Of a stretch of DNA of 64,000 bases, positions 1 through 64,000 are shown one piece after another (position 1 is the first letter of the stretch; every line of letters starts with the position of its first letter). Both the position numbers and the translations under genes were made by a program. The notes beneath the pieces are model-generated. The model searched no databases and had not been told where the DNA came from. It saw nothing but the letters and a program-made list of their open reading frames with translations. Source of the DNA: Cellulosimicrobium sp. Marseille-Q4280 (GTDB lineage: Bacteria; Actinomycetota; Actinomycetes; Actinomycetales; Cellulomonadaceae); the NCBI RefSeq assembly GCF_943181405.1, contig NZ_CALPBY010000002.1:62001-126000 (forward strand). Reading direction: 5' to 3'.

Positions 1-492
1 CGCGAGTGGGCGGCCGCCGAGCTGCTCTACGGCGCCGGGGTCCGCGTCGGCGAGCTCGCGGGCGCGGACGTCGACGACGTCGACCTGGACCTCCGGACCG
101 TGCGCGTGCTGGGCAAGGGCGCCAAGGAGCGTGTCGTGCCGTTCGGCGTACCGGCGGCGCGCGCCGTCGGTCGCTGGTTGCGCGAGGGGCGCCCGGCTCT
201 CGTCACCGAACGCTCGGGTGCGGCGCTCCTCCTCGGGGACCGCGGTGGCCGGTGGGGGCAGCGGCAGGTGCGGGACGCCGTGCACCGGCTCGCGGCGGCG
301 GCCGGCGTGGACGACGTCGCGCCGCACGACCTGCGCCACAGTGCCGCGACCCACCTCCTCGCGGGCGGCTCGGACCTGCGCAGCGTGCAGGAGATCCTCG
401 GGCACTCGTCGCTCGCGACGACGCAGCGGTACACGCACGTCACGGCGGAGCGGCTGCGCAGCTCCTTCGAGCAGGCGTTCCCCCGCGCGTGA
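1..492 (+). CDS. xerC: Tyrosine recombinase XerC-type, C-terminal part (5' end outside window)
   Basis: C-terminal 163 residues of a tyrosine site-specific recombinase; the N-terminal DNA-binding domain lies before base 1. All catalytic residues of the family are visible: Arg15 in GVRVGEL, Lys39 in GKGAKER, His109 and Arg112 in HDLRH, His135 in LGHSS, and the nucleophile Tyr144 in TQRYTH (numbered from base 1). XerC/XerD-type enzymes resolve chromosome dimers at dif with FtsK; an ftsK gene is present at 46377. The position just upstream of an M23 peptidase and rpsB is where actinobacteria commonly carry xerC, which favours XerC over a phage integrase (inference). It converges with the peptidase gene across a 33-bp gap that holds only a small TCCCG/CGGGA hairpin. 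Confidence 0.9.
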
Positions 493-525
493 TCCCGTCG
501 CGGGACCGGGTGCCGGGGCCCTCGG

Positions 526-1206
526 TCAGGCCGACGGGAGCAGCACGATCGGCGGGCGTCCACCGAGCAGGGCGAGCGGGTCGACGTAGCGGTCGCCGCG
601 GCGCACCCCCCAGTGCACGCACGTCGCGGCGCAGTGACCGCCGTGCTGGGACGCCGTCGCGCCGTCGGATCCGGGCACCTCGGTCGTCCCCACGACGTCG
701 CCGGGAGCGACACGGTCGCCGGGCCTCGCGTCCCCGGTGACGGGTTCGAGCGAGGTCCGCAGACCGTCGTCGTGCAGGATCACGACGACGCCGCGCCCCG
801 CCACCGGTCCGGCGAACGTGACCACCCCGGCGTACGGAGCCCGCACGGCCTCGCCCGGCGAAGCCGCGAGGTCGACACCGCGGTGACCGGGCAGCCAGTC
901 CTGCGCGGGCGGGTCGAAGGGAGCGAGGACGCCCAGACCGTCGAGCGTCCGGTCCAGCGGCGGCACCCAGGCGCCGGTCGCCACGACGGCGTCCGACGTG
1001 ATCGGAGCTCCCGCAGCACCGGAGGCCGCAGCACGGGAGACCACCGCGCCGGATCCGGGCGGGGACGGCAGCGCGAGCGCGTGGACGAGCGCGACGACGA
1101 GCACGGCGACGACGCGGCCGACGCGCGGGGTGCTCCGGGAAGCGAGGAGCGACGCCGCGGTACGGCCGAGGACGACGCGGTGCTCCGTGGCGCGGGAAGG
1201 TCTCAT
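526..1206 (-). CDS. Secreted M23-family (LytM-like) metallopeptidase, variant zinc motif
   Basis: 226-residue protein with a basic N-terminus and one hydrophobic segment (about residues 30-46) that looks like a signal anchor, followed by an M23 domain. The first zinc ligands are clear in HRGVDLA (His108, Asp112). The usual second motif HxH reads Cys196-Val-His198 in TCVHWGVR, so the first His is replaced by Cys. M23 enzymes cut peptidoglycan cross-bridges; with this substitution the protein may be a weak or altered enzyme, or a regulatory LytM protein. The ATG at 1206 is chosen because it directly precedes the signal segment; longer reading through the GC-rich upstream region has no such support. 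It is transcribed away from rpsB. Confidence 0.85.
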   Translation of the reverse strand: MRPSRATEHRVVLGRTAASLLASRSTPRVGRVVAVLVVALVHALALPSPPGSGAVVSRAAASGAAGAPITSDAVVATGAWVPPLDRTLDGLGVLAPFDPPAQDWLPGHRGVDLAASPGEAVRAPYAGVVTFAGPVAGRGVVVILHDDGLRTSLEPVTGDARPGDRVAPGDVVGTTEVPGSDGATASQHGGHCAATCVHWGVRRGDRYVDPLALLGGRPPIVLLPSA

Positions 1207-1772
1207 CCGGACAGCGTGACGGCTGGGTCGTGCGGCGCGGGCCGCCGGTACGGTCCTGTGGACCACGACATGCTCCGAGGGCCGCCTGTGGTCGACGCCG
1301 GGGCGCGCCGTCCGGCCCCGCCCCGACCCCGGGGCCACCGGCGCCGTGCCCCGAACTGCTGGGCCGTCGCACCCCGTGAGCCACCGTCGCCCGGTCCCGG
1401 TGCGCCCGCGGTCCGACCGTCCGCCGTGCGGCACGGCGTCGGGTAGACTGGACCGCGCGATCGGCACGACCGTGAGCCACCTCGACACACCTCCTCGCAC
1501 CCTCGGGTGCCGGGCGGGAGGCGGCAGGCCGCGTCGGTCGACTTCGCGCGTCATGTTCCCGCCTCCTCCCGGCTGCTGTCGGGTGTCCGGCGGGCCGCGT
1601 CCGGCGTCGGTCCTGCTCGTGCGAGCGAGCGGGCGTCGGCTCGGGTGACGCCAGGGGTGCGTACCGCCGTGGTCCGCACCGACCAACCGCAACGCGGCCC
1701 ACCTTGCGAGGGGGCCGCCCAGAGCGTGCGTGCACCGGGAGGATCCCGGGCCGCACGGTGAAAGGACGTGTC
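1207..1772. other. Long intergenic region: divergent promoters and rpsB leader
   Basis: 566 bp without a convincing gene, between the divergent M23 peptidase and rpsB. A TAGACT -10-like box at 1444-1449 would give an rpsB transcript with a leader of about 315 nt. The leader holds several small GC hairpins, for example GCACC/GGTGC around 1497-1510 and GGTGCG/CGCACC around 1655-1682. No tRNA, repeat family or mobile element was seen. The reading frames through it are codon-position shadows. Confidence 0.6.
1444..1449 (+). promoter_or_regulatory. Candidate -10 box for rpsB (TAGACT)
   Basis: TAGACT fits the actinobacterial TANNNT -10 pattern. No TTGACA-like -35 is seen at 16-18 bp. It is the only good box on this strand between the peptidase and rpsB, and would start a long structured leader. 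Confidence 0.45.
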
Positions 1773-2801
1773 ATGGCCGTCGTGACCATGCGCCAGCTCC
1801 TCGAGAGCGGTGTCCACTTCGGGCACCAGACCCGCCGTTGGAACCCGAAGATGAAGCGGTTCATCCTCACGGAGCGCAACGGCATCTACATCGTCGACCT
1901 CCAGCAGTCGCTGTCCTACATCGACCGCGCCTACGAGTTCGTCAAGGAGACCGTCGCCCACGGCGGTTCCATCCTCTTCGTCGGCACCAAGAAGCAGGCG
2001 CAGGAGCCCGTCGCGGAGCAGGCCGCGCGCGTCGGCATGCCCTACGTCAACCACCGCTGGCTCGGTGGCATGCTCACGAACTTCACCACGGTGCACAAGC
2101 GTCTCCAGCGCCTCAAGGAGCTCGAGGAGATCGACTTCGACGACGTCGCCGGATCGGGGCTCACGAAGAAGGAGCTCCTCGTGCTGCGCCGCGAGAAGGA
2201 CAAGCTCGCCCGCACGCTCGGCGGCATCCGCGACATGGCGAAGGTCCCCTCCGCCGTGTGGATCGTGGACACCAACAAGGAGCACCTCGCGGTCGACGAG
2301 GCGCGCAAGCTCAACATCCCGATCGTCGCGATCCTCGACACCAACTGCGACCCGGACTCCGTGGACTACAAGATCCCCGGGAACGACGACGCGATCCGCT
2401 CCGTCACGCTGCTCACGCGCGTGATCGCGGACGCCGCCGCCGAGGGTCTGCTCCAGCGCCACTCCGGCCGCTCGGGTGCCGAGGCCGGTGCCGACGCCGA
2501 CGCCGAGCCGCTGGCCGAGTGGGAGCGCGAGCTCCTCGCCGGTGCCGAGCAGCAGCTCGAGTCCGACGAGGCCGCCGCGAACGCGTCCGCCACCGAGGGC
2601 GCCTCGGGTGCCGAGGAGGCCGTCGCGCCGGGTGCGGACGCCGCGCCCGCCGTCGAGGTCGCTGCGGAGGCCGCCGAGGCCGAGGCCACCCCCGCTGCGG
2701 AGGCCCCCGCTGCCGAGACCGCCGAGGCGCCTGCCGCCGAGGACGCTCCGGCCGAAGAGGCCCCGGTCGCCGAGGCCACGGAGACCGACGAGTCCAAGTG
2801 A
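1773..2801 (+). CDS. rpsB: 30S ribosomal protein S2 with long acidic C-terminal tail
   Basis: 342 residues. The first 230 or so are a typical S2 ([18 protein letters not shown] start, WLGGMLTNF and [10 protein letters not shown] blocks). The remaining roughly 110 residues are an Ala/Glu-rich low-complexity tail; the family is usually about 250-260 residues. S2 joins the 30S subunit late and binds S1 in bacteria that have it. Start ATG at 1773 is preceded by GAAAGGA at good spacing; in-frame upstream codons lack an RBS. tsf follows after 132 bp with a strong hairpin between them, the usual rpsB-tsf pair. Confidence 0.97.
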
Positions 2802-2807
2802 CGTCCC

Positions 2808-2841
2808 GGGGCGCGCGGCGGGCTGTCCCGCCGCGCGCCCC
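2808..2841 (+). terminator. Perfect 15-bp GC hairpin between rpsB and tsf
   Basis: GGGGCGCGCGGCGGG (2808-2822), loop CTGT, then its exact reverse complement (2827-2841). There is no U-tract. It starts 7 bases after the rpsB stop, so it probably acts as a partial terminator or as an RNA 3'-end stabiliser that sets the S2 to EF-Ts ratio (inference). Confidence 0.7.
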
Positions 2842-2933
2842 GTGGCGCGCCGGGGCGTGCTCCGACCTCCGGCCGGCACTCGTCACGCACCACCCCGCAC
2901 GTACCCGTGACACACCACGAGTGAGGACCCACC

Positions 2934-3773
2934 ATGGCGAACTACACCGCCGCTGACATCAAGGCGCTGCGCGAGCGCACCGGCGCCGGCATGCTCGACG
3001 TCAAGAAGGCTCTCGACGAGGCCGGCGGCGACGCCGACAAGGCCCTCGAGATCATCCGCGTCAAGGGACTGAAGGGCGTCGCCAAGCGCGAGGGCCGTTC
3101 GACCTCCGAGGGCCTCGTGGCCGTCGACATCCGCGACGTCGAGGGCGGCCAGGTCGCGACGCTCATCGAGCTCAACTCCGAGACCGACTTCGTCGCGAAG
3201 AACGAGACGTTCATCAGCCTCGCCGACCGCGTCCTCAAGGCCGCCGCCGAGGCCGGCGCGCGTGACGCCGACGCGGCGCTCGCCGCGGACGCCGACGGCG
3301 AGACGGTCCAGGAGGTCATCGACAACCAGGCCGCGACGCTCGGCGAGAAGATCGTCCTGCGCCGCGTGACCCGCGTCGCGGGCGAGCGCGTCACCGCGTA
3401 CCTGCACCGCACCGCTCGCGACCTGCCGCCGTCGATCGGCGTCGTCGTCGCGACCGACGCGGCCGGCGAGTCCGTCGCGAAGGACGTCGCCCAGCACGTC
3501 GCCGCGATGTCGCCGACGTACCTCTCGCGCGACGAGGTCCCCGCGGACACCGTCGAGAACGAGCGCCGCATCGCCGAGGAGACCTCGCGCAACGAGGGCA
3601 AGCCGGAGGCCGCGCTCCCGAAGATCGTCGAGGGTCGCCTGAACGGCTTCTTCAAGGACGTCGTGCTCGTGGACCAGCCGCTCGCGAAGGACCCCAAGAA
3701 GACCGTGGGTCAGGTCGTGTCCGCGGCCGGCGGCACGATCACGGAGTTCGTGCGCTACCGCGTCGGCGCCTGA
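2934..3773 (+). CDS. tsf: Translation elongation factor Ts
   Basis: 279 residues; nucleotide-exchange factor that recycles EF-Tu from GDP to GTP form. N-terminal UBA-like domain (residues 1-50, [20 protein letters not shown]) is followed by the hallmark TDFVAKN at 84-90, whose Asp/Phe residues disrupt the EF-Tu magnesium site. Length matches actinobacterial EF-Ts. ATG at 2934 follows GAGGA at short but usable spacing. It lies downstream of rpsB and is followed by a strong hairpin at 3784-3820. Confidence 0.97.
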
Positions 3774-3783
3774 CGTCCCCGCA

Positions 3784-3820
3784 GGCCCGGTCCTCCCGCT
3801 CGTCGCGGGAGGGCCGGGCC
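3784..3820 (+). terminator. Terminator hairpin after tsf
   Basis: GGCCCGG-T-CCTCCCGC pairs with GCGGGAGG-G-CCGGGCC around the loop TCGTC (3800-3804), about 16 bp including one T-G wobble. No U-tract follows, as is common for actinobacterial terminators. It ends the rpsB-tsf unit. Confidence 0.75.
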
Positions 3821-3943
3821 ATGCCGCACCCGGGTCGCACCGCGCGACCCGGGTGCGCGACCAGCACGACGAGCAGCCGTCCCCGCGACGCGGCGACGGC
3901 CCGGACGCCCCGCAGGGGCGACGACCAAGGACAGGTGGCGACA

Positions 3944-4690
3944 GTGACCACAGGTGACCAGACCCGGGACGGCGCCGACGCGACTCCGCGCCGCGTCCTC
4001 CTCAAGCTCTCGGGCGAGATGTTCGGCGGGGGCCAGATCGGCCTCGCGCCCGACGTCGTGCAGCGCGTTTCCCGGGAGATCGCGGACGCGGTCGCCCAGG
4101 GCGTGCAGGTCGCGATCGTCGTCGGCGGCGGCAACTTCTTCCGCGGGGCCGAGCTGTCGCAGCGTGGCCTCGACCGGGCCCGCGCGGACTACATGGGCAT
4201 GCTGGGCACGGTCATGAACTGCCTCGCGCTCCAGGACTTCCTCGAGCAGGCCGGCGTGAAGACGCGCGTGCAGACCGCGATCACGATGGGCCAGGTCGCC
4301 GAGCCGTACATCCCGCTGCGCGCGATCCGGCACCTCGAGAAGGGGCGCGTGGTGATCTTCGGTGCCGGGGCGGGCATGCCGTACTTCTCGACCGACACGG
4401 TCTCGGTCCAGCGGGCGCTCGAGACCCACTGCCACGAGGTCCTCATGGGCAAGAACGGCGTGGACGGCGTCTACACCGCCGACCCGCGCACGGACCCGAC
4501 CGCCGTGAAGTTGGACCACCTCACGTACACGGACGCGCTCGTCAAGGACCTGGGCGTCATGGACGCCACGGCCCTGAGCCTGTGCCGCGACAACGACGTG
4601 CGCATGCGCGTCTTCGGCATGGGCGAGCCGGGGAACGTCACCCGGGCCCTCGTCGGGGAGAATATTGGCACACTGGTCACGACGAACTGA
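3944..4690 (+). CDS. pyrH: UMP kinase
   Basis: 248-residue amino-acid-kinase-fold enzyme that phosphorylates UMP to UDP for pyrimidine nucleotide supply. [11 protein letters not shown] near residues 19-28 (Lys21) and [10 protein letters not shown] bind the phosphates; later blocks [10 protein letters not shown] and [10 protein letters not shown] are typical of bacterial UMP kinase. GTG at 3944 is preferred because AGGTGG lies 5 bases upstream and the protein then begins shortly before the kinase core; GTG at 3935 is an alternative nine bases earlier. frr follows after about 50 bp, the standard actinobacterial order. Confidence 0.95.
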
Positions 4691-4741
4691 CGAGCAGCTC
4701 GCAGACGACGAGACGTGACCGACCGAACGAAGGAGCACTGG

Positions 4742-5299
4742 GTGATCGACGAGACCCTCCTCGAGGCCGAGGAGAAGATGGACAAGGCGGTCGAGGTGGC
4801 CAAGGAGGACTTCGCCACGATCCGCACCGGCCGGGCGAACCCTTCGATGTTCAGCAAGATCACCGTCGACTACTACGGGGCCCCGACCCCGCTGCAGCAG
4901 CTCGCCTCGTTCCAGACCCCCGAGGCCCGCACGATGATCGTGTCGCCGTTCGACAAGAGCGCGATGTCGGCGATCGAGAAGGCGCTGCGCGACTCCGACC
5001 TCGGGGTGAACCCGTCGAACGACGGCAACATCATCCGGGTCGTGCTCCCTGCCCTCACCGAGGAGCGTCGGCGGGACTTCGTGAAGCTCGCGAAGTCGAA
5101 GGCCGAGGACTCGCGCGTGTCGATCCGCAACGTGCGGCGTCGCGCGAAGGAGGAGCTGGACCGCATCGCGCGTGACGGCGAGGCCGGCGAGGACGAGGTC
5201 GCGCGCGCGGAGAAGGAGCTCGAGGGCCTGACGAAGCAGCACGTCGACCAGATCGACGCGCTCCTCGTCGGCAAGGAGAGCGAGCTGCTCGAGGTCTGA
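4742..5299 (+). CDS. frr: Ribosome recycling factor
   Basis: 185 residues, the normal RRF length; splits post-termination ribosomes together with [11 protein letters not shown] and the C-terminal [13 protein letters not shown] block are family hallmarks. The GTG at 4742 ([13 protein letters not shown]) is chosen over the GTG at 4715 because AAGGAG at 4730-4735 sits 6 bases before it and because RRF proteins of related bacteria start with this [12 protein letters not shown] block. It follows pyrH and precedes cdsA closely, consistent with one transcription unit. Confidence 0.95.
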
Positions 5300-5326
5300 G
5301 CCGTCCGGCTCCCGAGCACCGTGCCC

Positions 5327-6223
5327 ATGTCAGACATCTTCCCGTCCACCGCCGGTGCCGACCCGTCCGCGGGGCGGCCCGTCGGTCCGGAGACCGGGGG
5401 CGCGGCGGGCGGTCGCGCGCCGCGCGCCGGGCGCAACCTCCCGGCGGCGATCGCCGTGGGCCTCGGCCTCCTGGTCGTCGTCGCCGCGAGCCTCGCGTTC
5501 CGGCCGGAGCCGTTCGTCGCCCTCGCCGTCCTCGCCGTCGGCGCGGCCGTCTGGGAGCTCGCCAAGGCTCTCGAGCGCCGTGACCTGCACGTCCCCGTGC
5601 TGCCCCTGCTCGTCGGGACCGTCGGGATCCTCGTCTCGTCGTACTACTCGGGTCCCGAGGCGCTGCTCGTCTCGTTCATGCTCACCGTCGCGGGCGTCGT
5701 GGTCTGGCGCGTCATCGACGGTTCGGGCACGGCCGCGGTGCGCGACGCGGCCGCCGGCACGTTCGCGGCGGCGTACCTGCCCTTCATGGCGGGGTTCGTC
5801 ATGCTGCTCCTGGCCCAGGACGACGGCCGCGTCAAGGTGCTCCTGTTCATCCTGCTCGCCGTCGCGAACGACGTCGGCGGGTACGTCGCGGGCGTGCTGT
5901 TCGGCCGGCACCCGCTCGCGCCGTCGGTGAGCCCGAAGAAGTCGTGGGAGGGCCTCGCGGGCTCGTTCGTCCTCGCGACCGGGGTGGGTGTCGTCGGTGC
6001 CGTCGTGGGCCTCGGCGCGAGCCCGCTCGTGGGTGTCGCCCTGGGGATCCTCGCGCCGCTCACGGCGACGATCGGCGACCTCGCCGAGTCGATGATCAAG
6101 CGCGACCTAGAATTGAAGGACATGGGGTCGCTCCTGCCCGGTCACGGAGGCATCCTGGACCGCCTGGACTCCATGCTCCTCACCGCACCGTTCGTGTACG
6201 TGCTGCTCACCATGGCCGTGTGA
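5327..6223 (+). CDS. cdsA: Phosphatidate cytidylyltransferase (CDP-diglyceride synthase)
   Basis: About 298 residues with multiple membrane helices. It makes CDP-diacylglycerol from phosphatidate and CTP, the substrate used by PgsA (gene at 49493). The C-terminal family signature is intact: [10 protein letters not shown] followed by [11 protein letters not shown]. The first 40 residues are a Pro/Gly/Ala-rich cytosolic extension. The ATG at 5327 and GTG at 5321 are both possible; neither has a strong ribosome-binding site, so the start is uncertain by two codons. The gene lies 27 bp after frr. Confidence 0.93.
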
Positions 6224-6336
6224 CCACGGCGTGCCCCGCCCCCCACGCTTGGACCTTCCATGACCGTCCGCCCGCCCGCTCCGCCCCCGCCCGCTCGGTC
6301 CGCCCCTCGGCGGAGTCGAAGCCGCTCCCGCTCGTC

Positions 6337-7428
6337 ATGTCCGCGCCCCGGCGCGGCAAGCCGCCGCGGCACTTCGCCGACCTCGCGCCGGAGGAGGTCC
6401 GCGAGGCCGTCGTGGCGCTGGGGGAGAAGCCGTTCCGGGCCAAGCAGCTCGCGACGCACTACTACGCGCACCTCACGCGCGACCCCGAGGCGATGACGGA
6501 CCTGCCGAAGGCGTCGCGCGACGTCCTCACCGACGCGCTCTTCCCCCCGCTGCTCACCGCCGCGCGCCGCATGGAGGCCGACGGCGGCACGACCGTCAAG
6601 ACGCTCTGGCACCTCTTCGACGGCGCCAAGGTCGAGTCCGTGCTCATGCGCTACCCGCAGCGCACGACCCTGTGCGTCTCGAGCCAGGCGGGCTGCGGCA
6701 TGGCCTGCCCCTTCTGCGCGACGGGCCAGCTCGGCCTCACGCGCAACCTGTCGATCGCGGAGATCGTCGAGCAGGTCCGTGCCGCGGGACGGTCGCTCGC
6801 CGACGGCGACATCCCGGGCGGCCCCACCCGCCTCAACAACCTCGTGTTCATGGGCATGGGTGAGCCCATGGCGAACTACAAGGCCGTCATGGGCACCGTG
6901 CGCCGGCTCGTCGCGCCCGCCCCGGACGGTCTCGGGATGTCGGCCCGCAACATCACGGTCTCGACGGTCGGCCTGGTCCCGGCGATGCGCAAGCTCGCCG
7001 ACGAGGGCATCCCGGTGACGCTCGCGCTGTCGCTGCACGCGCCCGACGACGACCTGCGCAGCGAGCTCGTGCCCATCAACACGCGGTGGAGCGTCGACGA
7101 GACGCTCGACGCCGCGCGGCACTACTTCGAGGTCACCGGTCGCCGCGTGAGCATCGAGTACGCGCTGATCAAGGACATGAACGACCACGCGTGGCGCGCC
7201 GACCTGCTCGGCGAGAAGCTCAACGCGCGCGGCCGCGGCTGGGTGCACGTCAACCCGATCCCGCTGAACCCGACCCCGGGGTCGATCTGGACCGCGAGCG
7301 ACCCTGCCGTCGAGGCGGAGTTCGTGGCACGATTGCGCGGGCACGGGATCCCGACGACGATCCGTGACACCCGCGGCAGCGACATCGACGGCGCCTGCGG
7401 GCAGCTCGCTGCAGAGGAGGACGAGTGA
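6337..7428 (+). CDS. rlmN: Dual-specificity 23S rRNA/tRNA adenine-C2 methyltransferase RlmN
   Basis: 363-residue radical-SAM enzyme that methylates A2503 of 23S rRNA and A37 of some tRNAs. The 4Fe-4S motif CGMACPFC gives Cys120, Cys124 and Cys127. The C-terminal catalytic Cys354 is in [11 protein letters not shown], matching the second active cysteine of the family. GMGEPMANY and LSLHAPDD are further RlmN hallmarks. The ATG at 6337 is taken because it starts just before the conserved PPRHFADL region; no clear Shine-Dalgarno is near it, so a slightly different start is possible. Its stop overlaps the next gene by GTGA. Confidence 0.94.
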
Positions 7429-7976
7429 GTTCGCTGTTCACCACGGTCTCGAAGACCCGGAACGGGTACGACCCGGAGGAGGTCGACGACTTCTTCGAGC
7501 ACGCACGTGACGTGTACGAGGGGCGTGCGTCGGACCGGCTGACGAGCACCGAGATCCAGACGTCGGTGTTCGACCTCATCCGGGGCGGGTACGACACGCA
7601 CGAGGTGGACGCCGCGCTCGACCGTCTCGAGGGGGCGTTCATCGCCCGTCAGCGCGCGGAGTACGTCGCGGCGCACGGGCAGCAGGCGTGGATGAACGCG
7701 CTCGCGGAGCGCGCCCGCACGCTGTACGGGCGCCTGGGCCGGCCCGACGGCGAGAAGTTCGCGCCCGCCGAGCGCGGCAAGCCCGCGTACGACATGGACG
7801 ACGTCGACGACCTGTGCGACCGGCTCGTGGCCTACTTCGACCGCCAGGTCCCGATCACGGCCGCGGAGATCCGCTCCGCGACGTTCGGGCGTGCCCGCGG
7901 CCGCGACGGCTATGCCGAGGGCGCGGTCGACGCGTTCTTCGCGCGGGCCATCGAGGTGCTGCTCGGCGTCGAGTGA
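7425..7976 (+). CDS. DivIVA-repeat protein co-translated with rlmN
   Basis: 183-residue soluble protein made of four short repeats of one pattern: [42 protein letters not shown] and [14 protein letters not shown]. Each resembles the N-terminal Gly-Tyr...Val-Asp...Phe element of DivIVA/Wag31 (DivIVA-domain hypothetical proteins of actinobacteria). Unlike Wag31 there is no long coiled-coil C-terminus, so polar scaffolding is unlikely by itself; a linker or regulatory role is a guess. GTG at 7425 overlaps the rlmN stop by 4 bases. A terminator hairpin follows. Confidence 0.8.
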
Positions 7977-7983
7977 CGCAGGA

Positions 7984-8006
7984 CCCGGGCTCTGCCCGAG
8001 CCCGGG
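7984..8006 (+). terminator. Terminator hairpin after the DivIVA-repeat gene
   Basis: CCCGGGCTC (7984-7992) pairs with GAGCCCGGG (7998-8006) around a 5-base loop. It starts 7 bases after the stop codon at 7976. No U-tract. Confidence 0.6.
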
Positions 8007-8043
8007 CAGCGGCGACGGGCCCGGTCGGGCCGACGGCCGTCTC

Positions 8044-8904
8044 GTGACGGCCGACCCTCGGACCGCGTCCCACCCGGTCGTCCGACGGGCGGTGGCACGG
8101 CTGGCCGAGGTCAACGCACGTCATCCGTGGAACCACAACGAGCACTTCCACCCGTGGGTCGTGCGGCGCGTGCCCCGCGGTGCCCGGCTCGCCCTCGACG
8201 TGGGGTGCGGCGCGGGAGCCCTGCTCGGGGTCCTGCGCGGACGTGTCGAGGCCGTGCACGGCATCGACGCCGACGCGGGGATGGTGGCGGCCGCGCGTGC
8301 GCGTCTCGCCGGCGACCCGCGCGTGACGGTCCGGCGGACGGCGTTCGACGCCGTCGGCTCACCGCAGGACGTGCTGCGCGCCGAGGCGCTGCCGGACCCC
8401 GAGGCGCTGCCGGACCCCGAGGCGCTGCCAGGCCCCGAGGCTCTCCGCCCCGGCGATCCCCGCCCGGACGTTCCTCGTCCTGGCGTGCCCGGGGCCGGCG
8501 GTCCCACCGACGCGGGCACCGAGCCGCAGGCGTACGACGTCGTGACGATGGTGGCCGTCCTGCACCACCTCGACCTCGAGGACGCCCTCGCACGGGCCCG
8601 GGACCTGCTCGCGCCCGGTGGCAGGCTGCTCGTCGTCGGCCTCGCGCGCGTGGCCTCGCCGCGCGACGTCGCCGTCGACGTGGTCTCGGCGGTGCTCAAC
8701 CCGCTCGTCGGGATGGTCAAGCACCCGCGGCGGGCGCGTCCGGGCGATCCCGGGGCCGACGCGCCGGGGATGCCCGTCCGCGCCCCCGGACGCTCGGTCG
8801 ACGAGATCGTGCGGGCGGCTCGCGCGCTGCTGCCGGGCGCCCGGGTCCGGCGCCGGCTGTTCTTCCGGTACACGCTCGAGTGGACGAGCCCCGGCCGGCG
8901 CTGA
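8044..8904 (+). CDS. Class I SAM-dependent methyltransferase with a repeated linker
   Basis: 286 residues. The Rossmann motif I is [16 protein letters not shown] and the later [17 protein letters not shown] is the post-II acidic/hydrophobic strand, typical of Methyltransf_11/25 proteins. N-terminal [11 protein letters not shown] is found in related actinobacterial methyltransferases. Between motif II and the VVTMVAV strand there is a Pro/Gly/Glu linker of about 45 residues containing three tandem copies of [12 protein letters not shown], encoded by an 18-bp DNA repeat. Substrate is unknown. GTG at 8044 is the most plausible start because it places the protein just before the conserved region. 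It is preceded by one terminator and followed by another. Confidence 0.8.
8383..8436 (+). repeat. 18-bp tandem repeat inside the methyltransferase gene
   Basis: Three in-frame copies: 8383-8400 and 8401-8418 are identical, 8419-8436 differs at two bases, and a degenerate fourth starts at 8437. Copy-number change would alter the linker by six residues without frameshift. Confidence 0.85.
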
Positions 8905-8914
8905 CCGGCCCGAC

Positions 8915-8934
8915 CCCGTCGGCAGACCGACGGG
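8915..8934 (+). terminator. Hairpin between methyltransferase gene and dxr
   Basis: CCCGTCGG (8915-8922), loop CAGA, CCGACGGG (8927-8934); perfect 8-bp stem, no U-tract. Probable terminator. Confidence 0.55.
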
Positions 8935-8987
8935 ACCCGGTCGCGGCCGGTGCGGTCAGGTCCGGCAAGCCTGGGAGGATGGTGACC

Positions 8988-10187
8988 ATGCACGATCGCC
9001 CGTCCACCGCGCCCCGCTCCCTGACGATCCTCGGGTCGACCGGATCGATCGGGACCCAGGCGATCGACGTCGTCCGGTCCCACCCGGGCCGGTTCCGCGT
9101 CGACGCGCTGTCCGCGGGGGGCGGCGACGTGGAGCTGCTCGCGCGCCAGGCCGCAGACCTGGGCGTCGCGGCGGTGGCCGTGGCCGACGCGACCCGGGCG
9201 GGCCCGCTGGAGGCCGCGCTCGCCGACGCGTTCGCGGGTCGCGACGCGGCCCCTGAGCTGCTCGCCGGACCGCACGCCGCCGCCGAGCTCGCCGGGCGGG
9301 GGAGCGACGTCGTGCTCAACGGCGTCACCGGGTCCGTCGGCCTCGGCCCGACGCTCGCCGCGCTGCGCGGCGGGTCGACCCTGGCCCTCGCCAACAAGGA
9401 GTCGCTCGTCGCGGGCGGCGCGCTCGTGCGGGCCGCGCAGCAGCGCGCGGACCAGATCGTGCCCGTCGACTCGGAGCACTCCGCGATCGCGCAGTGCCTG
9501 CGCTCGGGAGGGCGCGGCGAGGTGCGCCGGCTGGTCCTCACCGCCTCCGGCGGGCCGTTCCGCGGCTGGGCGGCGGACGACGTGAAGGCCGCGACCGTCG
9601 ACCAGGCGCTCGCGCACCCGACGTGGGCCATGGGCCCCGTGGTCACGGTCAACTCGGCGAGCCTCATGAACAAGGGCCTGGAGCTCATCGAGGCGCACCT
9701 GCTGTTCGACGTGCCGGTCGACGACATCACCGTCGTCGTGCACCCGCAGTCGGTCGTGCACTCGATGGTGGAGTTCGTCGACGGCTCGACGATCGCCCAG
9801 GCGTCGCCCCCGGACATGCGCCTGCCCATCGCCCTCGGGCTGAGCTGGCCCGAGCGGCTCGACGTCGTGACCCCGCCGTGCGACTGGACGCGGGCCACGT
9901 CGTGGACGTTCGAGCCGCTCGACGACCAGGCGTTCCCCGCCGTGGGTCTGGCGCGCGCCGCGGTCGCGGCGAGCGCCACGCACCCCGCGGTCTACAACGC
10001 GGCGAACGAGGAGGCCGTCGCGGCGTTCCTCAGCGGACGCGCAGGTTTCGGTGACATCGTGACGACGGTCGAGCGCGTGCTCGCGGCGCACGGGGGAACC
10101 GCGGCGGACCGTGTGACGTTGGACGACGTGTCCGCCGCGGAGGACTGGGCGCGGGCACGCGCGAACGAGCTGCTGGGCCGGCGCTGA
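8988..10187 (+). CDS. dxr: 1-deoxy-D-xylulose 5-phosphate reductoisomerase
   Basis: 399 residues; converts DXP to MEP with NADPH, the committed step of the MEP isoprenoid pathway. NADPH loop GSTGSIG at residues 16-22; metal site and substrate block [24 protein letters not shown] and the NEEAVAAF block are family hallmarks. ATG at 8988 is chosen with GGGAGG at 8973-8978 about 9 bases upstream; in-frame ATG 8979 and GTG 8982 are too close to that RBS. The next MEP gene, ispG, is two genes downstream. Confidence 0.96.
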
Positions 10188-10259
10188 GCGGGGCCCGGCG
10201 GGACCGAGGATCGAGGACCGGTCGGTGAGCGACGAGTCGAGGGACGGGTTGAGGAACGT

Positions 10260-11570
10260 ATGGCAGTCGTGATCGGCGTCGCCGTCTTCGTGCTGGGGCT
10301 CGTGGTGTCCATCGCCCTGCACGAGGTGGGCCACATGGTGCCCGCGAAGAGGTTCGGCGTGCGCGTGAGCCAGTACATGGTCGGCTTCGGCCCGACCCTG
10401 TGGTCGCGTCGCAAGGGGGAGACCGAGTACGGGGTCAAGGCGATCCCGCTCGGCGGCTACGTCCGCATGGTCGGGATGATGCCCCCCGCACCGGCCGGCG
10501 CCCGTCCGCGCGGCCAGGGCTTCTTCTCCCAGGTGGTCGCCGACGCGCGCGACGCGAGCACCGAGGAGATCCGGCCCGGCGAGGAGCACCGGGCCTTCTA
10601 CAACCTCTCCGCGCCGAAGAAGGTCGTCGTCATGCTCGGCGGCCCGTTCATGAACCTGCTCATCGCCGTGGTGCTCACGCTGATCGTCTTCGTCGGCATC
10701 GGTCTGCCCGCCGCCACGACGACGGTCGCGAGCGTCACGCCGTGCGTCTCGGGGACCGTGACCGCCGAGCAGACGCAGTGCGCGGCGGGGGACCCGCAGT
10801 CGCCGGCCGCGGCGGCCGGCCTCGAGCCCGGCGACACGGTCGTGTCCTTCGATGGCGCCCCCGTCGGCTCGTGGGAGCAGCTCTCCGGCATGATCCGCGG
10901 GGCGGCCGACGAGAGCGTCCCCGTGGTCGTCGAGCGCGGCGGCGAGGACGTGACGCTCTCGATCACGCCCGTCGAGGTGCAGCGCCAGGTGGTCGCCGAG
11001 GACGGGACGCCCGTCGTCGACGACGCGGGGGAGCCCGTCACGGAGCCCGCCGGCTTCGTCGGGTTCACGCCCACCGCCGAGCGGCAGTCGCTCGGGGTCG
11101 GTACCGCCCTCGAGGCCACGTGGCAGCAGGTGAGCGGCACCGCGGCGATCGTCGTGACCCTCCCGGTCAAGGTCGCCGACGCCGTCCACGCCACCTTCAC
11201 CGACGCGCCGCGCGACCCGAACGGCGTCGCGAGCATCGTCGGCGCGGGGCAGGTCGCGGTCGACATCGCGGGCAGCGACAGCGAGGTGGTCGCGCAGGTC
11301 CAGCAGTTCCTGCTCCTGCTCGCCGCGCTCAACGTCGCGCTGTTCGTGTTCAACCTCATCCCGCTGCTCCCGCTCGACGGCGGCCACGTGGTCAACGCGC
11401 TCTACGAGGGCGCGAAGCGTACGGCCGCGCGAGTGCGCGGCCTCCCGCGCCCGGGCCCCGCGGACGTCGCCCGCATGATGCCCGTCGCGTACGTGATGTT
11501 CGTGGTGCTCATCGGCGTGGGGGCGCTGCTCATCCTCGCGGACATCGTCGACCCGGTGCAGCTCGCCTAG
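10260..11570 (+). CDS. Site-2 protease (M50 intramembrane metalloprotease, RseP/Rip1 family)
   Basis: 436 residues. Zinc motif HEVGH in the first membrane helix (His21, Glu22, His25) and the third ligand in LLPLDGG (Asp373) near the C-terminus; a PDZ domain lies between (AGLEPGDTVVSFDGAPV). Such proteases cut membrane-bound anti-sigma factors or divisome proteins after a first-site cleavage; Rip1 of mycobacteria is the best studied relative. The placement between dxr and ispG is conserved in many actinobacteria. ATG at 10260 has GAGGAA just upstream with short spacing. Four or so membrane helices. Confidence 0.93.
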   Translation: MAVVIGVAVFVLGLVVSIALHEVGHMVPAKRFGVRVSQYMVGFGPTLWSRRKGETEYGVKAIPLGGYVRMVGMMPPAPAGARPRGQGFFSQVVADARDASTEEIRPGEEHRAFYNLSAPKKVVVMLGGPFMNLLIAVVLTLIVFVGIGLPAATTTVASVTPCVSGTVTAEQTQCAAGDPQSPAAAAGLEPGDTVVSFDGAPVGSWEQLSGMIRGAADESVPVVVERGGEDVTLSITPVEVQRQVVAEDGTPVVDDAGEPVTEPAGFVGFTPTAERQSLGVGTALEATWQQVSGTAAIVVTLPVKVADAVHATFTDAPRDPNGVASIVGAGQVAVDIAGSDSEVVAQVQQFLLLLAALNVALFVFNLIPLLPLDGGHVVNALYEGAKRTAARVRGLPRPGPADVARMMPVAYVMFVVLIGVGALLILADIVDPVQLA

Positions 11571-11582
11571 CGCGCCGGTCAG

Positions 11583-11597
11583 ACCTCCTGTGGAGGT
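11583..11597 (+). terminator. Small hairpin after the site-2 protease gene
   Basis: ACCTCC, loop TGT, GGAGGT, starting 13 bases after the stop. Short stem; weak terminator candidate. Confidence 0.35.
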
Positions 11598-11677
11598 TCC
11601 GCGACGATGTGCCGGACCGACAGGGAAGGTGACCTGCCGGACAGGTCCGACGTGCGCCGTCGGGCACGGGCGCGGGG

Positions 11678-11683
11678 GATACT
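11678..11683 (+). promoter_or_regulatory. Candidate -10 box for ispG (GATACT)
   Basis: GATACT ends 7 bases before the GTG at 11691, the distance expected when transcription starts at or next to the start codon. AGGGGG also lies in that gap, so a leadered transcript from farther upstream is possible. Confidence 0.4.
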
Positions 11684-11690
11684 AGGGGGC

Positions 11691-12854
11691 GTGAGCGTAC
11701 CCATCAGCCTCGGAATGCCCGCCGCCCCGCCGCCGGTCCTCGCGCCGCGCCGCCCGACCCGCAAGATCAAGGTCGGCAAGGTCGAGGTGGGCGGCGACGC
11801 GCCGATCAGCGTCCAGTCGATGACGACGACGAAGACGACGGACATCAACGCGACCCTCCAGCAGATCGCCGAGCTCACGGCGTCGGGCTGCGACATCGTG
11901 CGCGTCGCGTGCCCGACGCAGGACGACGCCGACGCGCTGCCGGTGATCGCGAAGAAGTCGCAGATCCCCGTCATCGCGGACATCCACTTCCAGCCGAAGT
12001 ACGTCTTCGCGGCGATCGAGGCCGGGTGCGCGGCCGTGCGCGTCAACCCGGGCAACATCCGGCAGTTCGACGACCAGGTCAAGGAGATCGCCCAGGCGGC
12101 GAAGGACCACGGCACGTCGCTGCGGATCGGGGTCAACGCGGGCTCGCTCGACAAGCGCCTGCTCGCGAAGTACGGCAAGGCGACGCCCGAGGCGCTCGTC
12201 GAGTCGGCGGTGTGGGAGGCGTCGCTGTTCGAGGAGCACGACTTCCACGACTTCAAGATCTCCGTCAAGCACAACGACCCCGTCGTCATGGTCCGCGCCT
12301 ACGAGCTGCTCTCGCAGGCGGGGGACTGGCCGCTGCACCTCGGCGTGACCGAGGCCGGGCCGGCCTTCCAGGGCACGATCAAGTCCGCGACCGCGTTCGG
12401 CGCGCTGCTCAGCCAGGGCATCGGCGACACGATCCGCGTGTCCCTCTCGGCCCCGCCGGTCGAGGAGGTCAAGGTCGGCAACCAGATCCTGCAAGCGCTC
12501 AACCTGCGCCCGCGCAAGCTCGAGATCGTCTCGTGCCCGTCGTGCGGCCGGGCCCAGGTCGACGTCTACACGCTCGCGGAGAAGGTGACCGCCGGCCTCG
12601 AGGGCATGGAGGTCCCGCTCCGCGTCGCGGTCATGGGCTGCGTCGTCAACGGCCCGGGCGAGGCCCGCGAGGCCGACCTCGGTGTCGCGTCCGGCAACGG
12701 CAAGGGGCAGATCTTCGTCAAGGGCGAGGTCGTCAAGACCGTGCCCGAGTCGCTCATCGTGGAGACGCTCATCGAGGAGGCGCTGCGCATCGCCGAGACG
12801 ATGACGCCCGAGAACGACGCGCAGGCCGGTCCGCCGGTCGTCACCGTGGGCTGA
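11691..12854 (+). CDS. ispG: 4-hydroxy-3-methylbut-2-enyl diphosphate synthase
   Basis: 387 residues; the iron-sulfur enzyme that makes HMBPP from MEcPP in the MEP pathway. Cluster ligands: Cys282 and Cys285 in [10 protein letters not shown], Cys317 in [10 protein letters not shown], with the conserved Glu in [13 protein letters not shown] and ADIHFQPKY in the TIM barrel are hallmarks of GcpE. GTG at 11691 is chosen for its nearby AGGGGG and -10 box. It is preceded by dxr and the protease and followed 5 bases later by a GNAT gene. Confidence 0.96.
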
Positions 12855-12859
12855 CCACG

Positions 12860-13789
12860 GTGGCACGCTGGCGTCCGTCGGTCCCGGCCCTGCGGCCGCG
12901 GGCCGGGTCGGACGCGCGCGAGCTCTCCGACGCCGACGTGCCCGAGGCGCTCGCGGTGTGCGCGACGGACCCCGTGGCCTCCGCCCTCGCGGCGGCGCGC
13001 CTCGAGGTGGCCCTCCGCGTCGGCCTGCGGGCCGCGGGCGGCCACGCGTGGGGATTCCCCGGGCACGGCCCTCTGGAGGCCGTGTGCTGGGCGGGCGCCA
13101 ACCTCGTCCCGGTGCTCCCGCCGACGCTCGACGACGTCGACCGCCGTGCCGCCGTGGCCGGCTTCGCGGCGTTCGCGCAGCGTGGCGGTCGCCGCTCGTC
13201 GTCGGTCGTCGGGGAGCGCGCCGCCGTGCTCGCGCTGTGGGGCGTCCTCGCGGAGACGTGGCCCGCGCCCCGCGAGGTGCGCGCCGACCAGCCGTCGCTC
13301 GCCATCGACCGCGCGCCCGACGTCGACCCGGACCCGTCCGTCCGCCGCTCGACGGTCGCGGAGGTGCCCGTCGTGCTGCCCGCGTGCGTGCGCATGTTCA
13401 CCGAGGAGGTCGGGTACTCGCCCGTCGAGGGCGGTGGTCGGGCGTACGAGGAGCGGGTGCGCTCCCTCGTCGCGGCCGGCCGGTCGTTCGTGCGCCTCGA
13501 GGGGCCGGGCGCCCGGCCGCACGTGGTGTTCAAGGCGGAGCTCGGCGCGGTGACGAACCGTGTCGCCCAGGTGCAGGGCGTGTGGGTCGACCCGCGGTAC
13601 CGCGGTCGCGGCCTCGCCGCACCGGGGATGGCGGCCGTCGTCTCCCTCGCCCGGCAGGCGGCACCGGGGTCGTCGGTCCGTCCTCCCGTCGTCTCCCTCT
13701 ACGTCAACGACTACAACACGAGGGCGCTCGCGACGTATCGCCGCGTCGGCTTCGAGCAGGTGGGGACTTTCGCGACCGTCCTGTTCTGA
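12860..13789 (+). CDS. GNAT-family acetyltransferase with DUF4081-type N-terminal domain
   Basis: 309 residues. The C-terminal third is a GNAT fold: [24 protein letters not shown] contains the acetyl-CoA R/Q-x-x-G-x-G/A type loop, and [23 protein letters not shown] is the usual final motif. The N-terminal half (LAALRLEVAL-like helices, [18 protein letters not shown]) resembles the DUF4081 domain found fused to GNAT in actinobacteria directly after ispG. Substrate unknown. GTG at 12860 begins five bases after ispG, so it is probably in the same operon. Converges with the glycosylase gene. Confidence 0.85.
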
Positions 13790-13806
13790 GCCGGCGTCCC
13801 GCCGCC

Positions 13807-14733
13807 TCACTTGAGCAGGCGCGACAGGCGACGGTCGGCGAGCACCTGCCCGCCCGTCTGGCACGTCGCGCAGTACTGCAGGCTCCGGTCGGCGAAGCTC
13901 ACCTCGCGCACCGTGTCCCCGCACACGGGGCACGGCTTCCCGGTCCGCCCGTGCACGCGCATCCCGGACCGCTTCGCGTCCTTGAGCTCCGCGGCCGGCC
14001 TGCCCGACGACGCCGCGACGGCCTCGCCGAGCACCTCGCCCACCGCGGCGTGCACCCGGGCGACCTCGTCCGGCGTGAACGAGCGCGTGAGCTTGAACGG
14101 GCTCGTCCGCGCGGCGTGCAGGATGTCGTCGGAGTAGGCGTTGCCGATCCCCGCGATCGAGGACTGGTCGCGCAGGAGGCCCTTGACCTGCTGGTTCCGC
14201 GCGGCCATGAGCCCGGCCAGCACCTCGGGCGTGAACGCCGGGTCCAGCGGCTCGACGCCCAGCGTCTCGATCGCGCGCACCTCGGCCGGGTCCCGCACGA
14301 AGTGCACCGCGAGCCGCTTGCGCGTGCCGGCCTCGGTGAGGTCGAACCCCGAGCCGTCGTCGAACCGGACGCGCAGCGCGAGCGAGGCGATCTTCCCGCC
14401 GCCGCCACCGCCGAGACGCGGGCGCACCGGCGTCGTGGGCGCCTTCTCCGACCAGCGCAGCCAGCCGCCGCGGGCGAGGTGGAAGACGAGGTGCAGCGCG
14501 TCGTCGGCCGCCCCGTGCGCGCCCGGGGGTGCGGTGGAGGGCGACACGGCGAGGTCGAGCCACTTGCCGTGCCGGCGCGCCCCCGCGACGGTGCCTCCGA
14601 CGAGCGCGGTGACGGGCGGGTCGAACGTCTTGAGCGCAGCGATCTGCGCGACGTCGGCGGCGACGACCGTGCGTCCCGTGGCGCGGTCGTCGAGGAAGCG
14701 GACGAGGGCCTCCACCTCGGGGAGCTCGGGCAT
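13807..14733 (-). CDS. Formamidopyrimidine-DNA glycosylase family protein
   Basis: 308 residues. Starts MPELPEVE, so Pro2 (nucleophile) and Glu3 are present. The H2TH region is followed by a C-terminal zinc finger with Cys268, Cys271, Cys288 and Cys291 (CPVC...CATC). Enzymes of this family excise oxidised bases such as 8-oxoguanine and nick the strand. The insertion-loop and core sequence differ from classical MutM, and a poly-Gly stretch (GGGGGGK) sits in the middle, so this is annotated only to family level; it may be one of the actinobacterial Fpg/Nei paralogues. Divergent from proS with a 33-bp shared upstream region. Confidence 0.88.
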
Positions 14734-14753
14734 GGGGCCATCCTCCCCGCCGG

Positions 14754-14759
14754 TAGGGT
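14754..14759 (+). promoter_or_regulatory. Candidate -10 box for proS (TAGGGT), leaderless arrangement
   Basis: TAGGGT ends 7 bases before the proS ATG at 14767 and there is no Shine-Dalgarno in between, which fits a leaderless transcript. The whole intergenic space to the divergent glycosylase gene is 33 bp. Confidence 0.55.
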
Positions 14760-14766
14760 TGGGCGC

Positions 14767-16641
14767 ATGTCTTCCGTCACGTCCGGCGCCGTCCCCGCGC
14801 GCCGCTCCAGCACCGGCGCTGCCGACCTGCTGCGCCTGTCCTCCCTGTTCGTCCGGACGCTGCGCGAGGACCCGGCCGACGCCGAGGTCGCGAGCCACCG
14901 GCTCCTCGTCCGCGCGGGCTACATCCGCCGCGCCGCCCCCGGCATCTACACGTGGCTCCCGCTCGGTCTGCGCGTCCTGCGCAAGGTCGAGGCCGTCGTG
15001 CGCGAGGAGATGGCCGCCGCGGGCGCGCAGGAGGTGCACTTCCCGGCGCTGCTGCCCAAGGAGCCCTACGAGGCGACGGGCCGCTGGACGGAGTACGGGC
15101 CGAACATCTTCCGGCTCAAGGACCGCAAGGACGGCGACTACCTCCTCGCCCCGACGCACGAGGAGATGTTCACGCTCCTCGTCAAGGACCTGTACTCGTC
15201 GTACAAGGACCTGCCGCTGACGATCTACCAGATCCAGACGAAGTACCGCGACGAGGCGCGTCCGCGCGCCGGGCTCATCCGCGGGCGCGAGTTCGTCATG
15301 AAGGACGCGTACTCGTTCGACGTGTCCGACGAAGGCCTCGAGCGCTCGTACGAGGCGCAGCGGGACGCGTACCGGCGCATCTTCGAGCGCCTCGGCCTCG
15401 AGTACGTCGTCGTCGCGGCGACGTCCGGCGCGATGGGCGGCTCGCGCTCGGAGGAGTTCCTCACCCCGACGCCGATCGGCGAGGACACCTTCGTGCGCTC
15501 CGCGGGAGGCTACGCGGCGAACGTCGAGGCCGTGGTCACGCCCGTGCCCGACGCCGTCGACTACACCGCCGCGCCCACCGCGCACGTCGAGGACACCCCG
15601 GGCACGCCCACCATCGACTCGCTCGTCGCCTTCGCGAACGAGCACCACCCCCGCGGCGACCGGGCGTGGACCGCCGCGGACACGCTGAAGAACGTCGTGC
15701 TCGCCGTGACGCACCCGGACGGGCGCCGCGAGGTCGTCGTCGTCGGCCTGCCGGGCGACCGCGAGGTCGACCTCAAGCGCGTCGGTGCGGCGTTCGAGCC
15801 CGCCGAGGTCGAGCCCGCGACGGACGCGGACTTCGCCGCGCACCCCGAGCTCGTCAAGGGCTACCTCGGCCCGCAGGTGCTCGGCCCCAACGTCCAGCGC
15901 GAGGCGCCCGACGCGCGCGACGACGCCGCCGACGGCGAGCCCGTGCGGCACTCGATCCGGTACCTGCTCGACCCGCGGGTCGTCGCGGGCACACGCTGGA
16001 TCACCGGGGCGAACGAGGACGGGCGCCACGTGTTCGACCTCGTCGCCGAGCGGGACTTCTCCGCCGACGGCACCGTCGAGGCCGCCGAGGTGCGCGCCGG
16101 CGACCCCGCCCCGGACGGGTCGGGCCCGCTCGAGCTCGCGCGCGGGATCGAGATCGGCCACATCTTCGCGCTCGGCCGCAAGTACGCCCAGGCCCTCGGC
16201 CTCACGGTGCTCGACGAGAACGGCAAGCAGGTCGTCGTGACGATGGGCTCGTACGGCATCGGCGTCACGCGTGTGCTCGCGGCCCTCGCCGAGGCGAACC
16301 ACGACGACGCCGGGCTCGCCTGGCCCGCGCACGTCGCCCCGGCGCACGTGCACGTCGTCGCCACCGGGAAGGACGCGAGCATCTTCGAGGAGGCCGACCG
16401 GCTCGCGACCGAGCTGGCCGCGCGCGGTGTCGAGGTCGTGTACGACGACCGCCCGAAGGTCTCGCCGGGCGTGAAGTTCAAGGACGCCGAGCTGCTCGGC
16501 GTGCCGCTCCTGCTCGTCGTCGGCCGTGGTCTCGCCGACGGGGTCGTCGAGGTGCGCCCGCGCGCGGGCGAGGCCGTGCAGGTCGCGGTGGGAGACGCCG
16601 TCGAGCACGTCGCGCAGCAGGTGGACGCGCTGCTCGCCTGA
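14767..16641 (+). CDS. proS: Prolyl-tRNA synthetase (bacterial type with editing insertion)
   Basis: 624 residues; class II aminoacyl-tRNA synthetase. Motif blocks: [11 protein letters not shown] near the N-terminus, [11 protein letters not shown]-type motif 2 ([17 protein letters not shown]), and motif 3 region [13 protein letters not shown]. The roughly 180-residue insertion between motifs 2 and 3 (about residues 230-420) is the editing (INS) domain that clears Ala-tRNA(Pro), marking the bacterial long form. The C-terminal anticodon-binding domain ends at VDALLA. ATG at 14767 follows a -10 box directly. Ends with a small hairpin. Confidence 0.97.
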
Positions 16642-16672
16642 GCAGGCCGTGTCCGAGGCCGCCGCGTCCGGT

Positions 16673-16690
16673 GCTCCGGGACGCCGGAGC
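16673..16690 (+). terminator. Hairpin between convergent proS and lipoprotein gene
   Basis: GCTCCGG (16673-16679), loop GACG, CCGGAGC (16684-16690). Perfect 7-bp stem serving both strands; no U-tract. Confidence 0.45.
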
Positions 16691-16698
16691 GGGGCCCG

Positions 16699-17886
16699 TC
16701 AGGAGGCGGGCTGCTGCTCCGGCATCCCGGGGAACGCGACGGGCGCCGCGCCCCACGCGAGCGCGGCGAGCCACGAGTCGGTGAGCAGCGCGAGCGCGTC
16801 CCCGCGGGACTCCGGGGCGGCGGTCGCGACGAGCGACGCGTACGACGCCGTGAGCTCCGTCTCGAGCCGCCGGGCGAGCGTCGTGACGTCCTCGCCGTCA
16901 GGGAGCACGTAGGCGGTCCGGCGCGGGTCCTGGTCCGTGCCGTCGGTCCCTGCGGCGAGCGCCCAGGCCTGGGCCCGCGCGCGGTGCTCGGCGGCGCGGG
17001 CGACGGCCGCGGTGCGGACGTCCCCGTCGACCTGGGCGCCGCGCACCTCCAGGGCGTACCCGGCGGCGTCCTCGGCGGCGACGAGCGTCGCGAGGTCGGC
17101 GGCACCGACGCCCGAGGGCGTGTCCTCGACAGGGACGACGGCGACGTCGAGGTCCGTCGCGGCCTCGGAGCCCGTCGCGGCGGCGAGACGCTGCGCCGAG
17201 ACGTGCTCCGACGCCGCGACCGACGCGAGCAGTCGGGCGAGCTCCGCGTCCTGCGTCAGGTCGGCGGACGCGCGCGTGCGCTGCGCCGCCCCGACGAGCG
17301 CCGTCACGACGTCGTCCGTGGTCGGCGCCGCGGTGCTCGTGCCGTCCGCCGTCCCGTCCCCGGTGACCGGTGCGTCCTGCGAACCGTCGCCCGCGGGGTC
17401 GTCGGGACCCTCGTCGTCCCCCTCACCGGGGGCCGGCGACGTCGTGACCTCGACCGGTTCGGGCGAGCTCTCGCCGTCGGTCTCCGTGGGCACGGGCAGG
17501 CCCGACTCGTACACGCCGCCGAGCGCCTGCACGTGCTGCTCGGCGAAGCGGCCCGCCTCGTCGAGCGCCGCGAGCACGGTCGGGTCGGTGACGGTCGGTG
17601 CCACGGCGGCCGCGAGGTCCTCGACGGCGAGCGCGTCGTCCACGGCGGCCCGGCGGACGACCTCGTGCACGTCGGGGCTCGGCTCCGTGGGCTCGGGGGT
17701 CTCGAGCCGCACACCGCACCCCGCCACCAGCAGGGTGGTCACGAGGGCGAGCGCCGCGAGCACCGGCCGTCGGTGGCGGCGGCCGTGGACCAGGGGCCGA
17801 GGGCTGCGCAGGGCGACCCGCCCGGAGGCTCCGGGCGCGAGGCGGGCAGCGGTGGCGTCGGGTGTCATCGGGGGCGATGATGTCAT
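16699..17886 (-). CDS. Putative lipoprotein, DUF4439-like (ferritin-like) domain
   Basis: 395 residues. A basic stretch (VHGRRHRR) and hydrophobic segment lead to the lipobox LLVAGC with Cys57, so it should be an exported lipoprotein. A variable Pro/Glu/Gly/Thr linker (about residues 155-205) separates an N-terminal helical part from a C-terminal Ala/Glu-rich helical domain (ASEHVSAQRL...AEDAAGYALEVRGAQ...AEHRARAQAW) that looks like the actinobacterial DUF4439 domain next to rimP. Function is not known. ATG at 17886 is used; ATG at 17868 is six codons further in and equally lacks a strong RBS. Divergent from rimP. Confidence 0.75.
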   Translation of the reverse strand: MTSSPPMTPDATAARLAPGASGRVALRSPRPLVHGRRHRRPVLAALALVTTLLVAGCGVRLETPEPTEPSPDVHEVVRRAAVDDALAVEDLAAAVAPTVTDPTVLAALDEAGRFAEQHVQALGGVYESGLPVPTETDGESSPEPVEVTTSPAPGEGDDEGPDDPAGDGSQDAPVTGDGTADGTSTAAPTTDDVVTALVGAAQRTRASADLTQDAELARLLASVAASEHVSAQRLAAATGSEAATDLDVAVVPVEDTPSGVGAADLATLVAAEDAAGYALEVRGAQVDGDVRTAAVARAAEHRARAQAWALAAGTDGTDQDPRRTAYVLPDGEDVTTLARRLETELTASYASLVATAAPESRGDALALLTDSWLAALAWGAAPVAFPGMPEQQPAS

Positions 17887-17906
17887 GTTCCGGGTGCGCG
17901 AGTCGT

Positions 17907-17912
17907 TACGCT
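17907..17912 (+). promoter_or_regulatory. Candidate -10 box for rimP-nusA operon (TACGCT)
   Basis: TACGCT fits TANNNT, lying 77 bases before the rimP start in the gap to the divergent lipoprotein gene. No clear -35. It would give a leader of about 70 nt. Confidence 0.4.
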
Positions 17913-17989
17913 GGACCCTGGTCGAGAGACAGCACAACAACACACCGGTCGTATCCGTGCCCGGCGTGGGAGCGGACAGGAGCTGAGTG

Positions 17990-18610
17990 ATGGCAGGGCA
18001 GGCGGGCCGACAGGCCGCTGGGGAGACCGGCGGCAGAGGCGGTGACGCGCTCCGGGAGAGCGTGCGCCGGGGACTCGAGCCGGTGGTGGACGAGGCAGGG
18101 CTCCACCTCGAGGACGTCACGGTCTCCCGCGCCGGTGCGCGGTCCGTGGTCCGGGTGGTCCTCGACCTCCCCGAGGATGCGCAGGGCAGCCTCAGCCTCG
18201 ACGCGGTGGCCGAGGCCACGCGACCGATCTCCGCCGCGCTCGACGAGCTGGACGCCCTTCCCGGCGCCTACACGCTCGAGGTCTCGACGCCCGGCACCGA
18301 CCGGCCGCTGACGGAGCGCCGCCACTTCCTGCGCGCGCGCGGCCGGCTGGTGCGGCTCGTCCTGGCCGACGGCGGTTCCGTCGAGGGGCGGCTCCGCGCC
18401 GTCGACGACGCCGGGCTGCACCTCGACGTCGCCGGTCCGCGCGGCGCGACGACCGACCGCGTCGTCGCCCTCGGGGACGTCGCGCGCGGGCAGGTCCAGG
18501 TCGAGCTGAAGCGCGCGCTCGAGGCCGACCTGCCGGAGCTCGACGCCGACGACACGGCGGATGCCGACGACGAGACCGCGGGCCGCGGTCCCCACGACGA
18601 GGAGGTCTGA
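17990..18610 (+). CDS. rimP: Ribosome maturation factor RimP
   Basis: 206 residues; helps assemble the 30S subunit. The RimP fold is visible in LEPVVDEAGLHLEDVTVSRAG, the VVLD strand and VSTPGTDRPLTERRHF. The C-terminal tail is acidic (DADDTADADDE). ATG at 17990 is preceded by AGGAG with 7-base spacing; the overlapping GTG at 17987 is an alternative. It is first in the rimP-nusA-ylxR-infB cluster, and nusA starts 3 bases after its stop. Confidence 0.93.
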   Translation: MAGQAGRQAAGETGGRGGDALRESVRRGLEPVVDEAGLHLEDVTVSRAGARSVVRVVLDLPEDAQGSLSLDAVAEATRPISAALDELDALPGAYTLEVSTPGTDRPLTERRHFLRARGRLVRLVLADGGSVEGRLRAVDDAGLHLDVAGPRGATTDRVVALGDVARGQVQVELKRALEADLPELDADDTADADDETAGRGPHDEEV

Positions 18611-18613
18611 TCG

Positions 18614-19699
18614 ATGGACATCGATATGAGCGCGCTGCGCCTGCTGGAGCGCGAGAAGGACATCAGCCTCGACGTCCTCGTCGCCGCGATCGAGCAGGCC
18701 CTGCTGTCCGCGTACCACCGCACGCCCGACGCGTACCCCCGGGCGCGCGTCGAGCTCGACCGCAAGAGCGGCCACGTCACGGTCTGGGCCCGCGAGGAGC
18801 TCCCGGCGACGCCGTCGGAGGACGACGACGAGGACGCGCCGCGCGGTCCCGTCGAGCACGGCCCCGAGTTCGACCACACGCCGGCGGACTTCGGCCGCAT
18901 CGCGACGTCCACCGCGCGCCAGGTCATCGTGCAGCGCCTGCGGGACGCCGAGGACGACCAGATCCTCGGCACGTTCCGCGGCAAGGAGGGCGAGGTCCTC
19001 GCCGGGGTCATCCAGCAGGGCCGCGACCCGCGCGTCGTGCTCGTCGACGTCGGCGGGACCGAGGCGGTCCTGCCGCCGCACGAGCAGGTCCCGACCGAGG
19101 AGTACGTGCACGGCGAGCGCCTGCGCGCGTACGTCCTCGAGGTCGCCCGGGGAATGAAGGGCGCGCAGATCACGTTGAGCCGCACGCACCCGAACCTCGT
19201 GCGCAAGCTGTTCGAGCTCGAGGTCCCCGAGGTCGCGGACGGCTCCGTGGAGATCACCGCGATCGCCCGCGAGGCGGGACACCGGTCCAAGGTCGCCGTG
19301 CGCTCGACCGTGCCGGGGCTCGGCGCCAAGGGCGCGTGCATCGGGCCGATGGGCTCGCGCGTCCGCGCGGTCATGGCGGAGCTGCACGGCGAGAAGATCG
19401 ACATCGTCGACCACAGCGACGACCCTGCGCGCCTCGTCGCGAACGCTCTCTCGCCGGCCCGTGTGTCGTCCGTCACGATCGTCGACGCGGAGGCCCGCGC
19501 CGCCCGCGTCGTCGTCCCGGACTTCCAGCTCTCCCTCGCGATCGGCAAGGAGGGGCAGAACGCCCGGCTCGCCGCGAAGCTCACGGGGTGGCGGATCGAC
19601 ATCCGCTCCGACGAGGGCGGCGACGGTGCGTCTCCCGACCACCGGAGCTCCTCCGCCGGCGAGGCCCCGACCGCGGGTCGAGAGCCCGCGGAGCGGTAG
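18614..19699 (+). CDS. nusA: Transcription termination/antitermination factor NusA
   Basis: 361 residues. The N-terminal RNA-polymerase-binding domain ([27 protein letters not shown]) is followed by an S1 domain and two KH domains; [16 protein letters not shown] and [19 protein letters not shown] are the KH loops. It lacks the C-terminal acidic repeats of E. coli NusA, as usual for actinobacteria. AGGAGG lies about 8 bases before the ATG. Co-transcribed with rimP. Confidence 0.96.
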
Positions 19700-19739
19700 C
19701 GCGCACGGTGCCTCGGTCACGTACCGCGGGGCAGCGCGC

Positions 19740-19745
19740 TAGACT
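19740..19745 (+). promoter_or_regulatory. Candidate internal promoter ahead of ylxR-infB (TAGACT)
   Basis: TAGACT (TANNNT) 40 bases after nusA and 34 bases before the ylxR start. It could supply infB independently of rimP-nusA. No -35 match. Confidence 0.45.
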
Positions 19746-19779
19746 GTCATCGACCGGGCCGCGTGCCCGCATCCCGACC

Positions 19780-20133
19780 GTGCCCACGGACCTCCCCCCG
19801 AACCCCGGAACTCCGGTGTCGGGTCCGGTCCGCACGTGCGTCGGGTGCCGGGAGCGCGACCTGAGATCCGTCCTCCTCCGTCTGGTCGTCGACCGGTCCG
19901 GCACGAGCGCCGACGAGCCCCGGCTCGCGGTCGACGTCCGGCGGTCGCTCCCAGGGCGCGGCGCGTGGCTCCACGCGACGACGCGGTGCCTCGAGGCGGC
20001 GGAACGCCGGCGGGCCGTCCCGCGGGCCCTGCGACTCGTAGGCCCGCTCGACCTCGCCGCGGTCCGCGCCGTCGTCGAGGCCCAGCAGGAGAAGGACGAT
20101 CGAACCGCGCGTCACGACCAGGACCCCGGATGA
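19780..20133 (+). CDS. ylxR: YlxR family RNA-binding protein (DUF448)
   Basis: 117 residues. The conserved N-terminal block RTCVGCRERDLRSVLLRLV and the GRGAWLHATTRCLEAAERRR block identify the YlxR family, which lies between nusA and infB in most bacteria and binds RNA; it has been linked to RNase P and to transcription control. GTG at 19780 is used; GTG at 19816, just before RTCVGC, is a shorter alternative. Followed by a 162-bp infB leader. Confidence 0.88.
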   Translation: MPTDLPPNPGTPVSGPVRTCVGCRERDLRSVLLRLVVDRSGTSADEPRLAVDVRRSLPGRGAWLHATTRCLEAAERRRAVPRALRLVGPLDLAAVRAVVEAQQEKDDRTARHDQDPG

Positions 20134-20210
20134 CCCGGGCCGGGTCACCCTGTGGCCGCACGCACGGCCGCACTGCACGACACGTCGACAAGGAAGCGGG
20201 TTAGAAGCCG

Positions 20211-20253
20211 ATGGGCACGCGATGAGTACCCAGCGATGAGCACCCAGCACTAA
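20211..20253 (+). promoter_or_regulatory. infB leader: three ATGA-overlapping mini-ORFs on a 14-bp tandem repeat
   Basis: Three minimal reading frames follow each other: 20211-20225 (Met-Gly-Thr-Arg-stop), 20222-20239 (Met-Ser-Thr-Gln-Arg-stop) and 20236-20253 (Met-Ser-Thr-Gln-His-stop). Each stop TGA overlaps the next ATG as ATGA. The DNA is a 14-bp tandem repeat (20221-20234 and 20235-20248, one mismatch) with a degenerate copy at 20210-20220. Because 14 is not a multiple of 3, each unit opens a new frame. The array sits 43 bases before the infB start and looks like a chain for termination-reinitiation, hence a possible translational control element. Function is inferred only. Confidence 0.6.
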
Positions 20254-20264
20254 CGACGGTCCTC

Positions 20265-20291
20265 CCTGTCCGGGGCGGGCCGAGACAGGAG
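20265..20291 (+). promoter_or_regulatory. Stem able to cover the infB ribosome-binding site
   Basis: CCTGTC (20265-20270) is complementary to GACAGG (20284-20289), which contains the first part of the infB Shine-Dalgarno AGGAG (20287-20291). Ribosomes moving through the mini-ORFs just upstream could influence whether this stem forms. Confidence 0.45.
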
Positions 20292-20295
20292 AGTT

Positions 20296-23136
20296 GTGGC
20301 AAAGGTCCGCGTCTACGAGCTCGCGAAGGAGCTCGGGGTGGAGAGCAAGACCATCATGACCAAGCTGACGGAGCTCGGTGAGTTCGTCCGCTCGGCATCC
20401 TCGACCATCGAGCCACCGGTGGTCCGCAAGCTGCGCGACGCCTTCCCCGCCGGGGGAGCAGCGCCGAGCCGTCCTGCGGCCGCCCGTCCGGCGCCCGCGG
20501 CGGCGTCGAAGCCCGCAGCACCGAAGCCCGCCCCGAAGGCGGAGCCGCGCCCGGCACCGGCGACGGAGGCCCCTGCCGCCGAGGCACCGGCCACGGCGCC
20601 CGCGCCGCAGGCACCTGCGGCCGAGGCAGCGGCGCCCGCAGAGCGTCCGGCGCCCGCGCCGGCTCCTGCGCCCGCGCAGAAGCCGACCGCCTCGCCCAAG
20701 CCGGGCGGTGGCTCCAACACGCCCGCGCCGCGTCCCGGCGCACGCCCCGGTGCGTCGCGCCCGGGCAACAACCCGTTCGCGCCCAGCCAGGGCATGCCGC
20801 GCCAGGGCGGTCCTCGCCCCGGCGCCCCGCGCCCGGGCAACAACCCGTTCGCGCCCAGCCAGGGCATGCCCCGTCCGGGCAGCCGTCCTGAGCGCACCGA
20901 CGCCGGGGCTGCTGCCGGTGGTGGCGAGCGCTCGGGCGGTCCCCGTCCCGGTGGTCCCCGCCCCGCGCCGCGTCCCGGTGGTCCCCGTCCGAACCCGGGC
21001 ATGATGCCGGGCCGCACCTCGGTCGGCCGTCCCGGTGAGCGTCCTGCTCCCGGTGGTCGTCCCGGCGGCGGCGGTGGCGGCGGAGGCCGCGGTGGCTTCG
21101 GCGGCCGTCCCGGTGGCGGTGGCGGTGCCCCCGGCGCCGGTGGCGGTTTCGCCGGTCGCCCCGGTGGTGGCGGTCGTCCCGGTGGCGCAGGCCGCGGGTC
21201 GACCCAGGGTGCCTTCGGTCGCGCCGGCGGACGCCCCGTCCGTGGACGCAAGTCGAAGCGGGCGAAGCGCCAGGAGTTCGAGCAGATGCAGGCGCCGTCG
21301 CTCGGCGGCGTGCAGGTTCCCCGCGGCAACGGCAAGACCGTCGTCCGCCTGCGGCACGGCTCGTCCCTGAACGACTTCGCCGACAAGATCGACGCGAACC
21401 CGGCGAGCCTCGTCACGGTGCTGTTCCACCTCGGTGAGATGGCGACCGCGACGCAGTCGCTCGACGAGGACACGTTCGGCACCCTCGCGTCCGAGCTCGG
21501 CTACATCATCGAGATGGTCTCGGCCGAGGAGGAGGACCGCGAGCTGCTCGGGTCGTTCGACATCGACCTGGACGCCGAGCTCGAGGCCGAGGGCGACGAC
21601 GAGCTGGCGGCGCGTCCGCCGGTCGTCACCGTCATGGGGCACGTCGACCACGGAAAGACCAAGCTCCTCGACGCGATCCGCCAGACGGACGTCGTCGCGG
21701 GCGAGGCCGGCGGCATCACGCAGCACATCGGTGCCTACCAGGTGCGCCACGAGCACGAGGGCAACGACCGCGCCATCACCTTCATCGACACCCCGGGTCA
21801 CGAGGCGTTCACCGCCATGCGTGCCCGTGGTGCCCAGGTGACGGACATCGCGATCCTCGTCGTGGCCGCCGACGACGGCGTCATGCCGCAGACCATCGAG
21901 GCGCTCAACCACGCCCAGGCGGCGAACGTCCCGATCGTCGTCGCGGTGAACAAGGTGGACAAGGAGGGGGCCAACCCCGCCAAGATCCGCCAGCAGCTCA
22001 CCGAGTACAACCTGGTGGCCGAGGAGTACGGCGGCGACACGATGTTCGTCGACGTCTCCGCGAAGCAGAACATGGGCATCGACGACCTCCTCGAGGCCGT
22101 CCTGCTCACGGCCGACGCCTCGCTCGACCTGCGCGCCAACCCCGACAAGGACGCGCGCGGTGTCGCCATCGAGGCCAACCTGGACAAGGGCCGCGGCGCC
22201 GTCGCGACCGTCCTCGTCCAGTCCGGCACGCTGCACGTCGGTGACGCGATCGTCGCCGGCACGGCCCACGGCCGCGTCCGCGCGATGTTCGACGAGCACG
22301 GCACCGCCGTGACCGAGGCGGGCCCCGCCCGTCCGGTCCTCGTGCTCGGGCTCGCGTCCGTGCCGAGCGCCGGCGACACGTTCCTCGTGGCACCCGACGA
22401 GCGCACCGCCCGTCAGATCGCCGAGAAGCGCGAGGCCGCCGAGCGCGCCGCCCTCCTTGCCAAGCGCCGCAAGCGCATCAGCCTCGAGGACTTCACGCAG
22501 GCGCTCCAGCAGGGCAAGGTCGAGACCCTCAACCTCGTCCTCAAGGGCGACGTGTCGGGTGCCGTCGAGGCGCTCGAGGACGCGCTGCTCAAGATCGACG
22601 TCGGCGAGGAGGTCGAGCTGCGCGTCATCCACCGCGGTGTGGGTGCCATCACGCAGAACGACGTCAACCTGGCGACGGTCGACAACGCGATCATCATCGG
22701 CTTCAACGTGAAGTTCGGCGAGCGCGTCGAGGACCTGGCCGAGCGCGAGGGCGTCGACGTCCGCTTCTACTCGATCATCTACCAGGCGATCGACGACGTG
22801 GAGGCAGCGCTCAAGGGCATGCTCAAGCCGGAGTACGAGGAGGCCCAGCTGGGCGCCGCGGAGATCCGCGAGATCTTCCGCTCCTCCAAGTTCGGCAACA
22901 TCGCCGGGTCGATCGTCCGGTCCGGCGAGATCCGCCGCAACGCCAAGGCGCGCGTGCTGCGCGACGGCAAGGTCGTGGGGGACAACCTCACGGTCGAGTC
23001 GCTCAAGCGGTTCAAGGACGACGCGACCGAGGTCCGCGAGGGCTACGAGTGCGGTATCGGGCTCGGGTCCTTCAACGACCTGCAGATCGGCGACACGATC
23101 GAGACGTTCGAGATGCGGGAGAAGCCGCGTTCCTGA
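20296..23136 (+). CDS. infB: Translation initiation factor IF-2
   Basis: 946 residues; GTPase that brings fMet-tRNA to the 30S subunit. N-terminal IF2N helix domain ([21 protein letters not shown]), then about 270 residues of Ala/Pro- and Gly/Arg-rich low complexity with two copies of [12 protein letters not shown] and a poly-Gly block, then a second IF2N-like element and the G domain: G1 GHVDHGKT at 448-455, G3 DTPGHE at 498-503, G4 NKVD at 552-555. The GTG start at 20296 has AGGAG 4 bases upstream. A strong hairpin follows the stop. Confidence 0.97.
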
Positions 23137-23150
23137 CGTTCGACGTTGCT

Positions 23151-23181
23151 CGGGGGCGGTCACGTTTCGTGGCCGCCCCCG
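23151..23181 (+). terminator. Strong hairpin after infB
   Basis: CGGGGGCGG-T-CACG (23151-23164), loop TTT, CGTG-G-CCGCCCCCG (23168-23181): 14 pairs including one T-G wobble. It begins 15 bases after the infB stop. No U-tract, but the stem is strong; rbfA 230 bases downstream may need its own promoter (TACCAT at 23241 or TACGGT at 23362 are weak candidates). Confidence 0.7.
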
Positions 23182-23414
23182 GGCGTACCTGCGGCGCCGG
23201 CTCACCTCCGGACCGTGACTCCGCAGGGCGGCGGCGGGTCTACCATCCGCCCGCTCGTCCCTCGCGGGCTCCCGCCAGACCCACCACGACCCGCCGCCGC
23301 CCTGCTGCGCCCCGGTCCTCTGCGTGCGCCCCCCGGCTCGGCCGGGGACCACGGCGCGGCGTACGGTCGTCCCGTCATCGAGCCGGCGCCGCCCGGCATG
23401 AAAGGAAGAATGTC

Positions 23415-23858
23415 ATGGTCGATCACCCTCGGGCGAGGAAGCTCGCCGACCGGATCAAGGTCATCGTCGCGCAGATGCTCGACACGCGGATCAAGGACCC
23501 GCGGCTCGGGTTCGTCACCGTCACCGACGTGCGCGTGACCGGGGACCTGCAGAACGCCTCGGTGTTCTACACGGTCTACGGCACCGACGAGGAGCGGGAG
23601 GGCACCGCCGCCGCGCTGGAGAGCGCGAAGGGGATCATCCGGTCCGAGGTCGGCAAGCAGACGGGCATCCGCCTCACGCCGACGCTCGAGTTCCACCTGG
23701 ACTCCGTGCCCGAGACGGCGGCGCACCTCGACGCTGCGCTCATCGAGGCCCGGCGTCGTGACGCCGAGCTCGCCGCGCTGCGCGAGGGCAAGTCCTTCGC
23801 GGGCGACGAGGACCCGTACCGCACGCCCGAGCAGGGCGATGAGCGCGCCGAGGACTGA
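23415..23858 (+). CDS. rbfA: Ribosome-binding factor A
   Basis: 147 residues; KH-like protein needed for 16S rRNA 5'-end maturation and cold growth. Hallmarks: [16 protein letters not shown] at the N-terminus, [21 protein letters not shown] and the PTLEFHLD block near the end. AAAGGAAG lies about 6 bases before the ATG at 23415. Its 3' end overlaps truB by 20 bases in another frame. Confidence 0.95.
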
Positions 23859-24822
23859 CCGCCCCGCGCCGCCGCCGCGGCGCCCGACCGCGCCCGACGG
23901 GCTCCTCGTCGTCGACAAGCCCGCGGGCTGGACGAGCCACGACGTCGTCGGGCGCGTCCGGCGGCTCGCCGGCACGCGCAAGGTCGGGCACGCCGGGACG
24001 CTCGACCCGATGGCCACCGGCGTGCTCGTGCTGGGCGTGGGTCGGGCGACGAAGCTGCTGACGTACGTCGTGGGCGCCGACAAGGAGTACCGGGCGACCG
24101 TGCGCCTCGGCGTGACGACGACGACCGACGACGCCGAGGGCGAGGTCGTCGCCCGGGCCGACGCGTCCGGCGTCGTACGGGCGGCCCTCGACGCGGAGGT
24201 GGCACGCCTCACGGGCGACATCCTCCAGGCGCCGAGCGCGGTCAGCGCGATCAAGGTCGACGGGAAGCGCGCGTACGCGCGCGTCCGTGCGGGCGAGCAG
24301 GTCGAGCTCGCGGCCCGGCCCGTGACCGTGTCGCGGTTCGACGTGCACGACGCGCGCACGGTCGCGCCCGGCACCGCCGGCCTGCCCGACGACGTCCCCG
24401 CGGCCCTCGACCTCGACGTCACCGTCGTGTGCTCGTCGGGCACGTACGTCCGTGCGCTCGCCCGGGATCTCGGGGCCGCTCTCGGCGTCGGGGGACACCT
24501 CACGGCGCTGCGACGCACGCGGGTCGGCGGCTACGCCCTCGAGGGGGCCGTCACGCTCGAGGAGGCCGAGGCGCAGGCCGACCGGGACGAGGTCCTCGCC
24601 ACGGTGCCGCTCGCCGACGCGGCGCGCGCGACCTTCCCGGTGCGCGACCTCACCGACGCCGAGTCCGTCGCGCTGTCCTACGGTCAGTGGGTCGCGGCGT
24701 CGGGCGCCGCAGGGACGACGGCCGCGATGGCGCCCGACGGCACGCTCGTCGCGCTCGTCGAGGACACCCGCCGGGGCGGTGCGGACCTCGCGCGGCCCGT
24801 CCTCGTGCTCGCGCCTGCGTGA
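23839..24822 (+). CDS. truB: tRNA pseudouridine-55 synthase
   Basis: 327 residues; makes pseudouridine 55 in the T loop of tRNAs. [17 protein letters not shown] and [14 protein letters not shown] with catalytic Asp56 are diagnostic; [15 protein letters not shown] is the C-terminal motif. ATG at 23839 lies inside the end of rbfA with AGGG just upstream, so translation is probably coupled. Followed by ribF after about 157 bp. Confidence 0.95.
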
Positions 24823-24979
24823 CCTGCACCACACCACCGACCTCCTCGCGGGGGTCGCGCGGTCACGACGGCCGGTCCCCGTCGTGGCAGGCTTGACCCT
24901 CGCGACACCGTCGCCCGGCAGGACGTCGGCACGCCACCGGCCGGACGACCGATCCCTACACCACCCGAGGAGCTCGCAC

Positions 24980-25990
24980 GTGCACCTGTGGACGGCCCTG
25001 AGCCAGGTCCCGTCGGGGTTCGGCCCGACCGTCGTGACCCTCGGCAACTTCGACGGCGTCCACCGCGGCCACGCACAGGTCCTCGGCCGCATCGTCGACC
25101 TCGCCCGGTCGCGCGACGCCCGGGCCGTCGCCGTGACGTTCCACCCGCACCCCGCCGTCGTGCACCGGCCGGACGAGGCGCCCGAGCTGATCACGGGCAT
25201 CGCGGACCGGGTCGAGCTGCTCGCGGCCACCGGCCTCGACGCGGTCCTCCTCGTGGAGTACACGCTCGGCTTCGCGCGCCAGACGCCCGAGGAGTTCGTG
25301 CAGACGTACCTCGTCGACGGCCTGCACGCCGGGACCGTCGTCGTCGGTCACGACGTGCGGTTCGGACGGGACAACTCCGGCACCCTCGCCACGATGGTCG
25401 AGCTCGGCGCGCGCCACGGGTTCGAGGTCGTCGCGATCGACGACGTCGGACAGCACCAGGGCGTCCCCGTCACCGAGGGCGACGCCGGGCACGACGCCCG
25501 CTGGTCGTCGACCGGTGTGCGGGCGCTCCTCACGGCGGGCGACGTCCGGGAGGCGGCGCGCATCCTCGGGCGTCACCACCGGGTGCGCGGAGCCGTCGTC
25601 CACGGCGACGCGCGCGGTCGCGACCTGGGGTTCCCGACGGCCAACCTCGGGGAGATCGCCGGCATGGTCCCCGCGGACGGCGTCTACGCCGGATGGCTGG
25701 AACGCCCGCAGCTCGCCGCCGCCGACCCGGACCACCCGGACGTCCGGCTGCCCGCCGCGATCTCCATCGGCACCAACCCGACGTTCGACGGACTCGAGCG
25801 GCGCGTCGAGGCCTACGTGCTCGACCGCACCGACCTGGACCTCTACGACGAGGACGTCGTCCTCGAGCTCGTCGACCGCCTCCGGCCGACGCTGCGCTTC
25901 GACGGCGTCGAGCCCCTCGTCGCGCAGATGCACGACGACGTGGCGCGCGCGCGCACGGTGCTCGCGGCCGACGTGGGTCCCGCGGCGTGA
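24980..25990 (+). CDS. ribF: Bifunctional riboflavin kinase/FMN adenylyltransferase
   Basis: 336 residues; turns riboflavin into FMN and FAD. The N-terminal nucleotidyltransferase domain begins VVTLGNFDGVHRGHAQ (HxGH site) and has TFHPHPAVV; the C-terminal kinase domain shows GRDLGFPTANL, ADGVYAGW and IGTNPTFDG. GTG at 24980 is preceded by GAGGAG with a 7-base gap. The truB-ribF order is standard. The stop overlaps the next start as GTGA. Confidence 0.95.
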   Translation: MHLWTALSQVPSGFGPTVVTLGNFDGVHRGHAQVLGRIVDLARSRDARAVAVTFHPHPAVVHRPDEAPELITGIADRVELLAATGLDAVLLVEYTLGFARQTPEEFVQTYLVDGLHAGTVVVGHDVRFGRDNSGTLATMVELGARHGFEVVAIDDVGQHQGVPVTEGDAGHDARWSSTGVRALLTAGDVREAARILGRHHRVRGAVVHGDARGRDLGFPTANLGEIAGMVPADGVYAGWLERPQLAAADPDHPDVRLPAAISIGTNPTFDGLERRVEAYVLDRTDLDLYDEDVVLELVDRLRPTLRFDGVEPLVAQMHDDVARARTVLAADVGPAA

Positions 25991-26673
25991 GCGCGCCGGC
26001 CCTCGAGGCACGCGGCCTCCGGGTCGGCTACGGGGACGTGCCGGTCTGCGCGCCGGTCGACCTCACGGTGCGCGCCGGCGAGGTGTGGGCCGTCGTCGGA
26101 CCCAACGGGAGCGGCAAGTCGACCCTCCTGCGCACGCTCCTCGGCCTCCAGCCGCCGCTCTCGGGTTCGGTCGCCGCGTTCGGCCGCCCGGTCGACGAGC
26201 GCGAGCGCGCCTTCCGCGCGCGCGTCGCGGGCGTCCTCGACGACGACGCGTACTTCCCGGGGCTCACGGTGCGCGAGCACCTCGTCCTCGTGGCGCGCGG
26301 CCACGGCGTACCGCGCGCGGGCGTGGTCGTCGACGCGCTCCTCGACCGCTTCGGGATCGCCTCGCACGGCGGGGCCTTCCCGACCGAGCTCTCGTCGGGC
26401 CAGCGTCGCAGGCTCCTGCTCGCCGCAGGGTTCGTCCGCCCGCGCGACCTGCTCGTGCTCGACGAGCCCGAGCAGCGGCTCGACCCGGGCATGCGCGCCG
26501 ACCTCGCGGTCCTCCTCGGCGACGAGGCCCGGCGCGGCACGGCGGTCGTGCTCGCGTCCCACGACCCGGTGCTCGTCGGCGCTCTGGAACCGCACGGGCT
26601 GCTCGTCGGGGACGACGCGTGCACCGTCCTCGCCTCCGACCGGACGCGCGACGTGCTCGCCGAGGTGCGGTGA
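25987..26673 (+). CDS. ABC transporter ATP-binding protein
   Basis: 228 residues. Walker A GPNGSGKST at 38-46, signature LSSGQ, Walker B LLVLDEP and the switch His in ASHDP are all present, so ATP hydrolysis is expected. The D-loop region reads EPEQRLD rather than the common EPTxGLD. It overlaps ribF by 4 bases and is followed 7 bases later by a large membrane protein that should be its partner. Substrate unknown; drug or peptide export is typical of such two-gene systems (inference). Confidence 0.9.
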   Translation: MSAPALEARGLRVGYGDVPVCAPVDLTVRAGEVWAVVGPNGSGKSTLLRTLLGLQPPLSGSVAAFGRPVDERERAFRARVAGVLDDDAYFPGLTVREHLVLVARGHGVPRAGVVVDALLDRFGIASHGGAFPTELSSGQRRRLLLAAGFVRPRDLLVLDEPEQRLDPGMRADLAVLLGDEARRGTAVVLASHDPVLVGALEPHGLLVGDDACTVLASDRTRDVLAEVR

Positions 26674-26680
26674 CACGCCC

Positions 26681-28240
26681 GTGAGCGAGCTGTCGTCGGG
26701 CGCCGGGCGCGGCCCCCTGCCCGAGGTGCGCACCGACCCGGACGAGCTCCTCACCGGTCGTGAGCTGCGCACGCTCACGGCCCGCGCCGTGCGCGCCCGG
26801 GCCGACGCCGGTCCGGGCGAGGTGGTCGTCGACGTCGCCTACGCCGTCGTGTCGGCGCTGCTCGCGGTCGGGATGGTCGCCGGTGCCGCGAACGTGGTGC
26901 GCGGGGTGCTGCTCGCCGACCCGGGCGCCGACGCGGACGTCGTGCTGAGCGCGTCGACGGTCCGGGCGCTCGTGACGTGCGCGTTCCTGGCCGTCGTGCT
27001 CGCCGCCGCCGCTCGCCTCGGGCCGCTGGGGGTGGGCAGCGCGGGCGCGCGGTGGTGGCTCCCGGCGCCGTCCGGGCGCGGCGGTCTCCTCTCGCCGTCG
27101 TACGCCCGCGCCCTGCTCGCCGGCGCGGGTCTGGGCGCGCTCGGGGGAGCGGCGATCGCGCTCGGGACGGCCGCCGGTGTCGTCGACGCCGCGCGGGCCG
27201 CGCTCGCCGTCGGCGTCGTGGCCGTGCTCCTCGTCGTCGTCGCGGGACTCGTCCAGCCGCACGCGCGCGCCACGGCCCGGCTCGCGCGCTGGGCGGACGT
27301 CGCCGTCGCCGTCGTCCCGGTGGCGGGCGTCGCCCTCGTGCTCCGGGGCGGCGCGGACGTCACGGCGACGCTCCCGCCGCTGGTGGTCCTCGTCCTCGGC
27401 GCCGTCGCGGCCGGTCTCGCCGTCTGGTGGTGGACGCGCCGGGAACGCCTGGGCGCCCCCGTCCTGCGCGCGCAGGGGTCGGTCCTGGACCACGTGGGCG
27501 GAGCGGTGCTCTCGCTCGACGTCCGCGAGCTCGGTCGTGCGTTCGCGCGCGCGGGCGGGGCGCAGCGGCGCGTCCGGCGCGCTGCGTCGCTGCGCGTCGT
27601 GCGCGGACCCGCCACGGCGGTCGTCGCGGCCGACCTCGTGCTGCTGCGCCGCAGCCCGACGTCGCTCGCGCACCTCGCCGGCCTCGCGGCGCTGCTCGTC
27701 GTCGTCCACCAGGTGCCGGCGCTCGCGTCGGGCTTCGGCGCCTTCGTCGTGCTGGTCGCCGCGGGTCTGCGCGCGGCGCACCTCGGGGCGGAGGGCGCAC
27801 GGACCGCCGACCTCGTCCCGGTCCTCGACGCGCTCGTGCCCGTCGGCGCGCGGGTGGGGCGGCTCGCGCGCGTGGTCACCCCGGCGCTGACGGCCGTCGT
27901 CTGCCTCGGTCTGGGCGTCGTGCCGCTCGCGCTCGGCACGGGCGACGCGCGGTGGCTCGTCCTCGCCGGGCTGTGCGGCGTCGTGCAGGGCGCCGCAGCC
28001 GTCCGCAGCGCGTACCGCACCCCGCCCGACTGGTCGGCCCCGCTCCTCGCCACGCCCGCCGGCGGGATCCCGACCGGTGCGGCCGCCGCCTTCCGCGTCG
28101 GCCCCGACGTCGCGCTCCTCGGCTCCGTCCCGCTCGGGGTCGCGCTCCTCGTGGGATCCGCGGGCTGGGGGACGCTCGTGGCGCAGGCGCTCGCAGCGGC
28201 CGTCGCGCTCGCCGTGGTGTCGCACGTCCGGTCGCGCTGA
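26681..28240 (+). CDS. Large polytopic membrane protein, likely ABC permease partner (DUF6297-like)
   Basis: 519 residues with about ten or more hydrophobic Ala/Val/Leu-rich segments (for example VVSALLAVGMVAGAANVV and LAGLAALLVVVHQVPALA) and arginine-rich loops (GAQRRVRRAASLRVVRG). It resembles the actinobacterial DUF6297-type proteins that occur beside a single ABC ATPase. No substrate-binding lipoprotein is nearby, which argues for export or a membrane-lipid role rather than uptake. GTG at 26681 starts 7 bases after the ATPase stop. Confidence 0.7.
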   Translation: MSELSSGAGRGPLPEVRTDPDELLTGRELRTLTARAVRARADAGPGEVVVDVAYAVVSALLAVGMVAGAANVVRGVLLADPGADADVVLSASTVRALVTCAFLAVVLAAAARLGPLGVGSAGARWWLPAPSGRGGLLSPSYARALLAGAGLGALGGAAIALGTAAGVVDAARAALAVGVVAVLLVVVAGLVQPHARATARLARWADVAVAVVPVAGVALVLRGGADVTATLPPLVVLVLGAVAAGLAVWWWTRRERLGAPVLRAQGSVLDHVGGAVLSLDVRELGRAFARAGGAQRRVRRAASLRVVRGPATAVVAADLVLLRRSPTSLAHLAGLAALLVVVHQVPALASGFGAFVVLVAAGLRAAHLGAEGARTADLVPVLDALVPVGARVGRLARVVTPALTAVVCLGLGVVPLALGTGDARWLVLAGLCGVVQGAAAVRSAYRTPPDWSAPLLATPAGGIPTGAAAAFRVGPDVALLGSVPLGVALLVGSAGWGTLVAQALAAAVALAVVSHVRSR

Positions 28241-28364
28241 CCGCGAAGGTCACGAACCCTCGGCGCTCGCCTCCCTCCGGGTGTGAGGCGCATCACAGCC
28301 GTGCTGCGCCGTCGCGGCCCTGTCGGCCGCCTCGCAACGTCCCACTCACAGGAAGGCTCGAGCC

Positions 28365-30308
28365 ATGGAGGCTCAGCAGAACCCGGCGGCCACCGTCGCC
28401 GAGGACGTGGTCGACGCCGTCGCCCCCGACGCCGTCGACCAGGCGTCCACCCCGATCGGCCGGACCGTGCGCAGCGTCGGCCACGGATCGACCGTCGCCG
28501 CCGTCGACGACACCCCCGACGAGCGCGTCGACCCGGCGTCGTCGAACGCACCGCTCCTGCCCGCCGCGGAGGCAGCCGTCGCCCGCGACCACCTGCTGCA
28601 CCGGTACGACTCCACGACCGCGTTCGACTACCTTTTCCCGGAGCTCGCCGACCGGTTCCCCGCGTTCCACCTGCCGGTGGGCGACGGCGCGACGGCGAGC
28701 ACGGTCCAGGCGCTCACGGCCCTCGGCACGGCCATGGTGGCCCGTCCGGCGCCGGTGCCGGGGCGACCGCCGGTCGACCTCAACTCCCACGTCCCGGCCG
28801 TCTACACGTACTGGGGCCAGTTCATCGACCACGACATCACCCTCAACACGAACGGGCCGGACACGACGTCCGGCGACGGCGGCGACCAGGCGCTGGGCGA
28901 CGTCGACGCGTCCCCGTTCGCGGTCTTCGGCCCGAAGGTCGTCGTCCGCTCGCTCCACAACGGCCGCCACCCCGCCCTCAACCTGGACTCGCTCTACGGC
29001 AGCGGGCCGGTGTTCGAGGGGGAACCGGGCGTCGGCACCACGCGCAGCGAGGCGTCGTACGTCCCCGGGTCGGCCAAGCTCCGTCTCGGCCGTATCGCGA
29101 CGGAGCCCGTCGCGTTCCCCGGCGGCCCGACGTTCGCGCTCGTCGCGCCCGGCGACGACGCGCAGCGCGACCTCCCGCGCGACGAGACGGGTTCTCCGCT
29201 CATCCCGGACGGGCGCAACGACGAGAACCTCGTCGTGGCGCAGTTCCACCTCGCGATGATCCGGTTCCACAACGCGGTCGTCGACTGGGTCGGTGAGTTC
29301 GAGCCGTGGGTCCGTGTCGGGGGCGAGCGCGCAGTGTTCGAGCGCGCGAGCCAGCTCGTGCGGTGGCACTACCAGTGGCTCGTCGTCAACGACTACCTGC
29401 GCACGCTAACGAAGCCCGGTGTGCTCGACGCGGTCCTCTTCCGGGACACGTCGGTGTACCGCCCGCGCTACCCGATCTCGATGCCGCTCGAGTTCGCCGT
29501 CGCGGCGTTCCGCTTCGGCCACTCGATGATCCGCGACACGTACGACTTCAACGTCAACTTCACGGGGCCGCCGCCCGCCAACGCGAGCCTGGTCCAGCTG
29601 TTCCAGTTCACGGGCAACGGCGGCAGCCTGTTCCCGGGACCGTCGGGCGGCCCGGCGCTCCCGTCGAACTGGCCCATCGAGTGGACGCGGTTCGTGGACA
29701 AGGGCGACCCGTCGCCGTTCCGCATGGCCGAGAAGATCGACACGTTCCTCGCTCCGAGCCTCGGGACGCTCGTCAAGGAGGGCGTGCTGCCCGACGAGCC
29801 GCCCACGCACACGCCGCAGCAGCTCGCCGCGAGCGCGCTGCAGAAGCAGCTCGCCCAGCGCAACCTCCTGCGCGGCTACATGCTCGCGCTCCCGACGGGT
29901 GAGGCGGTCGCGAACGCGCTCGGGGTCACGCCACTGACGACCGCCGAGCTCGAGGACCGTGCCGGCGACGACGTCAAGCAGGCTCTCGCCGCCCTGCGCG
30001 GAGGCGACCACGGCGGCACGCCGCTGTGGTACTACGTGCTCAAGGAGGCGGAGGTCCAGGGCAACGGGAGCTTCCTCGGCGACGTGGGGAGCAGGGTGCT
30101 GGCGGAGACGTTCGTGTACCTCCTGCGTCAGGACGACACGTCCTACGTGCGCGCGAGCAACCACTGGACGCCCGCGCAGGGAGTGCACTTCGAGGACGGG
30201 TCGCTCGTCCTCACGCTGCCGGACGTCCTGCGGTTCGCAGGCGTGCTGCCCGACGCCGCGGGGGAGTTCCGCGGCGACGGCACCGCCGGGCACGACGGCG
30301 CACCGTGA
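28365..30308 (+). CDS. Animal-type haem peroxidase family protein
   Basis: 647 residues of the An_peroxidase superfamily (myeloperoxidase/cyclo-oxygenase type, bacterial members included). Residues expected for catalysis: Asp155-His156 in WGQFIDHDIT (distal His and the Asp that can link haem), Arg300 in AMIRFHNAVV, and proximal His386 in FRFGHSMIRDTYDFN. There is no signal peptide or membrane helix at the N-terminus, so it appears cytoplasmic unless exported otherwise. AGGAAGG precedes the ATG at 28365. It stands alone between an ABC system and rpsO. Its substrate is unknown. Confidence 0.88.
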   Translation: MEAQQNPAATVAEDVVDAVAPDAVDQASTPIGRTVRSVGHGSTVAAVDDTPDERVDPASSNAPLLPAAEAAVARDHLLHRYDSTTAFDYLFPELADRFPAFHLPVGDGATASTVQALTALGTAMVARPAPVPGRPPVDLNSHVPAVYTYWGQFIDHDITLNTNGPDTTSGDGGDQALGDVDASPFAVFGPKVVVRSLHNGRHPALNLDSLYGSGPVFEGEPGVGTTRSEASYVPGSAKLRLGRIATEPVAFPGGPTFALVAPGDDAQRDLPRDETGSPLIPDGRNDENLVVAQFHLAMIRFHNAVVDWVGEFEPWVRVGGERAVFERASQLVRWHYQWLVVNDYLRTLTKPGVLDAVLFRDTSVYRPRYPISMPLEFAVAAFRFGHSMIRDTYDFNVNFTGPPPANASLVQLFQFTGNGGSLFPGPSGGPALPSNWPIEWTRFVDKGDPSPFRMAEKIDTFLAPSLGTLVKEGVLPDEPPTHTPQQLAASALQKQLAQRNLLRGYMLALPTGEAVANALGVTPLTTAELEDRAGDDVKQALAALRGGDHGGTPLWYYVLKEAEVQGNGSFLGDVGSRVLAETFVYLLRQDDTSYVRASNHWTPAQGVHFEDGSLVLTLPDVLRFAGVLPDAAGEFRGDGTAGHDGAP

Positions 30309-30316
30309 CCTGACCG

Positions 30317-30354
30317 CCAGGCCACCAGGCCACCAGGCCACCAGGCCACCAGGC
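30317..30354 (+). repeat. 8-bp tandem repeat just after the peroxidase gene
   Basis: Four full copies of CCAGGCCA (30317-30324, 30325-30332, 30333-30340, 30341-30348) and a partial fifth, starting 9 bases after the stop codon. Unit length is not a multiple of 3. Confidence 0.9.
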
Positions 30355-30397
30355 ACGACGGTGCGGCCTCCCTCGCGGGGAGGTCGCGCCGTCGTGC
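30353..30397 (+). terminator. Terminator hairpin after the peroxidase gene
   Basis: GCACGACGG (30353-30361) pairs with CCGTCGTGC (30389-30397), with an inner stem GCCTCCC/GGGAGG around TCGCG. Long imperfect hairpin without U-tract. Confidence 0.65.
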
Positions 30398-30410
30398 TGC
30401 GTCCGGTCCG

Positions 30411-30446
30411 CGGTCGAGCCGCCGGTCGAGCCGCCGGTCGAGCCGT
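30411..30446 (+). repeat. 12-bp tandem repeat upstream of rpsO promoter
   Basis: Three copies of CGGTCGAGCCGC (30411-30422, 30423-30434, 30435-30446, the last ending GT), followed by a GGCCGGCC palindromic run. It lies 40 bp before the rpsO -10 box. Confidence 0.85.
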
Positions 30447-30488
30447 CGGGCCGGCCGCCGGCCGGACCGCGCGAGGGTGTCCACCTGG

Positions 30489-30494
30489 TAAGAT
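30489..30494 (+). promoter_or_regulatory. Candidate -10 box for rpsO (TAAGAT)
   Basis: TAAGAT is a good TANNNT box in an otherwise GC-rich stretch, 86 bases before rpsO. It implies a leader of about 80 nt, in which S15 autoregulation could act as in other bacteria. Confidence 0.55.
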
Positions 30495-30579
30495 CGACGG
30501 GCCGTCTGATCGGCCGCGGATCCAGAGAGCCTCAGGAAGTTCCTCCTGACGCGCCGCGCAACGAACCCGAAGGAGAACC

Positions 30580-30849
30580 GTGCCGCTCGACACTGCCACG
30601 AAGCAGCGCATCATGACCGAGTACGCGACGAGCGAGGGCGACACCGGTTCGCCGGAGGTCCAGATCGCGATGCTCTCGCAGCGCATCAAGGACCTGACTG
30701 AGCACCTCAAGGAGCACAAGCACGACCACCACAGCCGTCGTGGCCTGCTCCTCCTCGTCGGCCAGCGTCGCCGTCTCCTCGGCTACCTGCAGAAGGTCGA
30801 CATCAACCGCTACCGCAGCCTGATCGAGCGTCTCGGTCTGCGCCGCTGA
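30580..30849 (+). CDS. rpsO: 30S ribosomal protein S15
   Basis: 89 residues, exact family length. [35 protein letters not shown] and [24 protein letters not shown] are S15 blocks; the HHSRRGL region contacts 16S rRNA. GTG at 30580 follows GAAGGAGA with good spacing. Followed by a terminator hairpin and then pnp, the standard rpsO-pnp pair. Confidence 0.97.
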
Positions 30850-30860
30850 ACCACCCTCTC

Positions 30861-30889
30861 CAGCCCGGTCCCCTGCGGGGGCCGGGCTG
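30861..30889 (+). terminator. Terminator hairpin after rpsO
   Basis: CAGCCCGG-T-CCCC, loop TGC, GGGG-G-CCGGGCTG: 12 pairs plus a T-G wobble, starting 12 bases after the stop. The next 250 bases to pnp contain no gene; weak -10-like TAGAAC at 30909 could start pnp transcription. Confidence 0.7.
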
Positions 30890-31138
30890 GTCTGGTGAGA
30901 TGTACCCGTAGAACACCCACTGCGCCGCCGGCCTCTCGTTCGGTCCTCGGTAGTGGCCCACGGACCCCGTCGCGCGTCGTCCTCCCGGACGACGGACGGG
31001 TACCGCCGTGGACCTCGATCGAAGACCGCCGAGCGTCGAGCGCGACCGGAGCCCTCTGCGCGCCACGCGCGCGAGCGGCACGGACCGGAACCCTCGACAG
31101 GGCTACCCGGGCGGCGCTTCGAGAAAGGGAGGGCACCC

Positions 31139-33388
31139 GTGGAGGGTCCCGAGATCCAGTTCGCCGAGGCCACGATCGACAACGGTCGCTTCGGCACCCG
31201 CACCGTCCGGTTCGAGACCGGGCGCCTCGCCCGTCAGGCGGCGGGCTCCGTCGCCGCGTACCTCGACGACGAGACCATGCTCCTGTCGGCCACGACGGCC
31301 GGCAAGCACCCCAAGGAGCAGTTCGACTTCTTCCCGCTGACGGTGGACGTCGAGGAGCGCATGTACGCCGCGGGCCGCATCCCCGGCTCGTTCTTCCGCC
31401 GTGAGGGCCGTCCCTCGACGGACGCGATCCTCGCCTGCCGCCTCATCGACCGCCCGCTGCGCCCCCTGTTCGTCAAGGGCCTGCGCAACGAGGTCCAGGT
31501 CGTCATCACCGTCCTCGCGATCCACCCGGACGACGCGTACGACACCCTCGCGATCAACGCCGCCTCGGCGTCGACGCAGATCTCCGGCCTGCCGTTCTCC
31601 GGCCCGGTCGGCGCGGTGCGCATAGCGCTGATCGACGGCCAGTGGGTCGCGTTCCCCAAGTACTCCGACAAGGAGCGCGCCGTCTTCGACATGGTCGTCG
31701 CCGGCCGCAACGTCGTCGCGGCGGACGGCTCGACCGACGTCGCGATCGCCATGATCGAGGCCGAGGCCACCGACAACGCGTGGGGCCTCATCAAGGACGA
31801 GGGCGTGGGTGCCCCGACGGAGGACGTCGTCGCCGAGGGCATCGAGGCGGCGAAGCCGTTCATCAAGGCCCTGTGCGACGCGCAGGCCTCGCTCGCCGCG
31901 CAGTCCGCGAAGCCGGTCCGCGAGTTCCCCGTCTTCCTCGAGTACCAGGACGACGCGTTCGCGGCCGTCGAGGCCGAGGTCGCGGCGGACCTGCGCGACG
32001 CGCTCGCGATCGCGGACAAGCAGGACCGCGAGAACCGTCTCGACGAGATCAAGAACGAGATGGTGGGCAAGCTCCAGGCCGGGTTCGACGGCCGCGAGAA
32101 GGAGCTGTCGGCGGCGTACCGTTCGCTGCAGAAGAAGCTCGTGCGCCAGCGCGTCCTCACGGACGGCGTGCGCATCGACGGTCGTGGGCTCGCGGACATC
32201 CGCACGCTCTCGGCCGAGGTCGAGGTGCTCCCGCGCGTGCACGGCTCCGCGCTGTTCGAGCGTGGCGAGACCCAGATCATGGGCGTCACGACGCTCAACA
32301 TGCTCCGCATGGAGCAGCAGATCGACTCGCTCGGTCCGGAGACGCGCAAGCGCTACATGCACAACTACAACTTCCCGCCCTACTCGACCGGTGAGACCGG
32401 CCGCGTGGGCAGCCCCAAGCGTCGCGAGATCGGGCACGGCGCCCTCGCCGAGCGCGCGCTCGTGCCGGTGCTGCCGAGCCGCGAGGAGTTCCCGTACGCC
32501 ATCCGTCAGGTGTCCGAGGCCCTCGGCTCCAACGGGTCGACGTCCATGGGCTCGGTCTGCGCCTCGACGCTGTCGCTCCTCAACGCGGGCGTGCCGCTGC
32601 GCGCGGCCGTCGCGGGCATCGCGATGGGCCTCATCTCCGACACGGTCGACGGTGAGACGCGCTACGCGGCGCTCACCGACATCCTCGGGGCCGAGGACGC
32701 CTTCGGCGACATGGACTTCAAGGTCGCCGGCACGCGCGAGTTCGTCACGGCCATCCAGCTCGACACCAAGCTCGACGGCATCCCCGCCTCGGTGCTCGGC
32801 GGCGCGCTGACCCAGGCGCGCGACGCGCGCCTGACGATCCTGGACGTGCTCGCCGAGGCGATCGACGTCCCGGACGAGATGTCCCCGAACGCCCCGCGCG
32901 TCATCTCCGTGAAGGTGCCGGTCGACAAGATCGGCGAGGTCATCGGCCCCAAGGGCAAGATGATCAACCAGATCCAGGAGGAGACGGGCGCGGACATCTC
33001 CATCGAGGACGACGGCACGGTCTACATCGGCGCCACCGACGGCCCCTCGGCCGAGGCCGCCCGCGCGGCGATCAACGCGATCGCCAACCCGCACGTCCCG
33101 GAGATCGGCGAGCGCTTCGTCGGCACCGTCGTCAAGACGACGTCCTTCGGCGCGTTCATCTCGCTCTCCCCGGGCAAGGACGGTCTGCTGCACATCAGCC
33201 AGATCCGCAAGCTCGTGGGCGGCAAGCGCGTCGAGAACGTCGAGGACGTGCTCTCCATCGGCCAGAAGGTCCAGGTCGAGATCGGCGAGATCGACCCGCG
33301 CGGCAAGCTCTCGCTGCACGCCGTGGTCGAGGACGCCGGTGACGGCGCCGCGGAGGACGCTCCGGCCACCGAGGGCGGCGACGCCTGA
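31139..33388 (+). CDS. pnp: Polyribonucleotide nucleotidyltransferase (PNPase)
   Basis: 749 residues; phosphorolytic 3'-5' exoribonuclease, in actinobacteria also an RNA-polymerising enzyme. Two RNase PH domains (N-terminal [11 protein letters not shown]..., second [14 protein letters not shown] with [14 protein letters not shown]), a KH domain ([20 protein letters not shown]) and an S1 domain ([15 protein letters not shown]) end the protein. GTG at 31139 is preceded by AAAGGGAGGG at good spacing. Followed after 1 base by an M16 peptidase gene, the usual actinobacterial pair. Confidence 0.97.
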
Positions 33389-33389
33389 C

Positions 33390-34721
33390 GTGCCCTGGGA
33401 CCTCCCGCTCGTCCCGGCCGGCAGCGCCGGGGCCGAGCTGACCGCCGGGCAGGACGGTGCGACCATCCGTCGCAGCGTCCTGCCCGGCGGGGTCCGCGTG
33501 CTCACCGAGTCGATGCCGGGCCTGCGCTCGGCCACGATGGGCGCGTGGGTCGGCGTGGGCTCGCGCGACGAGACCGACGGCCACTTCGGCTCGACCCACT
33601 TCCTCGAGCACCTGCTGTTCAAGGGCACCGCGCGTCGGTCCGCGATGGACATCGCCGAGGCGTTCGACGCCGTCGGTGGTGAGGCCAACGCGGCGACCGG
33701 CAAGGAGCACACCTGCTACTACGCGCGCGTGCTCGACACCGACCTGCCGATGGCGGTCGACGTCATCACGGACATGGTGACCTCCGCGCGCCTCGACGCC
33801 GACGAGCTCGAGACCGAGCGCGGCGTCATCCTCGAAGAGCTCGCGATGAACGACGACGACCCCTCGGACGTCGTCCACGAGGAGTTCGCCGCGGCCGTCC
33901 TCGCCGGCCACCCGCTGGGGCGGCCGATCGGGGGCACGCCCGACACCATCAACGCCGTCCCGCGCGACGCCGTGTGGGAGCACTACCGCTGGCACTACCG
34001 GCCCGAGACCCTCGTGGTCGCGGCGGCGGGCGGCGTCGACCACGACGTGCTCGTCGGCCAGGTGGAGCGAGCCCTGACCGACGGCGGGTGGTCGCTCGAC
34101 GCGGCCGCAGCGCCCCGCGCGCGGCGCGACCCCCACGACCCCGCGCTGGCGGGCGTCGGGGCCGACGGCGTCGAGCTGACCATCCGGCGCACGGTGGAGC
34201 AGGCCAACGTCATCATCGGCGGGACGGGACTCTCCGCCACGGACGACCGCCGGTTCACGCTGTCCGTCCTCAGCGCCGCCCTCGGCGGGGGCATGAGCTC
34301 GCGCCTCTTCCAGGAGATCCGCGAGAAGCGCGGTCTCGCCTACTCGACGTACTCGTTCGCGTCGGGTCACGGCGGCATCGGCACGTTCGGCCTCTACGCG
34401 GGCTGCGCGCCCTCGAAGGTCGACGAGGTGACCGCGCTGCTGCACGGCGAGCTGGACCGGTTCGCCGACGACGGCATCACGGGCGCCGAGCTCGACCGCA
34501 GCATCGGCCAGCTCGCGGGCGGCCTCGTGCTCGGCCTGGAGGACTCGGGCTCGCGCATGAGCCGCCTGGGCAAGGCCGAGCTCGTCTACGGCGAGCTGCT
34601 GAGCGTCGAGGAGTCGCTCGACGCCATCCGGTCGGTCACCGCGGACGACGTGCGCAAGCTGGCGGGCGAGCTCGCCTCGCGTGCTCGTTCCGTCGTGCGC
34701 GTCGGTCCCTTCGGCGACTGA
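33390..34721 (+). CDS. M16-family zinc peptidase (processing-peptidase-like)
   Basis: 443 residues. The inverted zinc motif HFLEH gives His70, Glu73 and His74; the second region ETERGVILEEL supplies the distant Glu ligand. The C-terminal half carries the usual IREKRGLAYSTYSF motif. Related to mitochondrial processing peptidase beta and Bacillus MlpA. GTG at 33390 begins one base after the pnp stop, so co-transcription with pnp is likely. Followed by a terminator and dapB. Confidence 0.92.
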   Translation: MPWDLPLVPAGSAGAELTAGQDGATIRRSVLPGGVRVLTESMPGLRSATMGAWVGVGSRDETDGHFGSTHFLEHLLFKGTARRSAMDIAEAFDAVGGEANAATGKEHTCYYARVLDTDLPMAVDVITDMVTSARLDADELETERGVILEELAMNDDDPSDVVHEEFAAAVLAGHPLGRPIGGTPDTINAVPRDAVWEHYRWHYRPETLVVAAAGGVDHDVLVGQVERALTDGGWSLDAAAAPRARRDPHDPALAGVGADGVELTIRRTVEQANVIIGGTGLSATDDRRFTLSVLSAALGGGMSSRLFQEIREKRGLAYSTYSFASGHGGIGTFGLYAGCAPSKVDEVTALLHGELDRFADDGITGAELDRSIGQLAGGLVLGLEDSGSRMSRLGKAELVYGELLSVEESLDAIRSVTADDVRKLAGELASRARSVVRVGPFGD

Positions 34722-36169
<1,448 letters not shown>

Positions 36170-36228
36170 CCGCTCCCCGGTCGCGCGACCTGACGGCACT
36201 CGGCGGCGGACGCGCCCCGGCCGCCGGC

Positions 36229-36687
36229 TCACAGGCTCGTCCAGCAGTAGAGGCGGTGCCCGTCGTCGTCCACGCGCACGCACAGTGCCGCCAGCTCGTG
36301 CAGCGCCCCCGCCAGGTCCCGGGGGTCGGAGCCCGCGAGCTCGTCCGTCGCGGCCCACCGGACGGCGATCTCCTCGACCGTGGCCGACGTCGCGGCGGCG
36401 AGCGCGGCGACGAGCTCGTCGGACACGGTGACCACCCACGGTCCCTCGTCACCCGCCGTCGCGACGAGGGAGCCGTGCCGAGGAAGGCGGACGACCTCCG
36501 CGTAGGGCCGGCCGACGAGGAGGCTCGTCAGCGTGCCGAGCACCACGAACGGGTCGATGCCCTTGAGCTCGACCGCCGCGAACGTGCGGCGCATCGTCGC
36601 GGGGTCCACGGCGCCGGGTCCCTCGACGGCGACGCTCGCGGCGTGCTCGTCGCCGACGGCGGCGAAGTAGTCGGTGAGGAGTCCCAT
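36229..36687 (-). CDS. Conserved hypothetical protein
   Basis: 152-residue soluble acidic protein. Starts MGLLTDYFAA and contains AVELKGIDPFVVLGTLTSLLVGRPY followed by ATSATVEEIAVRWAATDEL and a final DGHRLYCWTSL. The pattern resembles small actinobacterial proteins of unknown function that some databases describe as immunity-like, but I cannot assign a family with confidence. GAGG lies about 12 bases before the ATG. It stands alone, converging with the dapB unit. Confidence 0.7.
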   Translation of the reverse strand: MGLLTDYFAAVGDEHAASVAVEGPGAVDPATMRRTFAAVELKGIDPFVVLGTLTSLLVGRPYAEVVRLPRHGSLVATAGDEGPWVVTVSDELVAALAAATSATVEEIAVRWAATDELAGSDPRDLAGALHELAALCVRVDDDGHRLYCWTSL

Positions 36688-36793
36688 GGCGGTCGATCCT
36701 CGCAGCGCCGTGGGCGTCGTGGGTCACGACCGTGTCACCGTCGTGTGACGAATCCTCTGAGGGGGCGGGGCCGGGGGCGCGGTGCGCAGCCCG

Positions 36794-37303
36794 TCAGACC
36801 TCCGCGACCCACCGGTGCTCGACGACGTCCCGCACGCCGGTCGCGAGGGTGCGGGTGCGGCCGTCCGGTCCGAGCCCGGCACCGGAGAGGAACGCCTCGC
36901 GCCCGGCGTCGCCGTCGAGCACCCACGTGACGACCTCGGTCGCGCCGTCGCGACGGAGCCGGTCGACCGCGGCGGCCAGGAGGCGCGAGCCGTGTCCGCC
37001 GCGCTGGTGCCGGGGCTCGACCTCGAGCGCGAGGAGCTGCCCGGGCGCGACCGCCGCGAACCCGACGACGTCGGCGCCGTCGCACGCGACGAGCACACCG
37101 AAGCCGGGGCCGGGCGGCGCGGAGATCGCGGCCGCCCACTGCTCGCGCATGCGGACGGTGTCGAGCGCGTCGAGGACGTCGTCGCCGAGCACCTCGTGGT
37201 GGTCGGCACGCCACGCGCCCACCTGGATCGCGGTCATCGCGACGTCGTCGCCGGGGACCGCGGGTCGTACGGAGACGTCGGCGGTCTCGCGGAAGAGGCT
37301 CAT
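36794..37303 (-). CDS. GNAT-family N-acetyltransferase
   Basis: 169 residues with a complete GNAT fold: N-terminal SVRPAVPGDDVAMTAIQVGAW, central LLALEVEPRHQRGGHGSRLLAAAVDRLRRDG (acetyl-CoA loop QRGGHG), and C-terminal VLDGDAGREAFLSGAGL. Resembles RimI-like or small-molecule acetyltransferases; substrate unknown. It lies alone between two minus-strand units. Confidence 0.85.
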   Translation of the reverse strand: MSLFRETADVSVRPAVPGDDVAMTAIQVGAWRADHHEVLGDDVLDALDTVRMREQWAAAISAPPGPGFGVLVACDGADVVGFAAVAPGQLLALEVEPRHQRGGHGSRLLAAAVDRLRRDGATEVVTWVLDGDAGREAFLSGAGLGPDGRTRTLATGVRDVVEHRWVAEV

Positions 37304-37337
37304 GGGCCCACCCTAGGCGGGCCGACGGTGCGCACCG

Positions 37338-37658
37338 TCAGCCCCAGCCGAGCGCGCGCAGCCCGGCGGCGGTCGCGGCGGCGAGCAGCACGACGACGAT
37401 GAACGGCGCCCGCAGCGCGAGCGCGACGGCGGCGACGGCGATCGCGGGCAACCGCGCGTCGACGACGATCGCCTGTCCCGCGGCGAGCGTCTGCACGGCG
37501 ACGAGCGCCCCCAGGAGGGACGCCGTGACGAGGGCGGCGGTGCGGGCGACGCGCTCGTCGGCGAGCCAGTGCTCGGGCACGAGGTGGCCCGCGAGCTTGA
37601 GCGCGAAGCAGACCGCGGAGGCGACGAGGACGACGAACCACACGGTGGCGGGGGACAT
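37338..37658 (-). CDS. azlD: AzlD-family branched-chain amino-acid exporter subunit
   Basis: 106 residues with four hydrophobic segments (VWFVVLVASAVCFALKLAGHLV, AALVTASLLGALVAVQTLAAG, AIAVAAVALALRAPFIVVVLLAAATAAGLRAL). Size and layout match AzlD/BrnE, the small partner of AzlC/BrnF. Its ATG overlaps the azlC stop by one base (TGATG), so translation is coupled. Substrate by family is leucine, isoleucine, valine or methionine. Confidence 0.85.
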   Translation of the reverse strand: MSPATVWFVVLVASAVCFALKLAGHLVPEHWLADERVARTAALVTASLLGALVAVQTLAAGQAIVVDARLPAIAVAAVALALRAPFIVVVLLAAATAAGLRALGWG

Positions 37659-38383
37659 CAGGACTCCTTCCGCGGGCGGCGTCGGGCGTCGACCTGCCCG
37701 ACGACGATCGCCGTCGCGGCCGCGGCGAGCACGGGCAGACCCGGGGGCACGAGCGGGATCAGGACGACGGAGACGACGACGGCGGCGGCGACCGTGAGCT
37801 GCACGGCCCGGGTCGCGAGGCGCGGCCACAGGAGCGCGAGGAACGCCGCGCCGGCGGCGGCGTCGAGGCCCCAGGTCCGCGGGTCGCCGAGCGCGTCGCC
37901 CGCGAGCGCGCCCACGAGCGTCATGAGGTTCCAGAGCACGAAGACTCCGGCCCCCGTGAGCCAGAAGCCGGCACGTGCGGCGCGGCGCGAGCGCTGCGCC
38001 GTCGCGACGGCGGCGGACTCGTCGATCGTCAGCTGCGCGCCGAGCACCTTCTGCCACGCGCGCAGCGCGAGCAGCGGCCCGAGCTGTGCGCCGTAGAGGC
38101 TGTTGCGCACGCCGAGGAGACCCGCGGTGGTGATCGCCGCAGCCGCGGTGCCGCCCGCCCCGACGACGCCGACGAGAGCGAACTGCGACCCGCCGGAGAA
38201 CATCAGCAGGCTGAGCGCCATCGTCTGCGCGACGTCGAGCCCGGCGACGACGGAGAGCGCGCCGAACGAGACGCCGTAGAGGCCGGTCGCGACGGAGACC
38301 GACACGGCCTGCCGGACGGCGCCGCGGACCTCGTCCTCGACGGCGGCCTCGACCGCGTCCTGCACGCCCTCCGGCCCGGTCAC
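37658..38383 (-). CDS. azlC: AzlC-family branched-chain amino-acid exporter subunit
   Basis: 241 residues, polytopic. The conserved AzlC block VATGLYGVSFGALSVVAGL and MFSGGSQFALVGVVGAGG is clear, followed by GVRNSLYGAQLGPLL. It pairs with azlD downstream to form a BrnFE-type exporter. The GTG at 38383 overlaps the upstream TIGR00645 gene stop by 4 bases, linking the three genes. No Lrp-type regulator is adjacent. Confidence 0.88.
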   Translation of the reverse strand: MTGPEGVQDAVEAAVEDEVRGAVRQAVSVSVATGLYGVSFGALSVVAGLDVAQTMALSLLMFSGGSQFALVGVVGAGGTAAAAITTAGLLGVRNSLYGAQLGPLLALRAWQKVLGAQLTIDESAAVATAQRSRRAARAGFWLTGAGVFVLWNLMTLVGALAGDALGDPRTWGLDAAAGAAFLALLWPRLATRAVQLTVAAAVVVSVVLIPLVPPGLPVLAAAATAIVVGQVDARRRPRKES

Positions 38384-39036
38384 GCGTGCGGGTCCGCGGG
38401 GCCCTCGCCCGCTGCCGCGGCGTTCGCCGCGCGCTGGTGCGCCGTGAGGGACATCCGGTCGATCGCGGCGAGGGCCAGCGCCGAGACGACGAAGGCGAGA
38501 TGGATGACGACCTGCCACAGCATGACGTCGTTCGAGATGCGTCCGCTCGAGGACTCGATGAACGTGCGGAGCAGGTGGATGGACGAGATGCCGACGATCG
38601 ACATGGCCAGCTTGGTCTTGAGGACGTTCGCGTTGACGTGGCTCAGCCACTCCGGCTGGTCGGGGTGACCCTCGAGCCGGATGCGCGAGACGAACGTCTC
38701 GTAGCCGCCGACGATGACCATGATGAGGAGGTTCGAGATCATCACGACGTCGACGAGGCCCAGCACCGCGAGCATGATCTCCTCGGCGCCGAAGACGTGC
38801 GCGACCATCTCGTGCGTCTCGGTGTCCTCGACCACGTGCTCGCCCGTGAAGCCGCCCACGATGAGGTGCCAGAGCTCCTTGAGGAACTGCCACACGTAGA
38901 CGACCTGCGCGACGATGAGACCGAAGTAGAGCGGCGCCTGGAGCCAGCGGGACGCGAAGATCATGTAGCCGACGGCCGTGACCCGCGCGCTCGGGGACGG
39001 GAGGTTCGGGGCGGTCGGGGCAGGTGCGACGGGCAC
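38380..39036 (-). CDS. TIGR00645/YqhA family membrane protein
   Basis: 218 residues with about four membrane helices. The sequence ASRWLQAPLYFGLIVAQVVYVWQFLKELWHL, VDVVMISNLLIMVIVGGYETFVS and IVGISSIHLLRTF are hallmarks of the UPF0114/YqhA group. Function is unproven. GTG at 39036 is the first start; the first 18 residues are a variable Pro/Ala-rich head. First of a three-gene overlapping unit with azlC and azlD. Confidence 0.85.
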   Translation of the reverse strand: MPVAPAPTAPNLPSPSARVTAVGYMIFASRWLQAPLYFGLIVAQVVYVWQFLKELWHLIVGGFTGEHVVEDTETHEMVAHVFGAEEIMLAVLGLVDVVMISNLLIMVIVGGYETFVSRIRLEGHPDQPEWLSHVNANVLKTKLAMSIVGISSIHLLRTFIESSSGRISNDVMLWQVVIHLAFVVSALALAAIDRMSLTAHQRAANAAAAGEGPADPHA

Positions 39037-39173
39037 GGGCGTGGTCTCTCCGGGAGGTCGGGCGGCGCGGGGGAGCGGGCGCGCTGCGCTCGGCGAGGCA
39101 GGGCCGGCGTCAGGCTACCAACGGTCGACCGACGGGCGTCCCCGGTCCGGTGAACCGTCCCGGGTCCCGGCTG

Positions 39174-40658
39174 TCACAGCGCGACGTACACGGTCTCCTG
39201 GTACTCCTCGAGCCCGGCCTCGCCGCCCTCGCGCCCGAGACCGGACTGCTTGAGGCCGCCGAACGGCGCGCTCGCGTCGGAGACCATGCCCCGGTTGATG
39301 CCGATCATCCCCGCCTCGACCTCCTCCGAGACGCGGACCGCGCGGTCGAGAGACGTCGTGTACGCGTAGGCGGCGAGGCCGTACTCGGTCGCGTTGGCCA
39401 GCGCGATGCCCTCGTCGTCGTCGCCGAACGCGACCACGGGCGCGACCGGCCCGAAGATCTCCTCGGTGACCACGCGCGCGTCGGGGTCCACGCCGGAGAG
39501 GACCGTGGGCGCGTAGAAGTGCCCGACGTCGCGCGGCCGGCGAGCGCCGGTGAGGACCTGGGCACCGCCGTCGGACGCCGCCCCGACGAGCTCCTCGACC
39601 GCGTCCACCGCCTTCGCCTCGATGAGCGGTCCGACCTGCACGCCGTCCTCGGCGCCCGGTCCGACGCGCAGGCCCTCGAACGCGGTGGCGAGACGCTGCG
39701 CGAACTCGCGCGCCACGGCGTCGTGCACGAGGAAGCGGTTGGCGGCGACGCAGCTCTGGCCGGCGTTGCGCAGCTTGGCGACGAGCGCGCCCTCGACGGC
39801 GGCGTCGAGGTCGGCGTCGGCGAACACGACGAACGGTGCGTTGCCGCCGAGCTCCATCGAGGTCCGCAGCACCTGCTGCGCGGCCTTCTCGAGCAGCGTG
39901 CGCCCGACGGCCGTCGAGCCGGTGAACGACAGCTTGCGCAGGCGCGGGTCGGCGAGCAGCGGCTCGCTGACGTCCGACGCGCGCGAGGAGGGCACCACGT
40001 TGACGACGCCCGCCGGCAGGCCGCGGTCGGCGAGCTCGGACCGCACGACCTCCGCGACGAGCGCCGTCGTGAGGGGCGTGAGGCGAGCGGGCTTGACGAC
40101 GACGGTGCACCCGGCGGCGAGCGCCGGGCCGATCTTGCGCGTCGCCATCGCGATCGGGAAGTTCCACGGCGTGATGAGCAGCGCCGGGCCGACCGGGCGG
40201 CGATGGACGAGCTGCCGGTTCCCGCCCGCCGGGGCGGTGCGCACGAGACCGTCCGCGCGGACGGCCTGCTCGGCGTACCAGCGCAGGAAGTCGGCGCCGT
40301 ACAGCACCTCGGCGCGGGCCTCGGCGAGCGGCTTGCCGCACTCCGCCGTGATGAGGGCCGCGACGTCGTCGGCGCGCGCGACGAGCCGGTCGTAGACGGC
40401 ACGCAGGACCTCGCCGCGCTCGCGCGGCGGCGTCGCGCGCCACGCGGGGGCGGCCCGGTGCGCGGCGTCCAGGGCGCGCAGGGCGTCCGCCGGGCTCGCG
40501 TCGGCGACGTCGAACAGCGACTCCTCGGACGCCGGGTCCTCGACCTCGAACGTCCGCCCGCCCTCGGCCGGTCCCCAGCGTCCGTCGACGAGCAGGCCCG
40601 TGGGCACGTGCGCGACGAGCGCGGGGGACAGGTGGGACGCCGACGCCGGACGGGACAT
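39174..40658 (-). CDS. gabD: NAD(P)-dependent aldehyde dehydrogenase, succinate-semialdehyde type
   Basis: 494 residues; ALDH superfamily. Cofactor and catalytic residues: LITPWNFPIAMATRK, KPA block, FTGSTAVGR, general base Glu269 in MELGGNAPF and nucleophile Cys303 in GQSCVAANRF. ALANATEYGLAAYAYT and the C-terminal KQSGLGREGG are typical of succinate-semialdehyde dehydrogenase, though substrate is by similarity only. No aminotransferase (gabT) is next to it. Divergent from dapA over a 69-bp gap. Confidence 0.88.
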   Translation of the reverse strand: MSRPASASHLSPALVAHVPTGLLVDGRWGPAEGGRTFEVEDPASEESLFDVADASPADALRALDAAHRAAPAWRATPPRERGEVLRAVYDRLVARADDVAALITAECGKPLAEARAEVLYGADFLRWYAEQAVRADGLVRTAPAGGNRQLVHRRPVGPALLITPWNFPIAMATRKIGPALAAGCTVVVKPARLTPLTTALVAEVVRSELADRGLPAGVVNVVPSSRASDVSEPLLADPRLRKLSFTGSTAVGRTLLEKAAQQVLRTSMELGGNAPFVVFADADLDAAVEGALVAKLRNAGQSCVAANRFLVHDAVAREFAQRLATAFEGLRVGPGAEDGVQVGPLIEAKAVDAVEELVGAASDGGAQVLTGARRPRDVGHFYAPTVLSGVDPDARVVTEEIFGPVAPVVAFGDDDEGIALANATEYGLAAYAYTTSLDRAVRVSEEVEAGMIGINRGMVSDASAPFGGLKQSGLGREGGEAGLEEYQETVYVAL

Positions 40659-40715
40659 GGTCCGAGTATCGCCCCAACCTCCGGACGGCGCAGCGCCCGG
40701 CGGTGCGCGGCACGG

Positions 40716-40721
40716 TAGTTT
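40716..40721 (+). promoter_or_regulatory. Candidate -10 box for dapA (TAGTTT), leaderless arrangement
   Basis: TAGTTT ends 6 bases before the ATG at 40728, without Shine-Dalgarno between. It lies in the short gap to the divergent aldehyde dehydrogenase gene. Confidence 0.55.
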
Positions 40722-40727
40722 GTGCAC

Positions 40728-41654
40728 ATGGTCCTTCCCACCACCCCCGCGCGCCCGTTCGGGGCCGTCCTCACCGCGATGATCACGCCGATGACGCCCG
40801 ACGGCGCCGTCGACCTCGAGGCGGCGGCACGGCTCGCGGAGCGTCTGGTGGACGGCGGCAACGACGGGCTCGTGCTCAACGGCACGACGGGGGAGTCCCC
40901 GACCACCCACGCCCCGGAGAAGGCGGACCTCGTGCGCGTCGTCGTCGAGGCCGTGGGGGACCGGGCCGCGGTCGTCGCAGGGGCCGGCTCCAACGACACG
41001 GACCACGCGCTGCGGATGGCCGAGCAGGCCGCCGAGGCGGGGGCCGACGGCCTGCTGGTCGTGTCGCCCTACTACTCGCGGCCGAACCAGGAAGGCCTCT
41101 ACCGGCACTTCGTCGCCGTCGCGGACGCCACCGACCTGCCGATCATGCTCTACGACGTCCCCGGCCGCACCGCGGTCCGGATCGCGGCCGACACCTACGC
41201 ACGTGTCGCCGCGCACGAGCGGGTCGTCGCGACGAAGGACGCGTCGGGTGACGTGTACGCCGCGGCCACGCTCGCCGCCTCGACCGGTCTCGCCGTGTAC
41301 AGCGGGGACGACACGCTGCTGCTGCCGTTCCTCGCGCACGGCGGAGCGGGCGTCGTCGGGGTCGCCTCCCACGTCGTCGCGTCGCGGTACGCCGAGGTCG
41401 TCCGCCGGTTCGACGCCGGCGACCACGCAGGCGCCCTCGAGGTGTTCCTCACCACCGTCCCCGTCATCGACGCGCTCAACGCCGCAGGGTTCCAGGCGGT
41501 GATGGCCAAGGCCGCGGTCGAGCTGCTCGGCATCACCGGCAACCGCCACCTGCGCCTGCCCAACGTCGCGGCGAGCGAGGAGGAGGTCGCGCTCGTGCGC
41601 GACGCCCTCGCGGCCGCGGGCCTGCTCCCGGTGGGAGCACCGGTCGCGTCGTAG
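40728..41654 (+). CDS. dapA: 4-hydroxy-tetrahydrodipicolinate synthase
   Basis: 308 residues; condenses pyruvate and aspartate semialdehyde in the lysine/diaminopimelate pathway. LNGTTGESPT pyruvate loop, Tyr142 in YDVPGRT and Schiff-base Lys170 in VATKDASGD are in place. ATG at 40728 is favoured over GTG 40722, which would touch the -10 box. Directly followed by rnj, the dapA-rnj order seen in many actinobacteria. Confidence 0.95.
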   Translation: MVLPTTPARPFGAVLTAMITPMTPDGAVDLEAAARLAERLVDGGNDGLVLNGTTGESPTTHAPEKADLVRVVVEAVGDRAAVVAGAGSNDTDHALRMAEQAAEAGADGLLVVSPYYSRPNQEGLYRHFVAVADATDLPIMLYDVPGRTAVRIAADTYARVAAHERVVATKDASGDVYAAATLAASTGLAVYSGDDTLLLPFLAHGGAGVVGVASHVVASRYAEVVRRFDAGDHAGALEVFLTTVPVIDALNAAGFQAVMAKAAVELLGITGNRHLRLPNVAASEEEVALVRDALAAAGLLPVGAPVAS

Positions 41655-41704
41655 CGCGACCACCCAGACATCGATCCATCGGCTCAGCCACGACAGGAGG
41701 CCTC

Positions 41705-43390
41705 ATGAGCCACCCCCATCCCGAACTCTCCCTGCCTCCCGAGCTCCCGGCCGGAGGGCTGCGCATCGTGGCCCTCGGCGGGCTCGGCGAGGTCGGGCGC
41801 AACATGGCCGTCCTCGAGTACGACGGGCGGCTGCTCGTCATCGACTGCGGCGTCCTGTTCCCCGAGGACCACCAGCCCGGCGTCGACCTCATCCTCCCGG
41901 ACTTCGACTACATCGCCGACCGTCTCGACGACATCGAGGCGATCGTGCTCACCCACGGGCACGAGGACCACATCGGCGCCGTCCCCTACCTGCTGCGACT
42001 GCGCCGCGACATCCCGCTCGTCGGGTCGCAGCTCACGCTCGCGTTCGTCGAGGCGAAGCTCAAGGAGCACCGCGTCTCGCCCGTGACGCTGGCCGTCAAG
42101 GAGGGCCAGGTCGAGCAGCTGGGCGTGTTCCGGTGCGAGTTCGTCGCCGTGAACCACTCCATCCCGGACGCGCTCGCGGTGGCGGTCACCACCGGGGCGG
42201 GCACGGTCCTGCACACGGGCGACTTCAAGATGGACCAGCTCCCGATGGACGGTCGGATCACCGACCTGCGCGCGTTCGCGCGCCTCGGCGAGCAGGGTGT
42301 CGACCTCTTCATGGTGGACTCCACCAACGCCGAGGTCCCCGGCTTCGTCACGCCCGAGGTCGAGATCGGCCCGGTGCTCGACACCGTGTTCGCGCAGTCG
42401 GAGAAGCGCATCATCGTGGCGTCCTTCTCCTCGCACGTGCACCGCGTCCAGCAGGTGCTCAACGCGGCGCACCACCACGGGCGCCGCGTCGCGCTCGTCG
42501 GGCGCTCGATGGTCCGCAACATGACCATCGCCTCCGAGCTCGGCTACCTGAAGGTTCCCGAGGGCGTGCTCATCGACCTCAAGAAGGTCGACTCGCTGCG
42601 CGACGACGAGATCGTCCTCATGTGCACCGGGTCGCAGGGCGAGCCCATGGCCGCGCTGTCCCGCATGGCGAACGGCGACCACAAGGTGTCCGTCGGCATG
42701 GGGGACACCGTCATCCTCGCGTCGTCGCTCATCCCGGGCAACGAGAACGCCGTCTTCCGGATCATCAACGGCCTCACCCGGCTCGGGGCGCGCGTCGTGC
42801 ACGGCGGCAACGCCAAGGTGCACGTGTCCGGTCACGCGAGCGCCGGTGAGCTCCTCTACTGCTACAACGTCATCAAGCCGAAGAACGTCATGCCGGTCCA
42901 CGGCGAGGTGCGCCACCTCGTGGCCAACGGGGCGCTCGCGGTCCGGACCGGGGTGCCGGCGGACCGGGTCGTGCTCGCCGAGGACGGCGTCGTCGTCGAC
43001 CTCGTCGACGGGAAGGCGTCCGTCGTCGGTGCCGTGCCCTGCGGGTACGTCTACGTGGACGGGTCGAGCGTCGGGGAGATCACCGACGCGGAGCTCAAGG
43101 ACCGGCGCATCCTCGGCGAGGAGGGCTTCGTCTCCGTCTTCGCCGTCGTCGACTCCGCGACCGGGAAGGTGCTCGCCGGTCCGCAGATCCTCGCCCGCGG
43201 CTTCGCGGAGGACGACGCGGTGTTCGAGGGCATCCGGCCCGACCTCGTCCAGGCGCTCGAGGACGCGATCGCGGGCGGCGCGACCGACACGCACCAGCTC
43301 CAGCAGGTGATGCGACGGGTCATCGGACGCTGGGTGTCGAACCGCCTGCGCCGTCGCCCGATGATCGTCCCGGTCGTCGTCGAGGCGTAG
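41705..43390 (+). CDS. rnj: Ribonuclease J
   Basis: 561 residues; MBL-fold 5'-3' exo- and endoribonuclease. The metal motif HGHEDH gives His84, His86, Asp88, His89; GLGEVGRNM, DCGVLFPEDH and the beta-CASP block (SQGEPMAALSRMA) are diagnostic, as is HVSGHAS...PVHGE. AGGAGG lies 6 bases upstream of the ATG. Co-transcribed with dapA (50-bp gap) and closed by a strong hairpin. Confidence 0.96.
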   Translation: MSHPHPELSLPPELPAGGLRIVALGGLGEVGRNMAVLEYDGRLLVIDCGVLFPEDHQPGVDLILPDFDYIADRLDDIEAIVLTHGHEDHIGAVPYLLRLRRDIPLVGSQLTLAFVEAKLKEHRVSPVTLAVKEGQVEQLGVFRCEFVAVNHSIPDALAVAVTTGAGTVLHTGDFKMDQLPMDGRITDLRAFARLGEQGVDLFMVDSTNAEVPGFVTPEVEIGPVLDTVFAQSEKRIIVASFSSHVHRVQQVLNAAHHHGRRVALVGRSMVRNMTIASELGYLKVPEGVLIDLKKVDSLRDDEIVLMCTGSQGEPMAALSRMANGDHKVSVGMGDTVILASSLIPGNENAVFRIINGLTRLGARVVHGGNAKVHVSGHASAGELLYCYNVIKPKNVMPVHGEVRHLVANGALAVRTGVPADRVVLAEDGVVVDLVDGKASVVGAVPCGYVYVDGSSVGEITDAELKDRRILGEEGFVSVFAVVDSATGKVLAGPQILARGFAEDDAVFEGIRPDLVQALEDAIAGGATDTHQLQQVMRRVIGRWVSNRLRRRPMIVPVVVEA

Positions 43391-43439
43391 CCGTCGCCCC
43401 CCGGGATCGCCGTCCGGTGGACGGCGGTCCGGGGGACGG
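43391..43439 (+). terminator. Long terminator hairpin after rnj
   Basis: Starts at the base after the rnj stop: outer CCGTC/GACGG, then CCCCC/GGGGG, then CGCCGTCC/GGACGGCG around GGT. About 20 pairs in an imperfect long stem; no U-tract. Confidence 0.75.
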
Positions 43440-43450
43440 TGCCGCGGCCC

Positions 43451-43456
43451 TATCCT
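43451..43456 (+). promoter_or_regulatory. Candidate -10 box (TATCCT) for DUF4328 gene
   Basis: TATCCT lies 18 bases upstream of CAGGAGG (43474-43480), which itself sits 6 bases before a TTG start at 43487. This arrangement decides in favour of the TTG start over the in-frame GTG at 43439, which lies upstream of the box. Confidence 0.5.
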
Positions 43457-43486
43457 GGCGCTCCGCTCGAGCCCAGGAGGCCGACC

Positions 43487-44239
43487 TTGTCCTTCCGGCA
43501 CCCCGTCGGGGTACCGCCGCGTCACCACGACCAGCACGATCTCCCCGGTCAGCCGGTGCGTGGGCGCTCAGGGCCTCCTGCCACGTGGGAGGCCCTTCCG
43601 CCGTCGTGGGCGCTGCCGCGCCCGGTCCCCAGGGCGCTGGGTACCGCGTCGGTGGTGCTCGCGGCGCTCGTCGCGGCGACGCAGGTCGCCGCCTTCGCGC
43701 TGTCGTTCTCCGTGGTGACGACCCTGGAGGACGCAGTCGCCGGGCTGCCGGTGTCCCTCGCCGTGCTGTCCTCGTACGACGGCACGACGTACGCGATGTT
43801 CGCGGCCGAGCTCGCGGCCGGGATCGTGACGATCGTGTGGCTGTGGCGCAGCCGGACGTTCGCCGAGCACGCCGCACCGGGCTGGCACCACGCGCGGCCG
43901 CGCACGTGGGTGTGGCTCGGCTGGATGCTCCCGGTCGTGGCGTTCTGGTTCCCGTACCAGGTGGTCCGTGACGTCCGTGCGGCGACCCTGCGGGGCAACC
44001 GTCCGGGACTTGCTCCGTGGTGGGCGGCGTGGATCGTCGCGGCGATCGCGTCGCAGCTGTCCGGGCGGGCCCTGTCGTCGGGCGAGCCCGACCTCTGGAG
44101 CGCGCTGCCGGTGCTCGACGGCATCGGGGCGACGGCGTTCGTGGCCGCCGCCGTGCTGTGGGCCCGGATCGTCCGCGAGGTCGCGGCGGGCCAGCGCGCG
44201 GCCGTGGCAGCGGCGACGCAGCCGTCGCCGGGTTCCTGA
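43487..44239 (+). CDS. DUF4328 membrane protein
   Basis: 250 residues. An N-terminal Pro/Arg/His-rich cytosolic stretch (about 50 residues) leads into roughly six membrane segments. The conserved DUF4328 core HARPRTWVWLGWMLPVVAFWFPYQVVRDV with following PWWAAWIVAAI is evident. Function unknown. The TTG start at 43487 is inferred from RBS CAGGAGG and the -10 box upstream; an earlier GTG would extend the protein by 16 residues. Converges with tetR. Confidence 0.75.
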   Translation: MSFRHPVGVPPRHHDQHDLPGQPVRGRSGPPATWEALPPSWALPRPVPRALGTASVVLAALVAATQVAAFALSFSVVTTLEDAVAGLPVSLAVLSSYDGTTYAMFAAELAAGIVTIVWLWRSRTFAEHAAPGWHHARPRTWVWLGWMLPVVAFWFPYQVVRDVRAATLRGNRPGLAPWWAAWIVAAIASQLSGRALSSGEPDLWSALPVLDGIGATAFVAAAVLWARIVREVAAGQRAAVAAATQPSPGS

Positions 44240-44260
44240 CCCCCTCGCCCGGGGACGCCG

Positions 44261-44842
44261 TCACATCGTGACGAGCGCGCGGCCGACGGCGCGCGTCGCC
44301 GTCCGGTAGACCGCCTCGCGCGCGGAGCCGTCCCCGGGGACGAGCCCGGCGAGCTCGAGCGAGACGAGGCCGTGCACCAGCCCCCAGAGCCCGAGTGCGG
44401 CGGTCTCGGCCGTCGGGGGAGGGGCGTGGGGGACGACGCGCGCGACGGCGTCGCGGAGCACGAGGAACGTGGGTTCGTCGACGGCGCGGGTGTCGCCGCC
44501 GGGCCGCACGCCGCGCGCGAACATCACCGCGTAGAAGTGCGGGTCCGCGAGCGCGAACGTCCGGTAGGCGTCGCCCAGCGTCGCGAGGTCGGCTGCCGGG
44601 TCGTCGGTCCGGCCGGCGGCGTGCAGGTGCGCGGCGAAGCGGCGGAACCCCTCGGCCGAGACGGCGGCGACGAGGTCGTCGCGGCTGCCGAACAGCGCGT
44701 ACACCGCGGACGCGCTCGTCCCGGCCGCGCTCGCGACGGAGCGGACCGTGACGGCGGCCTCGCCGTGCTCGGAGATGGTTCGCGAGGCGACGTCGAGGAG
44801 ACGGTCGCCCAGCGCTGCGTCGTGCAGTCGAGGTCGAGCCAC
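44261..44842 (-). CDS. TetR-family transcriptional regulator
   Basis: 193 residues. N-terminal helix-turn-helix (AVTVRSVASAAGTSASAVYALFGSRDDLVAAV) and a C-terminal WHG/TetR_C_13-like ligand domain (PHFYAVMFARGV, LGLWGLVHGLVSLELAGL). It is divergent from a four-helix membrane protein and an imperfect inverted repeat lies between them, so it probably represses that gene and itself. GTG at 44842 follows TAGACT with a 6-base gap. Ligand unknown. Confidence 0.88.
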   Translation of the reverse strand: MARPRLHDAALGDRLLDVASRTISEHGEAAVTVRSVASAAGTSASAVYALFGSRDDLVAAVSAEGFRRFAAHLHAAGRTDDPAADLATLGDAYRTFALADPHFYAVMFARGVRPGGDTRAVDEPTFLVLRDAVARVVPHAPPPTAETAALGLWGLVHGLVSLELAGLVPGDGSAREAVYRTATRAVGRALVTM

Positions 44843-44848
44843 GGCACG

Positions 44849-44854
44849 AGTCTA
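44849..44854 (-). promoter_or_regulatory. Candidate -10 box for tetR gene (TAGACT, minus strand)
   Basis: Read on the minus strand, TAGACT is followed by 6 bases and the GTG start, with no Shine-Dalgarno: a leaderless arrangement. The operator-like repeat lies about 20 bp upstream of it. Confidence 0.55.
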
Positions 44855-44874
44855 GAGACCTTGACGACGGTGTG

Positions 44875-44900
44875 CGAACGGTGTTCTATAACAGTGTTCG
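44875..44900. promoter_or_regulatory. Likely operator: imperfect inverted repeat between divergent genes
   Basis: 26 bp, from CGAAC (44875) to GTTCG (44900), with inner TGTT (44882-44885) opposite AACA (44890-44893). 20 of 26 positions are symmetric. It overlaps AT-rich TATAAC (44887-44892) that may be the -10 box of the plus-strand gene; TTGACG at 44861 is a -35-like match at slightly long spacing. Position and symmetry fit a TetR binding site. Confidence 0.55.
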
Positions 44901-44968
44901 TAAAGTGTCCCACCCACCCGGCAGGCGTCCCGCCGCCGGGTCGGTCCCTCGGACCCGGAGGTCCCCTC

Positions 44969-45379
44969 GTGCTCGAGCTCACCGACCCCGCACGCATCAC
45001 CGCGGGCATCGTCCTCCTCTCCGTCGTCGGCATCGAGTCCGGCGGGGCGTTCCTCGTGAAGGTGGTCACCGGCAAGGTCGCCGCGACCGGCTTCCAGACC
45101 TCGTTCTTCCGCGCCGGTCATGCGCACGCCGGCGTGCTCGTCATCCTCGGCCTGGTCTGCCTCCTGCTCGCCGAGGCGACGGATCTCACGGGGCTGTGGC
45201 GCTGGCTCGGGGCGACGGGAGTCCTGGTCGCCGCGATCCTCATGCCCGCGGGCTTCTTCCTGTCCGCGATCGGTGCAGGGCGTGACGTGCCCAACCGTGC
45301 CGTCGTGCTGCTGCCCGTGGGTGCCACGGTCCTCGCGGCCGGGCTCGTCACCCTCGGGGTCGGTCTCCTCCTGGCCTGA
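44969..45379 (+). CDS. Four-helix membrane protein under TetR control (predicted)
   Basis: 136 residues, four hydrophobic helices: ITAGIVLLSVVGIESGGAFLV, HAHAGVLVILGLVCLLLAEA, WLGATGVLVAAILMPAGFFLS and AVVLLPVGATVLAAGLVTLGVG. A conserved-looking FFRAGHAHAGVLV motif with two His lies at the start of helix 2. Family not recognised by name. GTG at 44969 has GGAGG 7 bases upstream. Divergent from tetR; the 126-bp gap carries the operator-like repeat. Confidence 0.75.
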   Translation: MLELTDPARITAGIVLLSVVGIESGGAFLVKVVTGKVAATGFQTSFFRAGHAHAGVLVILGLVCLLLAEATDLTGLWRWLGATGVLVAAILMPAGFFLSAIGAGRDVPNRAVVLLPVGATVLAAGLVTLGVGLLLA

Positions 45380-45428
45380 GCCCGGGCCGAGGACGTACCG
45401 CAGCCGGCCGCAGCAGCCCGACGGTGCG

Positions 45429-46304
45429 TCAGCCGCGCAGCGCCGCGAGCTGGTCGGCGTGCCAGTCGGCGACGTACCCGGTCAGCCGGGGGTCGGTAAC
45501 GCTGCGTCCGCCCGACCCCGCCCGCTCGAGCGCGTCGAGGTAGGAGCGGTCCGCAGCGAACCGCCGGGCGACGGACGCTCTTCCCGCGGCGGGGGAGCCG
45601 TGGCCCGGCACGAGCACCCGGACGTCGCGCGCCGTCTCCTCGAGGGCGTCGAGCGCGGCGCGGTACGTGCCGACCGGGTCGGGTGCGCTCGTGTCGACGA
45701 GAGGCACCTCGGTGTCGGACAGCATGTCGCCGGCGAGCAGGACGCCCGCGACGACGAGCGCGGCGTGGCCGGGGGCGTGCGCGTCGTGCCCGACGACGTG
45801 CGGTGGCCCCACGGCTCTCGGCAGGCCTGGCCGCGCGGGCGGGACCGGCCGGGCGGCCGAGACGACCGGGCCGCCGGGCCACGGGAGGGTGTCCGCGTCG
45901 GCCGGGAGCGCGTCGAGGGCGCCCACGAGCCCGGGGTCGTGCCCCGGTGCCTGCGCCTGGGTGGCCGCCAGGATGTCGTCCCGACGGCCTCGCGCCTCGG
46001 CCGCGGCGCGCGCCGTCGCCCACCTCGGCACGCGGCCGAGGTCCTCGTGCCAGAGCAGGTGGTCCCAGTGGGGATGTGTCGAGAACCCGGCGGTGACGCG
46101 CCAGCCGCGCGCCGCGATCGCGCCCGCGAGCGCCCCGCACTCGGCGACGGTCACGCCGGGGTCGACGACCAGCGCCTCGCCGGCGGGTGCGACGACCACC
46201 GTCGACGTCGTGGCCCACAGCCCGGCGGTGGCGACGTGCACACCGGGTGCGACCTCGACGAGGACGCGTGGCAGCGCTGCGCGCCCTTCGCCCGGACCTG
46301 TCAC
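45429..46304 (-). CDS. MBL-fold metallo-hydrolase
   Basis: 291 residues. Metal motif HPHWDH (THPHWDHLLWHEDL), HAPGHAALVV and ENV-like GDMLSD, and VPGHG near the C-terminus fit a glyoxalase II/beta-lactamase-like hydrolase. The substrate is unknown. GTG at 46304 is preferred: GAGGGGG lies 6 bases upstream. A longer form starting near the ftsK promoter would include a CVCEG stretch of no obvious role. Divergent from ftsK. Confidence 0.82.
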   Translation of the reverse strand: MTGPGEGRAALPRVLVEVAPGVHVATAGLWATTSTVVVAPAGEALVVDPGVTVAECGALAGAIAARGWRVTAGFSTHPHWDHLLWHEDLGRVPRWATARAAAEARGRRDDILAATQAQAPGHDPGLVGALDALPADADTLPWPGGPVVSAARPVPPARPGLPRAVGPPHVVGHDAHAPGHAALVVAGVLLAGDMLSDTEVPLVDTSAPDPVGTYRAALDALEETARDVRVLVPGHGSPAAGRASVARRFAADRSYLDALERAGSGGRSVTDPRLTGYVADWHADQLAALRG

Positions 46305-46361
46305 GTCGACCCCCTCGCAGACACACGTGGGCGGGTCCCCGCCCGTGTCGTCCCCCACGGG

Positions 46362-46367
46362 TAGGTT
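46362..46367 (+). promoter_or_regulatory. Candidate -10 box for ftsK (TAGGTT)
   Basis: TAGGTT ends 9 bases before the ATG at 46377; AGGA overlaps the gap but is too close to a transcription start to act as a normal RBS. Near-leaderless arrangement. Confidence 0.5.
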
Positions 46368-46376
46368 AGGACCACT

Positions 46377-49223
46377 ATGGCGACCCGTACGTCCCCGCAA
46401 GCGCGTCGGGCCGCGGCCAACCGCAGCACGACCGCCCGGACGGCGTCGCGCGGCGGTTCGTCCACGGCCCGCGGAGCGTCGCGCGCGGGCACCGGTCGCC
46501 AGAGCACCTCGACCCGGCGTGCGCCGGCGAGGCGACCGGCGTCGCAGCCCCCGTGGCCCGTGCGAGCGCTGCGCGGGCTCTGGCTCGGCGCGGCCCACGG
46601 CGTGGGGGCGGTCACCCGCAAGATCGGTAAGGGAGCGAGAGAGCTGGACCCCGCACATCGGCGCGACGGCGTCGCGTTCTTCCTGCTCGCCCTCGCGGTC
46701 GTCGTCGCCGCCCGGGAGTGGTGGGGCATCTCCGGCACGTTCGGCGACGTCGTGCACGCCGTCGTCGCGGGCACGTTCGGGCTCGCCGGCGTCGCGGTGC
46801 CGGTCCTGCTCCTGTGGCTCGCCGTGCGGATCATGCGGCATCCCGAGCGCGCGCAGGCGAACTCGCGGGTCGCGATCGGCCTCACGCTGATCGTCGTGTC
46901 CGTGTGCTCCCTCGTGCACGTCGCGGAGGACCTGCCCGCACCGCGCGACGGTTTCGCCGCGGTGCAGGACGCGGGCGGGATCGTCGGCTACCTCGTCGCG
47001 ACCCCGGTGACCACGGGGCTCACCGAGTGGTTCGCCGTGCCGATCTTCCTGCTCGTCGGGTTCTTCGGGCTGCTCGTCGTGACCGCGACGCCCGTCCACC
47101 GCATCCCGAGCCGGCTGCGCGGCGTCTACGACACGCTCACGGGCAACCACCGCGCCGAGGACGTCGAGACGGACGCCGACGGGCTCCCGCTGGCCGAGGG
47201 CGTGTCCCGTCACGACGGCAGCGAGGACGGCGCCCCGACGGGCCGGCGACCCCGCAAGCCGCGCAAGACCAAGGCACAGCGCGCCGCGGAGGCCGCGGAG
47301 ATCGAGAAGCCCGACGGCGGCTTCGCCGGCGACGAGGCGTTCGAGACCGCGGCGTTCCTGGACTACGAGGACGGCACCGCGCGCCGCGGCAAGGGTCGCA
47401 AGAGCGGCGACGACCCCGCGCCGGGCACCGCGCCGACCGAGGCGGTGCCGGCAGTGGGGCTCGCGGGGGGACAGGGCCCGGCGCAGGACACCGCGGCTGC
47501 CGGGCTCGGTGCCGTCGCGGCCACGCCCGACGACGGTCCGGGCGGCATCCCGGCGCCGCCGCCCCCGAGCGCGCCGCTACCACGCGGCGTGCAGCCCATG
47601 CTCGAGGGCGACACCGTGTACCTGCTGCCCAACGAGGACTCCCTGGTCAAGGGCGCGCCGCACAAGGTGCGCTCGGCCGCGAACGACCGCGTCGTCGAGG
47701 CGCTCACCCAGACGTTCGACCAGTTCGAGGTGGACGCGAAGGTCACGGGCTTCACGCGCGGCCCCACGGTCACGCGCTACGAGGTCGAGGTCGGTCCCAA
47801 GGTCAAGGTCGAGCGCATCACGTCGCTGTCCAACAACATCGCGTACGCGGTGGCGAGCGCCGACGTGCGCATCCTCGCGCCGATCCCGGGCAAGTCCGCC
47901 ATCGGGATCGAGATCCCGAACACGGACCGCGAGACGGTCGTCCTCGGCGACGTTCTGCGCTCGTCCGCGGCGCGGCGCACCGAGCACCCGATGGTCATGG
48001 GTGTCGGCAAGGACGTGGAGGGCGGCTACGTCGTCGCGAACCTCGCGAAGATGCCGCACATCCTCGTCGCGGGCGCCACTGGCGCCGGAAAGTCGAGCTT
48101 CATCAACTCGATGATCACGTCGATCCTCATGCGCTCCACCCCGGAGCAGGTGCGGCTCGTGCTCGTGGACCCCAAGCGCGTCGAGCTGACGATCTACGAG
48201 GGCATCCCGCACCTCATCACGCCGATCATCACGAACCCCAAGAAGGCCGCCGAGGCGCTCGACTGGGTCGTGCGCGAGATGGACGCGCGCTACGACGACC
48301 TCGCCGCGTTCGGGTACAAGCACATCGACGACTTCAACGCCGCGGTGCGCTCGGGCAAGGTCAAGCCGCTCCCGGGCTCGGAGCGCAAGATCGCGACGTA
48401 CCCGTACCTGCTCGTCGTGGTCGACGAGCTCGCCGACCTCATGATGGTCGCGCCGCGGGACGTCGAGGCCTCGATCCAGCGCATCACGCAGCTCGCGCGA
48501 GCGGCAGGGATCCACCTCGTCCTCGCGACGCAGCGCCCGTCGGTCGACGTCGTCACGGGCCTCATCAAGGCGAACGTGCCGTCGCGGCTCGCGTTCGCGA
48601 CGTCGTCGCTCGCCGACTCGCGCGTCGTGCTGGACCAGCCCGGCGCGGAGAAGCTCATCGGCCAGGGAGACGCCCTCTTCCTGCCCATGGGCGCGGCCAA
48701 GCCGATGCGCGTGCAGGGGGCCTGGGTGTCCGAGTCCGAGGTGCACTCGGTCGTCGAGCACGTCAAGGCACAGCTCAAGCCCGTGTACCGCGAGGACGTC
48801 GCGCAGTCCGTCACGAAGAAGCAGATCGACGACGACATCGGCGACGACCTCGACCTTCTCCTGCAGGCGGCGGAGCTCGTCGTGACGTCGCAGTTCGGCT
48901 CGACGTCGATGCTGCAGCGCAAGCTCCGGGTCGGGTTCGCCAAGGCGGGGCGGCTCATGGACCTCCTCGAGTCCCGCGAGATCGTGGGGCCGTCTGAGGG
49001 CTCGAAGGCGCGCGAGGTCCTCGTCACGCCGGAGGAGCTGCCGTCAGCGCTCGCGCTGATCCGCGGCGAGCCCGTGCAGGAGGTCTTCGACGGCCAGGCC
49101 GAGCCGGCCGCACCGGGTGACGGCGCCACCGGCCGCGACTACTCCGACGGCACCGACGGTCATCTGCCGCCCGCCGCCCAGGAGTACCACGACGGTGCGG
49201 ACGTCGAGTCGGGCTGGCGCTGA
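46377..49223 (+). CDS. ftsK: DNA translocase FtsK
   Basis: 948 residues; hexameric motor that clears chromosome termini through the septum and activates XerCD. The N-terminal part has four membrane helices (about residues 95-245), then a charged linker, then the RecA-like motor: Walker A GATGAGKS at 566-573, [10 protein letters not shown] as Walker B, and [21 protein letters not shown]. The C-terminal winged-helix gamma domain ([25 protein letters not shown]-type) reads the polar KOPS sequences. ATG at 46377. Followed by 269 bp without a gene, then pgsA. Confidence 0.97.
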
Positions 49224-49492
49224 GCGAGCCGGAACCTTCGTCAGGTCGGGGTGGTCGACGACGACCGGCTCGTCACCCGAGGGCGGGCCCGGTCAGCGTC
49301 GGGTACCGGAGCGACGGCCGGCTCGGGTGCGACGTCCGCTGCGTCGGCGGACGGGCCGTCGGCGAGGACCGCAACCGCGACACCAGCCACCAGGACGCGT
49401 GTCGGCCGTCCTGTCCCGCGGCGTCGGTGGTGTGACGAGGCCGGGAGCGTACCGCAGTCGGCCGACCGCCCGGCAGCCCCTAGGCTGGGTTC
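49224..49492. other. Intergenic region ftsK-pgsA
   Basis: 269 bp. The only feature I can support is the pgsA -10 box at its end. Open frames crossing it have no RBS or recognisable domain. Confidence 0.5.
49481..49486 (+). promoter_or_regulatory. Candidate -10 box for pgsA (TAGGCT), leaderless arrangement
   Basis: TAGGCT ends 6 bases before the GTG at 49493 and there is no Shine-Dalgarno between. Fits a leaderless transcript. Confidence 0.55.
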
Positions 49493-50113
49493 GTGGTCAC
49501 AGCCGTCCCCTCACCGTGGAACTCCGCGAACTTCGTCACGATGGTCCGGATCCTCCTCGTCCCCGTCTTCGCGTGGGCGCTCCTCGTCGACGGCGGAGAC
49601 TCCGTGACGTGGCGGCTCGTCGCGACGGGGATCTTCGTCCTTGCCGCGGCGTCGGACCGCCTCGACGGGTATCTCGCGCGGCGCTACGAGCTCGTGACCG
49701 ACCTCGGAAAGCTGCTCGACCCCATCGCGGACAAGCTCCTCATCGGCACGGCGCTCGTCCTGCTCGCATGGCCGCTCGGCGAGCTGCCCTGGTGGGTGCC
49801 GGTCGTCGTCCTCGCGCGCGAGCTCGGCATCACGGTCATGCGCCTCGCGGTGCTCAAGTACGCGGTCATGCCCGCGTCGCGCGGCGGGAAGCTCAAGACG
49901 GTCCTCCAGTCGGTCGCGATCACGCTCTTCCTCCTGCCCCTCGCGCACCTGCCGACCTGGATCGGGGTGGTCGCGTGGATCGTGCTCGGGGCCGCGATCG
50001 TGGTCACCGTGGTCACGGGCGTCGAGTACGCGTACCAGGGCTGGCGCCTGCGCCGCGACGCGATCCGCAGCGCGCGAGCCGCCGCGGGCCAGGGGCCGGC
50101 GACCGTCCGGTGA
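49493..50113 (+). CDS. pgsA: CDP-diacylglycerol-glycerol-3-phosphate 3-phosphatidyltransferase
   Basis: 206 residues, about four to five membrane helices. The CDP-alcohol phosphotransferase motif is complete: DRLDGYLARRYELVTDLGKLLDPIADK (split here as DG..AR........G...D...D). N-terminal WNSANFVTMVRILLVPVF is typical of PgsA. Makes phosphatidylglycerol phosphate from the CDP-DAG produced by CdsA. Overlaps the cinA start by GTGA. Confidence 0.93.
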   Translation: MVTAVPSPWNSANFVTMVRILLVPVFAWALLVDGGDSVTWRLVATGIFVLAAASDRLDGYLARRYELVTDLGKLLDPIADKLLIGTALVLLAWPLGELPWWVPVVVLARELGITVMRLAVLKYAVMPASRGGKLKTVLQSVAITLFLLPLAHLPTWIGVVAWIVLGAAIVVTVVTGVEYAYQGWRLRRDAIRSARAAAGQGPATVR

Positions 50114-50625
50114 CCGGGGCGGCCGAGCGGCTGCTCGCCGCGCTCGAGGCGCGGGGATGGACGGTCGCGACGGCCGAGTCGCTCACCGGCGGGCTCGTCG
50201 CGGCGGCGATCGTCGACGTGCCGGGTGCGTCGCGCGTCCTGCGCGGCGGAGTCGTCGCGTACGCGACCGACGTCAAGGCATCGGTCCTGGGCGTCGACGC
50301 CGGGCTCCTGGCCCGCCGCGGCGCCGTCGACCCGGACGTCGCGACGCAGATGGCCGCGGGCGTGCGGACGGCCCTCGGTGCCGACGTCGGCGTGGCGACG
50401 ACCGGCGTCGCAGGACCCGACCCGCAGGACGGCCACCCGCCGGGCCTCGTGCACGTGGCCGTGCGGACGCCGGCGGGCGGGGCCGTCCGGACGTTGCAGG
50501 AGACGGGCGACCGTGGCGAGGTGCGGCGCGCAGCCAGGACCGCAGCCCTCGAGCTCGCGCTGCGGGTCGTCGAGGAGAGCGCGGGCAGCAGGGCCGACGT
50601 CCGAGGCCGAGCCTCGCGCGGGTGA
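50110..50625 (+). CDS. CinA C-terminal family protein (nicotinamide-nucleotide amidase)
   Basis: 171 residues; corresponds to the stand-alone C-terminal CinA/PncC domain. VATAESLTGGLVAAAIVDVPGASRVLRGGVVAYAT and TTGVAGPDPQDGHPPGLVHVAV are diagnostic; Ser in ESLTGG is the proposed catalytic residue. Deamidates NMN in pyridine-nucleotide salvage. GTG at 50110 overlaps the pgsA stop, so translation is coupled. The pgsA-cinA-clgR order is common in actinobacteria. Confidence 0.92.
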   Translation: MTGAAERLLAALEARGWTVATAESLTGGLVAAAIVDVPGASRVLRGGVVAYATDVKASVLGVDAGLLARRGAVDPDVATQMAAGVRTALGADVGVATTGVAGPDPQDGHPPGLVHVAVRTPAGGAVRTLQETGDRGEVRRAARTAALELALRVVEESAGSRADVRGRASRG

Positions 50626-50968
50626 AATCCTGCCCGCCCACGGCGGCTCCTGCGCGCGCGGCGTGGAGGGACGGTGAATCCCGCGCAGGCGGGCCGGAAG
50701 CACGCGTCCGAGCGGGAACAACACCCCGCACCGGCGCGTTGCACAGCACGTGATCGCGAACAGGACCGCCAGTCGACCCGTCGGCCGTCCGGACGCCTCC
50801 TCCACGGGGCGTCCCGGCACCCGGGCCGGGGACGTGAGCGGGCAGCGAGCGGGGTACGGTAGGACGACCCCCGCACGCGGGGTACGTACGAGCACCAACA
50901 GTTCGCGCACCCAGGTGGGAGCCCGGCCGGCTCCCGGGGGCGCACGGGACACGGAAGGGGGCCACCAG
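50626..50968. other. Intergenic region upstream of ClgR-like regulator
   Basis: 343 bp without a supported gene. A complementary pair CTGCCCGCC / GGCGGGCC brackets about 50 bases near 50630-50695, and the phrases GGTGAAATCC and GGTGAATCCC recur on either side. TACGGT/TAGGAC around 50866-50874 is the best -10 candidate for the regulator. I looked for a CGC-N5-GCG type ClgR site here and did not find a convincing one. Confidence 0.5.
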
Positions 50969-51310
50969 ATGATTGTTCTTCGACGTGAGATCGGGGACGT
51001 GCTGCGAGACGCTCGCCAGCGACAGGGGCGCACCCTGCGCGAGGTGTCCTCCGCCGCACGTGTCTCGCTCGGATACCTGAGCGAGGTCGAGCGCGGCCAG
51101 AAGGAAGCGTCGTCCGAGCTGCTCGGGTCGATCTGCGAGGCGCTCGACGTCCCGCTGTCGCTCGTGCTGCGCGAGGTCAGCGACCGCGTCGCCGTCGCCG
51201 AGGGGCTGCTCATCCCGGACACTATCCCGGCCGACTTCGCGACGGCCGTGCTCGGGCGCCAGCACCCCGAGGGGACGACGCGCCGCGAGGACCTGCAGCC
51301 GGTCGGCTGA
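50969..51310 (+). CDS. clgR: XRE-family regulator, ClgR type
   Basis: 113 residues. A Cro/C1-type helix-turn-helix fills the first 70 residues: [41 protein letters not shown]. This sequence and its place after pgsA-cinA match ClgR, which activates clpP and other protease genes and recA-linked genes in actinobacteria. The C-terminal tail is short and ends DLQPVG, without the Ala-Ala end that makes some ClgR proteins ClpP substrates. GGAAGGGGG precedes the ATG at 50969. Confidence 0.8.
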
Positions 51311-51346
51311 CAGCAGGCCTGCCCGGCGTCGGGTGGGCGATCGAGC

Positions 51347-52180
51347 TCAGCCGTTCGGGCTCTGGCAGCACGGGCAGTAGAAGATCGGCCGGTCGTAGGG
51401 CGGCTCGTTCGCCCGACCGACCTCGACGGGCGTGCCGCACCGGTGGCACGCCCGTCCTTCTCGTCCGTGGACGTGCCGGACGTAGCCCGCACCGCGAGAG
51501 AACCCGTTCTGGACGCTGTGCTGCACCAGGCGGCGCGCGGTGAGCAGGAGCCCGGTGAGGTCGGGTACCTCACGCACGGGCGTCCACGGCCAGATCCTCA
51601 GGGCGTACAGCGGCTCCGCGGTCCAGATGGTGCCGAGCCCGGCGACCAGGTGCTGGTCGAGCAGTGCCTCCGCCACGGGGACGCCGGTCGCGCCCCTCTC
51701 CGGGCGGTGGCGAGGGCCACCGCCCCCGACGGCGTCGTCGGCCAGGAGGCGCTCGACGGCGTCGTGGACGCCCCGTTCGGGGAAGTCGTCGGCGAGCACG
51801 TCGGGTCCGAGGGATCCGACGATCCTGTGCTCGTCCGCCGTGCGGAGCACGTGGAGCATGCCGATGCGCACACCGAGGGCTGTCCACCAGGCGTTCGCGA
51901 GGACGACGCGCACGGTCGGACCAGCACCGCGCGCCGCCGACGTGCCGGTGCGCGCGACGTGCCACTCGCCCTCCATCCGCAGGTGGGTGTGCAGCGACCA
52001 GCCGTCGTCGAACCGCGTGAGCAGGTGCTTGCCGTACGGCACGACGGACGTCACCGTCCGGCCCACGAGGTCGTGCTCCGCCGCGCTCGGCCACCGCAGC
52101 TCCGACCGGACGATCACGCGTCCGGTGAGCGCCTCGTCGAGCCGTGTCGCCGTGAGGCGCACGACGTCACCCTCGGGCAC
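51347..52180 (-). CDS. nei: Endonuclease VIII-like DNA glycosylase/AP lyase (Nei family)
   Basis: 277 residues. MPEGDVV start supplies Pro2 and Glu3; VPYGKHLLTRF has the conserved Lys and HTHLRMEGEW follows. The H2TH region is LLDQHLVAGLGTIWTAEPLYALRI. C-terminal zinc finger: CHRCGTP then YCPCCQ. Removes oxidised pyrimidines. It lies 12 bp downstream of the lhr stop on the same strand and is probably in the same unit. GTG start at 52180. Confidence 0.9.
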   Translation of the reverse strand: MPEGDVVRLTATRLDEALTGRVIVRSELRWPSAAEHDLVGRTVTSVVPYGKHLLTRFDDGWSLHTHLRMEGEWHVARTGTSAARGAGPTVRVVLANAWWTALGVRIGMLHVLRTADEHRIVGSLGPDVLADDFPERGVHDAVERLLADDAVGGGGPRHRPERGATGVPVAEALLDQHLVAGLGTIWTAEPLYALRIWPWTPVREVPDLTGLLLTARRLVQHSVQNGFSRGAGYVRHVHGREGRACHRCGTPVEVGRANEPPYDRPIFYCPCCQSPNG

Positions 52181-52192
52181 GCGCGCCTCCTC

Positions 52193-55100
52193 TCACGCCG
52201 CCCTGAGGCCGCGCGGCGTCGCGCGGAAGCCCGCGTCGAGCAGTGCGCGCGCCGCCTCGTCCGCCGGGGTGCGCGACGTCCCCGCGCCGGCCAGGGCCTC
52301 CACGCCGTCGATGCGCTGCACGACGACCTTGCCGAGACGCCCTGCACGGACGGCGTCGACGAGCGCGGCGCACGCGTCGGCGAGCCGGGGGCCCTCGACG
52401 AAGGACAGCACCGATCGCCCGCCACGCTCGACGTAGAGGGCGAGGTCTCCCTCGCTCAGCACGACGACGGCGCCGGCCTTGCGACCAGGCCGGTGCCCGC
52501 TCGCCCCGTCCTCGCCCGCTCCCGGTCGCGACGGCCACGCGAGCGCCGCGCCGTAGGGGTTGGCCGGGTCGGTCGCTGCGAGGAGGAGCGTGCCCGGCCG
52601 GGTGCCGGCACCGGGTGCCGTGACGCCGGGCGCCGACTCGATCGCGCGCTCGCGGTCGAGGCCGTCCGTGCGGAGCTGGTCGACCGCCCCGGGCAGTGCG
52701 AACTGGGAGCCGCCCAGGTGCTCGACGAAGTAGCCCCGCCGTGCTGCGCCCGTCGCCTCGAGCTCGGTGAGCACGCGGTACACGTTCCGGAACGACCCCG
52801 CCACGCCCTCGGCGGGTGCGACGGCTCGCGTCAGCACGCCGTGACGGTCGAGCAGCACGCGGGCGAGGGCGTGGGCACGCCTCGTGGGGTCCGGCTCGCG
52901 CTCCGGGAGAGCCGACCAGCGGCCCCCGCCGCCGCGCAGCGTGGACTCGGGCGACCGGGAGCCCGCGGGCGGGCCCAGCCCGGCGAAGCGCGAGCGGGCC
53001 ATCGGTCGGGCACGCGCCGGCGCGCGAGGAGCCCGGTGCGCGCCTCCCGCGCTGCCGAGCCGCGAGCGCAGCGCCCCGAACCCGTCGTTCGTGACGTGGC
53101 CCGACCAGACGAGCTCCCACAGCGCGTCGAGCGTGGGTCCCACCTCGGCCCCCGCCCGCTCGGCGAGCACGGGCAGGAAGTAGCCCCCGGAGCCGCGGAG
53201 AAGGTCGAGCAGCGACTGCGCGAGCGGGGCGTCGGGTTCCGGTCCTCCGTCGGGCAGGGTGAGCGGCGCCCACTCCGCGAGGTGCACGCTCACGAGCCCG
53301 TCACCGCCGCCCGACCCCGGCAGCAGTGCGTGGCCGCACCACACGACCTCGCCTGCCGTGGTCAGCTCGTCGAGCATCGTCGGGGTGTAGTCGCGCACCC
53401 GCGCCGGCAGCACGAGGGTCTCGAGCGCCGACGCCGGCACGGCCGCCCCGGACAGCTGCTCGACGACGCGCAGCACGCCGTCCGTGCCGCGGTGCTGGCC
53501 GAGACCCTGCCAGCGGGGCAGGAACACGCCGAGCGTCTCCGACGGGACCGGCTCGACCTCCGCGCGCAGGGCGGCGAGCGAGCGGCGGCGCAGCACGCGC
53601 AGCACCTCGGCGTCGCACCAGTCGTCGCCCGTGCCGCCGAGCGCCTCGGGGCGCAGCCGCCCGCGCACGACGAGGCGCGCGGCCTCGAGGCGCTCGAGCG
53701 CGTGCACCACGACGGCGACGCCGAGGCCGAGTCGTGCCGCGAGGTCGTGCGCGGAGAACGGCCCCCGCGTGCGGGCGTGGCGGCGTACGAGGTCGCCGAG
53801 CGGGTCGGGGACCGGTTCGGTGAACACCTCGGGGATGCCGACGGGCAGGGCGACGCCGAGCGCGTCGCGCAGCCGTCCGGCGTCCTCGACGACGGCCCAC
53901 TGCCGGGCGCGCTCGTCGGGGACCCCGGCGAGCCGGACGGCGATCACGCGACGGGTCGCCTCGAGCTCTCCGAGCCAGTCTGCGACGTCGGCCCGCACGT
54001 CCTCGCGCGTGCGCGCCGCGAGCTCGTCGTGCGTGAGCGGCCCGAGCCGGCGCAGCACGTCCCACAGGTCCTCCGCGTGCCGCGCCTGCCGCTCGGGCGC
54101 GAGCGCGCCGAGCTCGGCCTCCGTCCGCTCGATCGCGGCCGGGTCGAGCAGGTCCGCGAGCTGCGCGCTCACGCCGTCACCGCCGAGCAGCTCGGCGAGC
54201 AGCGTCGGGTCGAGGGAGAGCGCGGCCGCGCGGCGCTCGGCGAGCGGGGCGTCGCCGTCGTAGAGGAACTGGGCGGTGTAGCCGAACAGGAGCGACTGGG
54301 CGAACGGGGACGGGGTCGGCGTGGTCACCTCGACGAGCCGGACCCTTCCCTGCTCGAGGTCCCGCATGAGCCCGGTGAGCGCGGCGACGTCGAAGTCGTC
54401 CTGGAGGCACTCGCGCGCCGCCTCGAGCACGATGGGGAACTCCGGGTACTGCGACGCGACCGAGAGCAGCTGCGCAGAGCGCTGGCGCTGCTGCCACAGC
54501 GGCTGGCGCCGGTCGGGCCTTCGCCGCGGCAGGAGCAGCGCGCGGGCCGCGGCCTCGCGGAAGCGCGACGCGAACATGACCGACCCCCCGAGCTCGGAAC
54601 GCACCGCGTCGAGCACGTCGTCCGGGTCGAGCAGGAGGTCCTCGACGGGCACCGGGGTCTCGCCGCGCGACCGGTCGTCGTCCCCGCCCGTGCCCGGCGC
54701 CGCGCCGAGCCACGAGTCGCCCGCGTCGGGCAGGCGCAGGACGATGCCGTCGTCGGCGTGCATCGCCGCGGCGTCGACCCCGTAGCGCTCGCGCAGCCGC
54801 GCGGCGAGCACGAGCGCCCACGGCGCGTGCACCTTCGCGCCGTACGGCGAGTGCACGACGACGCGCCAGTCGCCGAGCTCGTCGCGGAACCGCTCGACGA
54901 CGACGGTGCGGTCGTCGGGCACGCGGCCCGTCGCGGCCCGCTGCTCGTCGAGGTACGCGACGAGGTTTGCTGAGGCCCACGTGTCCAGGCCGGCGTCCGC
55001 GAGGCGCGACCGGGCGGCCTCGCCGTCGGTCGCCACGAGGGCGTCGGTCTCGCGCACCCACGCGCCGAGCGCCCGCCCGAGCTCGGCCGGGCGCCCGGGG

Positions 55101-57199
55101 GAGTCGCCCTTCCAGAACGGCAGGCGCCCGGGGATGCCGGGCGCCGGCGTCACGAGGACCTGGTCGGGGGTGATGTCCTCGATGCGCCACGTGCTCGACC
55201 CGAGGGTGAACGTGTCGCCGACGCGCGACTCGTAGACCATCTCCTCGTCGAGCTCGCCGACGCGCTTGCCCCCGCGCGGGGCCCGGCCGCGCCCCGCGGT
55301 CCCGCCGTCCCCGTCCGGACCGGTGGACACGTCGGCCCCGGTCGCGAGGAACACGCCGTAGAGACCGCGGTCGGGGATGGTCCCGCCGCTCGTCGCGGCG
55401 AGACGCAGCGCGCCCGGGCGCCCGGTGAGGCGGCCCGACGCGCGGTCCCACACGATGCGGGCGCGGAGCTCGCCGAAGTCCTCGCTCGGGTAGCGACCCG
55501 CGAGCATGTCGAGCACGGCGTGCAGCGACGCGTCCCCCAGGTGGGCGTACGGCGCGCTGCGGCGCACGAGCGCGGCGACCTCGTCCACGGTCCACGCGTC
55601 GACCGCGACCATCGCCACGACCTGCTGGGCGAGCACGTCGAGCGGGTTCGACAGGACGTGCAGCTCCTCGATGCCGCCCGTGCGCATGCGCTCGGCGACC
55701 ACCGCGGAGGGGACGAGGTCGCCGCGGTGGGTCGGGAAGACGACGCCGTGCGAGACCGCGCCCACCTGGTGGCCGGCGCGACCGATGCGCTGCAGCCCGG
55801 ACGCGACCGACGGCGGCGCGCCCACCTGGACCACGAGGTCGACGGCGCCCATGTCGATGCCGAGCTCGAGGCTCGACGTCGCGACGACCGCGGGCAGCCG
55901 GCCGTCCTTGAGCTCGGTCTCCGTGCGGGTGCGCTCGGCGCGGCTCATCGACCCGTGGTGCGCCCGGGCGATCACGGGCTCGATCCCCGAGCTCGCGCCC
56001 GACTGGGCCTGGACCTGTGCGGCGGTCACCGTGCCGGGGTCGAGCACGTCCTCGCCCTGCCGCTCGGCCCACAGCTCGTTCATCCGGGCCGTGAGGCGCT
56101 CGGCGCCGCGCCGCGAGTTGGTGAAGACGAGCGTGGACCGGTGCGCGGCGACGAGGTCGACGACGCGCTCCTCGACGTGCGGCCACACCGAGGGCCGGGG
56201 CGGCCGGGCGGCGTCGGACCCGCCGGGCCGCGAGGTGGCCGGACCGGAGAGGTCGCGCTCCCCGGGCGGCAGCGGGACGAGACCCGGCAGGCCGCCGGGC
56301 GCGGCGCTCGCGGTCGCTCCCGGGCCCGGACCACCCGGAGGATCCGGCGGACCCGGCGGGACCTCGGGGAACCCCGGCAGACCACCCGTGGTACCGGACC
56401 GGGCCGTGGGCGCCGAGAGGTCCGCGAGGTCCGGGACGGGGACCACGACGTCGACGTCGATCCGCTTGGTCGAGGGCGGCTGGACGACGACGACCTCGCG
56501 CCCGCCGTCGGCCTCGGAGCGGTGCCCCGCGAGGAACGTCGCGACGGCCTCGACAGGCCGCACCGTCGCCGACAGGCCCACGCGCTGGGCCGGCGGTCGC
56601 TCGTGCGCCGCGAGGAGTGCGTCGAGGCGCTCGAGCGAGACGGCGAGGTGGGCGCCGCGCTTCGTGCCCGCCACGGCGTGGATCTCGTCGACGATCACGG
56701 TCTCGACACCGACCAGACCCGCGCGCGCCTGGGAGGTCAGCACGAGGAACAGCGACTCGGGCGTCGTGATGAGGATGTCGGGCGGGTGCGTCGCGAGCCG
56801 ACGTCGCTCCGTGGCCGGGGTGTCGCCCGTGCGCGTGCCCACGACGACGTCCGGCACGTCCTGGCCCAGCCGCACGGCGGCCTGGCGGATGCCCGCGAGC
56901 GGGGAGCGCAGGTTGCGCTCGACGTCGGCCGCGAGCGCCTTGAGCGGCGAGACGTACAGGACGCGGCACCGCTGCTCGCGCTCGGGGAGGGGCGTCGTCA
57001 TGATCCGGTCGAGCGACCACAGGAAGGCGGCGAGCGTCTTGCCGGAGCCCGTGGGCGCCACGACGAGGGCGTGCCGGTCACCGGAGACGGCGTCCCACGC
57101 ACCGGCCTGGGCGGCCGTCGGGGCCTCGAACGCGCCCGCGAACCACGCGCGCGTCGGCGCGGCGAAGCGCGCGAGCGGGTCGGCGGGGTCGGAGGTCAC
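52193..57199 (-). CDS. lhr: ATP-dependent helicase Lhr (large form)
   Basis: 1668 residues; SF2 3'-5' DNA helicase of the Lhr-extended group. Motif I APTGSGKT at 48-55, motif II VDEIHAV, motif III SATVRP, motif VI QRIGRAGHQVG. The winged-helix and long C-terminal beta-barrel/winged-helix region (about residues 900-1668) are typical of the long bacterial form, whose C-terminal part has been linked to uracil or nucleic-acid processing in E. coli. A Pro/Gly-rich insert of about 70 residues sits between the two RecA domains. GTG at 57199 is used. Shares a short intergenic space with DUF3046 on the other strand. Confidence 0.93.
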   Translation of the reverse strand: MTSDPADPLARFAAPTRAWFAGAFEAPTAAQAGAWDAVSGDRHALVVAPTGSGKTLAAFLWSLDRIMTTPLPEREQRCRVLYVSPLKALAADVERNLRSPLAGIRQAAVRLGQDVPDVVVGTRTGDTPATERRRLATHPPDILITTPESLFLVLTSQARAGLVGVETVIVDEIHAVAGTKRGAHLAVSLERLDALLAAHERPPAQRVGLSATVRPVEAVATFLAGHRSEADGGREVVVVQPPSTKRIDVDVVVPVPDLADLSAPTARSGTTGGLPGFPEVPPGPPDPPGGPGPGATASAAPGGLPGLVPLPPGERDLSGPATSRPGGSDAARPPRPSVWPHVEERVVDLVAAHRSTLVFTNSRRGAERLTARMNELWAERQGEDVLDPGTVTAAQVQAQSGASSGIEPVIARAHHGSMSRAERTRTETELKDGRLPAVVATSSLELGIDMGAVDLVVQVGAPPSVASGLQRIGRAGHQVGAVSHGVVFPTHRGDLVPSAVVAERMRTGGIEELHVLSNPLDVLAQQVVAMVAVDAWTVDEVAALVRRSAPYAHLGDASLHAVLDMLAGRYPSEDFGELRARIVWDRASGRLTGRPGALRLAATSGGTIPDRGLYGVFLATGADVSTGPDGDGGTAGRGRAPRGGKRVGELDEEMVYESRVGDTFTLGSSTWRIEDITPDQVLVTPAPGIPGRLPFWKGDSPGRPAELGRALGAWVRETDALVATDGEAARSRLADAGLDTWASANLVAYLDEQRAATGRVPDDRTVVVERFRDELGDWRVVVHSPYGAKVHAPWALVLAARLRERYGVDAAAMHADDGIVLRLPDAGDSWLGAAPGTGGDDDRSRGETPVPVEDLLLDPDDVLDAVRSELGGSVMFASRFREAAARALLLPRRRPDRRQPLWQQRQRSAQLLSVASQYPEFPIVLEAARECLQDDFDVAALTGLMRDLEQGRVRLVEVTTPTPSPFAQSLLFGYTAQFLYDGDAPLAERRAAALSLDPTLLAELLGGDGVSAQLADLLDPAAIERTEAELGALAPERQARHAEDLWDVLRRLGPLTHDELAARTREDVRADVADWLGELEATRRVIAVRLAGVPDERARQWAVVEDAGRLRDALGVALPVGIPEVFTEPVPDPLGDLVRRHARTRGPFSAHDLAARLGLGVAVVVHALERLEAARLVVRGRLRPEALGGTGDDWCDAEVLRVLRRRSLAALRAEVEPVPSETLGVFLPRWQGLGQHRGTDGVLRVVEQLSGAAVPASALETLVLPARVRDYTPTMLDELTTAGEVVWCGHALLPGSGGGDGLVSVHLAEWAPLTLPDGGPEPDAPLAQSLLDLLRGSGGYFLPVLAERAGAEVGPTLDALWELVWSGHVTNDGFGALRSRLGSAGGAHRAPRAPARARPMARSRFAGLGPPAGSRSPESTLRGGGGRWSALPEREPDPTRRAHALARVLLDRHGVLTRAVAPAEGVAGSFRNVYRVLTELEATGAARRGYFVEHLGGSQFALPGAVDQLRTDGLDRERAIESAPGVTAPGAGTRPGTLLLAATDPANPYGAALAWPSRPGAGEDGASGHRPGRKAGAVVVLSEGDLALYVERGGRSVLSFVEGPRLADACAALVDAVRAGRLGKVVVQRIDGVEALAGAGTSRTPADEAARALLDAGFRATPRGLRAA

Positions 57200-57293
57200 G
57201 CCGCCATTCTCGCCGCGACCACCCACACGCGCTCGCGCCCTGCCTCTCGGTCGCCGGGACCGCGGCGTCCTCCGCGCATGGCAGGCTGGTCCC

Positions 57294-57527
57294 GTGCGCT
57301 ATCGCGAGTTCTGGGAGCTGGTCGACGAGGTCTTCGGCGACGCCTACGGGCGCACCCTCGCGAGCGACCAGGTCCTCACCGCGCTCGAGAACCGCACGGC
57401 GGCCCAGGCGATCGACGACGGCGTGGAGCCCCGCATCGTCTGGCACGCGCTGTGCGACGCGCTCGACGTGCCGGACGCCCGGCGGTGGGGCCGTGACGAG
57501 CACCGGCAGGCACCGCCGGCTCGCTGA
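57294..57527 (+). CDS. DUF3046 protein
   Basis: 77 residues. VRYREFWELVDEVFGDAYGRTLASDQVLTALENRTAAQAIDDGVEPRIVWHALCDALDVP is the whole DUF3046 domain (given here for orientation in parts: REFWELVDEVFG, LASDQVL, WHALCDALDVP). In actinobacteria this gene often precedes recA; here two larger genes lie between. GTG at 57294, with CAGGCT 6 bases upstream as a possible -10. Confidence 0.88.
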   Translation: MRYREFWELVDEVFGDAYGRTLASDQVLTALENRTAAQAIDDGVEPRIVWHALCDALDVPDARRWGRDEHRQAPPAR

Positions 57528-57566
57528 GCGGGCACGAGCCGCCGCGCAGTCCTGGACCGGCTCGCG

Positions 57567-57572
57567 CATGAT
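57567..57572 (+). promoter_or_regulatory. Candidate -10 box (CATGAT) for membrane phosphodiesterase gene
   Basis: CATGAT ends 6 bases before the ATG at 57579 with no Shine-Dalgarno between, the same spacing as the pgsA and dapA boxes, though the first base departs from TANNNT. Confidence 0.35.
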
Positions 57573-57578
57573 GACCTC

Positions 57579-59900
57579 ATGACGGACGCAGCCCGGGGTC
57601 GCGCACGGCCGTGGCGCGTGACGGCCGCGGACGTACGAGGCGCCCTCTGGTCCCTGGTCTCGACCGCGGCGGGGCTGGGCGTCGCGGTCGCCGTCGTGCC
57701 CGGGGTCGAGGTCTCCAACGTCGCGGCTCTCCTCCTGGCGTCGCTCGTCGTCGGGGTCGGTGACGTCCTGCTGCGGCCGCCGCTCCGCGTGGTCGCCCGA
57801 CGGCTCGGCGTGGTGGGCGCCCTCGTGTCGGGCCTCGTCGCCCAGGTGCTCGTCGTCTGGGCCGCGCTGACCCTCCTGCCCGGCTTCCGCATCGCGACGT
57901 GGCCCGACGCGATCGCCGTCCTCCTCCTGGCCGGCTTCGTCATGGCGGTCGGCCGCTGGCTCGTCGGCGCGAGCGACAACGAGTACGTCCTCGGGGACCT
58001 CGTCCGGCGGGCGCGGCGCAGCGCAGGACTGTCGGGACGCCCCGGGGTGCCGCTCCGCGGGACCGACGGGGCGGCCTCCGACGGCACCGACGGCACCGAC
58101 GAGCGCCCGGCAGGTCTGCTCGTCGTCATGCTCGACGGCGTAGCGCGCCCCACGCTCGACTACGCCCTGCAGGCGGGGCTCGCCCCGACGCTCGCCCGCT
58201 GGCTCGGCGACGGCACGCACCGCCTCTCGACCTGGTGGGCGCGCGTCCCGGCCACGACCCCGGCCAGCACGATCGGGCTCCTGCACGGCTCGACCGAGCA
58301 CGTGCCGGCGTTCCGGTGGTGGTCGCGCGAGCTCGGCCGGCTGGTCGTGACGAACCGACCGGCCGACGCGGCGCTGGTCGAGGAGCGCACGAGCGACGGA
58401 GAGGGCCTGCTCGCCGGCGGCGGGGTGGCCGTCTCGACGATGTTCTCCGGCGACGCCGCGACGAGCCTGCTCGTCATGAGCCGCGCGTCGTCCGGGCTCG
58501 GTCCGGGCCAGATGTTCGTCCGCTTCTTCTCCAGCCCGTTCGTGCTGGTGCGCGCGGTCGTGGTCGCGGTGGGCGAGCTCCTCAAGGAGCTCTACCAGGG
58601 GTGGCAGCAGGCCGTGCGGCGCGTCGAGCCGCGGGTGTCGCGGCTCGGCTGGTACCCGGTGCTGCGTGCGGGGACGAACGTCGTGCTGCGCGACCTCAAC
58701 ACGACGCTCGTCGCCGAGCAGCTCGTCCGCGGCGCGCCGGTCGTGTGCGTCGACCTGGTCGACTACGACGAGATCGCGCACCACGCCGGGCCCCTGCGGC
58801 CCGAGTCGATGCGCGCGCTCGAAGGGCTCGACGGCGTCCTCGGGCTGTGGGAGCAGGTCGGGGCGCTCGCGCCGCGGCGGTACGAGATCGTCGTGCTGTC
58901 GGACCACGGGCAGTCCCTCGGCGCGACGTTCGAGCAGGTCGTCGGGCGCTCGTTCCTCGCGGAGGTCCGACGACTGATGGCGCTCGCGGGCGGGCGGGGT
59001 GCCGACGTCGTGGGCGCCGAAGGCGAGGGCAGGGTCGACGGTCGTCGCCGCGCGACGGCGCCGGACAGCGAGGAGTGGGGCCCGGCGAACACCGCGCTCA
59101 ACGCGCTGCGCCGTGACGACGGACCAGGGCGGATGATGGTCGGCCCCGACCGTGCGGAGCGGACGGACGGCGAGGGGGCGGCCGAGGAGCCCGGGCTGCC
59201 CGAGCTGCCCGAGGTCGCCGTCGTCGGCTCCGGGAACCTGGGCATGGTGTGGTTCTGCCGCGAGCCGCGCCGCCTCACAGCTGCGGAGGTGGACGACCGC
59301 TGGCCGGCGCTCGTCCCGGGCCTGCTCGCGAACCCTGCCGTCGGCGTCGTCGTGACGCACGGGACGGACGGCGCGGGGACGCCGACGCTCGTCGCACGGG
59401 GCATCGCCGGCTCGCACGACCTGCGGACGGGCGACGTCGAGGGCCTCGACCCGCTCGCGCCGTACGGCGCCCGCGCGGCGGCCGACCTGCTGCGCGTGGC
59501 GCGGCTCGACGACGCGGGCGACCTCGTGCTCGTCTCGAGCGTCGACGACGTCGGCATGGTGCACGCGTTCGAGGGGCTCGTCGGATCGCACGGCGGCCTG
59601 GGCGGGGCGCAGAACCTCGCGGTGCTCGTCCACCCGGCGGGCCTCGTCGTCCCGGACGAGGACCTGGAGGACGTCGACGGCGAGCGCGTGCTTGTCGGGG
59701 CGGAGGCCGTCCACCGGTGCCTCGTCGCACGGTTGGAGGAGCTCGGGGTGCGTCCACGACGACCGACCGCTGGGCACCGCCCGGCGGCCACCCGCGAGGC
59801 CGCCGACGACGAGGGCGCCGACGTCGGGGGAGCCGTGGGCGCCGGGCGGCGGGACGTCCCGCCGCGGCACCCCCGTCGGCCGGGGGAGACGAGCCCGTGA
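57579..59900 (+). CDS. Membrane protein: holin-type N-terminus fused to alkaline-phosphatase-like domain
   Basis: 773 residues. Residues about 20-135 form four membrane helices with the pattern of the phage_holin_4 family (PF04020): LGVAVAVVPGVEV, ASLVVGVGDVLLRPPLRVV, LVVWAALTLLPGF. From about residue 175 a soluble phosphatase/phosphodiesterase domain follows: LLVVMLDGVARPTL (first metal site), TTPASTIGLLHGS, DYDEIAHHAGP and VVLSDHGQSLG (further metal ligands). A Pro/Arg tail ends the protein. Substrate unknown; enzymes of this superfamily cleave phosphate mono- or diesters, including lipid or nucleotide ones. Overlaps the next gene by GTGA. Confidence 0.82.
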   Translation: MTDAARGRARPWRVTAADVRGALWSLVSTAAGLGVAVAVVPGVEVSNVAALLLASLVVGVGDVLLRPPLRVVARRLGVVGALVSGLVAQVLVVWAALTLLPGFRIATWPDAIAVLLLAGFVMAVGRWLVGASDNEYVLGDLVRRARRSAGLSGRPGVPLRGTDGAASDGTDGTDERPAGLLVVMLDGVARPTLDYALQAGLAPTLARWLGDGTHRLSTWWARVPATTPASTIGLLHGSTEHVPAFRWWSRELGRLVVTNRPADAALVEERTSDGEGLLAGGGVAVSTMFSGDAATSLLVMSRASSGLGPGQMFVRFFSSPFVLVRAVVVAVGELLKELYQGWQQAVRRVEPRVSRLGWYPVLRAGTNVVLRDLNTTLVAEQLVRGAPVVCVDLVDYDEIAHHAGPLRPESMRALEGLDGVLGLWEQVGALAPRRYEIVVLSDHGQSLGATFEQVVGRSFLAEVRRLMALAGGRGADVVGAEGEGRVDGRRRATAPDSEEWGPANTALNALRRDDGPGRMMVGPDRAERTDGEGAAEEPGLPELPEVAVVGSGNLGMVWFCREPRRLTAAEVDDRWPALVPGLLANPAVGVVVTHGTDGAGTPTLVARGIAGSHDLRTGDVEGLDPLAPYGARAAADLLRVARLDDAGDLVLVSSVDDVGMVHAFEGLVGSHGGLGGAQNLAVLVHPAGLVVPDEDLEDVDGERVLVGAEAVHRCLVARLEELGVRPRRPTAGHRPAATREAADDEGADVGGAVGAGRRDVPPRHPRRPGETSP

Positions 59901-60724
59901 TCCTGAGCCTGACGTGGCTCGGCCACTCCACGGTCGTGCTCGACGTCGCGGGTCCGCAGGGCGGGCGGGTCCGCCTCGTCACCGACCCGCTGCTGCACCG
60001 CCACGCGGGTCTGCTGCGCCGGCGTGGGGAGCGGCCCGCGCCGGCCTGGCGCGACGCCGACGCGGTGCTCCTGTCCCACCTGCACCACGACCACGCCGAG
60101 CTCCGCTCGCTGCGCCTGCTGCCCGGAGCGCCGGTCCTCACGGCGCCGGCGAACGCGCGCTGGCTCCGGGCGCGCGGTCTGCGCGGGGTCGGTCTCGAGG
60201 ACGCGTGGCACCCCGTGGGCGACGTCCGGGCCGGCGTCGCGGTCCGTCTCGCGCCCGCCGTCCACGGCCATCGGCCGATGCCGCACCGGCCCAACGCCGT
60301 GAGCGGTCACCTCGTGCGGGTCGGCCCGGCGCCGGACGCCGAGCCGGGCGGAGGTCCCGACGGCGCGGCGCGCGTCTGGGCCGTCGGCGACACCGAGCAC
60401 TTCGCGGGCATGGCCCGGCTGCCGGCGCTCGCGGGCGGCCCGGTCGACGTCGCGCTCGTCCCGGTCTCCGGCTGGGGTCCCCGGCTGTCGGGAGGGCACC
60501 TGGGCCCGGCGCAGGCGGCGCGCGTGTGCGCGGAGGTCGGCGTCCGCGTCGCCGTGCCGGTCCACTGGGGGACGCTCCACGCGCCGGGTGGCCGCGACCT
60601 GCCACGCGGGTGGATGGACCACGCGGGCGCGGCGTTCGAGGCGGCGGCGCACCGCGAGGCGCCCTCGACGCAGGTCGTCGTCCTGCAGCCGGGCGAGTCC
60701 TGGGAGATGCCCCGCCGTCCGTGA
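59897..60724 (+). CDS. MBL-fold hydrolase (UlaG/RomA-like)
   Basis: 275 residues. [13 protein letters not shown] at the start and the metal motif [13 protein letters not shown] are typical of the UlaG/NAPE-PLD-like MBL group; TEHFAGM and VPVHWGTLH supply later ligands. NAPE-PLD-like enzymes cut phospholipids, which would suit its tight coupling (GTGA overlap) to the membrane phosphatase upstream, but this is only a hypothesis. The stop lies 46 bp before the SOS box of recA. Confidence 0.82.
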
Positions 60725-60769
60725 CGCGGTCCGGGGCGTGACGGCGACACGCCGGTGGCGATGCGCTGG

Positions 60770-60785
60770 TCGAACACCTGTTCGG
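60770..60785 (+). promoter_or_regulatory. SOS box (LexA site) of recA
   Basis: TCGAACACCTGTTCGG matches the actinobacterial/Gram-positive LexA consensus TCGAAC-N4-GTTCGA at 11 of 12 fixed positions. It overlaps the region just upstream of the -10 box at 60787, ideal for repression. Confidence 0.85.
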
Positions 60786-60786
60786 C

Positions 60787-60792
60787 TAGAGT
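60787..60792 (+). promoter_or_regulatory. Candidate -10 box for recA (TAGAGT)
   Basis: TAGAGT fits TANNNT and directly follows the LexA site. It would start a leader of about 140 nt before the recA ATG. Confidence 0.6.
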
Positions 60793-60935
60793 TGCGCACA
60801 GGTGCCCGCCGGGGCGCGGACCGCAGCGGGACCGTCACGGTGATCCACAGGTCGGAGCACCGCCGGCACACGGTGTCGGTGGCTCCCCGTACTGTCGGGC
60901 ACGACGACGACGGAACACGACCGAAGGTGACCGAC

Positions 60936-62053
<1,118 letters not shown>

Positions 62054-62057
<4 letters not shown>

Positions 62058-62662
62058 CGGGCGAACGCCAGCGGGCACGCGAGCGTCGCGCGGGGGACAA
62101 GGGCCCCGCGCGGCGCTCGCGCCCGTCGCTGCACGAGCTGGTCGAGAACGGTGAGATCACCGATGCCGAGCTGACCGAGCGCGCACGCGAGACGGTGCTG
62201 CGGATGCTCACCGCGGCGCCCAAGAGCCGCGCGGAGCTCGCGCAGGCGCTCGCGCGCAAGGGATACCCGGAGCACGTCGTGCTGCCGCTCCTCGACCGGT
62301 ACGAGGAGGTCGGTCTCGTCGACGACGCCCAGTACGCCGAGATGCTCGTGCGGACGAGGCACTCCGAGCGCGGGCTGTCACGCCGGGCGATCTCCCAGGA
62401 GCTGCGCCGCCGGGGGATCGACGAGGACACCTCGGCGACGGCCCTCGAGCAGGTCGACGACGACTCCGAGGCCGAGGCCGCACGCGACCTCGCCCGGTCC
62501 CGGCTGCGCCGGACGGCCGGGCTCGATCGCGACGTGCGGATCCGGCGCGCCGTCGGGACACTCGCCCGGAAGGGCTACTCGCCGGGCCTCGCGTTCGAGA
62601 TCGTCCAGCGCGCGCTCGACGAGGAGGTCGCCGCCGCGGAAGGGTGCGACCTGGACGGGTGA
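62054..62662 (+). CDS. recX: Regulatory protein RecX (start codon uncertain)
   Basis: About 200 residues; modulates RecA filaments. The three-helix RecX repeats are clear: [65 protein letters not shown] and [26 protein letters not shown]. No ATG, GTG or TTG exists in frame between the recA stop and the beginning of the homology. The CTG at 62054, overlapping the recA stop as CTGA, is proposed as start; GTG at 62195 would cut into the first helix. Function certain, start not. Confidence 0.85.
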
Positions 62663-62760
62663 GAGCTCCCGTCGGCGCACCCGACCGAGGCCACCCGTCC
62701 GCCGGGCAGGGGCGCTGGACCGCAGGAGGCAGCGCGAGGCCACTGTCCTCCGGGTGACGT

Positions 62761-62794
62761 GACGGGCGGTCCGGGAGTGCCCGGATCGCCCGTC
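62761..62794. terminator. Bidirectional terminator between recX and the ABC permease genes
   Basis: GACGGGCG-GTCCGGG, loop AGTG, CCCGGAT-CGCCCGTC: 15 pairs with one G-T wobble. It lies between convergent genes and can serve both strands. Confidence 0.8.
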
Positions 62795-62799
62795 GAGGA

Positions 62800-63702
62800 T
62801 CAGCGCGCGGTGGTCGCGGCCCCGTCCGGGACCGCTCCGCCTCCTGCCGTGACGGTCGGGTTGCCGATACCGGGGCCGGCTGTCGTCGCACCGGACGTGC
62901 GTCCCTTGAGGAACCGGGAGAGGTACTGCGCGGCGGTCGTGAGCAGCCAGTTGATGACGATGAAGATGACGGCCGCGACGGTGAGCGTCTGCAGGTTGTT
63001 GCCGTTGCCGTTGCCGAAGATCTGCGCGGCACGCAGCAGCTCGTTGTAGACGATGATCTGCCCGAGGGCCGTGTCCTTGAGCACGACGACGAGCTGGGAC
63101 ACGAGGGCCGGGAGCATCGCGATGAGCGCCTGCGGGAGCTGGATCGAGCGCAGCGTCTGCCCGCGGCTCAGGCCGATCGCCATCCCCGCCTCGAACTGCC
63201 CCTTCGGCAGGTTGCCGACGCCCGAGCGGACCAGCTCAGCGATGACGGAGCCGTTGTACAGCACCAGGGCGATGACGACGGCGAGGAACGACGGCTGGTC
63301 CACCTGGTTGAGGCCGAGCAGCAGCCAGAAGAAGATCATCAGCAGGAGCACCGGCACGGCGCGGAAGAACTCCACGACGATTCCGCTCACCCAGCGCACG
63401 GGCTTCAGGTGGGACAGCCGGCCGGAGCCGAGGACCAGTCCGAAGACGATCGCGCCGGCGATCGCGAACGCGGCGGCGCGGAGCGTGTTCCGCAGGCCGG
63501 GGATGAAGTAGTCCTCCCACGCGCTCGCGGTGAACACCGGTCCCCACAGGTCCCAGGAGAGCTGACCCTTGCGCTCGAGCTCGAGCAGGACGAGTGCGGC
63601 GAGGCCGAGCACGACGACGGCGCCGACCACGTTGCCGATGAGGATGTTGCGACGTGCCCGGGGGCCGGGCGCGTCGAAGAGGATGGACTGCTGCGAGCTC
63701 AT
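62800..63702 (-). CDS. Polar amino-acid ABC transporter permease (GluD-like)
   Basis: 300 residues, polytopic (about five helices). The binding-protein-dependent permease EAA loop is EAGMAIGLSRGQTLRSIQLPQALIAMLP, and GLRNTLRAAAFAIAGAIVFGLVLG with FFRAVPVLLLM are typical of the HisM/GluD group for glutamate or other polar amino acids. The C-terminal 30 residues are a variable Gly/Ala/Thr tail. ATG at 63702 overlaps the stop of the upstream permease gene by 4 bases (ATGA). The ATPase and binding protein should lie beyond the window end. Confidence 0.9.
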   Translation of the reverse strand: MSSQQSILFDAPGPRARRNILIGNVVGAVVVLGLAALVLLELERKGQLSWDLWGPVFTASAWEDYFIPGLRNTLRAAAFAIAGAIVFGLVLGSGRLSHLKPVRWVSGIVVEFFRAVPVLLLMIFFWLLLGLNQVDQPSFLAVVIALVLYNGSVIAELVRSGVGNLPKGQFEAGMAIGLSRGQTLRSIQLPQALIAMLPALVSQLVVVLKDTALGQIIVYNELLRAAQIFGNGNGNNLQTLTVAAVIFIVINWLLTTAAQYLSRFLKGRTSGATTAGPGIGNPTVTAGGGAVPDGAATTAR

Positions 63703-64000
63703 CGGCGCACCGCCAGTCGGGTCGAGAGGGACGTCGTGAGCAGGCCGATCGGGATGACGAGGATGACGTAGCCGATCGCGAACGTGAGGAAGATGATGTA
63801 GATGTAGCTCGAGTTGAACTCGATCATCGTGCGCATGAGGCTCGACGTCTCCGTCGTGACGCTGGCTGCGGCGGCGACGGTCGAGTTCTTCAGCAACGCG
63901 ATGAGCGTGTTGCCGAGGGGGGCGATCGCGCCGCGGAACGCCTGCGGCAGGATGATCAGGCGGGCTGCCGGGAGGAACGACAGGCCGATCGCCCGCGCCG
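63699..64000 (-). CDS. Polar amino-acid ABC transporter permease (GluC-like), C-terminal part
   Basis: The last 99 residues of a second permease; the N-terminal part lies beyond base 64000. The visible EAA-loop remainder ARAIGLSFLPAARLIILPQAFR and LGNTLIALLKNSTVAAAASV identify the polar amino-acid permease family, followed by a final membrane helix (IYIIFLTFAIGYVILVIPIGLL). It would pair with the next permease as GluC/GluD-like partners. Stop at 63699 overlaps the GluD start. Confidence 0.88.
   Translation of the reverse strand, partial: ARAIGLSFLPAARLIILPQAFRGAIAPLGNTLIALLKNSTVAAAASVTTETSSLMRTMIEFNSSYIYIIFLTFAIGYVILVIPIGLLTTSLSTRLAVRR

Follow-up and report, generated by a model that had tools for sequence, protein, structure and literature searches.

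The window analyzed here is a 64,000-nucleotide stretch of DNA from Cellulosimicrobium sp. Marseille-Q4280, whose genome is 4.86 Mb, and all of the leader features described below lie on its + strand. It encodes initiation factor IF2 from infB, a 946-aa frame with a GTG start (20296..23136), and a group of very short open reading frames (mini-ORFs) sits between ylxR and this gene; in Pfam terms, IF-2 (PF11987) and IF2_N domains lie downstream, with YlxR and then NusA domains upstream. Among the named matches listed, the infB most similar to that of the window is from Sanguibacter suaedae (96%; Micrococcales, class Actinomycetes), although entries from this genome or a very close one may be missing from that listing. 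The chain comprises mini-ORF1 (ATGGGCACGCGATGA, MGTR, 20211..20225), followed by mini-ORF2 (ATGAGTACCCAGCGATGA, MSTQR, 20222..20239) and mini-ORF3 (ATGAGCACCCAGCACTAA, MSTQH, 20236..20253), each of which starts within the preceding stop as ATGA. A first-pass annotation of this DNA had described these three frames and their ATGA junctions, the 42 nt between the last stop and infB (GTG at 20296), a 14-bp tandem repeat (GATGAGTACCCAGC / GATGAGCACCCAGC), and two complementary hexamers, CCTGTC at 20265 to 20270 and GACAGG at 20284 to 20289. All of these were located as claimed when the sequence was re-read, and TRF also reports a tandem repeat (20219-20248, 93% matches).

Two stretches in the window leader are predicted to pair strongly with the 16S tail: the SD-like AGGAAGCGGGTT ahead of mini-ORF1 (20191..20202, a candidate ribosome entry site) and the infB Shine-Dalgarno region GACAGGAGAG (20284..20293), at -9.8 kcal/mol each, with mini-ORF2 and mini-ORF3 lacking an SD (-4.2 and -2.2 kcal/mol). 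The mini-ORF3 stop directly precedes arm a (CGGTCC, 20257..20262), the 5' side of a hairpin whose other side is arm b (GCGGGCCG, 20275..20282). Between the two arms lies CCTGTC, complementary to the infB SD region, and arm b can alternatively pair with arm c (GGTCCGC, 20304..20310), which comprises infB codons 3 to 5. A search of positions 19700-20700 against Rfam 15 returned a single chance-level match, far under its gathering score, and thus no known family. A consensus scan of 19700-20500 found neither a sigma-70-type promoter nor an intrinsic terminator, a result that says little for actinobacteria. A WhiB7 binding site has been listed upstream of infB in M. abscessus, where a separate stress promoter is possible (PMC10727445), and the Streptomyces SigR regulon, as described in PMC5472188, includes infB and infC.

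We searched 394 Actinomycetes genomes for the IF2 N-terminus and obtained matches in 377, from which we sampled 139 leaders representing 138 distinct loci (L072 and L106 are one locus counted twice), 137 genomes, 125 genera, and 46 families; L137, where the contig ends, was left out. A chain, defined as at least three ORFs of 2 to 12 codons with start-stop overlaps within 160 nt before infB, was present in 132 of the 139 leaders and in at least one leader from every one of the 46 families, with a chance level of 205 in 13,900 dinucleotide shuffles and 1 in 1,399 control windows of the same loci. Five of the seven leaders that fail this rule are recovered by a relaxed one that allows the third ORF to follow a 2-nt gap or to exceed 12 codons (137/139, compared with 172/2,780 shuffles and 4/1,399 control windows). 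The remaining two are L026, which has two ORFs, and L136, which precedes a second IF2-like copy (open frame of 283 aa) in a genome (G390) whose full IF2 copy, L127 (986-aa frame), carries the chain. Among named loci it was found in 80 of 80, these being the best 80 of at least 577 matches, mostly Streptomyces and Cellulomonas. Outside the class, 40 leaders from the same phylum, fetched from 80 matched genomes, included none with a chain of three and 4 with a two-ORF chain. From these sequence comparisons the mini-ORF chain looks like a class feature of Actinomycetes, with unit length variable and unit number sometimes so, and the first-pass annotation was right in its tentative suggestion that ATGAGCAC runs precede infB in further actinobacteria as well. 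We note that a contig whose title names a Spirochaetaceae MAG (CAN_BIN15) bears a typical actinomycete infB leader (L215), identical to L009 (G097:C41) from a genome of class Actinomycetes, and encodes an IF2 N-terminus 85% like that of the window; the title of this record looks wrong.

The element is also closely tied to infB. A sequence model built from 21 leaders matches 122 of 148 genomes at an E value of 0.01, and the 109 matches with E values of ≤1e-5 never include two from one genome. All 82 of these for which the place of infB is known adjoin it, the other 27 being in genomes without an infB place on record. Weak matches (E between 1e-5 and 0.005) number 20, and 7 of the 13 that could be checked lie away from infB. 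In the window's own genome, 6 of 44 ATGA triplets have both spacings equal to 2 mod 3, and three of those six fall in two places, one a tandem repeat and the other unremarkable. A tandem GCGACCGATGA repeat in this genome (L263, ~1500-1530; G000:C1:266304-266329, minus strand) forms a fortuitous ATGA chain between genes that, judged from their translations, are regulator-like and acetyltransferase-like.

Arms a (GGTCCG) and b (CGGACC) are the two sides of a hairpin that immediately follows the last stop. It is recovered by RNAalifold in an alignment of leaders (A2) that holds 49 of 65 prepared sequences, 16 divergent or awkward-to-align ones having been omitted, a choice that favors its hairpin; 91.8% of the a:b pairs are formed, and covariation is 0.286 compared with 0.213 for shuffled alignments. 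A second alignment (A3), made with MAFFT, holds 79 of 116 leaders, with at most three per family, and was neither hand-picked nor informed by structure; a further one (A4) holds 21 of 28 sequences. In A3, a:b is 89.6% paired with covariation of 0.289 versus 0.193 shuffled. Arm b is also complementary to infB codons 3 to 7 (arm c), and c opens with the same hexamer as a. For this alternative b:c stem, 81.9% of cells in A3 are paired and covariation is 0.222 versus 0.158 shuffled. In all three cases none of 500 shuffles reached the observed value, counts that are not probabilities and come from shuffling that does not keep relatedness. Mutually exclusive downstream structures, one of which would shut the gene, are the mark of an attenuator, and by sequence and prediction the infB leader has them, with both a:b and b:c covarying.

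The most serious competing explanation, which we nonetheless consider unlikely, is that the chain is a real relay but arm b matches infB codons by accident, as a by-product of high GC content and of a conserved start of the protein; the hairpin would then serve only for insulation or stability. We examined b:c stems of at least 8 pairs in the 116 of 120 genera whose last stop lies 25 to 75 nt from infB. They occur in 84 of these genera but in only 22 of 580 leaders in which infB codons 2 to 8 were synonymously resampled, in 4 of 116 when infB nt 25 to 45 are used instead, and in 2 of 40 leaders from other classes, all of which argue against an incidental pairing. Other controls are kinder to it, as such stems form in 914 of 2,320 cases when arm c is swapped for that of another family and, with c in reverse order, in 35 of 116. 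RNAalifold likewise yields no consensus structure on the longer alignment from the stop to infB, which counts against a switch and fits an incidental pairing.

Codon usage at the start of infB bears on the same question. The third base of codon 5, where Arg permits synonymous change, varies with its partner in arm b (C-G 35, G-C 14, C-C 5, G-G 4; Fisher's test, 2e-6), and the association persists when counted by family (23, 9, 5, and 3, respectively; P = 0.001). This is the clearest covariation signal for b:c in the aligned sequences and one that an incidental pairing would not predict. Six of the seven other columns tested show no association of this type (P of 0.2 or more), and neighboring column 47 shows a weaker one in the same direction (P = 0.009), which counts against b:c. 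Arm c is also under unusual synonymous constraint: all 83 Val codons at position 4 are GTC or GTT and none is GTA or GTG, again against the incidental reading, whereas Val6 uses GTA in 40 and GTG in 16 of 120, and Ala4 is GCC in 21 of 21. Lys3 is AAG in 109 of 116, compared with 61 of 114 for the next Lys. Strong codon bias elsewhere in the infB start (a later Lys AAG in 105/120, a Ser AGC in 104/120) is on the side of coincidence.

The geometry of the leader would allow a ribosome to choose between the two stems. In the 92 genera whose b:c stem has 7 or more pairs, the median distance from the last stop to the end of arm a is 10 nt, arm b ends 13 to 17 nt before the infB start in 74, and arm c begins at +9 in 69; the b:c loop has a median length of 23 nt and contains both the SD and the start codon. 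A bacterial ribosome covers ~12 nt beyond the decoded codon, as given in a passage of PMC4833913, so that arm a should lie under a ribosome that has reached the last stop. What seems to be conserved in sequence is the position of the final stop, as judged from family f2 (4 leaders): its short overlapping ORFs lie farther upstream of infB, and in all four leaders a further or lengthened ORF of 21 to 25 codons puts the last stop 41 to 53 nt from infB, directly before a hairpin.

We predicted the cost of opening the region from the SD to +15, choosing this measure because the b:c stem leaves the SD inside its loop. It was adopted after a narrower measure tried first, opening from the SD to the start codon, gave no masking effect (4.89 kcal/mol for the full leader, 4.27 masked; P = 0.11). 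Across the 116 genera the median cost is 9.2 kcal/mol unmasked, the free leader itself thus being not very open, and it rises to 11.3, 13.4, 16.2, and 16.2 kcal/mol upon masking of 3, 5, 8, and 10 nt past the stop, compared with 9.4 kcal/mol when nt 12 to 17 are held open instead. Of the 116 genera, 90 show a rise of more than 2 kcal/mol and 14 a negative one, the latter including several from families f5 and f25. The median rise falls from 6.9 with native infB codons to 3.2 with resampled ones.

In the window itself the predicted folds differ in detail. The free leader folds as a:b (-38.8), and b:c forced in the full leader gives -36.3; once arm a is covered, the stem between CCTGTC and GACAGG gives the best fold (-34.3), which beats b:c and so counts against b:c there. 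The first-pass annotation had proposed this SD-covering stem as the link between the mini-ORFs and infB. It is possible, but it becomes the best fold only once the 5' arm of the hairpin is covered and is not favored in the free leader, where the larger hairpin at 20257-20282 wins. As a general mechanism we reject it, since stems of at least 6 pairs occur in 10 of 116 genera compared with 134 of 5,800 shuffles, and we keep it as a clade-restricted version. On these models it may be the local form of the closed state in the window's clade. The idea that the last stop is linked to the infB start region survives as a predicted structural link, in which the SD stem gives way to a widespread hairpin in competition with base pairing to infB codons 3 to 7.

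Where ribosomes would enter was judged from the energy with which the 16S tail pairs with the 17 nt preceding each start. Class-wide medians are -8.8, -2.7, -1.9, and -9.7 kcal/mol for ORF1, ORF2, ORF3, and infB, and the energy is -6 kcal/mol or lower in 77%, 4%, 2%, and 99% of cases, respectively, compared with 53, 25, 9, and 61% for composition shuffles of the same stretches. By this measure no SD of their own was found for ORF2 and ORF3 in leaders across the class, which on sequence grounds makes entry at ORF1 and, independently, at infB most likely. Because clear SDs stand only at these two places, reinitiation should be the only route to ORF2 and ORF3, and termination-reinitiation along the chain, as the first-pass annotation had envisaged, fits this anatomy.

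A quite unlikely alternative is that the relay acts positively, retaining ribosomes or 30S subunits close to the start of infB and raising its translation by scanning or by reinitiation from the last mini-ORF. Leader ORFs near a gene have been proposed, in part of PMC4833913, to raise its translation by reinitiation, and a single leader (L098, family f18) has the chain and no hairpin, with 18 nt to infB, as such a booster would have it. However, the last stop lies 35 to 54 nt before infB in 105 of 120 genera. Coupling needs overlaps of 4 or 1 nt and is nearly abolished by a gap of ~20 nt in E. coli and Haloferax, according to PMC10666635, and at this distance the last stop should therefore not feed infB directly. 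The covarying hairpin between the last stop and infB, as well as the SD that infB has of its own in 99% of cases, also speaks against a positive role.

On balance we lean toward the infB leader of Actinomycetes being a reinitiation-sensing translational attenuator with negative feedback on IF2. We infer that ribosomes would load at the SD of mini-ORF1, terminate after ~4 codons, and then have to reinitiate twice with no SD to help, at ORF2 and at ORF3, such that the last stop would be reached only if both reinitiations succeed. A ribosome there would cover arm a and free arm b, which would pair with the first infB codons (arm c) and shut infB; in the window's clade, the freed CCTGTC could instead pair with the infB SD to the same end. 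Should a shortage of IF2, initiator tRNA, or initiation capacity make reinitiation fail, the ribosome would be lost, a:b would form, and infB would be translated from its own SD by de novo initiation. The sign of such a switch in vivo is deduced from the arm that the ribosome would cover: high IF2 would complete the relay and close infB, and low IF2 would let the relay fail and leave it open. IF2 is a plausible signal given what is described for E. coli in parts of PMC2268962, where reinitiation rose ~2.5-fold with IF2 overproduction (a mutant initiator tRNA was used), possibly depends on IF2 more strongly than initiation de novo, and works poorly in the absence of an SD; two SD-less reinitiations in series would for this reason make a natural IF2 meter.

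The details of the chain are consistent with a relay of this kind. Spacing between neighboring ATGA motifs is 2 mod 3 in 203 of 223 pairs, with 12 and 8 in the other phases (125 genera, chain rule not applied), compared with 2 of 18 elsewhere in the same loci. At the 240 junctions of 120 genera, where overlaps are present by construction, NTGA accounts for 230, TGATG for 7, and TAATG for 3; ATGA is thus replaced at 22 (GTGA 11, TTGA 1, TGATG 7, TAATG 3), and stop and next start share 4 or 1 nt, as they do in ORFs coupled by termination-reinitiation. ORF1 has 4 codons in 90 of 120 genera, ORF2 has 5 in 103, and ORF3 has 5 or 6 in 97, and the two unit lengths occur in 18 combinations. Codons and peptides drift, with lengths more tightly held than sequence, and no arrest codon or peptide in the mini-ORFs is conserved across leaders. 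The sequences therefore point to the reading frame, with its start-stop overlap, as the element that is kept. Cellulomonas avistercoris (L187) has four units (MATR, MSTHR, MSTQR, and MSTQH), an extra whole unit with every overlap intact. Streptomyces-like leaders (L021, L022, L104, L199, L208, and similar ones) carry a two-codon TTG CGA TGA frame ahead of ORF1, which may be a fourth, very short unit of their chain; as a general feature of the element we rejected it, since it was seen in these leaders and is not general.

It is improbable, in our judgment, that the relay uses the same RNA switch to meter something other than IF2, such as termination and recycling (RF2, RRF), peptidyl-tRNA drop-off, initiator tRNA formylation, free subunits, or an initiation-blocking antibiotic. 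Termination is part of each unit, and TGA serves as 237 of the 240 first and second stops, but the ATGA overlap forces it there, and the free stop of ORF3 uses TAG in 51, TAA in 45, and TGA in 24 of 120 genera. ORFs of 4 to 6 codons are short enough for peptidyl-tRNA drop-off, a further point for such a signal. The WhiB7 site listed upstream of infB in M. abscessus (PMC10727445) could also be read this way. Against the alternative as a whole stands the fact that the controlled gene encodes IF2. Although a related sequence recurs in most leaders, we regard as very improbable the view that the repeat is a DNA- or RNA-binding protein motif (CGATGAGYAC) with accidental frames, given the 2 mod 3 spacing, the survival of overlaps where the motif is lost (GTGA, TAATG, TGATG), and the presence of SDs only before ORF1 and infB.

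If the attenuator reading is true, a bacterial regulator that senses the initiation step, as opposed to elongation or a metabolite, is near-universal in a large class. It would offer a direct, testable way into the question of what sets IF2 levels, along with a natural reporter of initiation in antibiotic-producing bacteria and their relatives. The leader also shows that overlapping ORFs of 3 to 7 codons, invisible to gene annotation, can be strongly selected class-wide. We found no earlier description of the infB mini-ORF chain in the open-access full-text literature, a scope that most subscription papers fall outside. The parts are of known kinds, and what appears new, as far as could be found, is the way they are combined, with start-stop units in series for sensing initiation joined to a switch that extends into the coding region.

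In yeast GCN4, several very short upstream ORFs precede the main one, and reinitiation that depends on an initiation factor complex decides whether the main ORF is translated. We hypothesize, tentatively and as a prospect we rate just short of even, that the infB leader is a bacterial counterpart of this logic: an ancient, class-wide, infB-specific sensor of initiation and reinitiation, in which completion of an SD-less counting relay throws an RNA switch that extends into the coding sequence of IF2 and closes a homeostatic loop on IF2. The likeness lies in the several very short upstream ORFs and in the proposed initiation-factor-dependent reinitiation. Unlike those of GCN4, the ORFs of the infB leader overlap start to stop and have no scanning gap, the putative readout is a hairpin switch and not the bypass of later upstream ORFs, and the controlled gene encodes an initiation factor itself.

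In the leader-ORF attenuators of erm and trp, ribosome position selects between mutually exclusive hairpins. The whiB7 attenuator, as presented in part of PMC10727445, resembles the infB leader in the same respect, with ribosome position on a leader ORF picking between such hairpins. All three respond to elongation stalling at particular codons or under drug, whereas the infB leader keeps a repeated start-stop overlap while its peptides and codons vary. Termination-reinitiation coupling of overlapping genes shares the ATGA and TGATG overlaps and the dispensability of an SD in between (PMC6728339, PMC10666635), but the ORFs of the infB leader are mostly of 3 to 7 codons, are chained, and seemingly serve as a sensor and not to set protein ratios. 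Another parallel is infC, where IF3 adjusts its own synthesis through an IF3-dependent initiation step at a noncanonical start (ATC in Streptomyces, as noted in part of PMC5472188). There a single start codon is read through the fidelity function of IF3, whereas the infB leader would combine a relay with an RNA switch, and both genes may be subject to feedback at the initiation step.
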